A stretch of 64,000 bases of DNA from Pleurocapsa sp. FMAR1 (lineage in GTDB: Bacteria > Cyanobacteriota > Cyanobacteriia > Cyanobacteriales > Xenococcaceae), in NCBI RefSeq assembly GCF_963665995.1, contig NZ_OY762512.1:2976001-3040000 (forward strand), given 5' to 3'. Positions 1 to 64,000 of this stretch are shown in pieces. Under the pieces are notes generated by a model. The model worked only from the letters and a program-made list of their open reading frames with translations, was not told where the DNA came from and did no database searches. A program made the translations under genes and the position numbers. Positions within the stretch are counted from its first letter, which is position 1. Each line of letters begins with the position of its first letter.

Positions 1-1
1 C

Positions 2-199
2 AAAGTCACCGCAGATGGATCGATTGTCTGTCCTTGGCATCGGAGTGAATTTGATCTCAAAACTGGCAATGTCGAAAATTGGTGTACTTTTCCTCCTGTT
101 GTGGGTAATATTTTAGGCAAAATTTCGGCGGAGAAATCTTTGGAAGTTTTTCCCACAAAAGTAGAAGATGGACAAATTCTGGTGGATTTACCCGTTTAA
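2..199 (+). CDS. Rieske [2Fe-2S] domain protein, C-terminal part
   Basis: The reading frame is open from the window edge to a TAA at 197-199, so only the last 65 residues are present. It contains C-P-W-H-R followed by a hydrophobic/acidic stretch and L-K-T-G, the second cluster-binding box (CxxH) of Rieske ferredoxins; the first CxH box would lie upstream of the window. In small soluble cyanobacterial Rieske proteins this fold carries one [2Fe-2S] cluster and transfers electrons, often to an oxygenase or in nitrogen metabolism. The ending (EDGQILVDLPV) is typical for such short proteins. The partner cannot be inferred from the visible neighbours. Family assignment is sure, specific role is not. 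Confidence 0.8.
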   Translation, partial: KVTADGSIVCPWHRSEFDLKTGNVENWCTFPPVVGNILGKISAEKSLEVFPTKVEDGQILVDLPV

Positions 200-226
200 A
201 AATTAGTGACTTTAAAGACAACTAAA

Positions 227-617
227 AGTCCCCCAAATTTGGCAAGCGACCCTCTAAAGAGTTCGACATCGGAAAGCATTCCCTTGCGTCTTACGCCGAC
301 GCGGGGTCTTTCCTCAGTTTGCTTATGCCGGTGAAACCTTTCGACACTTTGCTCAACGGGTCACAGACCCGCAACGCAAGTGTCTCACCACCGCAACTGT
401 CTCACTGCGTCGCCGACAGGCGCGCCCTCAACAGTTTGACGGGCGGTATAAACGCCTGGGAAACCACAGGCGACACGCCCTCCTCAACGGGGTGAAACCC
501 CCTTCGGGTTCAGCAGTTTGCTTATGCCAGGGAACCTGTCCACCGCAACTGCTTCACCGCAACGCAACTGCTTCGCAAAGGAACGCGCGAGTTTGGGGGA
601 TTGAGGGCAATTGTCCT
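227..617. repeat. Composite block of GC-rich palindromic repeats
   Basis: This gene-free stretch is built of short hairpin modules far richer in GC than the surroundings. It opens with agtcccccaaa and closes with tttgggggatt, an imperfect inverted pair. Inside are cgggtc-aca-gacccg, a module at 279-308 (starting ttcccttgcg and ending acgcggggtc) and gtcgccgacaggcgc. The 279-308 module recurs with 26 of 30 matches at 34101-34130 and inverted near 39430-39460; the gtcgccgacaggcgc unit recurs inside argZ near 50200. It looks like a nested pile-up of small mobile palindromes. The rest, up to position 800, shows no gene that I trust. Confidence 0.6.
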
Positions 618-800
618 AAATGTCAAGTCCATTTTTAAAAATAAAGCGATCGCTGATATAATTGTCATCTTCGAGACTATGTTTAAAGATGCCAAGACTG
701 AGTTACGTTTTTTCGTCTTTGGAAGTTGACTGCAATCAAAGAATCGTGGTTTTAATATGAGCATATTATCGATTCAATAGCTCAAAAAAATTTTAGCTTT

Positions 801-1958
801 TTACAATCCCGAAGGTTTAACCTTATAGGGAATTTCTTCCACGGGCAAATGCTCTCCATCTAAATCGTTATAGGTCAATTGAAGCCTACGTTCTCCCGCA
901 TACTTAATCAGTTTGCCACTGTATAGCTCGGCTTTTGTTCCAAAACTCTGTATTCGTACTTTGCCACCAAATACCGTTGCTCTGGCTAAATAAATTACTA
1001 GATCATCCCTTGATGGACGATTTACCGTAGTGCTGGCGGTGAGATGAGCTAATCCTCTCTCATCTATTTCCTGAGTCATTGCCATGGCGGTGTTGCGAAT
1101 ACCACGAATAGCTACAATTGCTGAAGCTACTGCCATAGTGATATCTATTCCACCCTCAGTAACAATCTTTTGGTTAGAAAGATACTGAAAGTTTTTTTCG
1201 CCTAAATCATCCCTGATACGACGATGAATCATATTGTGGGGATGATAGTTTGATAAAGCTCCGACAATCGCACCACAGGCATTACGGGGTTCTCGCCAAG
1301 GAGATTCACGGGTTTTACCGTAAATGCGCTTTTCTCCTTCTTCTAAACGCCCTACATGAGTTTTAAGATCTGCTGCCACCAATACCATCGACTGAGAATT
1401 TCCCTCGTATAGTCTTCGGCGCAACGGTTCGTCCATTTGATGTGCCACGGTAACGTGAGCAAGAGTTGCCCCATTATCTGTGCCACCGCCTGCGGGAAAA
1501 AATGCTTCTAGCTTTAGTTCGCCAATTTCTGAGAGGGTTGCAAAACGCGATGCTACTACATCTCGGTAACGTTTAGTGACTTCTCCTTGGTGAATGCGAT
1601 CGCCACAGTTAGTATATGCCAAAGTTGTCACGACGCTGGGCAAGCTCAAATCTGCTCCACATATTTGTATATCAGTGGTGCTAGAAGCAGCAAACTGTAG
1701 TTCGTCTCTTAATACCTGTAATCCATTGACTAAAGCATAGCGATCGCTGACAATTTCGTTAAGATAATTATGATAAGCGTTTCGTTCCATACCAAAGCTG
1801 GCAGGCAGACACCAAAACTTATCAATCCGTTTTTGGGCAGATGCAACATCAAAGAGGATAGGCATATACAGTTTCTGGTTAGATTTACTAATGATAAAAA
1901 TAGCGGACTTCTGCCCTTCAATATTTATAGCAGCAAAAAATTTGTGAATAACAAACAA
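801..1958 (-). CDS. Protein of unknown function (385 aa)
   Basis: A long uninterrupted frame with ordinary composition for this genome, so it is likely a real gene, but I do not recognise the family. It is predicted soluble, with no signal peptide or membrane span. The middle holds a Gly-rich stretch (FPAGGGTDNG, about residues 153-162) and the C-terminal third is basic and polar. The first Met is at 1958; a second candidate start at residue 32 (ATG at 1863-1865) would give a 354-residue protein. No convincing Shine-Dalgarno separates them. The gene is transcribed away from the DUF6391 gene and stands alone. Confidence 0.6.
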   Translation of the reverse strand: MFVIHKFFAAINIEGQKSAIFIISKSNQKLYMPILFDVASAQKRIDKFWCLPASFGMERNAYHNYLNEIVSDRYALVNGLQVLRDELQFAASSTTDIQICGADLSLPSVVTTLAYTNCGDRIHQGEVTKRYRDVVASRFATLSEIGELKLEAFFPAGGGTDNGATLAHVTVAHQMDEPLRRRLYEGNSQSMVLVAADLKTHVGRLEEGEKRIYGKTRESPWREPRNACGAIVGALSNYHPHNMIHRRIRDDLGEKNFQYLSNQKIVTEGGIDITMAVASAIVAIRGIRNTAMAMTQEIDERGLAHLTASTTVNRPSRDDLVIYLARATVFGGKVRIQSFGTKAELYSGKLIKYAGERRLQLTYNDLDGEHLPVEEIPYKVKPSGL

Positions 1959-2151
1959 ATCATAAAAATTGTGTTCTCAAACACATGAGCCTTATATCCT
2001 TGCGGAGTAAGAGTTAGGTGACTAATTTTTATTAAAACAATCTGAAGATAGACGATAAAATAATTAGACTTAAAAAGTATCAGTATGTAGATTCAAAATA
2101 ATTTTGTTGACCACAAACTGTAGACAACAAGCGATCGCACCTAAATTCATT

Positions 2152-2805
2152 ATGATCGATGCCACTTACACCAACTCAGGGTTTGACTTTCCTAATTCTC
2201 ATGGGGATACTGAACTAATTAAGCAGCTAGGCTTTATTCCTGGTTTAAAAGACTTTCTTACCATTCGTCAGGTACACGCTTTAGAACACGCTACTGTATG
2301 GGTGTTAAGTAGTTTAGGCAATTCCAGTACAACGACAAAATTCTCAGCTAGCTATTTATCCGCAGACAACGAAGATATCGGCGGAATGTCTACTGAGAAA
2401 GGATTTTATCTTTACGGTAATATCGATCCCTTCAGATTAAGAAGGGCTGTAAATCTGGCTTTGATTCGTTTACAACAAGGGGAATGGAACTTAGCACTTC
2501 ATCCTCGCTGTGGCACAAATTCTTCTGTGGCTATGATGCTTACTAGCAGTATGGCAATGATGGCACACCTTAGTTTGCCTAAAGAACCAATACATCAACT
2601 GATGGGTATGGGATTAGCCACCCTTGCTGCTAACTATCTTGCTCCCGATATTGGCATATACGTTCAAAAATATATAACAACCGCTATCCCCTTTAATTTG
2701 AAGCTCAAAAAAATAACCAAAATCACTGATAAATCAGGTAATTCTGGCTACTTTGTGCGATTAGATTGGATAAACACTACTTCATCGTTTACCCCTAACT
2801 GCTAA
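2152..2805 (+). CDS. DUF6391 family protein
   Basis: A 217-residue protein starting at ATG 2152; the frame is open from TTG 2104, but the upstream residues look non-coding and the ATG begins the family-like region. It has the sequence QVHALEHATV followed by a Gly-Phe-Tyr-Leu-Tyr-Gly segment and a histidine/cysteine pair (LHPRCGTN), then a hydrophobic stretch, features I associate with the cyanobacterial DUF6391 family. The paired HxxEH-type motif could suggest a metal site, but no reaction is known. It converges on chlG with 11 bp between the stops. Family call is from memory of motifs and moderately sure. Confidence 0.65.
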   Translation: MIDATYTNSGFDFPNSHGDTELIKQLGFIPGLKDFLTIRQVHALEHATVWVLSSLGNSSTTTKFSASYLSADNEDIGGMSTEKGFYLYGNIDPFRLRRAVNLALIRLQQGEWNLALHPRCGTNSSVAMMLTSSMAMMAHLSLPKEPIHQLMGMGLATLAANYLAPDIGIYVQKYITTAIPFNLKLKKITKITDKSGNSGYFVRLDWINTTSSFTPNC

Positions 2806-2816
2806 CTGGTCACTGA

Positions 2817-3806
2817 TTAAATTCCTGCGTGTCCTAGAGCAATACCTGTAAACAGCATTCCAAAAACTAGAAAAGGCTGGGCGCTGGCTTGATATTTGAC
2901 ATCATTCTCTAAAGGATTGCGGAGAAAATACATATCCTGAAAGACAATCTGAGGAATTACCAGTAAAAAGACAATAGTGGCGTAAAGATTCTCGTGAATT
3001 GAGACCAAATAACCACTAATACCAATTTGAAAAACGTCGATCGCAATGACGCAAATCCAAGCAGCAGTAGTTACTCCAAACATTACTGGCAGAGATTTTA
3101 AGCCTAAAGCGCGATCGCCTTCTACACTTTTGAAGTCGTTAACAATGGCAATACCCAACCCTGCAAAGCTGTAGATCAAAGTCAAAATTACAATTTTCCA
3201 ACTCAATTCACCAAACAAAGCGTGACCAGTCCACCATGGTAAAGCAATATAGCTAGAACCGAGGGCATAAGTCCCTAACCAGCCATTTTGCTTAAGTTTC
3301 AGTGGTGGTGCAGAATAAATATAGGCAATAACAGAACCACCCAAAGCAAGACAAAGAATAGTCGGAAAATCATGACCTACTGCCACATCTAAGCCATAAG
3401 CTAATGCCCAAGCAGCTAGTACTAAGACCCAAATCTGTACTTTTGCTTGCGTTAGAGAAATTGCCCCCGAAGGAATAGGTCGATAGGGTTCATTGATTGC
3501 ATCAATTTCACGATCGTACAGTTCGTTAACGGTCTGGGTATAACCAGTCATTAATGGACCTGAAAGTAACATACAGGCAGCAGCTAGCAGAACATTTTCG
3601 ACTGTCCAAGTATAGTTACCTGAAGATGCTGCACCGCAAATCACCCCCCAAATAAGAGGAATCCAGGTAATCGGCTTCATTAATTGCAGCCTTATTTTCC
3701 AAAGAGAAGTTTCCCCTGAAGCTGCGCCTTTCATACCTAGCAATTGACGAGCTTTAGAATCCCCTGAGTTATCTGCTTTTTCTATATTTGTAGGAGAATC
3801 AGACAT
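2817..3806 (-). CDS. chlG: Chlorophyll synthase ChlG
   Basis: ChlG esterifies chlorophyllide a with phytyl or geranylgeranyl diphosphate in the thylakoid membrane, the last step of chlorophyll a synthesis. The 329-residue protein is a UbiA-type polyprenyltransferase: a hydrophilic N-terminus of about 35 residues, then eight or nine membrane spans. The first Asp-rich loop is N-E-L-Y-D-R-E-I-D followed by NEPYRPIPSG, and the second is NDFKSVEGDRALGLKSLP, both hallmarks of ChlG rather than of haem or quinone prenyltransferases. Length agrees with the family. A mobile element lies just upstream, its near end 37 bp from the start codon. chlP, which makes the phytyl donor, is 16 kb away. Confidence 0.96.
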   Translation of the reverse strand: MSDSPTNIEKADNSGDSKARQLLGMKGAASGETSLWKIRLQLMKPITWIPLIWGVICGAASSGNYTWTVENVLLAAACMLLSGPLMTGYTQTVNELYDREIDAINEPYRPIPSGAISLTQAKVQIWVLVLAAWALAYGLDVAVGHDFPTILCLALGGSVIAYIYSAPPLKLKQNGWLGTYALGSSYIALPWWTGHALFGELSWKIVILTLIYSFAGLGIAIVNDFKSVEGDRALGLKSLPVMFGVTTAAWICVIAIDVFQIGISGYLVSIHENLYATIVFLLVIPQIVFQDMYFLRNPLENDVKYQASAQPFLVFGMLFTGIALGHAGI

Positions 3807-3842
3807 GATTAGTTGAGTTTGAGTGATTATTAGTAATATTTA

Positions 3843-4113
3843 CTGATGTTACGCAAGACAACGAGCATATTTTCAATGAGCAATGAAAATAGAATAACCT
3901 ATCCTTTACCCCCTTTCCCCTTAACCTTCTTACGAAGTTTGCTCAACGGAGGGAACCTCCGCAACGCACGGCGGCTTTTGAGAAAGAATACTCTTACTCA
4001 ACCTCGACAGTTTGCTCAAGTCGGGGAACCCGCCCAACACAACTGTCTCGCAAAACGCGCCTTAACTTCGCGCTTTTCCCCGTCTCAACAGATTAATTAT
4101 TGCGTAACATCAG
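3843..4113. mobile_element. MITE-like element with 13-bp inverted ends and 7-bp target duplication
   Basis: The left end ctgatgttacgca (3843-3855) and the right end tgcgtaacatcag (4101-4113) are perfect inverted repeats of 13 bp; the next base also pairs. Immediately outside, atattta stands on both sides (3836-3842 and 4114-4120), as expected for a 7-bp target-site duplication. The interior (271 bp in all) has no credible gene; it carries GC-rich hairpin modules such as ggagggaacctcc. This is the structure of a non-autonomous element moved in trans by a transposase. Two unpaired copies of the same 13-mer occur at 13275-13287 and 51110-51122. It lies between the yceD end and the chlG start. 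Confidence 0.75.
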
Positions 4114-4173
4114 ATATTTATTTACCGATAAATGATTTTACCTTTGATTTGAGTATTCAGTAATAACTACTAA

Positions 4174-4686
4174 TTAATCCTGGCTACCGTTTAATTGATT
4201 TTTTAAGGCTGCCAAACTTGACCAACGACTATCTAGCTGAAATTCATCTTTTAAAGGTGTTTTTGCTGCTCCTGGACAGTTCTCACCGCATACTTTCCTT
4301 AAAGGTAAAGCCAGGGACAATTGTTCAAAAAGCCACATTTGGGGATCGAAATGTCCGTTGGGAGAAAGAACTTCTGATAAATCCTCCATCGAGACTTCTC
4401 TTTCTGCGGGGAGATCTTCAATATTTTCCAGTTCAGATTCTAGCCAAATCAATTCTGATGTATCAATTTTCAAACGCTGATTATAATGTTGTAAACAGCG
4501 ATCGCAAACTAGAGTAATAATTGTTTCTGCTTGAGATGCTACTTCTAAAAAGTTTCCCCCGTGGCGCATTACAATTTTGCCTTTTACGGGTATTAAAGTG
4601 TCTAATTCACTAATATTGTCATCGACAATAATCTCTGCTGTTCTTTTGGGTGCTTTTAGCAGATGGGGTATGTATACCGCTTCCAT
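4174..4686 (-). CDS. YceD/DUF177 family protein
   Basis: A 170-residue protein of the YceD (DUF177) family. In E. coli and plants this family is tied to 23S rRNA metabolism and ribosome assembly, and its gene usually precedes rpmF; in cyanobacteria it sits at the tail of the rpmH operon, as here. Visible family marks are a conserved Cys pair (CDRCLQHY, residues about 61-68) followed by the acidic stretch and a second Cys motif near residue 134 (CGENCPG), which may bind metal. No membrane span. It is the last gene of the rpmH-rnpA-yidC-jag run, 56 bp after jag. Confidence 0.8.
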   Translation of the reverse strand: MEAVYIPHLLKAPKRTAEIIVDDNISELDTLIPVKGKIVMRHGGNFLEVASQAETIITLVCDRCLQHYNQRLKIDTSELIWLESELENIEDLPAEREVSMEDLSEVLSPNGHFDPQMWLFEQLSLALPLRKVCGENCPGAAKTPLKDEFQLDSRWSSLAALKNQLNGSQD

Positions 4687-4742
4687 TGTGTGCTTCTTGT
4701 TTAACGCTGTGTATTGGCAACGTGTTTCGAGGTTAATTTGGA

Positions 4743-5300
4743 TTATTGCGATCGCAAAATCAATCTTCTGTCTGGTTCTTGACCCCGACTTTCGCTGCTT
4801 AAATCTTCTATTTCTTCTAAGGAAGAATGTATCTGTTTTCTTTCGGCGGACGATAAGCCAGGTATTTCTACGTCTTCTCCTGTTTCTCTTACCTTGGCGA
4901 TCGCCTCTTCGGTCAAGACCGCTAATTCTTGATAACGTTCAAATCTATAGCCATCAAATTCTACGGTAAAGGAGCTTTGAGCTTCAGGGTCTGCCTCTAA
5001 ATTAAGTATGGTATTGGCAAGATATTGAATTGCATCAATACTTTGACCTTTATTGCCGATTAGCTGTTCTTTTTGCTCTGAGGTTAGATTGCTGCCGTCT
5101 ATATTTAACCAATTAGAGTTTGAATCAGTAGTTACTGTCTCAAACCCTTCAGTGGTTACCTTAGCAGCCAGACCCATAGAATCTAGAAGCTGCTCTAACC
5201 ACTGTTTTCCTAAGCTTAGTTGACTTTCCACGATGGTTGATAATTTAACCTGAAGTTTTTTCTTTTTTCTTGGAACGCTTTTTCTCAAAGGGAAGAGCAT
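4743..5300 (-). CDS. Jag/KhpB-like KH-R3H RNA-binding protein
   Basis: An RNA-binding protein of the Jag (KhpB/EloR) family, next to yidC as in most bacteria. The KH-like part (about residues 75-115) contains [23 protein letters not shown] with the G-x-x-G loop (GNKG), and the C-terminal R3H part has the [10 protein letters not shown] and SSAERKQIH segments. The N-terminal Jag_N domain of firmicute proteins is absent, as usual in cyanobacteria. The ATG at 5300 makes a 56-bp overlap with yidC and adds a Lys-rich leader; a GTG at 5229-5231 would avoid the overlap and give 162 residues, so the start is uncertain. Confidence 0.82.
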
Positions 5301-6402
5301 CTCTTTTGGCTGCTGCTTCTGCTTTTTCTTGCTCTTTCAAGATCTCCTGCAAATTTTCTGGCAGAGGTTCTCGCATCAAAAACCAAGTTTGACCAGTTTG
5401 GAAAAAGTTAGCCACCACAATATACATCAATACACCAGCAGGAAGGGGAAAGAATAAAAACATTCCACTAAATAGCAAAGGCGTAATTTTATTTATTGCT
5501 TGCTGTTGGTCTGCGCCTCCACTTGCATTTTGCGCGCCACTCATTTGCTGGTTAATATAGATCCCCACACCAAACATTAATATCATTGCCAAGATATCAA
5601 AGTTGATATTACCATTTTCATCCGTTACCCCAACTCGACCCAGTTTCTCAATAAACAAAAAGCCTGTATTAGCTGCAATACCAGGAATAGTTACTTGAAT
5701 AGTCGCATCTCCTGGCTCTAGGGCTTCAACCGTGCCGTCTGGATTGATCTGTAGTCGCTCAGAACCCTTGGTTATTTCTAAAGTAGACTTGAGATCATTA
5801 TTGCTGGGATGTTCTGCTAATAAATTACCTAGAGATTTACCGTCAGGGTTTTGCAGTTCTACTTTAGTAGTTTCTCCCACTGCTAGCTTGTTTCCGCCAG
5901 GCAACATTGCTGCAATCTTTTCGTGAGTCCCTTCGTCGATATAAATATTCTTGGGCTTAGTAGCAAAAGGCTGGGGTACAACCCTTTCTATTTGCTCCTT
6001 CGGCAATATTTGCACATTTATATCGTAAGGAGTGTTGGTAAATGGCGATCCTCTTAGAGTAGCAAACAGGGCAAATAAAATCGGCATTTGTAACAATAGC
6101 GGTAAACAGCCTGCCAAAGGATTACCAAATTCCTGCATTACTTTGGCTTGTTCCTCTCTTTGTTTTTCTGGGTTGTCCTTGTATTTTTGCTTAATTTGTT
6201 CCTGTCGCTCTTTCATCAGCGGTTGAACAATTTTCATCTTGCGCATATTGCGAATTTGTCCCGCACTCAGAGGAACAACCGCCAGACGAATTACGATTGT
6301 CAAGGCGATAATAGCAAAACCATAGCTCGGCAAAATCCCATAGAAAAAATCTAGGATTGGGAGCATGATGTTGTTTGAAAGAAAGCCGATACCAAAATCC
6401 AT
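5245..6402 (-). CDS. yidC: Membrane protein insertase YidC
   Basis: YidC/Oxa1/Alb3-type insertase placing proteins in the inner and thylakoid membranes. The 385-residue protein begins with a membrane span, followed by the conserved first 60-kDa-IMP span and the basic cytoplasmic loop with MRKMK and the long charged helical hairpin (residues 55-90), then [21 protein letters not shown] long periplasmic/lumenal insertion (about 120-255) separates spans 2 and 3, followed by three more hydrophobic spans ending in [11 protein letters not shown]. The C-terminus is very basic (KKRSKKKEK), as in ribosome-contacting homologues. It lies in the rpmH-rnpA-PH-yidC-jag order typical of cyanobacteria. Confidence 0.96.
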
Positions 6403-6502
6403 TTTTTAATCTATCCAGCCTTTAAGAAATATTGTAATTTTTAACTCAGTTTAGTCGATCGCCCATGAGGAAAACCGATCAAAACTGTTTGCGGGAGTTT
6501 AG

Positions 6503-6895
6503 TTAGCTTTGAATTGCTTCTAAAGGTCTACCTGTTTTCGCTGCCGCCTTTTCGGAGATATAGTCATATATGTCTCTAAACTCTGGCACTGCCCGCATTT
6601 CTAAACGACTTTTATCTCTCAAGGTTATGACCAAATCTCCCCACATACCTATTCCTCTAGGAACTTTGACAATCTTAATAACTTCAGAGTAAATGATGTC
6701 TGTGCGTTCTCTGCCCATCCAGCCACCAGTGACGCAAATGCGACGGTCTGTAATACGGTAGCGAAGCCATAAAGCTCTGACAATCGCGCCCACCGTTAAG
6801 GGAATACAAATAACTGTAAACGCTAATAGTATATTGAAAATTAAGTCGCCAACGTGGGGACCACCTTCAAAGTAAACTTCTTCTTTAATGCCCAT
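6503..6895 (-). CDS. PH domain-containing membrane protein (bPH type)
   Basis: A 130-residue protein with one strong N-terminal membrane span (about residues 17-45) followed by a compact domain containing RYRITDRRICVTGGWMGRE and a DIIYSEVIKI segment, the pattern of bacterial PH domains (YdbS/YdbT-like, bPH2). In cyanobacteria this gene regularly sits between rnpA and yidC; its function is not established, though the position suggests a link to membrane protein insertion. Its start overlaps the end of rnpA by 11 bp, so the two are probably translationally coupled. Family assignment good, role inferred from context only. Confidence 0.8.
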   Translation of the reverse strand: MGIKEEVYFEGGPHVGDLIFNILLAFTVICIPLTVGAIVRALWLRYRITDRRICVTGGWMGRERTDIIYSEVIKIVKVPRGIGMWGDLVITLRDKSRLEMRAVPEFRDIYDYISEKAAAKTGRPLEAIQS

Positions 6896-7256
6896 TAATA
6901 ATTTTTGCTTGTTTTAATAACTCTTCTAATTCTCGCAAAAAATGTTCATATTTGCATTCTATTGCTTTGGGCTTGACTACAATCACTACTTTCCATCCAG
7001 GAGTGATCGCCTTTATTTGACTGCGAATAACCCCTTTTATCTGTCTTTTAATGCGGTTACGAACTACGGCTTTTTTACTAACTTTCTTACTGATAGAAAT
7101 CCCGAACATTGTCACGGTGGTAGAAACCGCACCCAACTGCTTTGGCGTTACAAGCGCAATTAAGGTTAGATGAGGACTGTAACGACGAATACCCTGCTTG
7201 TAAACAGCCCTATAATCTTGGCGATTTCTAAGCCTATAGGCTTTTGGCAATCCCAC
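6885..7256 (-). CDS. rnpA: Ribonuclease P protein component
   Basis: Protein subunit of RNase P, which with the catalytic RNA removes 5' leaders from tRNA precursors. The 123-residue basic protein shows the RnpA signature: GLPKAYRLRNRQDYRAVYKQG at the N-terminus, then GISISKKVSKKAVVRNRIKR with the conserved RNR box (about residues 60-70), and a Lys/Arg-rich surface. The start is GTG at 7254-7256. It lies 9 bp after rpmH, the universal bacterial arrangement, and overlaps the PH-domain gene by 11 bp. Confidence 0.95.
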   Translation of the reverse strand: MGLPKAYRLRNRQDYRAVYKQGIRRYSPHLTLIALVTPKQLGAVSTTVTMFGISISKKVSKKAVVRNRIKRQIKGVIRSQIKAITPGWKVVIVVKPKAIECKYEHFLRELEELLKQAKIINGH

Positions 7257-7265
7257 CCTAACAAA

Positions 7266-7403
7266 TTAAACTGCTAGGCGATGACGACCTTTTTTGCGAC
7301 GAGCATGAACTACTCTTCTACCATTGGTAGTACGCATCCGCGCGCGAAAACCAGATTTTCTTTTTTGTTTGCGGTTAGTTCCGCCTAATGTACGCTGAGT
7401 CAC
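7266..7403 (-). CDS. rpmH: 50S ribosomal protein L34
   Basis: A 45-residue, strongly basic protein reading [16 protein letters not shown] followed by [20 protein letters not shown] and KKGRHRLAV, which is L34, including the conserved GFRxRMxTxxGRxVLxxRRxKGR pattern. It starts with GTG at 7401-7403, with GAGGAAAT as ribosome-binding site 5 bases upstream. It is first in the operon with rnpA, the PH-domain gene, yidC, jag and yceD. Confidence 0.97.
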
Positions 7404-7559
7404 TGATTATTTCCTCAATAAACTTATATTAATATGTTTGGCAAAAAGCCACAATCTAGAATTTTACTACATAAAGCCATAGTCTAGGTAATCTGTGACT
7501 GTCGTAATATAGCTCTAAGCTACAGGCTTTAAGCTCTAAGCTTTTTTTAAAGTTTATTT

Positions 7560-8102
7560 TTAGTGGGGATTGATATTTACAATCCAAGCACCGATTTTTT
7601 CGGGAGCGGGGATATTGCGAGCAGGAATAACCTGACCATAAAAATAATATGTACCCACGTCAGGATTTTTAGTATTAGACATAACAATCTCCAGTTTTTT
7701 TGCTTCTTGGAGTGGTGTTGCTAAGTCTATTTGGAGAAATCTATTTTTTTCGTCCCAAACTACAGATTTTAGAGGTAAAGACTTTTTCTTATCTCCATTA
7801 GGTCTAACTTCAATTTTGTCAGTATCAAATTTACCATCAAAATAATCAGGATAAGAAATCTTTAATTGTGATACTCCATTAGGCAGTTTATTTTTAGGAA
7901 TTCGGAAGCGATAGCGATCGCGACTATCGGCAACCCCTCCAAAGTCCAAATAATAGTTGAGAATATCAACGTCTCTGTTGCCAAAGATGACTAATCCTGG
8001 TGTTCCTTGGGCTTTAACAGCGGTATCAATCCCGCCTGTAGCCAAAGCAGTAAGAGCCAAACCCATTAAAAAAGTTTTGTAGAATGATTTGTTAAATAAC
8101 AT
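7560..8102 (-). CDS. DUF2808 domain-containing exported protein
   Basis: A 180-residue protein with a classical signal peptide (basic start, hydrophobic core to about residue 25, cleavage near VKA-QG). The mature part matches the cyanobacterial DUF2808 family: GVADSRDRYRFRIP, a central KLEIVMSN segment, and an ending of the form GTYYFYGQVIPAR with a final G-x-W-I-V-N-I. Members are predicted periplasmic or outer-membrane associated and have no assigned function. It is separated from rpmH by about 155 bp, in which imperfect direct repeats of gctctaagc occur at 7510-7550. Confidence 0.8.
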   Translation of the reverse strand: MLFNKSFYKTFLMGLALTALATGGIDTAVKAQGTPGLVIFGNRDVDILNYYLDFGGVADSRDRYRFRIPKNKLPNGVSQLKISYPDYFDGKFDTDKIEVRPNGDKKKSLPLKSVVWDEKNRFLQIDLATPLQEAKKLEIVMSNTKNPDVGTYYFYGQVIPARNIPAPEKIGAWIVNINPH

Positions 8103-8260
8103 AAGTTGTTTGATTTAGCAGTTAGTTAATACTTGATTTTGCTTCGCTCAATTTATCAAGTAAATAGACGTATTTTTAGCCAAAAAGTGCCACTTAATTA
8201 GTTGGTTGTCAAGTAAGTAACCAAGATAAATAGCGAAATATTGAATTAGCAGCAAATCAA

Positions 8261-8662
8261 CTAAAACCTAAAGCCTAATTGACCATTTACACCCCTAACA
8301 GAATGATATCCAGCACCGATGACGATATGGCTGCCTGCATTTAGATGTAATCCTCCTGAGTAGGCTATGTTTTCATCGCCACTATAGTAACCAAGTCCTA
8401 TATAGGGAGAAACAATAGGTAAACTAAAAAAAGTTAAAAAGTCTCCACCTGTTGCGCCTTCTTCACCCGTCCCAATTTCGATCCCCGTGCCAGCAAACCT
8501 AACTCCAGCACCATAACTAATTAAATCATCTACTGAGCCAATCGTACCCCAAACTTCGGGTAAAATTTGACTTGAAGCAGGAACAGCACATATTGTCGAA
8601 ACAGAGGCAGCAAAAATGCTAGTCAAAATTGCTTGTTGGGTAAATCGGAAACGATTCAGCAT
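8261..8662 (-). CDS. Small exported beta-barrel-like protein
   Basis: A 133-residue protein with a signal peptide (hydrophobic stretch up to ASS-Q near residue 31). The mature part has alternating polar/hydrophobic strands rich in Gly and Tyr (SPYIGLGYYSGDENIAYSGG, then GAGYHSVRG) and ends in Phe (LGFRF), a classical outer-membrane beta-barrel terminus. At about 100 mature residues it is shorter than most known barrels. I do not recognise a family. It is divergent from ispF with 60 bp between the starts and precedes the DUF2808 gene in the same orientation. Confidence 0.6.
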   Translation of the reverse strand: MLNRFRFTQQAILTSIFAASVSTICAVPASSQILPEVWGTIGSVDDLISYGAGVRFAGTGIEIGTGEEGATGGDFLTFFSLPIVSPYIGLGYYSGDENIAYSGGLHLNAGSHIVIGAGYHSVRGVNGQLGFRF

Positions 8663-8722
8663 ATTTTTAACACCTCACAACTAAATAAAAACATAACTAA
8701 TCTAGGATAATTCATTCTCACA

Positions 8723-9205
8723 ATGAACATTCGTATTGGCAATGGTTACGATATTCATCAATTAGTAGCAGGCAGACCGTTAATCCTCGCTGGGGTTAAT
8801 ATTCCCCATTCTAAGGGGCTTTTAGGGCATAGCGATGCTGATGTTCTTGTCCATGCCACTATGGACGCTATGCTGGGAGCTTTGGGACTAGGAGATATTG
8901 GTCATTATTTTCCCCCTAGCGACCCGAAGTGGAAAGGAGCAGACAGCATGATCTTGCTACAGCAAGTTGCCGAAATCATCGTCTCCCAAGGCTGGCAAAT
9001 TGGCAATATAGACTCTACTGTGGTGGCAGAAAACCCCAAGCTTAAACCTCATCTCAAGCCAATGCGTTCTAACCTTGCTAAAACCTTGAAAATTGAAGAG
9101 AGTCAAATTAGCATCAAAGCCACAACCAACGAAAAGCTCGGTCCTGTTGGAAGAGAAGAGGGAATTTGTGCCTATGTAGTAGTTTTGTTAATTAATCATA
9201 ATTGA
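8723..9205 (+). CDS. ispF: 2-C-methyl-D-erythritol 2,4-cyclodiphosphate synthase
   Basis: IspF catalyses the cyclisation of CDP-methylerythritol 2-phosphate to MEcPP with release of CMP in the MEP isoprenoid pathway, which feeds chlorophyll phytyl tails and carotenoids. The 160-residue protein shows the zinc site D10, H12 (GYDIHQL) and H44 ([21 protein letters not shown]), the FPPSD motif and the C-terminal [16 protein letters not shown]. Length is exactly typical. ATG 8723 begins directly with the family N-terminus. Single gene, with no obvious operon partner. Confidence 0.97.
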
Positions 9206-9449
9206 AGCAAATTAACCAAACTTTTCCTAATCCTCAAGCTAAGAAAAACAACAGACGATGTGTCATTCTAACTAAAGTAGGTTAAGTTAAGATAGCGAAA
9301 TCGAAGAAGAGCTATGAGTTTAGCAAGATTTAAAAGCAGAAAGTATTAATATTCTTAAGTAGAATCGCGTTTTAATGTCACAACTATAGAATAAATTGTA
9401 ATCATTTAATTTATTTGTATTGGCGTACTTTGCGCCTAACTCAAAAAGT

Positions 9450-10190
9450 ATGAGCGTAGTTTTAGAAGTAGATAATCAAGTTTATAGCGCCGAAGATTTA
9501 GTTCCGCTGCTAAGTCAGTACCAGATGCTACCTAAGCTGGCACAAGAAATTCTGATTGATCGACTAATTGCTGAGGTTGAGTGTACTGAAGAAGAAAATA
9601 CCTCAACCCTTAATCAGTTTTGTCAACAAAATCAATTAACCTCAGACGAACAGGTGGAAGATTGGCTGAATAAACAGGGAATGAGCCGTGAGCAGTTGCA
9701 GAAGCTTATTACCAAAAGACTAAGACTTGAAAAGTTTAAGCAAGTTAATTGCAACGATCAGGTTGATGCCCATTTTATTAAACGCAAGTCGCAGCTCGAT
9801 CGTGTCGTTTATTCTTTAATTCGGGTAGAAAGACCAGAAATAGCACAAGAACTATATTTCCGTATAAAAGATGACGAAAACACTTTTAGTGCGCTAGCAA
9901 TGGAGTACTCCCAGGGTACAGAAGCTCAAACAGGCGGTTTAATTGGACCTGTAGAAATTAACGCTCCCCATCCTAAAATTGCTCAGATACTTGCTACTTG
10001 TCAACCAGGACAGCTAATTCCTCCAGCTCGCGTGGGTGAGTGGATTGTCATCGTCAGACTAGAAAATTATCTTTCGGCAAAGCTCGATTCTCCCATGCGA
10101 CAAAGGATGCTAGACGAACTATTTAATCAATGGATCAATGAGGTAACCAAACAAAAAGTATCTTTCTTATCTAGTCCAGTCACTTCTTGA
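9450..10190 (+). CDS. Parvulin-type peptidyl-prolyl isomerase
   Basis: A 246-residue SurA/PrsA-like protein without a signal peptide. An N-terminal helical part (to about residue 110) precedes a rotamase domain with FSALAMEYSQGTEAQTGGLIGPVEI and a final QLIPPARVGEWIVIVRLENY, the parvulin core, and a short helical tail. The chosen start is ATG 9450; the frame extends to a TTG at 9420. It ends 14 bp before the ABC exporter gene, so they are likely co-transcribed. Such isomerases are regularly encoded beside cyanobacterial type I secretion/peptide exporters and are presumed to keep the cargo in a secretable form; that link is inference. Confidence 0.85.
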   Translation: MSVVLEVDNQVYSAEDLVPLLSQYQMLPKLAQEILIDRLIAEVECTEEENTSTLNQFCQQNQLTSDEQVEDWLNKQGMSREQLQKLITKRLRLEKFKQVNCNDQVDAHFIKRKSQLDRVVYSLIRVERPEIAQELYFRIKDDENTFSALAMEYSQGTEAQTGGLIGPVEINAPHPKIAQILATCQPGQLIPPARVGEWIVIVRLENYLSAKLDSPMRQRMLDELFNQWINEVTKQKVSFLSSPVTS

Positions 10191-10204
10191 GGCGTACTTA
10201 ACCT

Positions 10205-13200
10205 ATGACCAATACAAACACCAATACTACCAAAATTGTCGAACAATTTCTCTCTTTAGTTCCGCAATTTAACCGACTTTCACCTGAAGCTATTTCTAGC
10301 ATTGCTCCAAAACTCAAACCGCTACGGTTTGGAGTGGGTAAGGTAATGATCATGCGGGAAAAAATGCAGGGACAAGTAGCTATTATCTCAGAAGGAGAAG
10401 TAAGGCTACTTGGTTATGACCCCCGCACTAAAATGCCTACTACTTTAGATAAGCTCAAACCAGGACAGATGATTGGTTGGGTTAATTTAGCCAGAAGCTT
10501 GCCGTGCGAAACAGCAATGGCTAGTACTGAAGTTGTGTGTCTGGCTTTAGACAACGAGTATTTTTTGAGCCTTATTGAGCGATATCCCCAGCTAGCAGAA
10601 GAATACAAATATAAACCTGCTAAGGTAGAAATTTTTGATTTACTGGGTATTCAGCTAGAACAACAGGCTCAAGGAGATTGGGATCTAGCCGAATATGCGG
10701 AGAAGATGACGGAAGTTGCTCAGGTGTATTATTTACCTCCTGGGGAACACGAGCTTAATTCTGGACTGGGACAGCCTTTAAAAGATCCTGATTTAATTTG
10801 GTTGGTGAGTGGCGGTGGAGCGATCAAAGAATACCCTGTTGGTAGTCGCCTGGAATTAAGCAATGATCGTCAAACTATTGGTGTTAGTGGTAGCCAACCA
10901 GCCCGTCTTATTTCAATTCCCAAAGAATATTGGTTCGATGGAGAAAATGAAACATCAGTATTTGACGAAACCTTTGGCAAGACTTTAGATGGTTTTGCAA
11001 TTGTACCTCGTCTAGACTTAGATGATACGAACTTTGACGAAGCTGAAGGATTAGGAGAAGGATACACTTTTCAAGAGGAGGAAGAGGTCGTTAACTCAGG
11101 GACAAAAGAATATCCTTTTGTTGCTGCTAAAACTACCTTAGAAATAGGTGTTGCCTGTTTCCAAATGTTAAGTAAATATTTTGGAATGCCTTTTCGCAAA
11201 GAGGTAATCAAGCGTGTTTTAAAAGAACAGCTAGACAGAACACCAAATTTATCATTGCCTTTATGCGGTGCGGTTTCTGAGTTAATGGGACTCAATCCGC
11301 AGTTAATTAATATTCCTGCCCAGGCAATTACTCGTCTAGAAGGACCGAGTTTGGTAGTTTGGCAAGATAGCCTGGCAATAATCTATGAGCATAGCGAAAC
11401 TGAATTAGTAATTGCCGTTCCTGAACTAGGTTTACGTCGTTATAAGCCTGAAGACTTTATCGCCACTTGGGGCGAAGGCGGAGAAGTTTTATTACTGAAA
11501 AAAACCAAGGAAACTCCCCAAGAAAGATTTGGGATCAATTGGTTTTTACCAGCTTTACAGAAATATAAGCGAGTTTTGATTGAAGTATTTATTGCTTCAT
11601 TCTTTGTGCAGTTATTTCAACTAGCCAACCCTCTAATGATTCAGGTCATTATAGATAAGGTAATTAGTCAAAATAGTCCTAGTACATTAGGTTATCTAAT
11701 TTTCTTCTTAGTTGTAATTAATATTTTTGAAGCACTGCTGACTACTTTGCGAACATATCTGTTTGTAGATACAACTAATCGGATCGATTTAACCCTGGGT
11801 TCGGAGATTATCGATCATTTACTGAGACTGCCCTTACGTTATTTTGAACGGCGACCAGTAGGAGAAATTTCGACTCGCGTTAACGAGCTAGAGAAAATTC
11901 GTCAGTTTTTGACAGGGACGGCCTTAACGGTAGTTTTAGACTGTATCTTCTCGGTAATCTATGTAGTGGTAATGTTCCTCTACAGTCCTTTGCTAACGGC
12001 GGTTACTTTATCAATTATCCCTGTTTTTATAGCTCTTACTTTAATATTCTCGCCCACAATTCGCCAACAGTTGAGAACTAAAGCTGAACGTAATGCGGAA
12101 ACTCAGTCTTACTTAGTGGAGATCTTAACAGGAATTCAAACTGTTAAGGCACAAAATATTGAATTGCGATCGCGCTGGAAATGGCAAGAGAGATACGCTC
12201 GCTATATCTCGACTGGGTTTAAAACTGTAGTAACCTCCACCCTAGCTAAATCTGCCAGTGATTTTCTCAACAAGCTTTCTCGTGTGGTCATTATTGGCTT
12301 GGGTGCTTATTTGGTCTTGGATGGTAAGCTTACTCTGGGTCAATTAATCGCCTTTAGAATCATTGGTGGTTACGTAACTTCTCCTGTGTTACGTTTGGCG
12401 ACTCTTTGGCAGAACTTCCAAGAAACGGCTTTATCTTTAGAACGTTTAGCTGATATTGTTGATAATCCTGAAGAAGGAGAAGCCGATCGCAACAACATTC
12501 CGATGCCTGCTATTAAGGGTAAAGTTAAATACGACGACCTTTCCTTCCGCTTTAAAAATACTGGTCCGCTTCAGCTTAAAAACGTGACTACAGAGTTTGA
12601 AGCTGGGACATTTGTGGCGATCGTCGGCGAGAGTGGTGCAGGCAAAAGTACCATGACTAAACTGCTATCTAGACTTTATGAGCCAGAAGGGGGAAGAATT
12701 TTAATTGACGGTTATGATATCAACCGCGTGGAGTTGTATTCTATTCGGCGTCAAATTGGTGTTGTTCCTCAAGAAACGCTTTTATTTGAAGGCACAATCT
12801 TGGATAATATTGCCTTGACCAACCCTGATGCTACTACCGAAGAAATAATCGCTGCTGCTCAAATTGCTGCTGCCCATGACTTTATTATGACTTTATCTAA
12901 TGGTTATAACACTAGGGTAGGGGAGCGGGGTTCATCCCTATCTGGGGGACAAAGACAAAGAATTGCGATCGCTCGTACGATTTTGCAAGCCCCCGCCATG
13001 ATGGTCTTAGATGAAGCAACTAGTGCCTTGGATTTTTCTACAGAACAAGAAGTCTCTCGTAATTTAAAAGAGGCTCTTAAAGGACGCACTGTATTCTTTA
13101 TTACTCACCGTTTAGGCACAATCAAAAATGCTGACACGATTGTGATGATGGATGCAGGTTCAATTGTCGAGCGAGGTACTCACGAAGAACTCATGGCGTT

Positions 13201-13249
13201 AAAAGGGCGTTATTGCTATCTTTATCAGCAGCAAGAATCTTCGGTATAG
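10205..13249 (+). CDS. ABC exporter with CNB-like and degenerate C39-like domains
   Basis: A 1014-residue HlyB/PCAT-like half transporter. Residues about 15-140 resemble a cyclic-nucleotide-binding/CRP beta-roll (VAIISEGEVRLLGYD). About 300-435 is a C39-like peptidase domain in which the usual E-C-G-x-A-C is E-I-G-V-A-C, so the catalytic Cys is Ile and the domain should bind but not cut cargo. Membrane spans fill about 450-720. The nucleotide-binding domain has Walker A GESGAGKS (near 808), LSGGQRQR (near 912) and MVLDEATSALD, with H-loop ITHR. It follows a parvulin gene by 14 bp. No HlyD-type adaptor gene lies nearby. Substrate unknown. Confidence 0.92.
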   Translation: MTNTNTNTTKIVEQFLSLVPQFNRLSPEAISSIAPKLKPLRFGVGKVMIMREKMQGQVAIISEGEVRLLGYDPRTKMPTTLDKLKPGQMIGWVNLARSLPCETAMASTEVVCLALDNEYFLSLIERYPQLAEEYKYKPAKVEIFDLLGIQLEQQAQGDWDLAEYAEKMTEVAQVYYLPPGEHELNSGLGQPLKDPDLIWLVSGGGAIKEYPVGSRLELSNDRQTIGVSGSQPARLISIPKEYWFDGENETSVFDETFGKTLDGFAIVPRLDLDDTNFDEAEGLGEGYTFQEEEEVVNSGTKEYPFVAAKTTLEIGVACFQMLSKYFGMPFRKEVIKRVLKEQLDRTPNLSLPLCGAVSELMGLNPQLINIPAQAITRLEGPSLVVWQDSLAIIYEHSETELVIAVPELGLRRYKPEDFIATWGEGGEVLLLKKTKETPQERFGINWFLPALQKYKRVLIEVFIASFFVQLFQLANPLMIQVIIDKVISQNSPSTLGYLIFFLVVINIFEALLTTLRTYLFVDTTNRIDLTLGSEIIDHLLRLPLRYFERRPVGEISTRVNELEKIRQFLTGTALTVVLDCIFSVIYVVVMFLYSPLLTAVTLSIIPVFIALTLIFSPTIRQQLRTKAERNAETQSYLVEILTGIQTVKAQNIELRSRWKWQERYARYISTGFKTVVTSTLAKSASDFLNKLSRVVIIGLGAYLVLDGKLTLGQLIAFRIIGGYVTSPVLRLATLWQNFQETALSLERLADIVDNPEEGEADRNNIPMPAIKGKVKYDDLSFRFKNTGPLQLKNVTTEFEAGTFVAIVGESGAGKSTMTKLLSRLYEPEGGRILIDGYDINRVELYSIRRQIGVVPQETLLFEGTILDNIALTNPDATTEEIIAAAQIAAAHDFIMTLSNGYNTRVGERGSSLSGGQRQRIAIARTILQAPAMMVLDEATSALDFSTEQEVSRNLKEALKGRTVFFITHRLGTIKNADTIVMMDAGSIVERGTHEELMALKGRYCYLYQQQESSV

Positions 13250-13351
13250 TTTTTAGGTTGGCTTACTTACTGAACTGATGTTACGCAAAATATTAGAAAC
13301 TCATGGTTTAGAACGAACTACTATATAAATAGTTAGACAGCAGCTTTGAGA

Positions 13352-14011
13352 ATGGCTTGGCAAAAATTTACACGAACACGAAGAGTTGACCGCGAGACAC
13401 CGATGATTACGCTGAACAAGTCGCACTTCTATTACAATGCAGTTGCTGCTCGTATGTTAGAGTTTAAAGACGGAAAACGTGTCGTATATCATATTGACGA
13501 GGCGAATCGTAAAATCGGGTTTGAGTTCATTACCGAGGACGCTGACTACAGTTACTCGGTCTTCGCCAAGGCAAATAGTGCTGGCTTTAGAAGCACATCC
13601 CAGGATGTGGTGGCTACCTATTGCTGGGCAAAAGCGGTTGCATTACTTCAGGATTCTTCAGATCGTCGATTCCGTTTACGCCCTGATGCCAACTTGTGGG
13701 TTGCCCAACTCTGTCCCGCATTTGAAACAAAAGTGTTGCGTTCTGGCATCTCCTCAATTGCAACAGACGCGACGGGAATATATCGTTATTTGAATTCTGG
13801 GATTATCGTTTACATTGGCAAAGGCAAAATTCGGTCGCGCTTAAACGAATCGGGTCGTGACAGATGGCAGTTTGACACAATCGAGTACTCCCTCGTGCCA
13901 GATGAAAATCAGCAATACGAATGGGAGTCCTACTGGATTGACCGATTTAAAGAGGCAAACAATGATGTGCTGCCCTCTTACAATGTGATCGCTGGGCGAG
14001 CCGTCTCATAA
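13352..14011 (+). CDS. GIY-YIG nuclease-domain protein
   Basis: A 219-residue protein whose C-terminal part (about residues 145-215) carries a GIY-YIG nuclease core: G-I-Y-R-Y-L, nine residues on V-Y-I-G-K-G, then R-S-R-L, a distal YEWESYWIDRF containing the expected Glu, and a final YNVIAG. The N-terminal 130 residues (with VVATYCWAKAVALLQ) are not a domain I know. Start ATG 13352; a TTG lies two codons earlier. It stands alone between the exporter and DUF3082, with an orphan copy of the 13-bp MITE end at 13275-13287 to its left, and was perhaps acquired. Similar proteins act in mobile elements or DNA repair; the role here is unknown. Confidence 0.75.
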   Translation: MAWQKFTRTRRVDRETPMITLNKSHFYYNAVAARMLEFKDGKRVVYHIDEANRKIGFEFITEDADYSYSVFAKANSAGFRSTSQDVVATYCWAKAVALLQDSSDRRFRLRPDANLWVAQLCPAFETKVLRSGISSIATDATGIYRYLNSGIIVYIGKGKIRSRLNESGRDRWQFDTIEYSLVPDENQQYEWESYWIDRFKEANNDVLPSYNVIAGRAVS

Positions 14012-14026
14012 TCCGTTAAGGTTAAC

Positions 14027-14359
14027 CTAAGCTTTCTTAAGATTCTGAATGACTAACTGAATACCCAACAAAAACAATCCTACGGCGACTAATCCAAAGA
14101 TCCCAGTTGCCATTGCCACAGTTCCCATTACCAGGGTTCTAACCGCAGCCGTGATATTGATAACTAAAGGATTTGTCCCAGTAATTGTCTTGTTAGCATA
14201 AGTTTGGACAATGGAATTGAACAATAGATAAACAGCAAAAGTAAAACCTCCCGAAACAATTGAGGATAAAAAACATTTGAGGGGAGTTACATTATCTTCT
14301 TTTTCTTCTAGATGGGAATCGGAGTTGGGAACAGGTTTAATTGGAGTAGTTTCCTTCAT
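14027..14359 (-). CDS. DUF3082 membrane protein
   Basis: A 110-residue protein with a polar N-terminus and two membrane spans (about residues 30-52 and 70-105), with the sequence TPLKCFLSSIVSGGFTFAVY and a conserved TLVMGTVAMATGIFGLVAVGL block. This agrees with DUF3082, a family restricted to cyanobacteria and plastid-bearing plants; no function is known. It converges with the GIY-YIG gene (15 bp between the stops). Confidence 0.75.
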   Translation of the reverse strand: MKETTPIKPVPNSDSHLEEKEDNVTPLKCFLSSIVSGGFTFAVYLLFNSIVQTYANKTITGTNPLVINITAAVRTLVMGTVAMATGIFGLVAVGLFLLGIQLVIQNLKKA

Positions 14360-14486
14360 AGTTATCGTTGATGTCTAATCTGAATAGTCAACTTTTATAG
14401 TCTGACATGGTAAAGATAAGCTTCTTATTTGTATTTTTTATCGATCCCGCCTCTGATTCAGATCAACCAGATTGCATTGAGGCAAA

Positions 14487-15545
14487 TTAAATTGAAGCTA
14501 TAGGCAATTCTGACCAACGCCCGACGGCTTTCCCGATTACGCTCAATTCTTCCATTAAATCTCGAAAACCTTCAAAAGTCTGAGATTGAGGTCCATCTGA
14601 AAGGGCTTTGGCTGGGTTAGGGTGAACTTCGATCATCAAAGAATCTGCTCCTGCGGCGATCGCCGCTTTTGCCATGGGTGGAACATATTTAGCAATACCA
14701 GTACCATGACTAGGATCGATCGCAATGGGTAAATGAGTCAGAGAGCGTAAGACAGGCACTACCGCCAAATCCAAAGTGTTACGGGCATATTTACGCTCAA
14801 AGGTACGAATCCCCCGCTCACATAAAATCACGTTAGAATTACCCGCAGCCAAAATATACTCTGCTGCCATCAACCACTCATCAATAGTTGCTGACATACC
14901 CCGCTTTAAAAATACAGGCTTGTCTTGTGCGCCAACTTTCTTTAACAGAGGAAAATTCTGCATATTTCTCGCCCCAACCTGGACAATATCGGCAACCTCT
15001 GCCACTTTATCAAGATCGGCAGTGTCCATAACCTCGGTAATAATTCCCAAACCACTAGCGTCTCTAGCAGCAGCTAACAAGTCTAAAGCACTTTCTCCAT
15101 GACCTTGGAAAGAATAGGGAGAAGTACGGGGTTTGTAAGCACCACCACGCAAAAAACTAGCACCAGCAGCTTTAACCGCCTTAGCTGTTTCAATAATCAT
15201 GGTTTCATTTTCTACTGAACAAGGTCCTGCAATGATTACTACAGGATGATTACGTCCAAAAGTAACTTTTCCACTAGGAGTAGGCACAACAACATTGCTA
15301 TGTTCTCCGTTACGAAATTCTAAGCTGGTGCGTTTATAAGGCTTTTCTACCCTAAGAACGTTCTCAATCCAGGGGCTAATTTCTTTGATCTGTAAAGGGT
15401 CAAGAGAAGCTGTATCACCCACTAAACCCATGACGATCTTATGTTTACCAACAATCTTTTCTGGTGTTAGTCCCCACTCCTGTAATTCCAACTCTATTCT
15501 CTTAATTTCTGCTTCTGGAGAACCGACTTTCATTACTACAATCAC
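14487..15545 (-). CDS. aroF: 3-deoxy-7-phosphoheptulonate synthase (class I-beta)
   Basis: DAHP synthase condenses phosphoenolpyruvate with erythrose 4-phosphate, the entry step of the shikimate pathway. The start is taken as GTG 15545, giving MIVVMKVGSPEAEI, the usual N-terminus of this family; the frame itself extends five codons further to a TTG. Residues 1-90 form the small N-terminal regulatory ferredoxin-like domain; the barrel follows with IIAGPCSVENE, GGAYKPRTSPYSFQG, ILCERGIRTFE and IDPSHGTG, all metal or substrate-binding motifs of the AroA-beta (KDO8PS-like) type. Length (352) is normal. Isolated gene. Confidence 0.95.
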   Translation of the reverse strand: MIVVMKVGSPEAEIKRIELELQEWGLTPEKIVGKHKIVMGLVGDTASLDPLQIKEISPWIENVLRVEKPYKRTSLEFRNGEHSNVVVPTPSGKVTFGRNHPVVIIAGPCSVENETMIIETAKAVKAAGASFLRGGAYKPRTSPYSFQGHGESALDLLAAARDASGLGIITEVMDTADLDKVAEVADIVQVGARNMQNFPLLKKVGAQDKPVFLKRGMSATIDEWLMAAEYILAAGNSNVILCERGIRTFERKYARNTLDLAVVPVLRSLTHLPIAIDPSHGTGIAKYVPPMAKAAIAAGADSLMIEVHPNPAKALSDGPQSQTFEGFRDLMEELSVIGKAVGRWSELPIASI

Positions 15546-15663
15546 GACCAACAACCCCAATTCATTAAATAAATTATCTATAATTCATGGTAGTAAATTT
15601 TCTTACAAAAGGGAAAAGAGCGATCGCAATTATTATTTTTAGTGTGTTTGATATATTAACCAC

Positions 15664-15789
15664 CTAAATAGACAAAAACTGAAGAGTCTGAGCAAAATCA
15701 GATTCATATTGTTCTAGATTGAAAAAGATACGGCGTAAATAATCAAATTCGCCACGAAAAATACCTGTTTGTTTGCGTCCATGCTTTTT
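15664..15789 (-). pseudogene. Possible transposase C-terminal remnant
   Basis: Between aroF and the glycosyltransferase gene (359 bp) the minus strand holds a 41-codon open stretch preceded directly by an in-frame stop. It reads HGRKQTGIFRGEFDYL followed by an RRIFFNLEQ-type helix and ends at TAG (15664-15666). This resembles the tail of some IS4-like transposases as I remember them, but it is too short for certainty. The rest of the intergenic region shows nothing recognisable. Confidence 0.35.
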
Positions 15790-15904
15790 TTAAAATTGGT
15801 TTTTGCTTGCATGGCTTAAGTTTTAGCCTTGCATCTTCTTAAGTTTTTTATTTGATAGCTAATTGTTTAGCATACACATAACTGAAGAGCCATAAGTAAT
15901 AAGT

Positions 15905-16867
15905 TTAATTTGGTTTAATTATTTTTTTTATTTGTTGTTGATAATTATGAGGAATTGACGACTTAAGTAGTAAATATAAGCCATAGAAGGGTGAAATAAT
16001 GCCTTTTCGCCATGCTTGAAAAATTAGGTTGGTTGCGATAGATTGATTGGCTGGTTCTTTAATCATTTTTGGTACAATTTCTTTGAGTAAAAAGCCTTGA
16101 TAAGCATCATCAGAAATGTGCTGACGATATTGCTGAATCCAATCAAGAGAAGCTTGATAGTTAACTTGGCAAGAAATGCGATCGCATCTTTGCTCATTAT
16201 GCCAAATTACTAAAACTTGGGGTACAAAAATAAATTTTGCTCCTTGTTTTTCCAACCTAATTACAAAGTCTAAATCTTGATGTTTAATTAATCCAGTCTG
16301 AAATAAAGTTCGGCTAGCTAAAATACGAGAAACTAATAAGGTACTAGTTAACATTTCCCCTCCAGATAGCCAAAAGTATTCGGGTGTTGTTTCTTGTTCT
16401 TGTTTACTCTTGGCAGGCAAGATTGATCGCTGATAAAATATCTGAGAGCTTTTTTGAAACTGAGTATAACAAACCAAATTATCCTGGCATTTATGTTGAG
16501 AAATAATAGCTAATTGATGTTGCAATTTATCTGGTAGCCATACATCATCCGAATCAAGAAAAGCAATAAATTTTCCTTGAGCATTTTTAATACCTGTATT
16601 TCTGGCTTCTGAACCACCAAGATTAATCTGATGACAGATATAGATAATCCTGGTATCGTTTATTTGTTGAATAATTTGAGATGTATCATCAGTAGAGGCA
16701 TCGTCAACTATGATAATTTCTATCTTTTGATAAGACTGCTTGATAGCTGAACTTATTGACCTATGAATTACGTTAGCACGGTTGTAGGTTGGTATAATGA
16801 CGCTAACTAAAGGCTTTTCAACTTTCTTCATTACTTTCCTATCCCATGATGATGCAACAGCGATCAT
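15905..16867 (-). CDS. Family 2 glycosyltransferase
   Basis: A 320-residue GT-A fold sugar transferase. The N-terminal domain shows PLVSVIIPTYNRANVI, EIIIVDDASTDDT, the GGSEARNTGI segment and the metal-binding FLDSDDVWLP (DxD-like), then KHQDLDFVIRLEKQG, which marks the acceptor side. The C-terminal 90 residues are helical with a terminal basic stretch, as in exopolysaccharide or O-antigen transferases. ATG 16867 overlaps the stop of the ferredoxin gene (ATGA), which favours it; a second ATG at residue 13 (16831) better matches the usual GT2 start. Substrate cannot be told. Confidence 0.9.
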   Translation of the reverse strand: MIAVASSWDRKVMKKVEKPLVSVIIPTYNRANVIHRSISSAIKQSYQKIEIIIVDDASTDDTSQIIQQINDTRIIYICHQINLGGSEARNTGIKNAQGKFIAFLDSDDVWLPDKLQHQLAIISQHKCQDNLVCYTQFQKSSQIFYQRSILPAKSKQEQETTPEYFWLSGGEMLTSTLLVSRILASRTLFQTGLIKHQDLDFVIRLEKQGAKFIFVPQVLVIWHNEQRCDRISCQVNYQASLDWIQQYRQHISDDAYQGFLLKEIVPKMIKEPANQSIATNLIFQAWRKGIISPFYGLYLLLKSSIPHNYQQQIKKIIKPN

Positions 16868-17211
16868 TCTTGAGAGTGAAATTTAGGGTAGAGCATCGCT
16901 TTAACAGGAGATTTCTCGATTAGGTGCTTTTTGATGAGGATGGGTACTTCATCAGGATGAACTTGAGAATACCAGGTTTGGTCTGATTCTACAAAAACCA
17001 TAGGACCATTACCACATTGCCCTAAACAGCCGACGGAAATTAGCTCAAAGTCTGCTGGTAAGTCTTGTTTAAAATTAGCAAATACTCGCTCAGAATTATA
17101 TTTACGACAGCTACGCCCCCGACAAACTAAAATCTTCGATTTTGAGCAAGGTGACGGTGACTTATTAGGAAATTGCATATTGTTTATTGATGGAGATAAA
17201 TCTGATTCCAT
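16864..17211 (-). CDS. Thioredoxin-like [2Fe-2S] ferredoxin domain protein
   Basis: A 115-residue soluble protein. After a polar leader of about 25 residues the sequence KILVCRGRSCRKYNSE gives the first Cys pair (C-x4-C), and ISVGCLGQCGNGPMVFVE gives the second (C-x3-C), the cluster site of NuoE-like/thioredoxin-fold [2Fe-2S] ferredoxins. The end carries HPDEVPILIKKHL, which is conserved in cyanobacterial members. Such proteins accept single electrons; the redox partner is unknown. The stop overlaps the glycosyltransferase start by 4 bp, so the two are probably translationally coupled although their functions look unrelated. Confidence 0.85.
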   Translation of the reverse strand: MESDLSPSINNMQFPNKSPSPCSKSKILVCRGRSCRKYNSERVFANFKQDLPADFELISVGCLGQCGNGPMVFVESDQTWYSQVHPDEVPILIKKHLIEKSPVKAMLYPKFHSQE

Positions 17212-17396
17212 AACTACGGAGTATTTTTAGATGAAAAATTTCAGATGGGAAGATTCTTGCCTAAAGTTAGACATAGCCTGACATTTTAATTTTTGCTAGT
17301 TTAGTAGTAGTTATTCATAAAAGTTAAAATTTTGATACTGATGAAGTATTTATTTAAATTTTTGCTGCTAAGTATTAACTTTTAGCATTTCTCCAG

Positions 17397-17427
17397 ATAT
17401 ACCCCTAGAGGGGATATTAGATATAAT
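17397..17427 (+). promoter_or_regulatory. Operator-like palindrome with -10 box upstream of chelatase-like gene
   Basis: The palindrome ATATaCCCCTagAGGGGATAT (17397-17417) is followed directly by TATAAT (17422-17427), a perfect -10 element, 100 bp before the GTG start at 17529. The palindrome covers the place where a -35 box would be, the usual position for a repressor operator. No other gene uses this 316-bp intergenic region in the same direction. Which regulator binds, if any, cannot be read from the sequence. Confidence 0.4.
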
Positions 17428-17528
17428 TATTGATAGAGTCTGAATTTAAAGTTATTCCCGCAAAATACAGCAAAAACCTGCTTTAAATTCAATTTACAAC
17501 TTAACCTAAATTATTGAGGAAACCGCCA

Positions 17529-18674
17529 GTGGTTACAATTTCACATCAATCTACCGTTGATGAACATCACCATCATCATGAATCAGAAACCAATCAAAGA
17601 GATCGCGTAGCCGTATTGTTAATGGGTTACGGCGAAGTTGAAAGCTACAAAGACTTTGCCAACTATAACGAACAGGCTCTTAATCTTTTGACAGCTAAGT
17701 TTGCTCCTGTACCTACCTGGATTTATCCTGCGATCGCTAAATTACTAGCGATTTTTGACCTACACGAATGGAGTCATCAACATAATAATTTTATTTCTCC
17801 CCACAACGCTATCTTTGAAGAGCAAAGAGCAGGAATTGAAAAAGAATTGCAAGCAACCTGGGGAGACAAGGTTAAAGTCTTCAAGGCATTTAACTTTTGC
17901 GCTCCTCATTTACCCGAACAAGTGTTGGCTGAGATAAAAGAGCAAGGATTCGACAAAATCCTCATTTATCCCTTGCTAGTAGTCGATTCTATCTTTACTA
18001 GTGGTATTGCGGTAGAGCAAGTCAACAAAGCTTTAGCCAACCAAGCCGAGGGAGAATCCCATTGGTTAAAGAATTCTCGCTATATTCCTTCTTTCTTCAA
18101 CAAGCCAGACTATGTTAACCTGCTGGCGCAAATGGTAGAAGAAAAAATTGAGGCGGAATTAGCTCAAGGACATTTAGCTTCTCAAATTGGCATCATTTTG
18201 ATGAATCATGGTTGTCCCCATAAAGCCAAAGGATTTACATCGGGAATTTACGAAAGCCAAGCTTTATATGAGTTAGTTCGAGAAAGGCTAATTGATAAAT
18301 ATCCTCTAATTTCTGTTGGCTGGCTCAACCACGACACCCCATTAATTGAGTGGACACAGCCTAATGTTAAATTGGCGGCACAGAATCTACTAGAATTGGG
18401 AGCAACATCAATAGTTATGATGCCCATTGGCTTTGCCACCGAAAACCATGAAACATTACTAGACGTAGATCATATTATTCACAATCTACAGCACAAGCAT
18501 TCAGATGTAACCTTCATTCGGATGCCCTGCGTCAATGATCGCCCTGAATTTATGCAGATGGCAGCAGAGTGGGCAAATCCGCAAATTGAGGCTTTGCTTG
18601 AAGAATCTGGTATGACGGTTAATCCTCAGTTAGCTAAAACCCAGGCTGCTCATTCTCATCATCATCATCATTAA
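17529..18674 (+). CDS. Ferrochelatase/CbiX-like protein with His-rich ends
   Basis: A 381-residue cytosolic protein of the chelatase superfamily, in cyanobacteria usually annotated as ferrochelatase. The start is taken as GTG 17529, because GAGGAAA stands six bases before it; the frame reaches back to a TTG at 17514. Family marks are VAVLLMGYGEVES, FNFCAPHLPEQV, ILIYPLLVVDSIFTSG and the repeated-half motif IILMNHGCPHKAKGFTSG with the late MMPIGFATENHETLLDVDH. Both ends are His-rich (EHHHHHE near residue 13 and a final SHHHHH), suggesting metal loading or storage. The true haem-synthesis ferrochelatase is shorter in this core, so metal and tetrapyrrole substrate are uncertain. Confidence 0.8.
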   Translation: MVTISHQSTVDEHHHHHESETNQRDRVAVLLMGYGEVESYKDFANYNEQALNLLTAKFAPVPTWIYPAIAKLLAIFDLHEWSHQHNNFISPHNAIFEEQRAGIEKELQATWGDKVKVFKAFNFCAPHLPEQVLAEIKEQGFDKILIYPLLVVDSIFTSGIAVEQVNKALANQAEGESHWLKNSRYIPSFFNKPDYVNLLAQMVEEKIEAELAQGHLASQIGIILMNHGCPHKAKGFTSGIYESQALYELVRERLIDKYPLISVGWLNHDTPLIEWTQPNVKLAAQNLLELGATSIVMMPIGFATENHETLLDVDHIIHNLQHKHSDVTFIRMPCVNDRPEFMQMAAEWANPQIEALLEESGMTVNPQLAKTQAAHSHHHHH

Positions 18675-18680
18675 TTTAGA

Positions 18681-18844
18681 GTAGGGTGGGCATGATTTTG
18701 AATCTATAGAGTGCAATTAATAATTTCTCTAATGCCCACCATTATTAAATATTGGCGATTATTATTATTATTTGGTGATGCGGTGGGCAATAACCAATTC
18801 TCAAAACGCTAATTTGTTTGTATTATTTTTTGCCCACACCCTAT
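18681..18844. repeat. REP-like palindromes left of the transposase gene
   Basis: Two nested inverted pairs occur here: ggtgggcat (18685-18693) with atgcccacc (18732-18740), and gtgggcaa (18783-18790) with ttgcccac (18830-18837). The outer ends are gtagggtgggca at 18681 and tgcccacaccctat at 18831-18844. The same unit, with the same order of halves, lies to the right of the transposase gene. This is the layout of a BIME, a pair of REP sequences around a RAYT gene. Confidence 0.8.
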
Positions 18845-18905
18845 AGAGATTAATTCAAAGATGGGCATTCTATGGCTAAAATAATCACCGCTAAACGCAA
18901 CCATA

Positions 18906-19445
18906 ATGCCTAACTATCGAAGAGTGCATATTCCAGGTGGCACATATTTTCTCACCATAGTTACCTATTGTCGTCGTCCATTATTTGAGAATTTTAGTAA
19001 TATCAATCTTTTACGTAGTGCGATCGCCAAGGTTAAAACTAAGCTACCTTTTCAAATTACTGCTGCGGTGGTCTTACCAGATCATCTACATTTTCTTTGG
19101 CAATTACCCCTCAATGATTATAATTATTCTCAAAGAATATCCAGGTTGAAAGTATTATTCACCCGTGCTTACAAAGCCAAAAATCCAGCAAATCTCGAAA
19201 TCTCCCCATCTCGTTATAAACATCGAGAAAGTGATGTCTGGCAAAGAAGATTTTGGGAACATTCAATTAGGGATGAAGCCGATCTGCAAAAGCATTTAGA
19301 TTATATTCATTACAATCCCGTTAAACATGGATTGGTTTCTTGTCCTCATTTATGGTCATATTCTAGTTTTTCTCATTGGGTAGACAAAGGAAAATACACA
19401 TTAAATTGGGGTTATACGTGCGGACAAAAAATTAACAAAACGTAG
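18906..19445 (+). CDS. REP-associated tyrosine transposase (RAYT)
   Basis: A 179-residue single-domain Y1/HUH transposase of the IS200-like superfamily, REP-associated branch. It has the HUH motif in VVLPDHLHFLWQLP (H-L-H, near residue 57), the RRFWEHSIRDEADLQKHLDYIHYNPVKHGLV segment with the nucleophilic Tyr region, and a final SSFSHWV. Unlike true IS200 proteins, RAYTs have the extended YIHxNPVKHG motif, seen here. It is framed by REP palindromes at 18681-18844 and 19441-19595, which it would cut and join. The frame is intact, so the unit could be active. Start ATG 18906. Confidence 0.92.
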   Translation: MPNYRRVHIPGGTYFLTIVTYCRRPLFENFSNINLLRSAIAKVKTKLPFQITAAVVLPDHLHFLWQLPLNDYNYSQRISRLKVLFTRAYKAKNPANLEISPSRYKHRESDVWQRRFWEHSIRDEADLQKHLDYIHYNPVKHGLVSCPHLWSYSSFSHWVDKGKYTLNWGYTCGQKINKT

Positions 19446-19595
19446 GGTGGGCATGACGAAATATATGAAGCGTGACGATTAATTGGTCAATGCCCACCAT
19501 AATCGATATTTAATATTGATGATGGTTTGATTTGGTAAGCAACGAGCTATTCTTGAAACGATAATTTTCTCTAGTTATTTTTTGCCCACCCTACG
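19441..19595. repeat. REP-like palindromes right of the transposase gene
   Basis: cgtagggtgggca (19441-19453) and its exact inverse tgcccaccctacg (19583-19595) enclose a second pair, ggtgggcat (19446-19454) with atgcccacc (19490-19498). The unit overlaps the last codons of the RAYT gene. Just to its right gtgagcgatcgctcac (19595-19610) is a 16-bp palindrome centred on a HIP1 octamer. The remaining bases to 19788 look like the untranslated leader of chlP and show no gene. Confidence 0.8.
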
Positions 19596-19800
19596 TGAGC
19601 GATCGCTCACTAAAAAAGTAACGTTTGTTAACGAAGTTGTTAAGCAGTATTTCAACTTTAGACAAATAAAGCGCTCGGCTGAAAATAAGGCAATACAGCA
19701 TGATAATATCCATTTCAGGATAAATAGGGAGAAGCTCCTAATTGAGTCACGTTTGTCCTCAGCTTCAAAAAAGATTTTATAGACATTCAGGAGAAAAACT

Positions 19801-21024
19801 TTGGGATTAAGAGTAGCTGTTGTCGGTTCTGGACCCGCAGGTTCATCAGCCGCAGAAGTTTTAGCCAAAGCAGGTATTGAAACTTATTTATTTGAGCGTA
19901 AGCTAGATAACGCCAAACCTTGTGGTGGTGCAATTCCTCTTTGCATGGTTGAGGAGTTTGATTTGCCCCAAAAGATTATTGATCGGCAGGTCAAGAAAAT
20001 GAAGATGATTTCTCCTTCCAATCGAGAAGTTAATATCGGCTCAACTCTTAAAAATGGCGAATATATCGGTATGTGCCGCCGAGAAGTTTTAGATGGCTTC
20101 TTACGTAATCGTGCTGCTCAGTTAGGTGCAAACCTAATCAACGGTACTGTATATCAGCTAGACATTCCCGATAGCGATAAAGATCCCTACACGCTTCATT
20201 ATGCCGATCATTCGACTGGTGCTGTTAAAGGGGTAATGAAAACCCTCAAGGTAGATTTAGTAATTGGTGCTGATGGTGCTAACTCTAGAATTGCTAAAGC
20301 TATAGATGCTGGTGATTACAACTATGCGATCGCTTTCCAAGAGCGTATCCGTCTACCAGAAGACAAGATGGCATACTACGAAGATCTAGCCGAAATGTAC
20401 GTCGGTGACGATGTTTCTACAGATTTTTATGCTTGGGTGTTCCCCAAATTCGACCACGTAGCAGTCGGTACAGGAACAATGAAGGTAAACCAAGCTGACA
20501 TCAAAAAACTACAGGCGGGTATCCGTAAGCGTGCTGCCAAAAGACTAGAAGGGGGCAAAATCATCAAAGTCGAAGCACACCCCATTCCCGAACATCCTCG
20601 CCCTCGTCCCATTCGTGGCAGAGTTGTTCTAGTCGGCGATGCCTTGGGTACTGTAACCAAATCTTCTGGGGAAGGTATTTACTTCGCAGCCAAGTCTGGT
20701 CGTATGTGCGCCGAGATGATTGTAGAGCGATCGCAAGATGGACAAAAAGTTCCTACTGAAAAAGATCTCAAAGATTTTATGAAACTCTGGAACAAAGAAT
20801 ACGGTGCAACTTATCTCGTACTGGATATTCTGCAACGAGTTTTCTATCGTAGTGATGCCACCCGTGAAGCATTTGTCGAAATGTGTGATGACATCGACGT
20901 ACAAAAAATGACTTTTGATAGCTATCTCTACAAAACTGTAGTTCCTGCTAATCCTTTAACGCAAATGAAGGTAACAGCTAAAACTCTCGGTAGTTTACTT
21001 AGAGGCAATGCTTTAGCACCTTAG
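19801..21024 (+). CDS. chlP: Geranylgeranyl reductase ChlP
   Basis: ChlP reduces three double bonds of geranylgeranyl diphosphate or of geranylgeranyl-chlorophyll to give phytyl, for chlorophyll and tocopherol. The 407-residue flavoprotein has the N-terminal dinucleotide fold VVGSGPAGSSAAEVLAKAG, then AKPCGGAIPLCMVEEF, CRREVLDGFLRNRA, LVIGADGANSRIAKAI and RGRVVLVGDALGTVTKSSGEGIYFA. The start is TTG 19801 with AGGAG (19789-19793) seven bases upstream, a rare start codon well supported by the absence of an alternative. A 9-bp stem hairpin ends the transcript. Confidence 0.95.
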   Translation: MGLRVAVVGSGPAGSSAAEVLAKAGIETYLFERKLDNAKPCGGAIPLCMVEEFDLPQKIIDRQVKKMKMISPSNREVNIGSTLKNGEYIGMCRREVLDGFLRNRAAQLGANLINGTVYQLDIPDSDKDPYTLHYADHSTGAVKGVMKTLKVDLVIGADGANSRIAKAIDAGDYNYAIAFQERIRLPEDKMAYYEDLAEMYVGDDVSTDFYAWVFPKFDHVAVGTGTMKVNQADIKKLQAGIRKRAAKRLEGGKIIKVEAHPIPEHPRPRPIRGRVVLVGDALGTVTKSSGEGIYFAAKSGRMCAEMIVERSQDGQKVPTEKDLKDFMKLWNKEYGATYLVLDILQRVFYRSDATREAFVEMCDDIDVQKMTFDSYLYKTVVPANPLTQMKVTAKTLGSLLRGNALAP

Positions 21025-21052
21025 GGGATTACTGATTACTAATAATTTATTT

Positions 21053-21088
21053 ACAACAGCATCAGATTATTTATTCTAGTGCTGTTGT
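21053..21088. terminator. Bidirectional terminator between chlP and a convergent gene
   Basis: acaacagca (21053-21061) pairs exactly with tgctgttgt (21080-21088), with an 18-base loop; T-rich sequence (ttatttct) follows on the plus strand and ttgtaaataaattatt on the minus strand. It lies 28 bp after the chlP stop and 6 bp after the convergent gene. Confidence 0.7.
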
Positions 21089-21094
21089 TTATTT

Positions 21095-21835
21095 CTATCT
21101 TCTTAGTAAATTATTAAAATAGGATGTAAACTTGTTTTTTCTTCTTGGAGTTTTATTTTCGTTAATTAATTTGATTCTCTTCATTTTTTCTATTTCTTTA
21201 CGAATTCTTTTAAGCGAATCAACATAGCTTGTTCTAAAAAGGACTAGAAAGACTAAAATACATATCACCATGCAAAATAATGTAGCAATTTCAGCTTTGA
21301 ATTTTAAATCATGAAAACTAATCCAATATGATAAAAATAAGTATACAGTAACAGGAATAAAAGCAACCAAATTGAACCGATAACGCACAATTCTCTGCCT
21401 TTTTGTTTCTGAGTCAACCTGTAATTGATCTATATCATAATCAAAATGTATAAATTTTCTTAATCTATAAATGTCGAAACGGGTTTGTTTTGGATTTCGA
21501 GAATAATTTATTAATTCAATTAGTTCAAGACATGATTGTTTATCAGCTTTAATTCCAACTTCTTGTTGTAGGTGGAGTAAATCTATTTCATCTTTTGTTA
21601 TATTCTTAATCTTTTCGCTAGTTAAAGGATTATTGTGTCTCTTTTCGAGTTTTAGACATTTTCTTTGTTTTGGAGACAACTTATCAAACAAATCATAACT
21701 ACTACTGATAAAATCAGATATTATTTGTAAGCGAAACAAAAAAGTAAGGACACAAACAAAGGCAATGTAAAATCCTGGTCTTGCTGTAATAAATTTCGGT
21801 TGTCTTAATATCTCTAAAAGTTGTGTTTCTGACAT
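21095..21835 (-). CDS. Membrane protein of unknown function (246 aa)
   Basis: One N-terminal hydrophobic segment (about residues 19-40), a charged middle part rich in Lys/Asp, then two membrane spans (about 150-172 and 183-203) and a very basic C-terminus (NENKTPRRKNKF). I recognise no motif or family. Its base composition is markedly AT-richer than the flanking chlP and pheS genes, so it may be accessory. It is transcribed away from pheS, and the 252-bp region between the two starts is AT-rich without other features. Confidence 0.6.
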   Translation of the reverse strand: MSETQLLEILRQPKFITARPGFYIAFVCVLTFLFRLQIISDFISSSYDLFDKLSPKQRKCLKLEKRHNNPLTSEKIKNITKDEIDLLHLQQEVGIKADKQSCLELIELINYSRNPKQTRFDIYRLRKFIHFDYDIDQLQVDSETKRQRIVRYRFNLVAFIPVTVYLFLSYWISFHDLKFKAEIATLFCMVICILVFLVLFRTSYVDSLKRIRKEIEKMKRIKLINENKTPRRKNKFTSYFNNLLRR

Positions 21836-22087
21836 CTAATTATTATTTTTTCAGCTAAAGGCTTTATATTAGTGATACGTTAGTACCTATCCATTAAAAT
21901 ATTAAACAATTTTAAAATTTTGTATTAAATTAATCTTAAGAAAACGAGTATTGAATAATCGCATTAATTTTGGTGCTACCTAGTTTTTAGCGAAGGGAAC
22001 TATTTACCAGTATTGTTTGGGTAGAGATTTCGGTATATTAATATGAGCCGTGGATTATCGCTCAACTTATATTATTGAATAACCTGA

Positions 22088-23083
22088 ATGACTGATTCTA
22101 TCCAAGAACAACTGAAAGAATTAAATACCGTAGCCGTAAAGGCGATCGCCTCAAGCAACAGCTTAGAAGAGCTTGAACAGCTAAGAATCAAGTATCTAGG
22201 CAAAAAAGGTCAACTATCTCAAATTCTCAGGGGAATGGGCAAGTTATCCGCCGAAGAACGCCCTGCGGTTGGTTCGCAAGCTAACGTAGTTAAACAAGAA
22301 GTTCAAACTGGTATAGAACAACGTAAGCAAGCCTTGCAACAGGCAAAGATAGAAGCGCAAATCAAAGCCGAAACCATAGATGTGACTATGCCAGGAGTGA
22401 ATCGTCCTTTGGGTCGAGTACATCCTCTTAATGGTGTAGTAGATCGTATCTTAGATATCTTTGTTGGTTTAGGCTATACCGTTGCCACTGGTCCTCAGAT
22501 AGAAACCGACTACTACAATTTTGAGGCTCTTAATACTCCCCCAGATCATCCCGCTAGAGATATGCAGGATACCTTTTATTTACCAGGAGGAAATTTATTA
22601 CGTACTCAGACTTCTTCGGTACAAATTCGCTATATGGAAAATCATGAACCCCCCATCAGAATTATTGCTCCTGGTCGAGTTTATCGTCGGGACACGGTAG
22701 ATGCTACCCATTCAGCCGTATTTCATCAGGTAGAAATATTAGCAATTGATAAGGGTATAAAATTTACCGATCTCAAAGGCACTATTAAAGAATTCTTACA
22801 GCGGATGTTTGGCGATGAACTCCCCGTACAGTTTCGGACTAGCTACTTTCCCTTTACCGAACCTTCAGCCGAAGTGGATGTGCAGTGGAAAGGCAAATGG
22901 TTGGAAGTGATGGGGTGCGGGATGGTCGATCCCAACGTTCTTGAAGCCGTTGGCTACGATCCCGAAGTATATACAGGTTTTGCAGCAGGTTTCGGGGTAG
23001 AAAGATTTGCCATGGTATTACACCAAATTGATGATATTCGCCGTTTATACAATAGTGATCTACGCTTTTTAAATCAGTTTTAG
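22088..23083 (+). CDS. pheS: Phenylalanyl-tRNA synthetase alpha subunit
   Basis: The alpha chain of the alpha2beta2 enzyme that charges tRNA-Phe. An N-terminal coiled coil (residues 1-85) binds tRNA, followed by the class II catalytic domain: [34 protein letters not shown] (motif 1 region), [20 protein letters not shown] (motif 2) and [14 protein letters not shown] with [14 protein letters not shown] (motif 3). Length of 331 residues is normal. The beta subunit gene is not in this window, as often in cyanobacteria, where pheS and pheT are separated. Confidence 0.97.
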
Positions 23084-23110
23084 TTATCAAAGCTATTAAA
23101 CAACGTGACG

Positions 23111-23142
23111 CTAGCATTATAACCAGTAAAAGATAATGCTAG
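23111..23142 (+). terminator. Hairpin downstream of pheS
   Basis: ctagcatta (23111-23119) pairs exactly with taatgctag (23134-23142), 28 bp after the pheS stop. The following aacgattgttgttatatt is only weakly T-rich, so this may be a terminator or a 3' stabilising hairpin. Confidence 0.5.
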
Positions 23143-23335
23143 AACGATTGTTGTTATATTGACTACAAAAGTGTTTTATTATGCTTTGCTGTCTTTTCCT
23201 GGTCAGAAGAGCTTATGTCAAATTGTAATTGGTAATTATTGAATTAGAATGCTTAATTTTTACAGAAACCAGACATATAATAACCTATAGAATATTTAAA
23301 CCAATTACAATACTTTTAACATTACAACGCTTTAA

Positions 23336-25402
23336 ATGGAAAGTTCATCTAGCGCGCTTTTGACTTCAGAAGTCGAATTGCTGATCTTATTGCTGATCGC
23401 CTGTTTAGGAGCCGTTACTTTTGAAAAATTTAATATCCCCTATACAGTTGGCTTAGTCTTAATTGGTTTGGGGTTAGGACTTCTTACTCCTCTGCTTTTT
23501 GCTGTCGATCCTTTGAGTTCTGTTACTCTATCTCCGAATGTAATTCTGTATGTTTTTGTTCCACCACTAATTTTTGAATCGTCAATCAATCTTGATAATC
23601 AGCTTCTTTTCGAGACACTAACTCCTTCATTGATCTTGGCTGGACTGGGACTGTTGGTTTCGGCAGGCGTTGTCGGGGGCTTAATGGTTTGGCTGACACC
23701 TTTATCTCTTAGTGGCGCTTTCGTGTTTGGATCTTTGATTTCTGCCACGGATCCAGTTGCCGTAATTGCTCTATTCAAAGAACTAGGCGTTCCTAAACGC
23801 CTAACAATGGTGGTAGAAGGGGAAAGTATGCTCAATGATGCTACTGCGATCGTCCTCTTCGATGTAGTCATGGCAATAATTGCTAGTGGTACGGTTGGTG
23901 TAGCAACTCTTGGAGATGCTTCAGTTAACGTTTTTGTGGTGTTGTTTGGCGGTGTTCTGGTCGGCGTAGTTGTTGCTGTAATTATTTTTGGTTACTCCAT
24001 TAACCTAGCCAAAAATAATGCGCTAATTCAAACTACCGTAAGTATTATTATTGCCTACGCAGCTTTCATGGTTTCCCAACGCTATCTGCAATGGTCTGGA
24101 GTGATTGCAGTAATGACAGCGGGATTGGTGGTTGGTTGGTATCTCAACCATAAAGTCAATTTAGAGGTGAGAACATACCTGCGGGAATTTTGGGACTATG
24201 GAGCTTTTATTGCCAATAGCCTAATCTTCTTACTAGTGGGGCTAACAACTAGCAGCTTTATTCTCCGACTTGGTACTGAAACTCCGAGATTTTGGATTGC
24301 TATTGTCTGGGCGATCGTCGCCACGCTCATAGCCCGTGCAGTGGCAGTTTTTGGTTTAATACCATTTTCCAACTGGTTACAAAAATCCGAGCCATTTGGC
24401 TGGCGTTATCAGATGGTAACTTTTTGGGGTGGACTCAGGGGAGCGGTTGCTTTAGCCTTAGCACTGAGCCTCGATCGCTCGTTTCCCAATCGAGATTTAA
24501 TTATCGCCATGACGCTAGGGGTCGCACTATTTACTATTTTGATTGCCGGGACGACCACAGGAAAACTAATTAGCTGGCTCAAAATAGATGAACCGCCAGT
24601 TTTAGAGCGGTTGGGAAAAGCCCAAGCGACTATTCTAGCCAAACGCGAAGCTCTAAAATTACTGCACAAGCTAGGTTTGATGGGGCTGTTTGATAAAGAG
24701 GTTATTGTAGAAATAGAAGAAGATTATTATCGGGTTCTCAATACAGCAGAAGCTGCCGTAACTAAGATTTGGGATGAACTGAAGCTCGATCCAGGATTGG
24801 CGCGTCAGATTTTATGGTTACAAATACTGAGAATTGAACATCAGGCTCATGTTGATTTATACGATCGCGGGCTTTTGTTAGAAAGTGCTACGCGCAAGCT
24901 AGAACTTCTGGTTGAGGCTAAACGAGATAGCGTTTTAAATCGTCAAATCCCGCCTCCAGTGCCAGCTTTATGGTCGCTAGAAACTCCTTTAGAAAAGCTG
25001 ATTTTTAAACAACTACGGCATTTTTTCCCTCACCACAAGTTTTTTGGGCAACGCCGCGGACAATTAGCAGCGATTCGTTACGAATACGATGCTGTAACCG
25101 CCTATGTGAGCCAAAAAATTGTCAAACAGGTAAAACAACTGGTTGCCGCCAATGCAGTTGAATCAGCAGTAGCTCAAGACTGTATTATATTTTATCAGCA
25201 AGCAAGTAAAGGAGCTTTAAGGCGAGTAGAGGCAATGGGAACTAGTCGGCACGAATTAGCGATCGCCCTTCAGAAGCAGGTAGCGACTCATGCTGCTCGT
25301 ACTAGTGAAGGAGAAGTAATTGAGCAGCTTATAGCCGAAGGTGTAATTCCCGAAAATGCCCTAGATCGAATTCAAGATTTAATTGCCAAAGAAAATATTT
25401 AG
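23336..25402 (+). CDS. CPA1-family Na+/H+ antiporter
   Basis: A 688-residue cation/proton antiporter. Residues 1-415 hold about 12 membrane spans with the family signatures SATDPVAVIALFKELGVP (paired Asp-Pro, near residue 140), VEGESMLNDATAIVLFD and FWGGLRGAVALALALS. The remaining 270 residues form a soluble, mostly helical cytoplasmic tail (ITKIWDELKLDPGLARQILWLQ and onward), comparable to the long tails of other cyanobacterial NhaP-type antiporters, probably a regulatory domain. It gives sodium or pH tolerance. Downstream the sequence gtaggggcgaaggttgg is followed by its near inverse ttcgcctttac (25452-25480), a small repeat. Confidence 0.92.
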   Translation: MESSSSALLTSEVELLILLLIACLGAVTFEKFNIPYTVGLVLIGLGLGLLTPLLFAVDPLSSVTLSPNVILYVFVPPLIFESSINLDNQLLFETLTPSLILAGLGLLVSAGVVGGLMVWLTPLSLSGAFVFGSLISATDPVAVIALFKELGVPKRLTMVVEGESMLNDATAIVLFDVVMAIIASGTVGVATLGDASVNVFVVLFGGVLVGVVVAVIIFGYSINLAKNNALIQTTVSIIIAYAAFMVSQRYLQWSGVIAVMTAGLVVGWYLNHKVNLEVRTYLREFWDYGAFIANSLIFLLVGLTTSSFILRLGTETPRFWIAIVWAIVATLIARAVAVFGLIPFSNWLQKSEPFGWRYQMVTFWGGLRGAVALALALSLDRSFPNRDLIIAMTLGVALFTILIAGTTTGKLISWLKIDEPPVLERLGKAQATILAKREALKLLHKLGLMGLFDKEVIVEIEEDYYRVLNTAEAAVTKIWDELKLDPGLARQILWLQILRIEHQAHVDLYDRGLLLESATRKLELLVEAKRDSVLNRQIPPPVPALWSLETPLEKLIFKQLRHFFPHHKFFGQRRGQLAAIRYEYDAVTAYVSQKIVKQVKQLVAANAVESAVAQDCIIFYQQASKGALRRVEAMGTSRHELAIALQKQVATHAARTSEGEVIEQLIAEGVIPENALDRIQDLIAKENI

Positions 25403-25499
25403 GGAATAAGTTATATCAAGTCAAATAAAGTTGGCGACAAATAAGATTCAGGTAGGGGCGAAGGTTGGTTCGCCTTTACGAGGATTATTGTTCACAACA

Positions 25500-26291
25500 C
25501 TAAAGTTCATATCCCTTCATCCAGAACACTGATATCAACAAAAACAACACAGTTAAAACAATCGTAACGCTCATTGCTATCCAAGCTTCATTAGGAAATT
25601 GACCTACTAAAATTGCTGTGGCATGACGCTGCAAAGCCCAGACAGTGTAAGGCTTAATCTGTTGTAACTGAGGATTAAAATTTAAAACCACCCCGCCAAA
25701 AAAAACGAAAAGTGCGATCGCGCTCACGGCTCTAATTTGATTAAAAATAACCCCAAGCATCAGGGTCAATGCCAAAGTAAACAGCATCACTAAATAAACC
25801 ATCAAAACACCTATAAGGTAATTAAATAGAGAGATCTGCGCAGGTAATCCAACTACAAGTGCTGCAATATACATAAAGATGCCAGGCACTCCCAAAGCAA
25901 TTACACCAATGAAAACTGCATAAGCTGCAAATTTCCCGAGGATAAATCCAGCAGTTGACAAGGGCTTAGAATAGATCCACAGCAGAGTTTGGGTTAGCTT
26001 TTCCTCGATAATTGCGCCTTGAGTCAAAATGATTGTGCCGATAGGTATAAAAGTACTGCCCAGCCAGAGAAACAAAGTTAAAAATGAAATTCCGCGATCG
26101 CCTGCATCACCTGGTGTCATCCAAATCGCGGGTAATGCTGTAAGTGACATCCAAATAATGAGTTGAGAAATCCATCGCCGAGGGTTAAACCAGTAAGCAA
26201 GTTCTTTCTGATAGATAGGACGAAAACCGCATAACCAACTCCTAGAAACACGCTGTAATTGCGATTCGTCAACAAGATTCTTACTGCTCAT
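25500..26291 (-). CDS. ABC-2 type transporter permease
   Basis: A 263-residue integral membrane protein with about six spans and a basic cytoplasmic start (RPIYQKELAYWFNPRRW), the pattern of ABC-2 permeases. It starts 1 bp after the ATPase gene ends, so it is the membrane half of that transporter. GTQGAIIEEKLTQTLLWIYSKPLS is the conserved cytoplasmic loop before span 3. Cargo unknown; similar pairs export drugs, lipids or polysaccharide, or act in gliding or heterocyst envelope formation. Confidence 0.85.
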   Translation of the reverse strand: MSSKNLVDESQLQRVSRSWLCGFRPIYQKELAYWFNPRRWISQLIIWMSLTALPAIWMTPGDAGDRGISFLTLFLWLGSTFIPIGTIILTQGAIIEEKLTQTLLWIYSKPLSTAGFILGKFAAYAVFIGVIALGVPGIFMYIAALVVGLPAQISLFNYLIGVLMVYLVMLFTLALTLMLGVIFNQIRAVSAIALFVFFGGVVLNFNPQLQQIKPYTVWALQRHATAILVGQFPNEAWIAMSVTIVLTVLFLLISVFWMKGYEL

Positions 26292-26292
26292 G

Positions 26293-27261
26293 TCAAGATT
26301 TTTGAATTAAATTTATAAACACATCTTCAAGCTCGTAGGATGAGCGTTCAAATTGGGTCACAACAACTAGAGGATCTGCCAAGACAATCCGTAGTAGTTC
26401 ACTTTCAGCAGCGTTTGGATTGTTAACCTGAATTTGAAACTTAGTTGTCTGAGCATTTTTTATATCTGGCATACCCGTCTCAACCGCAATTTTGTCGATC
26501 CAGGGTATTTTCCTTAAACGATCTAGAACCGTTATACCGTCACCGCATACTGTAACGCGAAACAAATTGCGATCGCCTGACACCAGTTGATTAATATCTC
26601 CTTGAGCTAGCAATCTGCCCTGTTCGAGAATCACAACCATGTCGCTGACTCGTTGCACATCATCGAGAATATGAGTGGAGTAAAAAACTGTACTCTGTTG
26701 CCCAAAACTTTTAATAATTTGCAATACATCTCGTCGTCCTATTGGATCGAGTGCAGAGGCTGGTTCGTCAAGAATTAGCAAGTCGGGATTATTAATTGCT
26801 GCTGTGGCAATACCAAGACGCTGACGTTCACCACCCGAAAATTCCCGCACTGGACGATCTGCTTTTCCGCTTAAGCCAACTAGTTCGATAAGTTCTTGGA
26901 TGCGAGCTTTAATTGCACTCTTCGATCCTTTAAAGAAAAACGAGGCGACAAACTGTAAAGTCTCGCGAGCAGTTAAATGTCCATAGAAGCGAAGTTCCTG
27001 TGGCAAAAAACCAACTCGCTCCCGAATCGCAATACTATCTCGTATAATGCTTTTGCCAAAAATTGTCCCTACTCCCTCGGAAGGCTTCACAAGTCCGAGC
27101 AAAAGTTTGATCGTAGTACTTTTTCCTGCCCCGTTTGAACCGAGAAAACCGCAGATAGAGCCTCGTGGCACAGCCAGATTCAATTTATTTACAACGTGCT
27201 TTTGACTATAAGTCTTAGTTAGATTTTTAGTAGAGATAATGAGATCGGACTCAATCGTCAT
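26293..27261 (-). CDS. ABC transporter ATP-binding protein
   Basis: A 322-residue ATPase with Walker A GSNGAGKSTT (near residue 42), Q-loop LPQELRFYGHLTARE, signature FSGGERQRLGIA, Walker B LLILDEPASALDP and H-loop YSTHILDDV. A C-terminal extension of about 90 residues (from GDRNLFRVTVCG) is the usual CcmA/DRA-type regulatory domain. It directly precedes the permease gene; the two likely form a dimer of two ATPases and two permeases. Both run on the minus strand, downstream of the TPR gene. Confidence 0.92.
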   Translation of the reverse strand: MTIESDLIISTKNLTKTYSQKHVVNKLNLAVPRGSICGFLGSNGAGKSTTIKLLLGLVKPSEGVGTIFGKSIIRDSIAIRERVGFLPQELRFYGHLTARETLQFVASFFFKGSKSAIKARIQELIELVGLSGKADRPVREFSGGERQRLGIATAAINNPDLLILDEPASALDPIGRRDVLQIIKSFGQQSTVFYSTHILDDVQRVSDMVVILEQGRLLAQGDINQLVSGDRNLFRVTVCGDGITVLDRLRKIPWIDKIAVETGMPDIKNAQTTKFQIQVNNPNAAESELLRIVLADPLVVVTQFERSSYELEDVFINLIQKS

Positions 27262-27366
27262 AGCGCAACAGGCAGTGATTGTTTTCTACTGCATTGTAAC
27301 CGCTCGATTTTATCTTATAATTCTTATGAAAAAGCGATCGCCTAAAAACTAAAGATTTTCTAAAAA

Positions 27367-27795
27367 TTACTTTGCTTCTTTCGTTGGTGCTTGTTTCTTT
27401 TCCGTTTTAGCTGGCTGACTACCTTCCTGCTGTTTAATGATTTGCAAAATACCCGCATATTCTTTTTGCTCTGGATAATATTTAGCCAGTTTTTCTAAAG
27501 TAGGGATAGCTTTTTTAGGATCTGTTTGCATATATATTTGAGCTAATCCTTGAAGGGCGGTAACATTTTTAGGTTCTCGTTCTAATACCTTTTTATATCC
27601 TTCAATCTGCATTTGCATTTGTTTTTCTGCCAAGGCAGGATCTTCGGTATTTTGTGGATTTGAAGCGGTAGAATTATTCTGACTAAAAACACTTGCTAAA
27701 GTGAGCGCGAGTGTTGAACCAGCAAAACCTAAACCCAGGACTAAAGTAACCACACGCATAAAAGTCTTATTCTTGTCCCCTTTCCTTTTGCTCAT
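27367..27795 (-). CDS. Membrane-anchored TPR protein
   Basis: A 142-residue protein: basic start (MSKRKGDKNK), one membrane span (about residues 14-33), then two TPR-like helical pairs (GYKKVLEREPKNVTALQGLAQIYMQ and KAIPTLEKLAKYYPEQKEYAGIL) and a Lys/Pro-rich tail. TPRs bind other proteins; small anchored ones in cyanobacteria often help assemble membrane complexes, but nothing here tells which. The hypothetical membrane gene upstream is 90 bp away on the same strand. Confidence 0.75.
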   Translation of the reverse strand: MSKRKGDKNKTFMRVVTLVLGLGFAGSTLALTLASVFSQNNSTASNPQNTEDPALAEKQMQMQIEGYKKVLEREPKNVTALQGLAQIYMQTDPKKAIPTLEKLAKYYPEQKEYAGILQIIKQQEGSQPAKTEKKQAPTKEAK

Positions 27796-27885
27796 ATTTT
27801 TACCTTGAGATAGACATTAATTTGGATATTGATTAAATACTGATCTTCTGTCCCTTTTTAATTCTCTATCTTCGATCCTTAAAAC

Positions 27886-28365
27886 TTATCTCCAGGTATG
27901 AAACGCCAGTACACCTCCTGCAAATCCTAACAAACAGAAGATAGCTAAAATCAACGTACAATGCCAACGATTGAATCCTGCTAATTGCAGATCTAGCCTA
28001 AATAACAAGGCTGCTGCTGCAAATACTAAAAATCTGGCAAAGTAATCTACTCGCTGCACAATTAGAGCAAACGCGAATGCTCCCAGCAGAATTGACATAA
28101 AAGCTCTAGTATCAGATTGTAACCAGCCATCGAGACTACTGGCAATCAAGGATATAGGGGAAACAAAAAGAACCACCAAAAATAAAATATTGGCGATCGC
28201 TGCACCATAGATAAGGACAAGGTGAATGTCTTCAGTGATCATGCTAAGTATAGCTCCTCGCTCAAGCATTTTGTCGATCCATGAGCTATACATCCATCCT
28301 TCAACACCGTAGGTTAAAAGTAATATTATTAGAGAAAGCTTAGGGATTTTTTTTGACCAAGCCAT
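27886..28365 (-). CDS. Membrane protein of unknown function (159 aa)
   Basis: Four hydrophobic segments (about residues 10-25, 48-73, 90-125 and 137-155) with short loops. I recognise no family motif. It shares strand and spacing with the TPR gene downstream and lies after apcD; co-transcription with apcD is possible but the 125-bp gap, containing short aattacc repeats (28430-28453), argues against it. Confidence 0.6.
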   Translation of the reverse strand: MAWSKKIPKLSLIILLLTYGVEGWMYSSWIDKMLERGAILSMITEDIHLVLIYGAAIANILFLVVLFVSPISLIASSLDGWLQSDTRAFMSILLGAFAFALIVQRVDYFARFLVFAAAALLFRLDLQLAGFNRWHCTLILAIFCLLGFAGGVLAFHTWR

Positions 28366-28490
28366 TAAAAATAATTAAAGGTAATTGACAGTCGATCATT
28401 AGTAGATAACACATTATAATGCAACCACAAAATTACCAATTACCAATTACCTATTTAGTATTAGTTAACACTAGATAAAAGTTAGGAAAA

Positions 28491-28976
28491 CTAAGCCATG
28501 CTTTGAATAATATAGTCAAAGTAAGGGCTGGCTTCTTGAGCGTCTTCTTTACCTAAAAGATCGAGGGATGCCTTTTTTAGACAGCGAATAGCATCAATCA
28601 TTCCAGGTACAGGGACTTCAAGGGAGTTGTACATTTCTCTAACTCCAATTAAACCAGACTTTTCAATCGGATCTTTGTCTCCTGCCATCACACCATAGGT
28701 AACTAAGCGTAGATACCAACCGAAATCTCTAAGACACTGGTTGTATTGTTTTTGTCCAAAGGCATTACCACCTTGAGAACGATATTCAGGATGTAACTTA
28801 AAAAGCTCTTTTCCTGCCTGATCGACAATTTTCTTTTCGCTATTGGCTAAAGCTTCAGCGATACGGACACGCTTTTCACCTGTAGTTAAAAAGTTTTTGA
28901 TGCCTTCTAGCTCACCGCTACTGGGGTAGCGTAGTTCGTCATCTGCTTTTAGGATGACTTGACTAACTATGCTCAT
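28491..28976 (-). CDS. apcD: Allophycocyanin alpha-B subunit
   Basis: ApcD replaces one alpha subunit in the phycobilisome core and acts as a terminal energy emitter toward photosystems, chiefly PSI. The 161-residue globin-like protein starts [23 protein letters not shown] and contains [19 protein letters not shown] with the phycocyanobilin-binding Cys at residue 81, then [15 protein letters not shown] and the terminal [11 protein letters not shown]. Those traits distinguish ApcD from ApcA. It stands outside the apcAB locus, as in other cyanobacteria. It is a good reference for the two bilin-less relatives at 57-59 kb. Confidence 0.93.
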
Positions 28977-29062
28977 AATATCTGAATAGATTTAATTAAC
29001 TTTAATATCTTTAGTATCTCAATAAAGAGAAATCATTGTCAGGAGGAAATGCTGGGATTTTC

Positions 29063-29857
29063 CTAGCTTATTTCAACTCCCGTGTTGGCAATAATATCTT
29101 GCCATTCCTTGGTAGACAAAGGTTGATTTACTATATTAATCTTAAAAGTTGCCTTTGCTGCCTCGGTCAAGTTATGTATTATTTTAACAGTAGAACAGTT
29201 GTTTTGATGTCTGGTTGACCGATCTTCTAAAGGTGGGACAACCTCCAATAAATTTTCTAATAAAGGACTGCTAAAGACCTGTTTGTATAGCTTTGGGTCT
29301 GTATTGAGAATCATTGAGCCGTGCTGCAAAACGGTCTTACCACGACGCAATTGCGCGCTACCAATTACCTTGTTCCCTGCGGGAGTAACCAAATCTGAAC
29401 CTGTCGCTGTAGCAAAACAATTTTGTTGCTGAATGTATTCTTTAGTCGCCGTACCGTAATCTAAGTTTACACCAAGCGATCGCCAGCCAGCAATTAAAAA
29501 CTCACAAATTTGTTTATATACTTCTAAGCGTTTACCTGGAGGAATAGAAGTTACTACCATATAGGTTAAGTCTCCCTGGTGGAGAACTGCCCTACCACCT
29601 GTGGGACGACGGACAATATCCAAAGATTTTCCTTGCCAAGTCAAATCATTCCATTCAGTAGGATAATCTTTTTGGTGATAACCCAAAGAAATAGCAGCAG
29701 GTTGCCAAGTGTAAAATCTAAGTGTAGGGGGATGCTTACTGGCGCGATGTTGTTCTAACAAATAGCGATCAATCGCCATTTGCATTTCTCCAGATGCGAC
29801 CAAAGGAGGTATAAAACGCCAAGTATTCACATTAAATTGACAATTGATAGTGGACAA
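29063..29857 (-). CDS. Lipoate-protein ligase A family protein
   Basis: A 264-residue biotin/lipoate ligase fold enzyme. It shows MAIDRYLLEQ, FYTWQPAAISLGYHQ, the hallmark IVRRPTGGRAVLHQGDLTY (R-R-x-x-G-G-G/R-x-V-x-H), and GNKVIGSAQLRRGKTVLQHGSMIL with the lipoyl-AMP-binding Lys. Such enzymes attach lipoic or octanoic acid to E2 subunits and the glycine cleavage H protein; the cyanobacterial form may work as an amidotransferase. A ligase or transferase cannot be told apart here. Start at ATG 29857. Confidence 0.85.
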   Translation of the reverse strand: MSTINCQFNVNTWRFIPPLVASGEMQMAIDRYLLEQHRASKHPPTLRFYTWQPAAISLGYHQKDYPTEWNDLTWQGKSLDIVRRPTGGRAVLHQGDLTYMVVTSIPPGKRLEVYKQICEFLIAGWRSLGVNLDYGTATKEYIQQQNCFATATGSDLVTPAGNKVIGSAQLRRGKTVLQHGSMILNTDPKLYKQVFSSPLLENLLEVVPPLEDRSTRHQNNCSTVKIIHNLTEAAKATFKINIVNQPLSTKEWQDIIANTGVEIS

Positions 29858-29878
29858 TGGCTATAGCTTAATTAATAG

Positions 29879-29937
29879 GTTGGGTTAGCATCTAAATCTT
29901 CTAGCAAAATATGCTAACTAAAAAAGCATAACCCAAC
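29879..29937. terminator. Inverted repeat between ybjN-like and ligase genes
   Basis: gttgggtta (29879-29887) pairs with taacccaac (29929-29937), and an inner agcat/atgct pair strengthens it. It stands 31 bp after the YbjN gene end. No T-run follows, so it may be a repeat element rather than a terminator; the gttgggtta arm is common in cyanobacterial dispersed repeats. Confidence 0.4.
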
Positions 29938-29967
29938 AATGTTCATACAGTTTCTCAGTAACGAAAT

Positions 29968-30444
29968 TTATGAACCACCAAATTCTTCTTTGAGGATTTC
30001 ATCATTGTCATCGGCAATATTAGCAACAAGGGTAACTAAACGCGAAATTTCTCCAGGATACATATCTGCAACTGTACGCTGGGCAGAAGCCATAACTTTA
30101 TTATCATGAATACTAAAGCAAGTTTCAAAAGTACCTGTCCAGTTCATTTCTAAAAGACGGCGCATCAATCCAGGCTCATCTTTAGCAGGTAAATTTAGCA
30201 AACTAGACCAAACTGTTAGCAGATCTTCATCGCTTTCTCCTGTAAGCTGAACAAAAACCTCTACACTACCGTAATTAAATTTCCACAGACTTTTTTCGGT
30301 GGTGTGATTTACCATTGCTGTGTTGTCTTGATCGAGGCTTGAAATCACAGTTTCGATGACTTCTTTATGACTAGATTTTTCTTCCATCAAATCATCCACA
30401 GCCTTGGCAGTGTCTACTTCTAAATTGGAAATTTGCTCAACCAT
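29968..30444 (-). CDS. YbjN domain-containing protein
   Basis: A 158-residue acidic soluble protein with the YbjN/type III chaperone-like fold: WKFNYGSVEVFVQLTGESDEDLLTVWSSLLNLP and LLEMNWTGTFETCFSIHDNKVMASAQRTVADM are typical. In cyanobacteria such proteins are thought to be chaperone- or sensory-type factors, but the role is unknown. It is divergent from cp12 across a 334-bp region. No membrane span. Confidence 0.8.
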   Translation of the reverse strand: MVEQISNLEVDTAKAVDDLMEEKSSHKEVIETVISSLDQDNTAMVNHTTEKSLWKFNYGSVEVFVQLTGESDEDLLTVWSSLLNLPAKDEPGLMRRLLEMNWTGTFETCFSIHDNKVMASAQRTVADMYPGEISRLVTLVANIADDNDEILKEEFGGS

Positions 30445-30778
30445 GATCGCTTTCCTAATATTTGAATTAATGCCGACATCGTGAATTTAGCATCAAGTGT
30501 TGATATATTGCTAATTTTGGATCTCTTTATGGCAATGAAATGTAGTAATACCTCCCATTGTACTCATATTTACATCAAGCGTATAATAGGATTCTGATTC
30601 TATAGATAGATGTTTACTTAGTACCTTAGCAATAATGCTAGATTAAGAAGTATAAATGCTTAGTTGCGCTAACTTTAAGAAACTGAAACTTTTTTCACAG
30701 CTAGAGGTTAGGCAATTACTGCAACTGAATAGATAACCGTGGCATAATACAAATTTAAATTGCAATAAGAGGTCTCAT
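30445..30778. other. Divergent intergenic region of ybjN-like and cp12
   Basis: No open frame or hairpin worth naming. The end toward cp12 has a -10-like cataat (30742-30747) in gtggcataatac and the ribosome-binding site aagagg just before the cp12 ATG. The rest is AT-rich without visible structure. Confidence 0.4.
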
Positions 30779-31003
30779 ATGAGCGATATACAAGAACAAA
30801 TACAAAGAGAAAGAGAATCTGCTAGGGCAGTTTGTAGCACCGAAGGAGATACTTCAGGAGAATGTGCTGCTGCCTGGGATACGGTAGAAGAGCTATCAGC
30901 AGAAGCATCCCACAGAAAGCAAAAAGTTCCCCAAAAAAGCTCTCTAGAGCAGTATTGTGATGATAACCCTGATGCTTTAGAATGCCGAGTTTATGAAGAC
31001 TAG
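30779..31003 (+). CDS. cp12: Calvin cycle regulator CP12
   Basis: CP12 is a small, partly disordered protein that links GAPDH and phosphoribulokinase in an inactive complex in the dark; oxidation of its two Cys pairs triggers assembly. All marks are present in 74 residues: the N-terminal Cys pair (C19 and C28, in AVCSTEGDTSGEC), the core AWDTVEEL, and the C-terminal pair in YCDDNPDALECRVYED. This is the canonical form without a CBS domain. An aagagg ribosome-binding site precedes ATG 30779, and a strong terminator follows. Confidence 0.97.
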   Translation: MSDIQEQIQRERESARAVCSTEGDTSGECAAAWDTVEELSAEASHRKQKVPQKSSLEQYCDDNPDALECRVYED

Positions 31004-31063
31004 TAATATAGTTTACTTTGGGTAAACATTATAGTCCAAGGTTAAATAATTATTAATTAAATT

Positions 31064-31098
31064 GGGTGAGAATATGATCTATTCTCATCCTTATTTTT
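31064..31098 (+). terminator. Rho-independent terminator of cp12
   Basis: gggtgagaata (31064-31074) pairs with tattctcatcc (31080-31090) around a five-base loop, with one G-T pair, followed by ttattttt (31091-31098). It lies 61 bp after the cp12 stop and is the clearest terminator in the window. Confidence 0.85.
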
Positions 31099-31251
31099 GG
31101 CTGTATATCTGAATTACAAAAAGCAAGATTGTTCCTCTGTAAGGTAACGTTGACTTTGAGCGATTGTTGATGCACTCTTAGAAATAATCTGGAGTTGTTT
31201 TAAGCTCAGGCGCAAATAAATAGTAGTAGACACAATTTCGGCAGAACAATA

Positions 31252-31845
31252 ATGGATATTTGGTTTAGACCTTTAGTATGGATGGACTATCGCTTAGGAG
31301 TATTGCTGGCGGTAATTGTTCCTTTTGTACTGTTAATTTGGGCTTTGTTCCAGAAACAAGAAGCCATGCAAAGATTACTTATTATTTATTGGCGAGTTGC
31401 TAGCTTGTTAATAATTACAGTTTATCTATTAATTCCTGATTGGAAAATTGGCTTTATCAGTGGTTTTGCTGCCCGTGTTTTAATCCCTATTTCTTTGTGG
31501 TTTTGGGTAGATTTAAATGAAGAAATTCGCGACATACCCCAAAGTCTCCTCAAGCTAGTCTTCACTTCCTGGCGTTGGGCAATGACTGCCTACTGTATTT
31601 TAGGTGCGATCGCCAAAGCGTTTTTTCTCCCCTGTGGTATATCTGATACTAGAATGAAAACTGCTTTCTGCCAAGTTTGGCTGGAAGCACCCCAAGCCTA
31701 TCGCGACTTTTTTCATACTAAGTCTGGGAATGAAGGCTTTCTTGGCTTTTTGGGTGCAGTTGGTTTAGTAATTTATATTATTTACCTGGCATATTTTGTG
31801 CTGATTCGTTTAGGTAAACAGGGAAGATCTGCGCTGGAACAATAA
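31252..31845 (+). CDS. DUF3177 integral membrane protein
   Basis: A 197-residue protein with five or so membrane spans, starting with MDIWFRPLVWMDYRLGVLL and followed by LLIIYWRVASLLIITVYLL, which I know from the DUF3177 family of cyanobacteria and plastids. Function unknown; plant relatives are plastid-located. It is followed 53 bp downstream by another conserved small gene on the same strand, so they may form an operon. Confidence 0.75.
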   Translation: MDIWFRPLVWMDYRLGVLLAVIVPFVLLIWALFQKQEAMQRLLIIYWRVASLLIITVYLLIPDWKIGFISGFAARVLIPISLWFWVDLNEEIRDIPQSLLKLVFTSWRWAMTAYCILGAIAKAFFLPCGISDTRMKTAFCQVWLEAPQAYRDFFHTKSGNEGFLGFLGAVGLVIYIIYLAYFVLIRLGKQGRSALEQ

Positions 31846-31898
31846 TAATTAAAAAAGTCGTACTCAAAAGCCTAGAGCTTGAGAATTAGAGCTATATT

Positions 31899-32201
31899 AT
31901 GTCTGAATCTATTGGTCTGCGCCTAGAAAAATATACCCTGAAGCAAAAACAAGAAGTGTTGCTGGTCAACTTAGAAACAGCTTCTAGTGAATCAGATCTA
32001 GTGATGATCTTTGCTGGTTTTTCTAGTTCTTTGATGAGAGAGACTGCTTTCGATGCTGATGTTCCAGTAATTGCTGCCGATTCTAAAATTATTTCTATAG
32101 ATCGCCTTGTTGCGCCTTACAACCCAGATAACCCTCAATACATTGCAACTGGATTAACTTGGGAGGCAATGCAGAATATTTTACAGAAAATTAATCTTTA
32201 A
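31899..32201 (+). CDS. Conserved small protein of unknown function (100 aa)
   Basis: A soluble 100-residue protein with the segments KQKQEVLLVNLETASSESDL and VMIFAGFSSSLMRETAF, ending in a helix. I have the impression of a widely conserved cyanobacterial protein, also seen in plastid-bearing plants, but cannot name it. It follows the DUF3177 gene and its stop runs into a small terminator. Confidence 0.65.
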   Translation: MSESIGLRLEKYTLKQKQEVLLVNLETASSESDLVMIFAGFSSSLMRETAFDADVPVIAADSKIISIDRLVAPYNPDNPQYIATGLTWEAMQNILQKINL

Positions 32202-32219
32202 AGACTCCAGCGTCTTTTT
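32200..32219 (+). terminator. Short terminator after the 100-aa gene
   Basis: aaagac (32200-32205) and gtcttt (32212-32217) form a six-base-pair stem that overlaps the stop codon, followed by ttt. The next 260 bases to glmM are AT-rich and hold no other feature. Confidence 0.55.
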
Positions 32220-32479
32220 GAAAAGTAATATAATATACTTCTGACTGAAAAATTTTTACTGTATTGTTGAGTTTTATAGGCTAAATCTTTATGAATAGCT
32301 CACTAAGCATCTATACCCAAAGTAAATAATTTAACCCAAAATTAAAATTTATCTCTTACTTTATAGAATAAAGCCGATCGAAGGCAGAAATTATACCTAA
32401 TAGTACTATTTTTGCTAACTTATAAATTTTTTTCATAGAACAAAGCTACTATTATTTGCTATTTAGGAGTACATTTGGT

Positions 32480-33886
32480 GTGAGTAATTTTGCAAAAACT
32501 ATATTGGATACGAATCAGTTACCCCAAACACCTTTATTTGGTACAGATGGAATTCGTGGCAAGGCGGGAGATATTTTAACCGCGCCCTTTACTCTTCAGT
32601 TGGGTTATTGGGCCGGAAAAGTGCTTGAAGAAGCTGCCAAAAACAAAGGCTCGATAATTATTGGACAAGACTCTCGTAATTCTAGCGGTATGCTATCGAG
32701 TGCGATCGCAGCAGGATTAACTTCTGCGGGATTAGAAGTTTGGCATTTGGGCTTGTGTCCTACTCCCTGTGTTGCTACTTTGACCAGCAAAAGCGAAGCG
32801 ATAGGAGGGATTATGATTTCTGCTAGCCATAACCCGCCTCAAGACAATGGGATTAAGTTTTTTGGCAAAGAAGGAACTAAATTGGCTGATAGTTTGACCC
32901 AAAAAATAGAGGCTCACCTCAGAAAAAATCATTTGCAAGACGAGGCAAACACAACCTGGGGGAAAACTTACTATCGCCCAGAATTGGTTGAGCAATATGC
33001 TCAGGTACTTAAAACATCGTTACCTAAAAATATAGATTTTCAAGGAATGCGAATTGTCTTAGATTTAGCTTGGGGGGCATCTGTGAAAGTTGCTCCCGCT
33101 ATATTCCAGGAATTAGGGGCAGAGGTGATTAGTCTTCATTCCTTAGCCGATGGCGATCGCATTAACGTCAACTGTGGTTCAACTCACCTAGACACGGTTA
33201 AGCAAGCTGTTGAAGAGCATCAGGCTGATTTAGGATTTGCCTTTGATGGAGATGCCGATCGAGTTATGGCGATTGATAGTCAAGGCAGAGTAATCGATGG
33301 GGACTATATCCTCTATTTGTGGGGCGATCTACTCAAGCAACAACAGCAGCTACCAGATGATTTAATTGTGGCTACTGTAATGGCAAATCTTGGCTTTGAG
33401 CGCGCTTGGCAAGCTAAAGGGGGCAAAATGCAGCGGACGGCGGTAGGCGATCGCTATGTTCAAGCAGCTATGTGGCTTACAGGAGCAATGCTAGGGGGAG
33501 AACAGTCAGGACATATTCTTTGTCATCATCATGGTGTTTCTGGTGATGGGATTCAAACCGCATTACATTTAACTTCTTTGGTACGCCAAGCAGATACGTC
33601 TTTAGCCAATTTAGTAGATAACAGCTTCCAAACCTATCCCCAAATTCTGCGTAATGTAATAGTTGAAGATCGCGAACGTAGGAGTAAATGGCAAGAATGC
33701 GAACCTGTGCAACAGGCGATCGCTAAAGCAGAAGCAGCTATGGGAAAACAAGGACGCATCTTAGTTCGTGCTTCGGGAACAGAGCCTTTGATTCGCGTGA
33801 TGGTAGAAGCTGTCGATCACAAGTTAACTAGTTATTGGACAGATGAACTAGTAAAAGTTGTAGAACAAAATTTAGCAGCGACTTAA
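32480..33886 (+). CDS. glmM: Phosphoglucosamine mutase
   Basis: GlmM interconverts glucosamine 6- and 1-phosphate on the way to UDP-GlcNAc for peptidoglycan. The chosen start is GTG 32480, with AGGAG at 32465-32469; the frame is open from a TTG at 32456. Domains of the alpha-D-phosphohexomutase family: [12 protein letters not shown], the phosphoserine loop [19 protein letters not shown], the Mg-binding [14 protein letters not shown], sugar loop GGEQSGH and phosphate loop [14 protein letters not shown]. The single extra-long Gln-rich stretch (KQQQQLP) is a local oddity. 468 residues, normal. Confidence 0.95.
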
Positions 33887-34283
33887 CTAATAAAATAAGA
33901 CAGCTTGCCTATGGCGCGATCGCAAAACCTACAAATTATCTGAAATATAAAAAAAAATGATACAAATTAAGTGACGGGGTGACGAGAAGCGTATTCACAA
34001 GTAGCAAGTAACAAGTAAAGATATGCAGCTAGTTAAACTGTCCCAATAGCTAGTTAATTTTGCCTCTACTTCCGAAAACTTTTTACTGTCTTGGTGCGCG
34101 TTCCCTTGCGCCCTTCGGCGACGCGGGGTCGCACCGCTTTTTACTTGTTACTTCCCCAAGTCCCCAAGTCCCTCAACCGTAGCAAATATTTAAGTATTTT
34201 ATCTTACATTTTAGCCATAACAGCCTTGAGTGATTACGTATTTTATATATTTTTTTCCTGAAGCAATATTTGATAATATTGCT
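33887..34283. other. Intergenic region glmM to ccs1 with a hairpin repeat
   Basis: No gene is seen. It contains a HIP1 site at 33917, AT-rich stretches, and the GC-rich repeat hairpin described separately. Just after that hairpin lies a short tandem cccaagtccccaagtccc (34154-34172), a small repeated unit. Confidence 0.4.
34093..34135. repeat. GC-rich palindromic repeat module
   Basis: ggtgcg (34093-34098) and cgcacc (34130-34135) close a hairpin that holds a 30-base module (34101-34130) identical at 26 positions to 279-308. Same family as the blocks at 227-617 and 39404-39476. Confidence 0.6.
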
Positions 34284-34285
34284 TC
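34260..34285. terminator. Hairpin overlapping the ccs1 stop codon
   Basis: gaagcaatatt (34260-34270) and aatattgcttc (34275-34285) make a perfect 11-bp stem with a four-base loop, overlapping the TGA of ccs1. In the direction of ccs1 transcription the following bases are A-rich, so it may act as a 3' end stabiliser rather than a strict terminator. Confidence 0.5.
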
Positions 34286-35645
34286 AATTGCACTTAAGAC
34301 TAGGTTCAGGAACATCAGTTGATTTAGTTTCTTCCAAGCTATCAATTACTTCTAGCATTTCTCTCTCAAAGCTTACCTGCGCTCGATTGGTTTTTGCACC
34401 GAAGAAAAAGCTATTGTCTTGTTCTAATGCCCATACTTGAGAATGGGAAAAGTAACTCATAACTACACCAATCATTAGTAAAGCAAAGCCTGTGTAAACA
34501 ACAGGGACACCAGGATCGGCTTTAATCTGTAAACCAGTGCTGCCGATGATATTAATCAGCTTAATATTAATACCGTCAATATCTACACTTTGACCAATAC
34601 GAATCGCGCTAGTTAAGTCTCCCTGTTGGTTATAAATTAAAGCTGTTCCCTGCATATCCTTGATTAGCATAGAAACGCCAGAACTCATGTCTGGTTTGGT
34701 AGGAATCCAGGTTCCCCAAATATTTCCTGCGCCCAGAGTATCTAATTTAGCTACTGGTAGCTGAAAAATAGGACTGTTGTTTAACTGAACTTGAGCAGCA
34801 GCAATACTCCAGTTAGTTTGATAAAGGGTAACGCCGTGATAACGCAGAGGTTTATTGACGTGGATAGTTTCCCGCTTCAATTCCTCACCGCGATCGCTCA
34901 CCACTGACAAATCAGAGTAGAATTGATCTATGTCTCCGTTTTGGGTATAGTCAATCCAAAATCGATTCACCTTAACTGACCAATCATCGGGAATATGAGA
35001 AGCAGATAAAGGACCTAATTCGATAAAATTCTGAATCTTAAAAGTATTGCCACTGGCGACCATTTCCTGAGCAAAAAAGCCCGTAAAAATGCCCCATAAC
35101 CCACCCAGTAAAACAATCAGCATACCCGCGTGGACGATAATAGGACCAATACGACCAATAATGCCTTTGCGGGCATAAAGAGCATTATCTTGTTGCCAGA
35201 CTCGAAAGTTTTGCTGTTCTAATAAAGGCGTTAAAGAATTGACTGAACCTTGATTTAATTCGGCACTGAGAGCTAATTTCTCAAACTGCTTTGGCTTTTG
35301 ATAATATTTCCATTTACGGGCAGCTTTTAAGGCGGGTAGCTGACGGGTAAAGGTACAGGCAGTCAAACTTGCACCAAAAAGAATTAATAAAGAGAGATAC
35401 CACCAGGTACTATAAACATGATTTAAACCCCAGGCTAAAATAACTTTCCAGGTCAAAAAGCCATATAAAGCAGGAGACTCTGGATAGTTCTGTTGATAAA
35501 AAGAGAGAGTTTCAGCCTGTTCAATTACTGTACCTGAAATACTGACTACGGCGATCGCCAGTAACAAAACAATCGCCAATTTCAAGTTGGCAATAGTACC
35601 AACCAAACGACGAAATATTGAGCCTGGCTTGAGAAAAAAATTCAT
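34284..35645 (-). CDS. ccs1: Cytochrome c biogenesis protein Ccs1 (ResB)
   Basis: Ccs1/CcsB works with CcsA in system II to deliver haem and join it to apocytochromes c on the lumenal side. The 453-residue protein has three N-terminal spans (about 15-40, 70-90 and 165-190), a large lumenal domain (195-380) with the conserved [12 protein letters not shown] and [22 protein letters not shown] blocks, and a last span (about 385-405) with [10 protein letters not shown]. CcdA, the thiol reductant supplier, lies 1.7 kb upstream on the same strand, separated by an accessory island that duplicates the first 32 codons of this gene. Confidence 0.93.
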
Positions 35646-35678
35646 TATTTATATATTATGGATTAAAAATTAGAGGCG
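35550..35678. repeat. Left copy of a 130-bp direct repeat flanking toxin-antitoxin genes
   Basis: This is the original copy: it starts at a HIP1 site (ggcgatcgcc, 35550-35559) inside codon range 29-32 of ccs1 and runs past the ccs1 start to 35678. The copy at 36400-36529 differs at about eight positions, including a one-base indel. Weaker similarity continues for roughly 45 bases more. Confidence 0.9.
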
Positions 35679-35786
35679 ATTTGTCGATTAAGGAAGACTT
35701 TGATTATGAAATATATTGATATCTAAGATTGTAATCATTTTACTGGTGCGATCTCTGCTGTGCCAACTTAGCCGAGCCAAATTTGG

Positions 35787-35830
35787 TGATATAATAACTG
35801 ATATCAAATTAAGCATCAAGCATTATATCA
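35787..35830. promoter_or_regulatory. Operator-like inverted repeat of the toxin-antitoxin operon
   Basis: tgatataat (35787-35795) and attatatca (35822-35830) are exact inverses, and the palindrome tgatatca lies between them (35800-35807). The right arm ends one base before the antitoxin ATG. Ribbon-helix-helix antitoxins usually repress their own promoter through such sites, so autoregulation is likely but inferred. Confidence 0.5.
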
Positions 35831-35831
35831 A

Positions 35832-36074
35832 ATGCGTACAACTATAACTATTCCAGATGATTTAGCCCAACAGATAGACAAAATAATCAATCAATTAGAT
35901 ATTCCCAGTCGCAATCAATTCATAATTGAAGCACTGGAGGCAAAACTAAAAGAATTAGAAGACCGCAAAATCGACGATGAATTTGCCCTAATGGCTGAAG
36001 ATCTAGAATATCGCCAAGAAGCATTAGATCTAGAGCAAGAATTTATCCGTGCAGATTTTGAGGTTACATCTTGA
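35832..36074 (+). CDS. Ribbon-helix-helix antitoxin
   Basis: An 80-residue protein starting MRTTITIPDDLAQQIDKII, the beta strand and first helix of a CopG/MazE-like ribbon-helix-helix DNA-binding domain, with IPSRNQFIIEALEAKL as helix 2. The acidic C-terminal half (about residues 50-80) would wrap and neutralise the toxin. The stop TGA overlaps the toxin start TTG, showing translational coupling. Pairing with a MazF-type toxin is the main evidence for its role. Confidence 0.85.
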   Translation: MRTTITIPDDLAQQIDKIINQLDIPSRNQFIIEALEAKLKELEDRKIDDEFALMAEDLEYRQEALDLEQEFIRADFEVTS

Positions 36075-36388
36075 AGCGGGGCGATATTTATCTAGCTAAT
36101 CTAAACCCTACCATCGACTCAGAGCAAGCTGGAACTAGACCAGTTTTGATCGTCAGTCGCGATGCAATTAACAAAAGCAGTCCTGTTGTAATTATTGTCC
36201 CGCTAACAAAGTACGCTAACTCAAAGAGGATTTATCCATCTCACCATCTTATTAAAGCTGCTAACAACGGATTAACTACCGATAGTATTGCTAAATGCGA
36301 GCAAATAAGAGCGATCGCCAAATCAAGGCTACAGACCAAAAAAGGATCGCTTCTCACGCAAGACATGGAGGCTATAGATAATCTCTAA
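36071..36388 (+). CDS. MazF/PemK-type mRNA interferase toxin
   Basis: A 105-residue CcdB/PemK-fold toxin expected to cleave mRNA. It begins KRGDIYLANLNPTIDSEQAGTRPVLIVSRD, with the conserved G-E/Q-x-G-x-x-R-P-V motif, continues with VVIIVPLTKYA and LTTDSIAKCEQIRAIAKSRL, and stops at MEAIDNL. Family members normally continue for some eight to ten residues (an ID-x-A-hydrophobic-x-x-hydrophobic-L end), so it may be shortened; the stop lies only 12 bp before the right direct repeat. The start is TTG overlapping the antitoxin stop. Confidence 0.85.
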   Translation: MKRGDIYLANLNPTIDSEQAGTRPVLIVSRDAINKSSPVVIIVPLTKYANSKRIYPSHHLIKAANNGLTTDSIAKCEQIRAIAKSRLQTKKGSLLTQDMEAIDNL

Positions 36389-36399
36389 AGCATATAGTT

Positions 36400-36529
36400 G
36401 GCGATCGCCAGTAACAAAACAATCGCCAATTTCAAGTTAGCAACAGTACCAACCAAACGACGAAATATTGAGCTTGGCTTGAGAAGGAAATTCATTATTT
36501 ATATATTTATGGATTAAAAATTTGGAGGC
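36400..36529. repeat. Right copy of the direct repeat: duplicated ccs1 start
   Basis: About 94% identical to 35550-35678 and in the same orientation. It contains the first 32 codons of ccs1 on the minus strand (ATG at 36493-36495, [20 protein letters not shown]) and 34 bases of its leader, cut exactly at the HIP1 octamer (ggcgatcgcc, 36400-36409). As a gene it is a dead fragment. Similarity tapers off to about 36575. The following stretch to 36877 holds no gene that I trust. Confidence 0.9.
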
Positions 36530-36877
36530 AACCCATTTCCTGAAGATGACTTTTATTATCAAATATGATGTAGCGTTTAATCTAATTAACTAATGTCGCT
36601 TTTCTTAATTTTATAAGAATAATGCTTAAGACGAGTAACATTGCTAATCTTTAAAGCAGTTTTTTAGGAGGTTTTTCCACGGAATGATATGTAGAAAAAA
36701 TCTTGATGTTACAATTATTTTGCATGGTATCCAGAAAAAGTCTGGGTATCACTGACAAATATGCCGAAAGTTTCTTAATATCATACTCCACAGGGTAGAT
36801 ATGCAGAGAGTTTCCGTATAATAAATAATCAAGCGATGGTTTCATTTATTGACACCAAAAAGGATAAAATTTAGACC

Positions 36878-37237
36878 ATGATTTCATTATTTTTAAAGTG
36901 TTTACTTGGTGCAGCAGCCGTTTTGTTAATTGCTGTGCTTTCAAAGAGTAAAAGCTTCTTCATTTCTGGTTTAGTCCCATTGTTTCCAACGTTTGCTTTG
37001 ATTGCTCATTATATTGTTGGTACAGAGCGAACAATGAAAGATTTGAGAACAACAGCACTATTTGGTCTTTATTCTCTTATCCCGTATGCAGCGTATTTGG
37101 TAGCGGTTTACTATTTCAGCTACAAATTCGACTTGGTTTGGACGTTATCAATGGCGACGGTCGTGTGGCTGTTTTTTGCATTCATTTTATTGGTTGGATG
37201 GACAAAGTTTCATCCAACATTGGGGAGTAATGTCTAA
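36878..37237 (+). CDS. GlpM-like membrane protein
   Basis: A 119-residue protein with four membrane spans: CLLGAAAVLLIAVLSKS, then FFISGLVPLFPTFALIAHYIVGTER, which is the characteristic GlpM block of gammaproteobacteria, then LYSLIPYAAYLVAVYYF and a last span. GlpM was linked to alginate and glycerol metabolism in Pseudomonas, but its activity is unknown. The family is not typical of cyanobacteria and the gene sits in the accessory island between ccs1 and ccdA, so transfer is likely. The stop overlaps the start of an antitoxin remnant. Confidence 0.75.
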   Translation: MISLFLKCLLGAAAVLLIAVLSKSKSFFISGLVPLFPTFALIAHYIVGTERTMKDLRTTALFGLYSLIPYAAYLVAVYYFSYKFDLVWTLSMATVVWLFFAFILLVGWTKFHPTLGSNV

Positions 37238-37370
37238 AGTTGAATAAATTGAAGCAGAAATTCTCCAACTCTCTCCTCAAGAGTTAAGTCAGCTTGCAAG
37301 TTGGGTATTAGATTTAGATGAGCAACGCTGGGATGATCGGATTAAGCAGGAACATAATTCTCATTTTTAA
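37230..37370 (+). pseudogene. Broken antitoxin-like gene
   Basis: From ATG 37230 the frame reads MSKVE, then a TAA stop, then IEAEILQLSPQELSQLASWV followed by LDLDEQRWDDRIKQEHNSHF and a stop at 37370. The LSPQEL and RWDDRI pieces match the N-terminal half of small antitoxin-like proteins found all over cyanobacteria; the full family runs to 65-75 residues. The early nonsense codon and the shortened end show it is dead. It overlaps the ccdA end by a few bases. Confidence 0.6.
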
Positions 37371-38113
37371 AGCTTATAGCTAATAGCTGGCAAACGAGAC
37401 AGTAAAGAAAAAATGCCAAATCCTAGCAATAAAGCACCACTGACGGGATTAATCCAGCTTGACCAACGGCGCAACTCTAAAATCTTTTTAATTGAGGCTG
37501 TAAAAGTCCCAGCGATAACCAAAGGCGTGACGTAACCAACGGCGTAAACAATTAACAAAACCCCACCTAAAACTAAATCTTGAGTTGTTGCCACCCAAGT
37601 TAGCAAAGTTGCCAATACAGGAGTACTGCAAGGGGAAGCTATCAAGCCAAAGGTTAAACCTAACAAATAAGAACGTACTCCACGGGGTAAATCTTTACTA
37701 ATCCAGTCTGTTGCTCCTAAAGACGGAAAGCGTAATGGTAATATTTCTAATAAGTTTAGTCCCATGGCGATCGCAACTAAGCTAACGACAATCGGTAAGC
37801 CAACCCCAATCTGTCCATAAACCTTACCAATAGAAGTGGCGATAATACCTAATATGGCTAAGGTGGTGGCTAAACCCAACGCAAACCAGCTAGACTGGGC
37901 TGCTGCCTGGAGTCTCCCTTCAGACTCATAACCGCCAATGTAGCCCACGGTAATGGGCAACATCGACAGCATACAGGGAGTCAGACTGGTAACAAGACCT
38001 GCTAAAAATATTACCCCTACACTAACTACGCTGAGGTGAGTCAACTGAGTTGAAACCAGGCGATCGGCAAATCTCTCTAATAAAAATAACTGCGTTTGTA
38101 AAAATTCCAGCAT
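37367..38113 (-). CDS. ccdA: Cytochrome c biogenesis protein CcdA
   Basis: CcdA carries reducing power across the membrane to keep haem-binding Cys of apocytochromes c reduced in system II maturation. The 248-residue protein has six spans, with the redox Cys of the first half in GLVTSLTPCMLSMLPITVGYIGGY and that of the second half in LIASPCSTPVLATLLTWV. It belongs with ccs1 downstream; the two are normally partners and probably were adjacent before the island inserted. It is divergent from cax. Confidence 0.93.
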   Translation of the reverse strand: MLEFLQTQLFLLERFADRLVSTQLTHLSVVSVGVIFLAGLVTSLTPCMLSMLPITVGYIGGYESEGRLQAAAQSSWFALGLATTLAILGIIATSIGKVYGQIGVGLPIVVSLVAIAMGLNLLEILPLRFPSLGATDWISKDLPRGVRSYLLGLTFGLIASPCSTPVLATLLTWVATTQDLVLGGVLLIVYAVGYVTPLVIAGTFTASIKKILELRRWSSWINPVSGALLLGFGIFSLLSRLPAISYKL

Positions 38114-38268
38114 TTAAAAAATATTATCTATGACTTTAGCTATAGGCTTGTCCTTTCAGCAATTCTATCAAAATAGATAATTTTCTAGGTATTGAAACAA
38201 AAAAGACAATAACATTAGCGAAAGTGTTATGACAATGAAAGAACTAAATCGAGGAATCGCAAGTCAAT

Positions 38269-39360
38269 ATGTTCAATAAAGACACATTTTTCTTAGTTTT
38301 ATTAGTGTTTATCCCTGTTTCGATTGCTGCACATTTTTTAGAATGGGGAGAATCCGTCGTATTTATCACGGCAGGTTTAGGCATTGTGCCTTTAGCTTCC
38401 TATATGGGTACTGCTACCGAAGAAATTGCTGTAGTCACAGGGCCGAGTATTGGTGGACTGCTCAATGCTACCTTTGGTAACGCCACAGAATTAATTTTGG
38501 CTTTTATTGCCCTCAAGGCTGGCTTAATTGGTGTAGTTAAAGCTACTATTACAGGCTCAATTGTCAGTAATTTACTGCTGGTAATGGGATTTTCCATGTT
38601 GCTGGGGGGTTTAAAATTTAAAGTGCAAAAATTTGAGCCTACCGTAGCCCGTCTTAATGCTTCGACGATGAACTTAGCTGTGATCGCGCTACTGCTACCT
38701 ACAGCGGTTCAGTATACATCTACAGGTATTGAAGAACAAACCTTACAGAATCTGTCCGTAGCCGTTGCTGGGATTTTAATTTTAGTCTATGGGCTAACTT
38801 TACTTTTTTCGATGAAAACTCACGCCTATCTTTGCGATGTAGGAGATGCAGCTCTAGATGAAGGGGGAGAAGGTGAACCTGAAGTCAATTTACCTTTTTG
38901 GATCTTTATTTTGCTGGCTGTCACTTTAGCCGTGGCAGTAGAATCAGAACTGCTGGTAGATTCTTTGGAAGTGGCAACTGCTCAACTAGGTTTAAGTGCT
39001 TTGTTTACTGGGGTTATCCTGCTGCCAATTATTGGTAATGCAGCAGAACACGCTACGGCAGTGAGTGTGGCAATGAAAGACAAGATGGATCTTTCAGTAT
39101 CCGTGGCAATGGGTTCAAGTATGCAGATTGCTTTATTTGTTGCCCCAGTATTAGTAATTACTGGCTGGATTATTGGTCAACCAATGGATCTTAACTTTAA
39201 TCCTTTTGAACTTGTGGCAGTTAGCGTTGCCGTCTTGATTGCCAACTCTATAAGTTCTGATGGCGAATCTAATTGGCTAGAGGGTAGTTTGTTAGTAGCG
39301 ACTTATGCCGTAGTTGCGATCGCCTTTTTCTTCCATCCCGTAGTCGAAGGCATGATCTAG
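38269..39360 (+). CDS. cax: Ca2+/H+ antiporter (CAX family)
   Basis: A 363-residue antiporter expelling Ca2+ in exchange for protons. Eleven or so spans hold the two alpha repeats: [18 protein letters not shown] (near residue 66) and [19 protein letters not shown] (near 259) with [18 protein letters not shown] after it. The acidic loop between spans 6 and 7 ([10 protein letters not shown], about 203-212) is typical of CAX. No CBS or other extra domain. Single gene, divergent from ccdA. Confidence 0.95.
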
Positions 39361-39403
39361 ATAATACTTTATTTTCACCAAATTAAAGGCAACTCATCAC
39401 AAC

Positions 39404-39476
39404 AAAGTCCCCCAAAATTGACGAGCGACCCTGCGTCGGCGTAAGACGCAAAGGAACGCGCGAGTTGGGGGACTTT
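39404..39476. repeat. 73-bp palindromic element
   Basis: Perfect 12-bp ends, aaagtcccccaa (39404-39415) and ttgggggacttt (39465-39476), enclose an inverted copy of the 279-308 module (gcgtcggcgtaagacgc at 39433-39449). The order of parts equals the outer parts of the larger block at 227-617, suggesting this is the basic form and the other a copy enlarged by nested insertions. Confidence 0.7.
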
Positions 39477-39492
39477 AGGACAATTACCAGAA

Positions 39493-40671
39493 TCAAAGTC
39501 TATTTTTGTAGTTTAGTTCGGCAAATGTAATTCTAACTTCAGTTCCATTATCACTGGTCATTTGTATTTTTCCTTCTAGTTGTTCTACCAAGGTAGAAAC
39601 AAGTTCCAAGCCCAATGATTCGCTATGATAAAAGTCTTTATGCTCAGGAAACCCGATGCCGTCATCTTTAATTATCAAAGTAAATCGAGCGTCATTTTGT
39701 GTAAAGTCTAGGGTAATATTGCCTTCATTACGTCCTATAAAGGCGTGTTCGACTGCATTAGAAATTAATTCATTGACAATCAATCCGCAAGCATTAGCAG
39801 TTTCTATATTTAAATCAACCTGCTGAATATTAGCACTAACCTTAATAGTGTTAGTTAAATAAGAATCAATTAAATAATTAGTTAGTGTAGTCAAATATTG
39901 TTGAAAATTAATCTGACATAAACTAGTACTAGAGTGGAGTTGTTCGTGAATCAAAGCCATTGAGGTGATACGGTTTTGGCTATCACTCAGCATTTTAAGT
40001 GCTTGAGGATCATCAATATATTCCGCCTGAGACTCCAAAAGACTAGAAACAATAAAAAGATTATTCTTAACTCGGTGGTGAATTTCCTTCAGCAGCAACT
40101 CTTTTTCCTTGAGAGATTGTTTGAGTTTCCTTTCTGCTGTTTTACGATTTTCTATCTCAGCGATAAGGGATTGATTAACATTAGCAAGCTGTTCATTTGT
40201 ATTTAGTAAAGAAATTTCTACTTCATATCTTTCGTTAATTTGATGTTGTAACAAATCATTTTGCTTTTCTAAGGTTTGACGTAAATTAAGTAGCTCTAGC
40301 TGATATTCGACCCTAGCTATTAATTCGGCTTTTTGAAAAGGTTTAGTAATATAGTCACTTGCGCCCAATTTAAAAGCTTTAACCTTTCTTTCGGTTTCTG
40401 CTAAAGCAGTCATAAAAATAATTGGAATATCACAAGTAGTAGGATCTTCTTTGAGCAGGCGACAAGTTTCAAACCCATCGAGGTTAGGCATCATCCCATC
40501 TAATAAAATTAGTTCTGGGGGATTCAATTTAACTTGATTAATAGCATCAATGCCATTTAATGCCGTAGAAATTTTTAAATTAGCTTTGGCAAAAATTCTA
40601 CAGACTAGATCTAAATTACAAGTATTATCATCAACAACTAAAATATGCGCTGAATCTTGGGTTATGGACAT
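39493..40671 (-). CDS. Response regulator fused to HisKA_2-type histidine kinase
   Basis: A 392-residue soluble signalling protein. REC domain at 1-125 with phosphate acceptor D58 ([15 protein letters not shown]), acidic pair DD near 14 and Lys in ITKPFQ. A coiled coil (126-190) joins it to a HisKA_2 dimerisation helix with [21 protein letters not shown] (His near 198) and a HATPase domain with [17 protein letters not shown] and [10 protein letters not shown]. No sensor or membrane part, so it should be driven by another kinase. It follows the REC-GGDEF-EAL gene on the same strand; both may act in one pathway. Confidence 0.9.
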
Positions 40672-40817
40672 GACTTCGATTATTTAAACTCTAATAACTA
40701 GTGAAGGGGGGCGTAAATAAACTAACCGTTAAATAAGCTGTCAAAGCCTATGAATCAATACTCCCTGCGGGGACTACCCCTTGGTTACTCATTACTCATT
40801 GCTTACGCGCAGCGATA

Positions 40818-42650
40818 CTAGACTCTTTGTAAGGGAAGACTAGTGTTGTTCATTATTAATTTTTGAAATTCTTTAGCTGCTAAGGGACGACTATACAAAA
40901 AGCCTTGAATTTCATCACATTGACACTGCCGAAGATAGTTTAATTCGGCTTTTGTTTCTACACCTTCGGCTACTACTTTTAAACCCAATTGATGTGCCAT
41001 CTCAATAGTATTTTTAGTGATTACAGCATTGACTTTATTGCTATCAATATTGCGAATAAAACAAGAATCAATCTTTAAAATATTAAAGGGAAACTGCTGT
41101 AAATAGCCTAAAGATGAATATCCAGTGCCAAAATCGTCTAATGCTATTTGGATTCCTAATTTCTTGAGCAAATTTAATCTTTGAATGTTCGTTTTGATAT
41201 TTTCCACTAAAATCGTTTCCGTCAACTCTAGCTCTAAGTAGTGAGGATTTAAAGATGTTTTAAACAAAATTTGAGTTATTTGATGAAATAAATCTGATTG
41301 TCTAAATTGAAATCCTGATAGATTGACGGCAATTCTGAGATAATCAAATCCCGCATTGTGCCATTCATTCATTTGTTTACAAGCGCAGTGCATAATCCAC
41401 TCACTGATTGGTCTAATCAAACCGTTTTCTTCAGCTAGAGGGATAAATTTGTCTGCTGTAATTCTCCCCATAGCAGGATGATTCCAGCGTATTAAGGCTT
41501 CTGCTCCTACGATTGAATCATTTTTTGGATTAATCTTAGGCTGATAGTATAACTCTAGTTCTTCCCGTTCTAAAGCACGATATAAATCAGCTTCCATGGT
41601 TAAACTTTCCGAGGCTCCAGAATTTTTAATGTTAAAAGCAAAAGTAAATAACTGACAGCGATTTCCCCCCTGGCTTGTAGCATAATCTCTAGCTTTTTGA
41701 CTCTGCTCTAATAACTCTTCAATATCTGTACTATCGAGGGGAGAAAAAGCAATGCCAATATTAGTGGGCAGAAATATTTCTTGGTTATCAACATTAAAAG
41801 CTTGTCGTAGTTGATTAATAATTTCTTGCCCGTAGTTTTGTGCCGTTTGTTTTTGATCCAAAGCTACCATCATTACATAGTTATCTGCCTCTAGATACAC
41901 TATCGCTCCGTTATTTTCAAAACTGTCGAGACAATTGCGCAGACGTTGCGCTATTTCTTTAACTAAAGTATCTTGTTGTTCTTTGGTTAAAAAACTGCTT
42001 ACTTTTTGTAGTCTATCAAGGCTGATGTTAAATAGAGCTAATAATTTTGATGGTGGCTGTTGTGTGTCGCGATTTTCTGCTATTGGTAAAACATCATTGC
42101 TATCGCTTTGATTTATTAGCTCCACAGACGATCCTAGTGTAGATGATAAGTAATCAAATAAATCTCTTAAAAACAGCTTGTTAGGCAAATTAGTCAGACT
42201 ATCTTTGTAAATATCATCGTAATGTGATGAATAATCATTTACAGTAGATTGCAAAGCTTTTTGAATTGTAGATTGCTCTTGATATTTACTCAGAGCCATT
42301 TTAACCGTAGCCTGCAATTCTCTATCTCTAAAAGGCTTAATTAAATAACCATAGCAGCCTGTCTTGGAAGCTCTTTCTAAAGTTTCATCACTGGCATAGG
42401 CTGTTAGAAATATCAAAGGAATATCAGCTATTTCTTTGATTGTTTCTGCTGTTTCGATACCATCAATTTCTCCTTTAATGGCAATGTCCATTAAGATTAA
42501 ATTTGGGCGATCGCTTATAATATAATCAATAGCTGCTTGTCCAGAAGAAACAATTTTAGTGACTTGATAACCTAAAGCTTCTAGTTTTTTAGCTGTATTT
42601 TTAGCAATTATTAATTCGTCTTCTACTATTAAGATATTAGTTTCGTTCAT
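40818..42650 (-). CDS. REC-GGDEF(degenerate)-EAL cyclic-di-GMP protein
   Basis: A 610-residue protein. REC at 1-125 with D55 (LILMDIAIKGEIDG). The GGDEF-like region (about 150-330) has LEADN where the active GGDEF would be, so it cannot make cyclic-di-GMP and may bind GTP only. The EAL domain (about 350-605) keeps E-A-L in GAEALIRWNHP, NLSGFQFRQSDL, LELTETILVEN, DDFGTGYSSLGYLQQFPFNILKID and VVAEGVETKAEL, so it is a probable phosphodiesterase. No membrane span. The gap to the kinase gene (146 bp) contains a partial palindromic repeat near 40757-40812. Confidence 0.9.
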   Translation of the reverse strand: MNETNILIVEDELIIAKNTAKKLEALGYQVTKIVSSGQAAIDYIISDRPNLILMDIAIKGEIDGIETAETIKEIADIPLIFLTAYASDETLERASKTGCYGYLIKPFRDRELQATVKMALSKYQEQSTIQKALQSTVNDYSSHYDDIYKDSLTNLPNKLFLRDLFDYLSSTLGSSVELINQSDSNDVLPIAENRDTQQPPSKLLALFNISLDRLQKVSSFLTKEQQDTLVKEIAQRLRNCLDSFENNGAIVYLEADNYVMMVALDQKQTAQNYGQEIINQLRQAFNVDNQEIFLPTNIGIAFSPLDSTDIEELLEQSQKARDYATSQGGNRCQLFTFAFNIKNSGASESLTMEADLYRALEREELELYYQPKINPKNDSIVGAEALIRWNHPAMGRITADKFIPLAEENGLIRPISEWIMHCACKQMNEWHNAGFDYLRIAVNLSGFQFRQSDLFHQITQILFKTSLNPHYLELELTETILVENIKTNIQRLNLLKKLGIQIALDDFGTGYSSLGYLQQFPFNILKIDSCFIRNIDSNKVNAVITKNTIEMAHQLGLKVVAEGVETKAELNYLRQCQCDEIQGFLYSRPLAAKEFQKLIMNNTSLPLQRV

Positions 42651-43103
42651 GAAATTTTAGATATAAATATTTTGTTTATAATCAAGCGAAATATTAGATT
42701 TAGAAAATGATACTGTCTCCAACTAAATCCAAAATAGCAATTAAAAACAATATTGTAAATGTACAATTTTTTGGTAGTATAATTACTGATCGGGCGCAAC
42801 AAGTAGTAAACCTTTAGCAGAAATAAATGACTAACCCTTTGATGGTCTTTCATTTCTTGGAAAGATAGTCAACAATGATTGATACAAGCAAGAAATCTAA
42901 TGTAATTTATATTACTTAACATATCAATTAAAAGACGATTCTTATCTATACTTGTAACGTTTTGAATCTCTAATAGTGAAAGTATAAATCAAATAAACGT
43001 AAGTTTGATGAATACCTCAAGTGAGAAAGGGCGCATATTCCACTCTCGTCGTGGCTTTTGTTAACACTCATGATTATTCTCGTCGAACTCAAATAAATAA
43101 AAA
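42651..43103. other. Gene-free AT-rich stretch
   Basis: About 450 bp without a credible gene, terminator or long repeat. The short open frames in it are AT-rich noise. It must contain the promoter of the REC-GGDEF-EAL gene. Confidence 0.4.
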
Positions 43104-43577
43104 TCAGCGCTTGTGAACACGGGCTTTCTTGATAACAAACCGAAGTAGGTACAAAAAAACAGCGATATTAACCATAAACACCGCCAACTTTAGTAAGGTA
43201 ATTCCTTTGGCTAGTTCGTAAATTTCCAGGGGAATACTCAAACCTATTAGTATTAAAACCAAAAATTCAGCCCAAACTTTTTGATACCAAAGTCCAATAA
43301 TTTCTACTGCCGTAACTAAAGCATAAACTCCCGCTAAGATTGCACTATCTCGAATCGTGTTTGGCTGTTGAGCAAAGAATTTATTGATAACTGCTTCGAC
43401 AAATTCTTCAATTAAAGATAATTTACTCTCAAGAATATAACTTTCTGAAAATGCAATTAGGCGAGAATGATTGTTCAAAGCCAACAGTAATACAACAACA
43501 GTAAGAATTAGCAGCAAGAAAAGGACAGCTTTATAGGCAACAATAATTTTTAAGCCGATAGGACGCTTGCGCTTCAT
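43104..43577 (-). CDS. DUF2127 membrane protein
   Basis: A 157-residue membrane protein with four spans, read from ATG 43577 (MKRKRPIGLKIIVAYKAV); the frame reaches back to 43622 but the extra residues look non-coding. The sequence IGLKIIVAYKAVLFLLLILTV at the start and ILAGVYALVTAVEIIGLWYQKVWAEFLVLILIGLSIPLEIYEL in the middle match DUF2127. Function unknown. It lies downstream of the SulP gene on the same strand, 117 bp away. Confidence 0.75.
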   Translation of the reverse strand: MKRKRPIGLKIIVAYKAVLFLLLILTVVVLLLALNNHSRLIAFSESYILESKLSLIEEFVEAVINKFFAQQPNTIRDSAILAGVYALVTAVEIIGLWYQKVWAEFLVLILIGLSIPLEIYELAKGITLLKLAVFMVNIAVFLYLLRFVIKKARVHKR

Positions 43578-43693
43578 AGGAAGTGGAAAAACAAAACAAT
43601 CATTTGTAAGACCATAAAACACTAGTAGTAATCTATCGTGATGACATCAACCAATCGACTGATTCAAATCGAGTATCCAAGATAATTGCTATC

Positions 43694-45199
43694 TTAATGG
43701 CTGGCTAAATCTTCTAAAGAATCTGACTTGTCATGTACGGCTAGCTTATCAACCAGAGTAGCACTAGCTTCGTTCAGACCTACTACTTCAACTTCTGCAC
43801 CATTACGGCGGAAATTAATTACTACTTTATCAAGTACTGCGATCGCCGATTGATCCCATAGATGAGCGTGAGTTAGATCTATTTTGACGAAATCGACATT
43901 TTCTTTGAAGTCAAACGCATTTAAAAATTCGTTGACTGAGACAAAAAATATTTGACCTGCAATATTATAGGTGCGTTTTTCGCCTTGAGAATCAATTAGG
44001 CTGTCTACAAATACCAGTTGAGCAATTTTGCGGGAAAACAGCAGCGCGTTTAATGCCACTCCGCTTAAGACTCCAATAGCCAAATTATGGGAAAAGACTG
44101 TCATGACTACAGTTGTGATCATAACTGCGGTTTCACTGCGGGGAATTTTGCGAATTTGCCGAAGAGAAGACCAGTTAAATGTTCCAATAGACACCATGAT
44201 CATAATTGCCACTAATACCGCCATGGGAATCTTTTCTACCTGTGTCCCTAAAAACAGCATCAATAGCAAGAGAAAAACCCCTGCACTTAAGGTAGAAAGA
44301 CGAGTTCTACCTCCTGACTTGATATTAATTACCGACTGTCCAATCATGGCACAGCCAGCCATTCCCCCAAAGAAACCACTGACAAAGTTAGCAATTCCCT
44401 GACCAAATGCCTCTTTGTTTTTATTGCTAGAGGTATCAGTCAGATCGTCTACCACATTTGCGGTCAGGAAAGACTCTAGTAAACCAACCAAAGATATAGC
44501 AACTGCATAAGGAAAAATAATCTGTAGCGTCTCAAATGTAAAAGGCACTTGAGGAATGCCAAAGCTAGGTAAAGTAGAAGGGAGTTCACCGCGATCGCCA
44601 ACTGTAGGAACACCAGTATTAGTAAATACCGCAAAGACTGTGACCACAATGATCGCTACCAAAGGAGAAGGAATGACCGTAGTTAGTCGGGGTAACAGAT
44701 AAATAATTGCCAAAGCAGCAGCAACCATAGCGTATATCATAATCCAGTTTGGCTCGGCAAAACTCAACTCTGGCAACTGTGCCATAAAAATCAAAATTGC
44801 CAGGGCGTTGACAAAGCCAATCATCACGGCGCGAGAAACAAACTTTAGCTGTTTGGCAAGTTTTATTGCTGCCCAAAATAGCTGGAGAATACCTGCCAAA
44901 ATTGAAGCTGCAAGTAAATATTGCAGTCCATCCCCGCCACTTTTAGTTACGGAGGACACTAAGGGATACATTAATAAAGCGGTGGCAGCGGTGGCAGCGG
45001 AAATCATTCCAGGGCGACCGCCAAAAATAGCTGTAATAATGGCAATAATAAATGAGGCATAAAGTCCTACCTTGGGATCGACTCCTGCAATAATAGAAAA
45101 GGAAATAGCTTCAGGAATTAAAGCCAAAGCGACCAATACTCCTGCCAATAAGTCTTTTTGATAATTTCCCGTCCACTCTTTTAGTTTGAATAGCTGCAA
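43694..45199 (-). CDS. SulP-family anion transporter
   Basis: A 501-residue SLC26/SulP protein. The membrane domain (residues 1-390) has [28 protein letters not shown], the hallmark start of SulP, and [26 protein letters not shown]. The C-terminal STAS domain (about 405-490) has [23 protein letters not shown]. Cyanobacterial SulP proteins carry sulfate or bicarbonate; the N-terminal sequence is unlike BicA as I know it, so bicarbonate is not supported. Substrate left open. Confidence 0.9.
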
Positions 45200-45401
45200 T
45201 TATTTTTCTCCTAGTCTGGCGCGCAATTTATAGTAGTTCAATCAGTAAAAGCATTAGACTATAAACCTGCTTTGGAGACGGTCTTAGTAAACACGATAAT
45301 ACTTAAAATAGAATTAGAGTTATACGGTAATAGTTTACATTTGTTTATTCGATACTGCACTTTTTTCTAGATTAGTATCGATTCAGCAACGTTTTTATGA
45401 C

Positions 45402-46799
45402 TTACCTAGATTGATACTCAACTAATTGCCAATAGCGATCGTCTCCAGGAAATTTAGCTACTATTGCCGTATTGCCCGATTGAATATCGACATGACCAGC
45501 AAAATAGTTACCGTATCCATTGAGAGGAGTCCATTGTTTTGTCTGGGCATTAACAACCTGAACGTCGATCGCCTGGGGAACTACTAAATTAAAATAGGTT
45601 GACCAATTAGGTTTTAATTCCGCCGTTAAAGGTTCAACTAAACTAGCCTGATATTGATTGAAGTGATCGTATATCTTAGGTAAGCCAGCAGCGGAGTTAA
45701 GAGCGTTAATTTGATAGTTGATTATTTCGCTATATTTTTCAGGATCATCTTTTTTCTTAGCATATATGGTCAGTTCATAAGTACCTAGCATCGGCGGTGC
45801 AACGCTAATAATCAGGTTACTAGCTTGGCGATTGACTAAAACTGCGCTTTGGGGTGATTCTTGAGTTCCTTGTTTAAGGTTCGCTACCGCAATTATATCG
45901 GCGGGGGCTTTTAGGTTAATATCTATACGACCTGAAGCAGAAATTTGATAGTTGCGATGGGTGACTAAATTTAAACCTAAGCTATAAAAACGAGAAGCAA
46001 TATCGGGTAGGTTATCAAATTCTGTTCTAGTGTATGTTTGAGCTAGCAGTTGCCACCCTTGATCTTGAGGAAAATGATTATTGATTAGTTCATCTGGTGC
46101 AGTGGCAAAATAATAGGGTTTGTAATCAGCCTCAAACTGATTATCTCTGACTGAACCTGCACCCCAAGTTGCATCTAATAAATACCAGCCAGCTTCCAGC
46201 TTGACAGCATTCCAAGCATGATTTACGTCTTGAAATTTTTCATCCTTGGGAGTTGCACCTTTGCCGTAGCCGACAACAATAACTGACTTTAAATTCATGG
46301 CTTCGGCTAAAGCTTGATAGAGATTACTGTATCCTGAACAAATTGTAGTGCGATCTCGCAAAACTTTTTCGGCATCAACATCAGGGTAGTTATCGTTATC
46401 TACCGCCTCCCTAAATGCAGCAATATCGTAAGTAACGTGCTGTGTTATCCAAGCATAGATAATTCTTGCTTTCTCCGTATCTGTGGTGGCATTTTTGGCT
46501 AAAAGAGTAGCTAATTCGGGAATTGATGAACCTGAGTAATTTAGCTCTCTAGCAAAGCGATCGATTTCTGAAAAGTTTTGTTGAGCAATTTTCTTAGTTG
46601 AACCTAGCTGAATTGCTTGATATTCGCTACTAGGAAAATTATCTGACTGGAGGCTGATTAACTGCCGCTTGTTGATAGATTTAAAAGCAGTTTGAACGTT
46701 ACCTAAAGTGATAAAAAGAAATACTCCCAAGACTGCTGCCACTAGCCATTTACCTTTTTCTTTTTTCTTTTTTTTGGAGAAATATTGTTTAGCAGCCAT
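45402..46799 (-). CDS. Membrane-anchored transglutaminase-like protein
   Basis: A 465-residue protein with a Lys-rich start and one N-terminal span (about residues 18-35), so the bulk is periplasmic. The transglutaminase-like core has the Cys in RTTICSGYSNLYQALAEA (near 155), His in VNHAWNAVKLEAGWYLLDATWGAG, and the Asp in LLDATW, the full C-H-D triad. The C-terminal half (about 275-465) is a beta-rich region of the KyphoscoliosisPeptidase type. Such proteins may cut or cross-link envelope proteins. Flanked by gene-free DNA; no operon. Confidence 0.85.
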   Translation of the reverse strand: MAAKQYFSKKKKKEKGKWLVAAVLGVFLFITLGNVQTAFKSINKRQLISLQSDNFPSSEYQAIQLGSTKKIAQQNFSEIDRFARELNYSGSSIPELATLLAKNATTDTEKARIIYAWITQHVTYDIAAFREAVDNDNYPDVDAEKVLRDRTTICSGYSNLYQALAEAMNLKSVIVVGYGKGATPKDEKFQDVNHAWNAVKLEAGWYLLDATWGAGSVRDNQFEADYKPYYFATAPDELINNHFPQDQGWQLLAQTYTRTEFDNLPDIASRFYSLGLNLVTHRNYQISASGRIDINLKAPADIIAVANLKQGTQESPQSAVLVNRQASNLIISVAPPMLGTYELTIYAKKKDDPEKYSEIINYQINALNSAAGLPKIYDHFNQYQASLVEPLTAELKPNWSTYFNLVVPQAIDVQVVNAQTKQWTPLNGYGNYFAGHVDIQSGNTAIVAKFPGDDRYWQLVEYQSR

Positions 46800-47287
46800 G
46801 AATTTAGTTTCAACAAAGGGAGAAAAGCCTTCATTTCTCCAAAATAAGTTGAACTATAGTCATCTCTGTGTGATCTAAATTACTAGCTATATGTGTTTAC
46901 AGATCTTTAAAAGACACAGCCAATTACAATATAGGTAAATTTTCAAATACTTTTTTCTAATTTTTTGTTAGTTTAATTTAGATTTTATTAAGCCTAGAAA
47001 ATGATTATCGTTGAGCAAATAGTTTTATCTTTACTTCATTACAATCGATAACTGAAAAATATCTCACTTGATCTTTTTTGAACAGTTTTCGATTATCTTC
47101 CTCAAAACTTTTTTACTTGTTTTTGAACCTCCGTTTAATAAAAATTAGCCGAAGACAGTTAAAAGATAATTTAACGCCAAAATTGTTGACGATAGCTATA
47201 GGTTTGACAGTCAACAAAATTAAATCGAAATGCCAAAATATTCCCTTCGTATATGTGTAACAAATTTATTTACAAAAGTTGTTATCC
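46800..47287. other. Gene-free AT-rich stretch
   Basis: About 490 bp without a gene I would support. Runs of A and T dominate; no long inverted repeat. The 5' part holds the promoter of the transglutaminase-like gene. Confidence 0.4.
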
Positions 47288-47473
47288 CTAAGTCAACCAA
47301 GTACTCAGCCAAATAGCAATGGTGCTTAAACTTACTCCCACTACCACGGCTAAGGGCAAAATAATTCCTGTATCAGTTATCTTAACTATGGGAATAGAAA
47401 TAGCCATCATGCCTGTTGCTAGACTCCAAATAATAGCTGTACTCCCAATTTTTACGCCTTGCCCTTCCATCAT
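47288..47473 (-). CDS. Small two-span membrane protein
   Basis: 61 residues: a short polar start, then two hydrophobic segments (about 12-32 and 35-58). It has Met-Met at the start, and either may be used. It lies 86 bp downstream of phoH on the same strand. I recognise no family; small proteins of this shape beside phoH are plausible but unproven. Confidence 0.45.
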   Translation of the reverse strand: MMEGQGVKIGSTAIIWSLATGMMAISIPIVKITDTGIILPLAVVVGVSLSTIAIWLSTWLT

Positions 47474-47559
47474 TTTTTTTCCTCAACTTTCTAGTCTTTT
47501 ATTTATTAAGTCACAAATTGAGCAAATAATGTATGCTATGTGGCTAAAATTATATATTA

Positions 47560-48516
47560 TTACTTTTCGTAGCGTTCATAGGCAGCTACAATTTTCTGAA
47601 CCAAAGGATGGCGCACAACATCGGCTTGAGTTAGTTCGCAAAAAGCGACTTCCTTAACATTACGCAAAATTCGACGAGAGACAATTAAGCCAGAGTCCTG
47701 ATTACAAGGTAAATCTGATTGGGTGATATCTCCTGTTACCACCATCTTTGAACCAAAGCCCAAACGAGTTAACACCATTTTTAGCTGTGCAGGGGTTGTG
47801 TTTTGCGCCTCGTCAACAATGACAAATGCGTTTGACAGGGTACGTCCCCGCATATACGCTAATGGAGCAACCTCTATTTTTCCTCTTTCCATTAAATCGG
47901 GAATCTTTTCTGCATCGATAAATTCATAGAGAGCGTCATATAAAGGACGTAAAAAAGGGTTGACTTTCTCCTGTAAATCTCCTGGCAAAAATCCTAGTTT
48001 TTCCCCTGCCTCTACAGCTGGACGAGTAAGGATAATTCTTTGACATTCATCGCTAAGTAAAGCCTTTACTGCCAATACCGCAGCCAAAAAAGTTTTACCT
48101 GTTCCTGCTGGTCCAATTCCAAAAGTTATATCATGTTTTTGGATCGCTTTAATATATTGTTTTTGTTTAAAAGTCTTGGCTCTAATTACCTCACCCTTTT
48201 TGGTTCGAGCGAGAACATTTTTTTGCAGTTCGCTGTATTCTTCAGTTCTACCAGTATCGAGCGCCTGAAATGCAGTCATGATATCAGGCTCATGTAGTGG
48301 CTTGCCCAACGACCATAAAGGCTCTAAAATTCTGATCGCTTTGGCACATCTGGCTACAGCTTTCTCTTGACCCTGAAGCAGTAAATCTTGTCCTCGCAAA
48401 ATTAGAGTAATTCCTGTATAACTGGATAAAAAGTTAAGATTTTGCTCATTGCTTCCTGCAAGGGCGATCGCGCTTTCGCTGTTAGGTAATTGAATAGTTT
48501 GAGACGTTGCTGGCAT
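47560..48516 (-). CDS. phoH: PhoH family ATPase
   Basis: A 318-residue cytosolic ATPase. An N-terminal KH-like part (to about residue 90) precedes the PhoH domain with FGIGPAGTGKTFLAAVLAV (Walker A), ILTRPAVEAGEKLGFLPGDL, PLAYMRGRTLSNAFVIVDEAQNTTPAQLKM (Walker B and the signature) and VVTGDITQSDLP. Family members are linked to RNA processing and to YbeY-dependent ribosome maturation, often next to ybeY, which is not here. Start at ATG 48516. Confidence 0.93.
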   Translation of the reverse strand: MPATSQTIQLPNSESAIALAGSNEQNLNFLSSYTGITLILRGQDLLLQGQEKAVARCAKAIRILEPLWSLGKPLHEPDIMTAFQALDTGRTEEYSELQKNVLARTKKGEVIRAKTFKQKQYIKAIQKHDITFGIGPAGTGKTFLAAVLAVKALLSDECQRIILTRPAVEAGEKLGFLPGDLQEKVNPFLRPLYDALYEFIDAEKIPDLMERGKIEVAPLAYMRGRTLSNAFVIVDEAQNTTPAQLKMVLTRLGFGSKMVVTGDITQSDLPCNQDSGLIVSRRILRNVKEVAFCELTQADVVRHPLVQKIVAAYERYEK

Positions 48517-48800
48517 TTACAGAGTATTAGACTTTAATTTTTATCTTACAAGTTCTGATCCCAGAAAAGCACCATCTCACTTTTGAGATAATGCCAAAAC
48601 TAGAAAATTACGCCTAAAGGTTGGATATCGCTTTAATTTGCTAATTAGATTTAATGTCAAAATTTAGTGACAATATTTCTAGAGAGTCAATTAGACCAAG
48701 CAATTATAGTAATATAATTTAGTTCCAGGTCTAGCAAATCCAAGTTATACATACTCAGATTGCTGTTGATGACTAATCGTTATCTTTTAAACAGATAAAC

Positions 48801-48875
48801 ATGACAGCAGAAGTAATTAAATTTGATCGCCAAAGAGCCACTCAATACAATCTTCAAACTATCCGAATATTTTAG
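48801..48875 (+). other. Possible 24-codon leader ORF upstream of argZ
   Basis: From ATG 48801 a short frame reads MTAEVIKFDRQRATQYNLQT and then IRIF before TAG at 48873-48875, 23 bp before the argZ ATG. It holds three Arg codons out of 24. It could be a leader peptide or chance; the composition is more protein-like than most short frames here. The preceding 280 bp to phoH show nothing else. Confidence 0.25.
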
Positions 48876-48898
48876 ATCTTACTTACACAAAAATTATT

Positions 48899-51109
48899 AT
48901 GGCTGAACCAATTCGCATTTTGATGTGCGCTCCCGATCACTACGACGTAGACTACGTAATTAATCCCTGGATGGAAGGCAATATCCATAAATCCTCACAA
49001 GAGCAAGCCACAGAACAGTGGTCTAAACTAAATTTTGTCCTCAATGATTTGGCGGAAGTGGATTTAGTTCAGGGACAGCCAGGAGTGCCTGACATGGTGT
49101 TTACCGCGAATGCAGGTTTAGTGCTAGGAGATAATGTAGTTCTTAGTCGCTTCTTTCATCCCGAACGTCAAGGAGAAGAACCCTATTTTAAGAAATGGTT
49201 TGAGGACAACGGCTTTAATGTTTTTGAGTTACCTAAAGACTTGCCTTTTGAAGGGGCAGGAGATGCCCTGTTAGACCGCGAGGGGCGTTGGTTATGGGCT
49301 GGCTATGGTTTTCGTTCAGAACTAGATTCTCATCCATATATCGCTAAATGGTTAGACATTGAGGTGTTGTCTCTGCGTCTAATTGACGATCGCTTTTATC
49401 ATTTAGATACTTGTTTTTGCCCTCTCTCAGGAGGCTATTTACTTTACTACCCTGGGGCATTTGATTCCTATTCCAATCACATCATCGAAGATCGTGTGCC
49501 AGTCGAAAAGCGGATTGCGATCGCCGAAGCCGATGCGATTAATTTTGCCTGCAATACCGTCAACGTCGGACAGTCAGTCGTCATGAACAAGGCTAGCGAT
49601 AGTCTTAAACAAAGTTTGAGCGATGCAGGTTTTACCGTCATTGAAACACCGCTAACAGAGTTCCTTAAGGCTGGTGGTGCAGCAAAATGTCTAACTTTAA
49701 GAATTAATGAGCCTGTATTACCAAATATTCATGGTAGTAGTCCTGTAGAAAGCCGTGTGTTGCACATGGAAGGACATCTTTTAGATGCAGGAATTATGAA
49801 CCGTTCGCTCGATCTTGTAGTCGATAACGGCGGTAGTTTTAAAGTACTCAATTTCAATTTAGGTGTAGAAAGACAAAGCACCTCTAATGCAGATGTCCGC
49901 ATCTCTGCCCCTGACCATAAGATTATGGAAAAAATCATGAGTCAGCTAATTGAAGTTGGGGCAGTTGTCCCCGATCATGATGGCAAGAATGCAGTCACCG
50001 AAGCCTGTGACATGACAGGAGTTGCTCCTGATGACTTTTATGTTTCTAACATCTATCCCACCGAAGTTAGAGTTGACGAGCAATGGATCAGGGTGCAAAA
50101 GCAACGCATGGACGGGGCAATTGTCATAAGCGATGCGACCCACAGCTTGCGAAGCAAGCAAAGTCCTGCGAAGCAGGACGATGGCACGAATAGTGCCGTT
50201 CGCCGACAGGCGCAAGGGAATGCGCATCAAGACAGCGATGATTCTGGAAATGTAACTGCTGAGTGTAAGATACTGCGAGATTTAGACAAAGGCGATCGCG
50301 TGGTTGTGGGCGTAGATGGTATTCGTACCATCCGTAAAAAGTCTAATCGAGAACTAAAAGCCAAAGAAGAATTTAGCTTTATGGGTGCAGGGGTATCTAG
50401 TGAACGAAGAGTAGAACTTGTAGTCGAACAAATTGCCTGGGAACTACGTCAAATTCGCGATCGCGGTGGCAAAGTGGTAGTAACCGCAGGTCCTGTAGTT
50501 ATTCATACAGGGGGAGCAAAACATCTTTCTAGCCTAGTACGAGATGGTTACGTTCAAGGCTTGCTAGGGGGAAATGCGATCGCCGTTCATGACATCGAAC
50601 AGTCGCTGATGGGAACTTCTTTGGGGGTAGATATGCAAAAAGGTACTCCCGTCCACGGCGGACATCGCCACCATCTCAAGGTAATTAACTCAGTACGCCG
50701 TTACGGTAGCATCGCCAAAGCAGTAGAAGAAGGTGTGATTACCAAAGGCATTATGTATGAATGCGTTAAACATAATATACCCTTTGCCCTAGCTGGTTCA
50801 ATTCGCGATGATGGTCCTTTACCTGATACCCAAATGGATTTAATTAAGGCACAAGAAGAATATGCCAAGCTTTTAGAAGGTACAGATATGATTCTCATGC
50901 TGTCTACTATGCTGCACTCTATCGGCGTGGGCAATATGACTCCTGCGGGAGTGAAAATGGTCTGTGTAGATATTAATCCTGCTGTAGTCACCAAATTAAG
51001 CGATCGCGGTTCAGTAGAGTCAGTTGGTGTAGTAACAGATGTCGGCTTGTTCCTCAGTCTATTGGTAAATCAACTAGACAAGTTAACTAGTCCCTATCAA
51101 ACTGTTTAA
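48899..51109 (+). CDS. argZ: Arginine dihydrolase ArgZ/AgrE
   Basis: The N-terminal domain hydrolyses arginine to ornithine, CO2 and ammonia, the first step of the cyanobacterial ornithine-ammonia cycle; in AgrE of Anabaena the C-terminal domain turns ornithine to proline. Catalytic residues known for ArgZ are present at the same numbers: N22, N71 (FTANAG), H168 (FYHLDTCFC) and C264 (GAAKCLTL). The C-terminal LOR/SDH-like part holds VVTAGPVVIHTGGAKHLSSL and GVGNMTPAGVKMV. At 736 residues it exceeds the usual 700 by 35, all in an insertion at residues 413-447 made of a palindromic repeat. The frame is kept. Confidence 0.93.
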   Translation: MAEPIRILMCAPDHYDVDYVINPWMEGNIHKSSQEQATEQWSKLNFVLNDLAEVDLVQGQPGVPDMVFTANAGLVLGDNVVLSRFFHPERQGEEPYFKKWFEDNGFNVFELPKDLPFEGAGDALLDREGRWLWAGYGFRSELDSHPYIAKWLDIEVLSLRLIDDRFYHLDTCFCPLSGGYLLYYPGAFDSYSNHIIEDRVPVEKRIAIAEADAINFACNTVNVGQSVVMNKASDSLKQSLSDAGFTVIETPLTEFLKAGGAAKCLTLRINEPVLPNIHGSSPVESRVLHMEGHLLDAGIMNRSLDLVVDNGGSFKVLNFNLGVERQSTSNADVRISAPDHKIMEKIMSQLIEVGAVVPDHDGKNAVTEACDMTGVAPDDFYVSNIYPTEVRVDEQWIRVQKQRMDGAIVISDATHSLRSKQSPAKQDDGTNSAVRRQAQGNAHQDSDDSGNVTAECKILRDLDKGDRVVVGVDGIRTIRKKSNRELKAKEEFSFMGAGVSSERRVELVVEQIAWELRQIRDRGGKVVVTAGPVVIHTGGAKHLSSLVRDGYVQGLLGGNAIAVHDIEQSLMGTSLGVDMQKGTPVHGGHRHHLKVINSVRRYGSIAKAVEEGVITKGIMYECVKHNIPFALAGSIRDDGPLPDTQMDLIKAQEEYAKLLEGTDMILMLSTMLHSIGVGNMTPAGVKMVCVDINPAVVTKLSDRGSVESVGVVTDVGLFLSLLVNQLDKLTSPYQTV
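50129..50240. mobile_element. Palindromic repeat inserted in frame within argZ
   Basis: agcgatg occurs at 50129-50135 and again at 50234-50240, exactly 105 bp (35 codons) apart. The DNA between is a row of four hairpins: cttgc-gaa-gcaag, gtcctgc-gaa-gcaggac, ggcac-gaata-gtgcc and cgcc-gaca-ggcg; the last recurs at 412-422. Removing one agcgatg plus the row restores a natural protein sequence (IVIS-DDSGNVTAECK). This is the footprint of a small element with a 7-bp duplication. Confidence 0.85.
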
Positions 51110-51191
51110 CTGATGTTACGCACTTGTTAATTTGTTGAGATGGAGCAAGCAGGGAACGGGGGAAGTTAAATGTGTAATTAATGAGGACGCG

Positions 51192-51258
51192 ATTTCTGAG
51201 GAAACCTCAGAAATTAAGTAAGAAGCGATCGCTTGTAAAAAAGGCGATCGCTTTCTTT
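51192..51258. terminator. Double hairpin terminator between argZ and leuA
   Basis: First hairpin: atttctgagg (51192-51201), loop aaa, cctcagaaat (51205-51214). Second: aagcgatcgc (51223-51232) with gcgatcgctt (51244-51253), two HIP1 octamers as stem arms, followed by tctttaaa. Both stand between convergent genes and probably end both transcripts. A solo copy of the 13-bp MITE end lies directly after the argZ stop (51110-51122). Confidence 0.65.
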
Positions 51259-51274
51259 AAAATTGACCCTTAAA

Positions 51275-52873
51275 TTAAACGCCGACTTGAGATTTTACTT
51301 TTTTCTCTTGCAACGCAGCATAAAGACGGTTTAACGCTTTAACATAAGCCTTGGCAGAAGCAACAATAATATCAGTATTTGCAGCACGACCAGAGTATAT
51401 TCTGTCATTATGACGCAGGCGAATTGTCACCTCACCGATCGCGTCTATTCCTGCTGTGACTGACTGTACAGAAAATTCAATTAGCTCATTAGGAATATTG
51501 GTTACTCGATTAATCGCTTTATAAATTGCATCAACTGGTCCTGTACCAATGGCTGCGTCAGTTAGTTCTTCGCCATTAGGAGTGCGCAGAGTAACCGTAG
51601 CTGTAGGTTGAGCGCGATCGCCACACGATATTTGCACCAACTCTAAACGGAACAATTCGGGAGGCTGTCTAATTTCATCGCTGACAATTGCCTCAATATC
51701 CCAGTCCGTAATTTCTTTTTTCTTGTCGGCAACTTCTTTAAAGCGGATAAAGGCTTTATTTAGGTCAGTTTCAGATAGTTCAAAGCCTAATTCTGTTAAG
51801 CGGGTGCGAAAAGCATTACGACCAGAATGTTTACCTAAAATAATCTGCTGGTTATCAGTCAAGCCAATCGACTCAGCGTCCATGATTTCGTAGGTTAACT
51901 TATTTTTCAGCACTCCATCTTGGTGAATACCCGACTCATGGGCAAAAGCATTCGCGCCCACAATGGCTTTATTTGGCTGAACAATTACGCCTGTACGATT
52001 AGATACCAAGCGAGAAGTTTTATAAATCTGCTGAGTATCAATATTTGTTAGTGGTTCAGTTGATTCCTCTGGTCTACCTAAAAAAGGATTAAAGTATTGA
52101 CGGCGGACGTGAAGTGCCATTACCAATTCTTCTAAAGCAGCGTTGCCAGCCCGCTCACCAATGCCATTGATAGTACATTCTAACTGTCTTGCACCATTTT
52201 TAACCGCTTCTAAAAAGTTAGCTACAGCTAAACCTAAATCATTATGACCATGAACTGAAACTACTGCCTGATCGATATTTGGGACGTTGTTACAGATGCC
52301 TTTAATCAATGCGCCAAACTCAGTGGGGGTAGTATATCCCACGGTATCAGGAATATTAACAGTAGTTGCCCCTGCTGCGATCGCAGCTTCTAATACCTGA
52401 TACAAATATTCTGAATCAGTTCGCACCGCGTCCATAGGTGAAAACTCCACGTCATCCTTAAAGGACTTGGCGTAAGCTACCATTTCTTGAGCTATATCCA
52501 AGACTTCAGCGCGAGATTTCTTTAACTGGTACTCCAAATGAATATCAGAAGTAGAAATAAAAGTATGAATCCTGGCATTAGCAGCGGGTTCTAAAGCTTC
52601 GGCGGCAGCCTTGATATCAGCTTTAATTGCTCTGGCTAAACTACAGATAATAGGGCCATTTTCTGTTCCCACCTGTGCCGCAATTTTTTGTACCGCTTCA
52701 AAGTCTCCAGGGCTGGCAAAAGCGAATCCTGCTTCAATTATATCAACCCCAAGTCGTGAGAGAGAATGGGCAATTTCCAGCTTTTCTTCAACGTTTAGGG
52801 TGGCGCCAGGAGATTGTTCTCCGTCTCTTAAAGTGGTGTCGAAAATAATAATGCGGTCTTTTGAATTTTCCAT
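51275..52873 (-). CDS. leuA: 2-isopropylmalate synthase
   Basis: LeuA condenses acetyl-CoA with 2-oxoisovalerate, the committed step to leucine. The 532-residue protein has the catalytic barrel with [57 protein letters not shown] and the [13 protein letters not shown] segment, followed by the C-terminal allosteric LeuA dimer domain (about 390-520, [25 protein letters not shown]) that senses leucine. Length and architecture are those of the long bacterial form. A block of repeats stands upstream. Confidence 0.96.
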
Positions 52874-52955
52874 AACCCAAACTCTATTTTTTAGCTCTTT
52901 GCTGATTTCTAGGTGTTGATTTCAGAATCAAATATATTTAATGTTTGTTTTCCTG

Positions 52956-53095
52956 GCGTTGCTGATTTCATAGTGAAAAATTGAGAATCATACCCCGATT
53001 CAGCAACGCTGTTTTTTTAGATCCCGATTGAGCAACATCACTTAAAAAGTATAAGCTATTTTCATATCCAAATTCAGCGACGCTGCCCCATTTAT
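52956..53095. repeat. Copies of a gattcagcaacgct repeat with hairpin
   Basis: gcgttgctga (52956-52965) and tcagcaacgc (53000-53009) are exact inverses, the latter followed by tgttttttt. Two further imperfect copies of the arm follow, gattgagcaacatca (53026-53040) and aattcagcgacgctgc (53080-53095); another stands at 45380-45393. The set fills the gap between the leuA start and the UbiB-like gene. Confidence 0.6.
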
Positions 53096-53101
53096 AGCTT
53101 G

Positions 53102-55084
53102 TTACCTACCACTGATAGCAGGTACTGGTCGAGGTTGAGGAGTTGTCTTTTCTAATAGCAAGTTTCTAATTAACCTAGCTGCCATTTTTTGAGTTAATTT
53201 TCCTGCTACTTTTTGCCCTATTTCCTGAGTTTCTGGTTTAGAAATGATTTTGGCAACGATAGAAACTAAATGAGTAGGGTCAAAACCTGGAGTCTGTTGC
53301 AGGATACCCACAATATTTTTCAGGTGAGTCGTGGTATAAGAATCTTCTCGAAAATCTACAGGAGTTTCTTGAATCGTTAAACCTACCTGTTGGCGGAAAG
53401 CAGTAGAAATATTGAATATAGTTCTGCGTCCCAAACCGTCGATAACATTAACTAATTCTTCGGCAATGCGATCGCGAATAAATATACCGCGATCGCTGTA
53501 AAGATATTCTAGAGCCTGATCTACTACGCTGTCAAAATCATAGTCTCTAGAATCTGTAGCGTTTTTGAGTAAGTTTTCTAAACGATGCCAGCGGAAACCT
53601 TCTTCTTTAAACAGCAGGTCTTTTAAAGATGCCCGTAATTCAGGTGCGGGATCGGTCAATAAGCGTTTAGCAATATAAGGGTAGGCTTTACTAAGAACTT
53701 TAAACTCTGGATCGATGCCGATCGCAATCCCTTCTAAAGTTACCATTGAACGAATGATCAAAGCATAGTAAGCAGGGACGGTAAAGGGAAATTCATACAT
53801 CATTGCTGACATTTGATCGGTGATGCTTTTAAAGTTTAATTCTGCCACCGTTGCCCCCAAAGCATTTCCAAATACGTTAGCTAATGCAGGAACGATAGGC
53901 TGTAAATTTACATCAGGTGTCAAAAAGTCAAGCTTGACGTAATCTCTGGCTAAAGCCTCAAAATCGCGGTTAACTAGGTGAACTACCGCTTCGATTAAAC
54001 CGTACCTTTGATAAGACTTGATACGGCTCATCATGCCAAAATCTAAATAAGCCAGTCTACCGCTACCATCTGCCATGGCCAACAGGTTACCAGGGTGAGG
54101 GTCGGCATGGAAAAAACCATGCTCTAGAAGCTGTCTTAGGGAACACTCTACTCCTATTTCAACTAGGTGGGTTGCATCAATTCCTTCAGCCTGAACAGCA
54201 TCTACATCAGTCAACTTAATGCCGTCAATCCATTCCATGGTTAAAACGCGCTTACCCGTATAGTCCCAATAGATTTTAGGTACATAAATTTCCTCTATGT
54301 AGCCATAGAGCTTTTTAAACTTGTCAGCGTTACGCCCTTCTTGATTGTAGTTAGTCTCCTCAAAAATACGTTCTGCCAATTCATCGATAATTGAGCGTAG
54401 ATTAGAACGTACCTGCTTCACGTTGTCCTGCACCCACCCTGCTAGGATACGCATGATATAAACATCGAGGGTGATACGACGGTTGAGGTCGGGGCGCTGG
54501 ACTTTTATCGCTACCTCTTCTCCTGTTTTCAGTCTGCCTTTATATACCTGCCCTAAAGAAGCTGCGGCAATAGGTTCAGCAGAAATCTCTGCATAGATTT
54601 CTGCTGGTGGTTTACCCAATTCTTCTTCAATAAAGCGAAACGCTACTTCATTAGAAAAAGAGGGAATTTTATCTTGCAGGGTTGTCAATTCTTCCAAATA
54701 AGCAGGAGGAACAACGTCAGGTCTAGTAGACAACGCCTGACCAATTTTGATATAGGCAGGACCTAACTTAGTTAGGATTTTGATTAATTGACGCGCTCTT
54801 TTTTTTTGCTTGGGAATAGAGTTACCCCTAAAATTGTCCCACCATACCCCAAGAGCAAAACGACTAAAGGGAAACACAATACTAATTAGTCGAGCAAGCA
54901 CCGTAAAAGGACGATTGCGGTATCTGGCATTATTGGTGGCTGGGTTGTAACGCCAGTCTGCATTTGGTTCATCATAAGCCAGCTCGGTATCTTCGTATTG
55001 GTCGCTTGCGAAGCTAGAGGTCGGCACCGCCTGAGAATTAACGGTAATAGTATCTTGTGTGGGTAACAATGTCGGCTGAGGCAT
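53102..55084 (-). CDS. ABC1/UbiB-family (AarF) protein kinase-like protein
   Basis: A 660-residue atypical kinase of the UbiB/ABC1K family, read from ATG 55082-55084; the frame extends to 55135. It has the family KLGPAYIKIGQALSTRPDVVPPAYLEEL (KxGQ motif), the Ala-rich AAASLGQVYKGRL nucleotide loop, VAIKVQRP, EINY-like FEETNYNQEG, and catalytic HADPHPGNLL and YLDFGMMSRI. The C-terminal 200 residues are helical and include a weak hydrophobic end. In cyanobacteria and plastids such proteins govern prenylquinone and tocopherol metabolism, often under stress. Exact paralogue cannot be stated. Confidence 0.92.
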   Translation of the reverse strand: MPQPTLLPTQDTITVNSQAVPTSSFASDQYEDTELAYDEPNADWRYNPATNNARYRNRPFTVLARLISIVFPFSRFALGVWWDNFRGNSIPKQKKRARQLIKILTKLGPAYIKIGQALSTRPDVVPPAYLEELTTLQDKIPSFSNEVAFRFIEEELGKPPAEIYAEISAEPIAAASLGQVYKGRLKTGEEVAIKVQRPDLNRRITLDVYIMRILAGWVQDNVKQVRSNLRSIIDELAERIFEETNYNQEGRNADKFKKLYGYIEEIYVPKIYWDYTGKRVLTMEWIDGIKLTDVDAVQAEGIDATHLVEIGVECSLRQLLEHGFFHADPHPGNLLAMADGSGRLAYLDFGMMSRIKSYQRYGLIEAVVHLVNRDFEALARDYVKLDFLTPDVNLQPIVPALANVFGNALGATVAELNFKSITDQMSAMMYEFPFTVPAYYALIIRSMVTLEGIAIGIDPEFKVLSKAYPYIAKRLLTDPAPELRASLKDLLFKEEGFRWHRLENLLKNATDSRDYDFDSVVDQALEYLYSDRGIFIRDRIAEELVNVIDGLGRRTIFNISTAFRQQVGLTIQETPVDFREDSYTTTHLKNIVGILQQTPGFDPTHLVSIVAKIISKPETQEIGQKVAGKLTQKMAARLIRNLLLEKTTPQPRPVPAISGR

Positions 55085-55223
55085 AATTTGTAAGACTGAC
55101 GTTAACAACTCTTTCTTTGTAAATAATTGTAACAAGAGATTGAAGTAAACAACTCTCTCTTAAGATTAAAGTCTCAAAAGCTGTCAAGGAAAATAGGGTA
55201 TTACCGAATCTTCTAATCTTTAG

Positions 55224-56045
55224 TTATGGAGTTGACGCGCTTAAAATCACAGTAGCCAATTTAATTGATTTAAGCATCTCAGCAGCAGAAGCAAATCGTC
55301 GTTGAGGCAGCTTTTGCAAGGCCTTAGATATAGTAGAACGCAATAGAAAAGGTATTGTCTGAGGAATACTTACTGTTTGACTTAAATGGGAATTTCTTAA
55401 ATCTTGATAGATGCCTGAAAAGGGTCTTTCTCCGACGAGGAGTTCATACAGCATTACCCCAACAGCATAGAGATCTGAAGCATGGGAATAACGACCATAA
55501 AATTGTTCTGGAGCCATGTAAGCAGGTGAACCTGTATCGCCATTACCCGAAGGCTGGGAATTTGTCTCTGAAGCCAGACGAGCGATACCAAAATCAGCAA
55601 TTCGAGCAGTCCAACCGTTTTCTTGAGGTTCTAATAAAATATTCTCTGGTTTGAGATCCCGATGAACAATATTGCGATCGCTAGCATACTCTAAACCTGA
55701 TAAAATACCTGTAATTAGCTTGAGACTTTGAAGTAGCTCTATTTTCTCCTCAGACTCGATTAGCTCTCTCAAAGTCCCTCCTTGGCAGTAATCCATTACC
55801 AAATATCTTCTAGTGGGGCTATACTCTAATCCTCGACAGCTAACAATATTAGGATGCTGTAAAGTTACCAAAAATCCCAATTCACGCAAAAACATTTTGG
55901 TAGGAAATTGTTTTCGGTCAAGTTCTTTAAGAGCTACTAGTTCTTTAGTTTGAAGATGTGCTGCACAGAAAACCTGACCGTATTGACCTTGACCAAGGGA
56001 GTGAAGAATCTGATATTGGGATTGGTATTCAGCATCTAAAGACAT
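55224..56045 (-). CDS. spkG: Serine/threonine protein kinase, SpkG-like
   Basis: A 273-residue Hanks-type kinase consisting of a kinase domain only. GQGQYGQVF (P-loop), VALKELDR (ATP Lys), HRDLKPENILL (catalytic loop), DFGIARL and SPAYMAPEQ (activation segment) are all intact, so it should be active. Start taken at ATG 56045, although the frame reaches 56066. It is the last gene of the cluster and its place corresponds to Synechocystis slr0152 (spkG), the kinase at the end of the slr0144-slr0152 run. SpkG has been tied to high-salt and PSII function; that identity is from gene order and architecture. Confidence 0.85.
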   Translation of the reverse strand: MSLDAEYQSQYQILHSLGQGQYGQVFCAAHLQTKELVALKELDRKQFPTKMFLRELGFLVTLQHPNIVSCRGLEYSPTRRYLVMDYCQGGTLRELIESEEKIELLQSLKLITGILSGLEYASDRNIVHRDLKPENILLEPQENGWTARIADFGIARLASETNSQPSGNGDTGSPAYMAPEQFYGRYSHASDLYAVGVMLYELLVGERPFSGIYQDLRNSHLSQTVSIPQTIPFLLRSTISKALQKLPQRRFASAAEMLKSIKLATVILSASTP

Positions 56046-56195
56046 AAGACTTCTTGCACAAATCATTGTTAACTACCTTGCCGATAAGCATGGTAAGCGT
56101 TATCTTGTAGTTCCTCAAAGCTAAAAGCTGATAGCTGATAGCTTTGAGCTAAAAACCAATAATTATCAAGGTTGCAAATTTACATCAGACGTATG

Positions 56196-56984
56196 TTAAG
56201 AAAACAAGCCACTAGCTAATACTTGGTCAGAATCTTGCCCATTAGAAGTAGAGTCTAATTGATGAATCTCTTGAGTCATATTTTTAGTCTTTTGATAGTT
56301 GTCTAAATCTCCTTGCTCAAAATACAGTTTTGCTGCCTGGCGTAAGTCTTCTACTGCTGCTTTTTTACTACCCATGTCTGTATATAAGATGCCTCGATTT
56401 AGGTAGGCTTGTGCATATTCTGCATCAATTTTGATAGCTTGGGTATATTCTTCAATGGCTTTTTGCTTTTCGCCCATCTGTTCGTAGCCATAAGCATTTT
56501 GGCAGTACAATTGAGCAGAGTTAAGAGATCTAGCTTGACTTGAAATATTAATCTGATTCAAGTTTTTGACTTTGGCTGCAAGCTCGTCATATTGGGACTG
56601 TAACTTTTGCATGTTGTCCCTTGAGCTTGCATCTATTTGCGTCAGTTGTTGAGACATATTTTGATAATCAGCATCATATAGAGTTTTTTGATTACTAGCT
56701 GAGTGCTGTACTTCCATCATTTGCTCAATAAGATTATGATTATGTTGAGTAAGTTGCGCGATCGCCGTATTATTCTCTATAGTCACTAAATTCAATAGCC
56801 GTTTACGATTAATCAAATTAAGCGCAACACAAGCAGATAAAGGAACTGAAGCTAAAAATATGTTTTGTTTTAAACATATCGCAGCAACTGTACCTCCAAT
56901 AGAACCGACTACAGATACTGCTTCAGCAATATTTAACCAGTGATTATCTTGAATATTTGTTTTAGTTGGTAATTGTTTTTCCAT
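56196..56984 (-). CDS. TPR protein of the PSII assembly cluster (Slr0151-like)
   Basis: A 262-residue protein: two closely spaced N-terminal hydrophobic stretches (about residues 17-58), a long coiled coil (70-155; MQKLQSQYDELAAKVKNLN) and C-terminal TPRs (about 160-240; SAQLYCQNAYGYEQMGEKQ, IEEYTQAIKIDAEYAQAYLNRG). In Synechocystis slr0151 at this position encodes a TPR protein involved in PSII repair and thylakoid biogenesis; the shape and position agree. It would anchor to the membrane and recruit partners by its TPRs. Confidence 0.8.
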   Translation of the reverse strand: MEKQLPTKTNIQDNHWLNIAEAVSVVGSIGGTVAAICLKQNIFLASVPLSACVALNLINRKRLLNLVTIENNTAIAQLTQHNHNLIEQMMEVQHSASNQKTLYDADYQNMSQQLTQIDASSRDNMQKLQSQYDELAAKVKNLNQINISSQARSLNSAQLYCQNAYGYEQMGEKQKAIEEYTQAIKIDAEYAQAYLNRGILYTDMGSKKAAVEDLRQAAKLYFEQGDLDNYQKTKNMTQEIHQLDSTSNGQDSDQVLASGLFS

Positions 56985-57107
56985 GAGCTTTAAAAATAAG
57001 TTTAAGTAAAATAAATACTTTAATTTAGTTTTTGGTTTTTGATAACCAAGGTTACGACAATAATTGATTGTTGTTATGACAAAAAAATATTCTAGAGACC
57101 AAACTTT

Positions 57108-57575
57108 TTAGCTTATAATGCTTTGATTAAGCTGTAATACTGGCAAAATTAAAGCTAATTCTTCAGTGGTCAGAAATTCTTGCAAAACTTCTGGCATCAC
57201 ATTGTAGGTTGCTTGAGATATATTTTGAGTCTTATTTGCATTCACAATTGTCCGATGCCAAAGCAAAAGACTGTCCCGCAGCCAATCTAAATCATTAACT
57301 AGCATTGCTGCTACAGAACAACGCAATATAATCATTACATCTCTACGCCAAATAGAACTTAAGTTTTTAGAACCTCTAGTAAATAAGTTAGGATTCTGCA
57401 TATCCATCTTCTTTTTAGTTCGGTCTAAAATTTTTTCTTCCCCGTCGCGGATTTTTTCATAGGAACTGACGCGTAAGTCAACGGACTGAAGATAATTTTT
57501 GATAAATTCCAGTTCTTGGTCTGTAGCATAGCGACCATCAGCTTCTACACTTAATTTGGTTAATTGATTTAACAT
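57108..57575 (-). CDS. Phycobilisome-family protein without bilin Cys (Slr0149-like)
   Basis: A 155-residue globin-fold protein of the phycobilisome family. MLNQLTKLSVEADGRYATDQEL at the start and the helix containing W-R-R-D-V-M-I-I-L-R align with ApcD, but where ApcD has the chromophore Cys in [10 protein letters not shown] this protein has Trp. It therefore cannot bind bilin in the usual way and is likely a structural or regulatory relative. By order it corresponds to slr0149 of Synechocystis. It follows the ferredoxin-like gene by 49 bp. In Synechocystis petF comes next; here only 120 bp of non-coding DNA lies before the TPR gene. Confidence 0.8.
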   Translation of the reverse strand: MLNQLTKLSVEADGRYATDQELEFIKNYLQSVDLRVSSYEKIRDGEEKILDRTKKKMDMQNPNLFTRGSKNLSSIWRRDVMIILRCSVAAMLVNDLDWLRDSLLLWHRTIVNANKTQNISQATYNVMPEVLQEFLTTEELALILPVLQLNQSIIS

Positions 57576-57624
57576 GGCTTGAATTTTTTGCTTATAACTT
57601 TTAATTGATTTAAGGATTTGAACT

Positions 57625-58098
57625 TTATGTACTAGTAAGATATTGGTCTACTTTGACCTGAGTATCTTGAAGTTGAGAAATCATTGTACGAGTAATTAAT
57701 TTGCCTTCTTCGACCAAAATCTTACCGTTAAGCGGATGCAAAATATTCCGTTCTGCTCGACGACCAATTAAGCTTTCAACATCCTCAATTTCACTGACAT
57801 ACATCCCAGAAGGAAGTTCAACCACAATTCCCTCGCCTATGACTCGCGCTTGGCAAGCAAGACGTGAATTCATCCCACAGGTAGTGATGGTTCCTAGGGT
57901 GCGCTGTTCCTGACGATTAAGAGGAGAAAGACTTTCCATTCCCTCTTTGATATAAATATGACAGGTAGCACATCTACCCTTACCACCGCACTGCGGCAGG
58001 ATATTTATCTCATTATTCAAGAGTCCAGATAATAGATTATCGTTTGTCTTAATAGATGTTTCTTGATTGATTGGGTCAAGCTTAACCGTTTTAGCCAA
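57625..58098 (-). CDS. [2Fe-2S] ferredoxin-like protein (Slr0148-like)
   Basis: A 157-residue soluble protein with a plant-type ferredoxin fold: C37, C43 and C46 in PQCGGKGRCATCHIYI and C82 in RLACQARV bind the cluster. The spacing of the first two Cys (five residues) and the extra C74 (TTCGMN) put it with the bacterial-type adrenodoxin/Xyl-T-like ferredoxins, not PetF. A C-terminal tail of about 55 residues (SEIEDVESLIGRRAERN onward) is extra. It corresponds to slr0148 in the PSII assembly operon, presumably a redox member. Confidence 0.85.
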   Translation of the reverse strand: MAKTVKLDPINQETSIKTNDNLLSGLLNNEINILPQCGGKGRCATCHIYIKEGMESLSPLNRQEQRTLGTITTCGMNSRLACQARVIGEGIVVELPSGMYVSEIEDVESLIGRRAERNILHPLNGKILVEEGKLITRTMISQLQDTQVKVDQYLTST

Positions 58099-58151
58099 GG
58101 TAAATGCTCCTTATATTTTTAACTGCATATATAAATTGAAGAAGCCGAACA

Positions 58152-58829
58152 TTAAACGCTAGCAGCATTTTCTTTACTAGTTAAACGCTGCATAATCGTG
58201 TCATGGTCTAGGTTTTCTTCTAACCAACTTTCTACTGGTTTAAGTCTTTCTAATAAACCCACAACAAAGTGATTAGACTCTGCTCCCAGAGATTCGCAAG
58301 AAGTTTGTATGCAGTGAAGATTTCGCCCAGTTAGTTGACTAAAAAAAGCACTATAAATACCTGCTTCTAAAAAACATTGAGGTTGATTTTCTAAAGTTGC
58401 TGTTTCTGCAAAAGCGGAATGCTGTACTTTAACAATTAAAAATCCCTGTTGGTAATAGTCCATATTTAAATCCATGATGCCCCAACCGTGGGTCTTCCAA
58501 CATTGCTTCAAAGATTGCAACAACTCCACCATCTCCATTTGAGCAATGGGTTTGCCATAGTAATTACTTAATTCTTCTTCTAAGCGTCGGTAAAAATTTT
58601 TGCCCCACCAACGACCGCAGTTAAACAGTACTATTCCCGCAGCAGAGCCTACTTCTTCTTTTAAGCTGACATGAATTGCCTGAAGCAAAACCTCTGGCAA
58701 AGCTATTAGACGAGAGCCTTGACGATTTTTAATCAAACCAAATTCAAAATCTCCCTGGACATAAGCATTTGGCGCAAAATAATTTCCTAATAAGGATTTG
58801 TCTTTGACTAACTCAGCAATTTCAATCAT
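58152..58829 (-). CDS. V4R domain protein (Slr0147-like)
   Basis: A 225-residue protein with a 4-vinyl-reductase (V4R) domain: SAAGIVLFNCGRWWGKNFYRRLEEEL in the middle and the diagnostic C-terminal LHCIQTSCESLGAESNHFVVGLLERL. V4R domains bind hydrophobic ligands, including tetrapyrroles, in BchJ and relatives. It begins 2 bp after the neighbouring phycobilisome-like gene, indicating one transcript. Position equals slr0147 of Synechocystis. Its ligand is unknown. Confidence 0.82.
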   Translation of the reverse strand: MIEIAELVKDKSLLGNYFAPNAYVQGDFEFGLIKNRQGSRLIALPEVLLQAIHVSLKEEVGSAAGIVLFNCGRWWGKNFYRRLEEELSNYYGKPIAQMEMVELLQSLKQCWKTHGWGIMDLNMDYYQQGFLIVKVQHSAFAETATLENQPQCFLEAGIYSAFFSQLTGRNLHCIQTSCESLGAESNHFVVGLLERLKPVESWLEENLDHDTIMQRLTSKENAASV

Positions 58830-58831
58830 TT

Positions 58832-59317
58832 TTATCCTCCTACAGTATTCAGAATTTTTTCACCTAAAAGTGTCGTCTGTGCTTGTGACAAAAAAGGCTT
58901 GATTAAAGCAAACTGTTCTAGGGAGAGTAACTTTTTCAACTGAGAGAACAATAAGTCATAAATGGTATTTTCTAAAGACTGCATTTGATGAGCCTGCACC
59001 ATCTCAGTAAGCCATTCAAGAACACTGCGCTGAAAATACTCTGGGTTGTTGAGTAACATTGCCATAGCGCAATAACGCATTATGGACAGCCAGTGTTTCA
59101 AAGCTTTTTCCAAAAGCTGGGGGTCTTCTGCTGCATGAACTTTTGAAAGTTCTGCGGCTATGGGTTGAAAAATATCTATTTCATGGTTGCGTAAGTATTC
59201 ATAGACTTCTAATCGTTTAGCTAATGATGCTGCGCAGATTTGGAATGCTTGTATTTCTAATTGCTTTAAATAGTGATCTTCTGCTAGGTACAAAAGATTT
59301 TCAATATCAGATTGCAT
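58832..59317 (-). CDS. Phycobilisome-family protein without bilin Cys (Slr0146-like)
   Basis: A 161-residue globin-fold protein; helices ALKHWLSIMRYCAMAMLLNN align with the ApcD region [10 protein letters not shown], placing Ala at the bilin Cys position. The Cys in MRYCAM is at another place. It is therefore a bilin-less relative, as is the protein at 57108-57575. It is translated directly ahead of the V4R gene (2 bp). It corresponds by order to slr0146. Assignment to the phycobilisome fold is by alignment by eye and moderately sure. Confidence 0.72.
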   Translation of the reverse strand: MQSDIENLLYLAEDHYLKQLEIQAFQICAASLAKRLEVYEYLRNHEIDIFQPIAAELSKVHAAEDPQLLEKALKHWLSIMRYCAMAMLLNNPEYFQRSVLEWLTEMVQAHQMQSLENTIYDLLFSQLKKLLSLEQFALIKPFLSQAQTTLLGEKILNTVGG

Positions 59318-59427
59318 AGTTATTGATTTAAAATAAGTTAGTGAAATTATCTAATCTCAGTTCATCACTAGGTGGCGAATCTGATTCTGGAATGGGTTCT
59401 AATTTTAATTTAGGTAAAGGTGCAATT

Positions 59428-59685
59428 TCAGAATTCGGCTTCCCAAGGGAAAAGTTGAAAAAAGCTGGCTACGGTTAAAGTCAAAGAAAAAACAGGGCGA
59501 CTAATTTCTGACATTAGTTCACCTTTCCAGTTGCTGTGACTAAAGAAGTCTTCTATTTTCTGGCATAGCCAGGGTACTTCCTGAAAAATATCGTTAGTAT
59601 CTACCGTATCTACTAAAGCTTTACCTGACCAATTACTCAGATTACAAAACTCTTGGACAGAAAAATGCTGCCATGAACTGCTCAT
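59428..59685 (-). CDS. Small cluster protein (Slr0145-like position)
   Basis: An 85-residue soluble protein with many aromatic residues (SSSWQHF, LSNWSGKAL, FFQLFPWEAEF). I recognise no domain. Its ATG overlaps the stop of the preceding V4R gene (ATGA), so it is translationally coupled to it, strong evidence that it is real. It sits at the slr0145 position of the Synechocystis cluster. Confidence 0.75.
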   Translation of the reverse strand: MSSSWQHFSVQEFCNLSNWSGKALVDTVDTNDIFQEVPWLCQKIEDFFSHSNWKGELMSEISRPVFSLTLTVASFFQLFPWEAEF

Positions 59686-60392
59686 TTAAGATATTCCCCG
59701 TTTTGCAACTGCGTTTGAATATCTTTAGCGGTAGCACCTTCATTTTGCCAAAAGGTAGCTGCATTGATAGTTTCTTTCTTGCCTAAAAGAAACTTACAGT
59801 AGGTTTCACCCATGGCATAGCACTGAATTTCGATGCAGTCTAATTCTTTTTTGATTAAACTACTAAAGAAACCCGCAAACAAACCTGCATAGATATGACA
59901 AACTGGTTTACCCACATCTCCTAAAGTACGAGCTACAGCAGAATCGAAGATATTAATAAACAAAAATCCATTTTTTTGGTCGCTAAGATCTATATCCCAG
60001 TTACCCCAGCCTTGGGCAGTAAATGGCCACCACCAAGCCTCTAATACATAAGGAAGAATATGTTGATTAATTCCTTTTTCGTAACCAAATTCTTCTTTAA
60101 ACCATTGACTAAAAAACTTGGCATCTCTTTTGCCCCACTCCGCACCAATATTGTACATTACAACTGAGGAAGCACTACCTATTTCTTGTTCTAAGCCTTC
60201 GATAAGACCAATAATAAAATCTTCGGTTACTAAAATATCGCGGGATTGATTCCAGTCAATAATTTTGCCCGTATCACCTTGAAAACAGAAAAAATTATCT
60301 AACTTGTAGTGCTGGCGTTTTTTGGGAAATTTGCTTTTAAGAAAATGTTCATTAATCAGCTTTTTATCAGGCTTTGTTGTTGTTGAAACCAT
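59682..60392 (-). CDS. V4R domain protein (Slr0144-like)
   Basis: A 236-residue protein, first gene of the cluster. The V4R domain is seen in SASSVVMYNIGAEWGKRDAKFF and in LDCIEIQCYAMGETYCKFLLG near the end, with the paired Cys and Gly-Glu typical of the fold. It resembles the second V4R protein of the cluster but is clearly distinct. slr0144 has this role and position in Synechocystis, where its loss lowers PSII accumulation together with the other genes. Bilin or chlorophyll precursor binding is speculation. Confidence 0.85.
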   Translation of the reverse strand: MVSTTTKPDKKLINEHFLKSKFPKKRQHYKLDNFFCFQGDTGKIIDWNQSRDILVTEDFIIGLIEGLEQEIGSASSVVMYNIGAEWGKRDAKFFSQWFKEEFGYEKGINQHILPYVLEAWWWPFTAQGWGNWDIDLSDQKNGFLFINIFDSAVARTLGDVGKPVCHIYAGLFAGFFSSLIKKELDCIEIQCYAMGETYCKFLLGKKETINAATFWQNEGATAKDIQTQLQNGEYLK

Positions 60393-60628
60393 TTTTATAT
60401 ACTCTACTAATTTAATTAGGCAGTCTATAGTTTTTTTAAATTAAATTATTTAGTCTTAAATCTAAAACAAAAAACTAGATTTTGCCTCTGTATTTATAAG
60501 TATATGAAGTGTTCTAATTACGCAGATTTTAAACTGCACCTGCATTTCTACGGAAATAAATATCTAGGATAATTTTGCTAGGGTAAAAAAATATTTGATT
60601 GTGGCAGAACATTATTTAGTAAAATAAT

Positions 60629-60748
60629 TCATCTATTCTTAAAACCAAAATAGTTATTCTGGACATCTTTAGTAGTATTTGTTTCTATCAATTTAGTTGC
60701 ACAAAGATTGGCTTTACTAAAATTTACACCAGTTAAGTTTTCTCTATT
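60629..60748 (-). pseudogene. Pentapeptide-repeat gene fragment
   Basis: Within the 493-bp gap beside the cluster the minus strand reads NRENLTGVNFSKANLCATKL and then a loose 19-residue tail to TGA (60629-60631); an in-frame stop lies just before it. NLTGVNFSKANL fits the A(D/N)LxX pattern of pentapeptide repeats, so this looks like a remnant, perhaps of a copy related to the intact neighbour. The rest of the gap is AT-rich and holds nothing else. Confidence 0.35.
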
Positions 60749-60885
60749 TTATTTTCTAAGGGAGAGCAAATTGAGTTTTTTTAAACAGCATCTTTAGATA
60801 CTATTCTGAGCAAAAATTGATATTTTATCGATAAAAATTAAAGCCTAGTATGGGTATTAATACTATAATAATTGATTAATAAAAC

Positions 60886-61656
60886 TTAAATTCGTTTTGA
60901 AAAATCCTTGATTATTTGAGAGCAAGATTTAACAAAAGAATCCATCCAAGTTTGAAACCAGTGTAGTTGCTGAGAGCTTATTGAATCAGCTAAATCTCCT
61001 TGAAAAGATACTTGACTAGATTTATCGATCGCAAACTGATTGAGCCAATCAAAATCTGGGCGAGAAGAATTAAAATACTTGGCAGTCATTGTACCTCCCA
61101 AATATTTATTACTACATTGACAAAGATGAGCGAACTGAGCAATTAATTTCTCAACATTGCACTCGCCAATCATTCCTCGGCTCACGGGGTCAAAATCAGC
61201 AGGGAAACTGGTATCGTTATTATAAGAAGCTCCTGCAAGATTGGCAGTGCTTAGATCTACGGCGATTAAATTAGCTCCCGATAAATTAGCATTGCTAAAA
61301 TTAGCTTCTATGGCAACTGCTGAAGTAAAACGAGCATTGATTAAACAAGCTCCACTCAAATCTGCTCGATTAAGAATTGATTCACTTAAGTCTGCTTCGG
61401 TAAGATTGGCATTTACCAGATTTATACGGCTAAGATGAGCTTTACTTAAATCGGCGTCGATTAAAGATGATTTACTCAAATCTGCATCACTCAAATCCGC
61501 ATTTTTTAGGTTGGCGCGATTAAGATTAGCTTCTTTAAAATCAACTTGACTCAAAAATTGTTCCTTAAAATCTGCTTGTTCAAGTTGTGCTTGATGAAAT
61601 TGCCTTATCCCCGAAGAATATTGCTCTATAAGCTCAATAGCTGTGTTTTTATCCAC
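60886..61656 (-). CDS. Pentapeptide-repeat protein
   Basis: A 256-residue protein read from GTG 61656 (MDKNTAIELIEQY); the frame continues to 61773 with a poor sequence. Residues about 25-140 form at least twenty A(D/N)LxX-type units (ADLSDADLSKSSLIDADLSKA), which fold as a right-handed quadrilateral beta helix. The C-terminal 100 residues (from DPVSRGMIGEC) are a different region, with RPDFDWLNQFAID, known from other cyanobacterial pentapeptide proteins. Function unknown. The start is uncertain, as no ribosome-binding site is visible. Confidence 0.85.
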   Translation of the reverse strand: MDKNTAIELIEQYSSGIRQFHQAQLEQADFKEQFLSQVDFKEANLNRANLKNADLSDADLSKSSLIDADLSKAHLSRINLVNANLTEADLSESILNRADLSGACLINARFTSAVAIEANFSNANLSGANLIAVDLSTANLAGASYNNDTSFPADFDPVSRGMIGECNVEKLIAQFAHLCQCSNKYLGGTMTAKYFNSSRPDFDWLNQFAIDKSSQVSFQGDLADSISSQQLHWFQTWMDSFVKSCSQIIKDFSKRI

Positions 61657-61905
61657 CAAAATCTGAATATTATTTAAAGTTACAATAAATATGGTATAGC
61701 ATAGTTTTTTCTGGGAATTATTTAAGATAAAGCTTATTTTCCAACTGATTGAGATAACGATCTCAACTATCAATCACCCAACTCATTAATGTCCCTATGT
61801 CCAAAGGCTTGGTAATTATTTATACATATATTTAATACTCAATATTCTTCAGGTTAGTGCGAGCAATATCTAGAAGAGGCAAAATTGTCTATCCTGGATA
61901 TTGCT

Positions 61906-61998
61906 ATGTCCGCTAAAGGTCAGACATCCCTGAAAAACTATGCCAAAGTGAAAGACTGGCTATTTAAACCAAATGTTTATCTTTGCTATACAAATTAA
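61906..61998 (+). other. Possible 30-codon ORF
   Basis: ATG 61906 opens a frame reading MSAKGQTSLKNYAKVKDWLF and ending in NVYLCYTN at TAA 61996-61998, 16 bp before the next gene. Codon use is ordinary. Too short to distinguish from chance; listed because its position suggests a small upstream gene. Confidence 0.2.
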
Positions 61999-62014
61999 AT
62001 AATTTCGAGTTACC

Positions 62015-62362
62015 GTGACCGATAATATAGATACAGTTCTCTTTTGGGAGTCAGAAGGCGACGATCAACCTAATAAGTGTCGTATACGCATTTATTGGGT
62101 CACCTGGGAAAAAGCCATAGTTGTTGCCACAGATATTACTAATCGTCCTGGTAAGAAAATCGCTAATGTCACTCAAGAAATAATTAATTTTGTCAGCAAT
62201 CTTTACGATTTATTTCCTAATAAGATGATGTTAGTTGAGCATTATTTACCAGGAACTTTGCCCGAAGATACTTATCTTCAAGTATTTGTCATCAATAACG
62301 AAGCTATGAGATATGAGATTGACAAGAGTAAATTAACGCAGTTGCTAGGAAAAGCTATATAA
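62015..62362 (+). CDS. Protein of unknown function (115 aa)
   Basis: A 115-residue soluble protein starting at GTG 62015 (MTDNIDTVLFWESEG). It has a compact alternating pattern (CRIRIYWVTWEKAIVVATDITNRPG) that suggests a small alpha/beta domain. I recognise no family. It is the only intact gene between the pentapeptide gene and the decayed dehydrogenase. Confidence 0.6.
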   Translation: MTDNIDTVLFWESEGDDQPNKCRIRIYWVTWEKAIVVATDITNRPGKKIANVTQEIINFVSNLYDLFPNKMMLVEHYLPGTLPEDTYLQVFVINNEAMRYEIDKSKLTQLLGKAI

Positions 62363-62504
62363 ACAGCAGTTAACTAACCATTAACGCTAGCAGGAGAGAG
62401 AATGAGCAGAAATAGATTGAGAGCAGGAAGTGCGATCGCTCTGCCTATAAATGGAGCTTATACCATCTTGGAATCAACAGGTATAAAATCAATCTTCACC
62501 TGTC

Positions 62505-62844
62505 AATACTAATTCTCTAAGCATAACTAAGGCGATCGCCAAAAACCTTGCCTCAGAAGGTGCCTTAGTGATAATTAACGGGCGTTCTCCAGAATCTGTA
62601 GATAGCGCGAATCTCTAAACTTGCCTAGTAGGGCAAAAGTTATGTGCTTAGCCGCCGTTGGTTTTGCGTTGAAGAGATAGAAAAAGAATTTTTTGCTAGA
62701 GATCGTCCCACCTCTATTATTCAGAGTTTTATTGAGACCGAGGAAGTAGCAAACCTAGTTACTTACGTTGCCAATCCTCTCGTTTCTGCTACTAATGGCG
62801 CAGCGTTGCGGGTAGAAGGAAGTGTATTAAAATCAGCTTTTTAA
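62505..62844 (+). pseudogene. Decayed short-chain dehydrogenase
   Basis: Two pieces of one SDR gene remain. The first (about 62505-62618) reads TNSLSITKAIAKNLASEGAL and then VIINGRSPESVDSANL, the N-terminal nucleotide fold in which the TGxxxGIG glycines have been lost. The second (62644-62844), in another frame, reads RDRPTSIIQSFIETEEVANL followed by VTYVANPLVSATNGAALRVEGS, the C-terminal end. The catalytic middle (S-Y-K) is gone. So it is dead. The remaining short frames are not genes of their own. Confidence 0.7.
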
Positions 62845-62850
62845 ATAATA

Positions 62851-63408
62851 TCAAACCCTTTTGATCACTCGGCACGGATTACCTGCTGCGACCACATTAC
62901 TCGGCATATCTTTAGTTACAACACTACCCGCACCGACAGTTACATTCGAGCCAATTGTTACTCCAGGACACACAATTACCCCTCCGCCAAGCCAAACATT
63001 ATCGCCAATTACAACTGGTGCTGCTAATTCCTTCCCTGATAATCTCAATTCAGGATTTGTAGGATGATATGCCGTATAAATTTGAACCTTTGGTGCGAGT
63101 AAAACATCATTGCCTAAATGTACCGTATTGCAGTCGAGAATTGTGCAGTCGTAATTAATGTATAAATTATCTCCAGCAAAAATATGACAACCATAATCGC
63201 CATAAAAAGGAAGCTCTATAGTGAAATTTGAACCAATATTGCCAAATAAACTAAAAACAATATCTTTACGGCGATCTACTTCATCAGGCGATGAAAAGTT
63301 GAAGTCATAGAGCAATTGACGAGCGTGGAAGCGCATTGCAGTTAGTTCTTCATCTGCTGCCAAATACAACTCGTTATTCAGCATTTTTTCTCGCTCGGTT
63401 TTTTTCAT
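62851..63408 (-). CDS. Maltose/galactoside O-acetyltransferase family protein
   Basis: A 185-residue left-handed beta-helix acetyltransferase of the Maa/LacA/NodL type. The N-terminal Maa domain has MLNNELYLAADEELTAMRFHARQLLYDFN; the hexapeptide part has DNLYINYDCTILDCNTVHLGNDVLLAPKVQIYTAYHPTN with the catalytic His, and the end has IGDNVWLGGGVIVCPGVTIGSNVTVGAGSVVTKDMP. It transfers acetyl from acetyl-CoA to a sugar hydroxyl. It converges on the SDR remnant (7 bp between them). Sugar unknown. Confidence 0.92.
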   Translation of the reverse strand: MKKTEREKMLNNELYLAADEELTAMRFHARQLLYDFNFSSPDEVDRRKDIVFSLFGNIGSNFTIELPFYGDYGCHIFAGDNLYINYDCTILDCNTVHLGNDVLLAPKVQIYTAYHPTNPELRLSGKELAAPVVIGDNVWLGGGVIVCPGVTIGSNVTVGAGSVVTKDMPSNVVAAGNPCRVIKRV

Positions 63409-63553
63409 AAAATGTTACTCATATTACTGTTTAAGAAAATAAAGGAAAGCTAAATGAATATTTCTGTTCGCCCAGCAGTAGTAGAGTTTTTGCCTCGACC
63501 ACAAAAAAATTAATTGAAATGACTATAACTAATAACTGCTAGTAATAGAAACA

Positions 63554-63715
63554 ATGTTTAATGCTAGCTGGCAGGGTAATGTGGAGGTAAAAAGCCTTAC
63601 AAAAGGTCAGGTCAAAAGAAAGTTTGGTAAGCTAATAATCGGTAAAACAACTGAGTATACTGCAAGATGGTTGTATAGATTATTGAAAAAATACTGCATA
63701 ACAGATGAACAGTGA
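63554..63715 (+). CDS. Small basic protein of unknown function (53 aa)
   Basis: From ATG 63554 a 53-codon frame reads MFNASWQGNVEVKSLTKGQV and ends TARWLYRLLKKYCITDEQ. It is basic and amphipathic. The stop (63713-63715) overlaps the start of the following gene, which would suit translational coupling, but there is no family match and no clear ribosome-binding site. Confidence 0.35.
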   Translation: MFNASWQGNVEVKSLTKGQVKRKFGKLIIGKTTEYTARWLYRLLKKYCITDEQ

Positions 63716-64000
63716 AAGTTCTGATTCTACCCTCAATAATAATTTAGAAAAAATAACGGAACTAAAAACTAAAACAGAAATAGATGGACAATCTTTATCT
63801 TTGGTAACACCAGAATCAGCAGAACCATCGGTAACGCCAAGACCTCAAATTCCCAAGAAGAATGGTCGCAAGATTAGCTTTTCCCAATCCCAGTTAATTA
63901 TCATTGCTCTTTTGCTCATGGGATTAGGCTTGTGGTTCGGGCTTCCCTGGTTAGGTATAACTAGTTCTATTGCTGCTTTGCTGCTTTCTTTGGGCGTAGT
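63705..64000 (+). CDS. Membrane protein, N-terminal part
   Basis: ATG 63705 begins a frame still open at the window edge (98 codons). A polar Ser/Thr/Lys-rich N-terminus of about 60 residues (ending KKNGRKISFSQSQ) leads to two hydrophobic segments (LIIIALLLMGLGLWFGL and ITSSIAALLLSLGVV). The family cannot be told from this piece. Confidence 0.6.
   Translation, partial: MNSESSDSTLNNNLEKITELKTKTEIDGQSLSLVTPESAEPSVTPRPQIPKKNGRKISFSQSQLIIIALLLMGLGLWFGLPWLGITSSIAALLLSLGV

Follow-up and report, generated by a model that had tools for sequence, protein, structure and literature searches.

The argZ/agrE gene in the 64,000-nucleotide stretch of cyanobacterial DNA that we analysed (the window) carries, in frame, a 105-bp segment that very probably belongs to a family of small non-coding hairpins of the Pleurocapsales, apparently mobile, frame-safe and able to grow. 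An earlier note on the sequence had read this segment as a palindromic mini-element inserted in frame, and its membership of a hairpin family (here R1) and the empty sites in relatives bear this out. The gene and the parts of its insert are:

48899–51109, + strand: argZ/agrE, bifunctional arginine dihydrolase/ornithine cyclodeaminase, 736 aa (NF052231, 1332.5 bits, cut-off 1025)
50130–50234, + strand: the 105-bp insert, running from GCGATGCG to AAGACA; an R1 copy enlarged internally by 54 bp (covariance model; relatives' empty sites)
50132–50137, + strand: 5' arm of the outer stem, GATGCG (sequence and covariation of the stem)
50141–50200, + strand: 60-nt three-hairpin module in place of the short element's CCGCGT (comparison with short copies; locus L279 of genome G012)
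50145–50159, + strand: hairpin 1, GCTTGC-gaa-GCAAGC
50163–50179, + strand: hairpin 2, GTCCTGC-gaa-GCAGGAC
50183–50197, + strand: hairpin 3, GGCAC-gaata-GTGCC
50201–50212, + strand: hairpin 4, CGCC-gaca-GGCG, which in the short family is the inner hairpin
50223–50228, + strand: 3' arm of the outer stem, CGCATC (sequence and covariation of the stem)
50229–50234, + strand: 3' tail of the element, AAGACA (flank comparison of copies)
50235–50240, + strand: GCGATG of the host, a target sequence already resident that matches the 5' end of the element exactly (empty site L011, AGCGATGG)

The argZ insert and the R1 family

We gathered argZ orthologues from the genus, the family and the order, and read the corresponding turn in about 100 of them. 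The insert is absent from all of these (~100/~100), which have a short turn between ...MDGAIVI and ...AECKILRDL that differs in length by a few residues among relatives; the 105 bp that had been counted as extra relative to the family are therefore extra. The nearest empty site (L011) reads ATTAGCGATGGTTCTGG, where the window has ATAAGCGATG...AGCGATGATTCTGG. An unrelated linker of the same length, which the earlier note had set against its own reading, does not occur in close relatives. The argZ of a distant genome (G047, L010) differs in being the sole one with a much longer turn, filled by an unrelated Gly/Lys-rich low-complexity insert; because this lies at the identical turn, the turn appears to tolerate insertions repeatedly.

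All four hairpins that the earlier note saw inside the insert are present, and the outer stem encloses them. The insert folds better than its shuffles both as RNA (z = -4.7; 0 of 200 shuffles equally good) and as DNA (z = -3.0; 1 of 200). It encodes the peptide SDATHSLRSKQSPAKQDDGTNSAVRRQAQGNAHQD, and the argZ reading frame runs through it without a stop, as had been claimed, although this openness alone is weak evidence because shuffled insert sequence yields one open 35-codon frame with P ~0.31.

BLASTN with the insert against its own genome (G000) found 40 places: one long near-identical copy (G000:C1:5228883-5228971, 97% over 89 nt), four with the three-hairpin module and other stem letters, and most with the 3' part only. 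The sequences at these places reveal a short element of ~51 nt. Its unit is the hairpin GCGGTGCG-ACCCCGCGT-CGCC-GACA-GGCG-CAAGGGAACG-CGCACC-AAGACA, usually of exactly 51 bases, or 17 codons. A covariance model (R1) built from 22 copies aligned all of its 54 positions to the argZ insert across 50128-50235 (33.9 bits, E 3.9e-9), with the three-hairpin module counted as an insertion. The model has at least 139 matches in this genome (150 of 1280 candidates scored) and, in a search that extended to cyanobacterial relatives, matched 27 of 27 genomes of the same family (f1), with few and sporadic matches outside it. Most matches, including intergenic ones, cover the identical 54 model positions. Three further copies lie in the window:

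264–317, - strand: R1 copy next to a block of other repeats; GGAAAG/CTTTCC subtype, as in sufD (55.8 bits)
34086–34139, - strand: full-length short R1 copy (79.2 bits)
39418–39471, + strand: more diverged R1 copy (40.8 bits)

Related hairpins, whose presence elsewhere in the genome the earlier note had proposed as a check, are thus abundant, and several lie in frame inside other genes; the hairpin it described as common to the insert and a repeat block is real, at 411-422 of the window (CGCCGACAGGCG). Positions 240-600 form a dense mixed block of short palindromic repeats that includes this hairpin and the R1 copy at 264-317. Elsewhere, element copies are nested in the loop of other copies of themselves (G000:C1:3473782, 1833993, 4122063 and others). 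The family has no match in Rfam, and a plasmid collection gave one 34-nt match, in Chondrocystis sp. NIES-4102. We found no description of the family in the literature searched (most subscription journals being outside its scope), which is not proof that it is undescribed.

Copies in other genes, frame safety and growth

We read the open reading frame context of 80 copies, which is a sample rather than a complete census: 17 lie within long frames that stay open across the element, and another 4 may be interruptions. Two of the 17 (3473782, 533688) resemble repeat arrays more than genes. The element is held in frame by at least ten ordinary protein genes, argZ included, and most host genes exceed the cut-offs of curated families. 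The named hosts are an anthranilate synthase component I-like protein (trpE-like), D-Ala-D-Ala ligase (ddl), SufD, CobN, a cytochrome P450 (two copies), a PIN protein and a four-helix-bundle protein, together with the transposon genes TnpB, IS1 and ISL3, also in frame; a PKS-like host is named from a reading of its translation alone. These in-frame copies occur in both orientations and different phases, in unrelated genes and at unrelated sites. Empty sites in relatives give net insertions of 51 and 51 bp in the P450 gene, 48 bp in the PIN gene and 45 bp in ddl, the cleanest of these comparisons giving 51 bp; in sufD and the trpE-like gene, whose surroundings are composite, the net length is not cleanly set. 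The relatives have in-frame copies of their own in tnpB and tnpA genes, an Hsp20-like gene and a P450 gene (names from translations).

At two of these hosts, cobN and the trpE-like gene, the hairpin elements are nested in GTAGGGGCGTTTCGCGAAACGCCCCTAC-type palindromes (G000:C1:559319-559372 and 136798-136851; L162, L169); in cobN the palindrome that surrounds the element is older and of the GTAG type, and such palindromes are found at the identical place in some other species. The P450 gene of another species (L206, G003:C95:14919-14972), ~51% identical, holds this element at the same codon position as the P450 of this genome (PERF.ER /.S.YE.LPFGGG), reflecting either parallel insertion or an unexplained target preference.

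The consensus 51-nt unit has no stop in any of its six frames, an openness that is not rare in GC-rich sequence. Because the unit is 51 nt long and open in this way, it keeps the frame in any orientation or phase and adds 17 codons; the frame is thus preserved by the nature of the unit itself, and selection for frame need not be invoked. The argZ insert follows from the same unit by 105 = 51 - 6 + 60: CCGCGT is exchanged for the three-hairpin module, a gain of 54 bp that brings the insert to 35 codons. The module is rare, with six copies in this genome and two in G012. One of the latter (L279) lies within a short element, at the position in an ISL3-type gene where our genome has a plain 51-bp copy. 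Since the module occurs inside resident short elements both in argZ and in this ISL3-type transposase gene, elements can grow. The G012 case supports insertion of the module into a resident element, without proving the order of events in argZ itself. That such a mobile unit of whole codons, stop-free in all six readings, frame-safe and growing by module uptake, serves as a recurrent source of new protein segments is a view that we put forward tentatively.

Outer stem, element ends and routes of movement

Covariation was scored over the six outer-stem pairs in 66 distinct copies from one genome, and also in a 22-sequence set. Across the 66 copies, 100 cells were changed on both sides of the stem versus 7-24 in slid controls; the copies are related and their cells cannot be counted as independent, yet the slid controls retain that relatedness. 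The covariation score was 0.333, against 0.020-0.076 for slid partners and 0.079 for shuffles (0 of 500 shuffles as high). There are ~20 different 5' arm sequences, and in most copies the 3' arm is perfectly complementary. The letters of the outer stem are thus free to change provided both arms change together. The stem also arrived with the element, as the empty site of the PIN gene lacks it.

From 28 type-A copies we deduced the element ends as (A)|GC...AAGACA, with A nearly always at -1 and the tail AAGACA fixed. The AGCGATG that had been pointed out at both ends of the argZ insert is present (50129-50135 and 50234-50240, 105 bp apart), but the pair does not demonstrate a target duplication: the host already held AGCGATG, so the repeat consists of the element's end plus host sequence. 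Target-site duplication as a general feature was rejected, since no duplication is seen at the second P450 site or at the empty sites of the PIN gene.

The hairpin would be the substrate for copying as a single strand, of DNA or of RNA. One route, to which we give somewhat less than an even chance, is that the element is a REP moved by a Y1/HUH transposase (RAYT or the TnpA of IS200/IS605) through a single-stranded hairpin intermediate. A hairpin with a fixed AAGACA tail, a nearly constant A at -1 and no reproducible target duplication fits such a route, and the genome has seven Y1 genes, one of them a RAYT in the window. However, R1 matches around the seven are sporadic (one inside tnpB, one ~0.7 kb upstream of a tnpA, one weak), the element has no GTAG tag, and the repeats on either side of the window RAYT are its own, GTAGGGTGGGCA...TGCCCACC, and not R1.

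This REP-associated tyrosine transposase (18906-19445; NF047646, 192.5 bits) lies between GTAGGGTGGGCAT / ATGCCCACC repeats (~18681-18840 and 19442-19600) and forms with them a candidate REPtron separate from the R1 family. Its locus (L156) has no R1 match; as another repeat flanks the gene, we rejected this RAYT as the mobiliser of R1.

Movement through an RNA intermediate or by hairpin-templated copying, which has been proposed for cyanobacterial small dispersed repeats, seems to us rather unlikely. The many different outer stems, most of them perfectly complementary, and the nesting of copies in copies of themselves speak for it, but the covariation could also come from selection for single-stranded DNA hairpins.

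The ArgZ protein, comparable elements and implications

ArgZ/AgrE homologues are represented in the PDB by 6LRF and 6JUY, and the catalytic residues listed in the earlier note (N22, N71, H168 and C264) are all found in this ArgZ. The dihydrolase model matches residues 4-268 and Saccharop_dh_N residues 286-385; PF21571 resumes at 451, at profile position 28, and the insert therefore splits the first C-terminal region. An AF2 model, itself only moderately good (mean pLDDT 65), is least confident in the insert (pLDDT ~26-33) and shows residues 414-450 as disordered, between strands 406-412 and 452-458. The insert occupies a beta-hairpin turn within the C-terminal half (PF21571), and not, as had been proposed, the joint between the dihydrolase and ornithine parts. 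The predicted structure is compatible with a working enzyme, function itself not being demonstrated thereby.

We infer that the segment is translated; as a disordered loop, it would have a neutral or slightly harmful effect. Disruptive insertions would be purged, and insertions in surface turns would persist. That the segment has been recruited to serve a function in the protein, at a domain joint, is improbable: the host is a multidomain enzyme whose relatives tolerate length variation in this turn, but the insert is confined to this species and predicted to be disordered, and the sites and phases of the other copies are unrelated. Slightly less probable still is an intervening sequence, whose 105 nt would be removed after transcription or translation to leave a protein without the extra segment; the strong RNA structure would suit it, but the copies that sit in frame in unrelated genes, in either orientation and in various phases, need no removal. 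Ordinary variation in linker length, unrelated to any repeat, can practically be dismissed: the linker does vary by a few residues, and the G047 insert there is unrelated, but the argZ insert matches both the R1 covariance model and the near-identical 89-nt copy.

The best-known palindromic elements that lie in frame are those of Rickettsia, where they are commonly put down to reduced genomes and weak selection. These Rickettsia palindromic elements (RPEs) occur in frame in many protein genes, conserved ones included, and an RPE-bearing Gmk stays active (PMC2229807). R1 is likewise a palindromic repeat in frame within unrelated protein genes, but it is found in free-living cyanobacteria and its unit is 51 bp, whereas RPEs measure 105-146 bp, a range that only expanded copies such as that in argZ (105 bp) reach. 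Intragenic GTAG/CGTC REPs are short palindromes, of which some fall within open reading frames, across several species (PMC3733652), and GTAG REPs exist in cyanobacteria. Unlike them, R1 has ends of the form (A)GC... and ...AAGACA, and no GTAG or CGTC tag at the stem base; its hairpin is also longer and two-tiered, and, in contrast to RAYT-associated REPs, its copies do not flank the window RAYT gene. The small dispersed repeats (SDRs) of Nostoc and relatives reportedly described by Elhai et al. in 2008 are said to be 21-27 nt long, to share a common hairpin with compensatory changes, and to be nested in themselves and in other repeats. R1 shares with them a conserved hairpin with compensatory changes and nesting in its own copies or other repeats; it differs from the SDRs so described in its 51-nt unit, its occurrence in Pleurocapsales and its repeated in-frame placement in proteins. 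In contrast to a MITE, R1 has no reproducible duplication at empty sites and no partner transposon among the Y1 elements examined. R1 works like RPEs and resembles SDRs, but can at most be called a putative member of either group.

The comparable family described here, which a free-living cyanobacterium carries in argZ, ddl, cobN, sufD, a trpE-like gene and a P450 gene, offers a second system for asking how such elements move, why their length is frame-safe and what they do to host proteins, questions that are testable because empty and filled sites exist among close species. The element appears to add short extra protein segments without breaking the proteins. If this is true, a free-living photosynthetic bacterium would have, in a frame-safe and growing element, a means by which new protein segments arise again and again.
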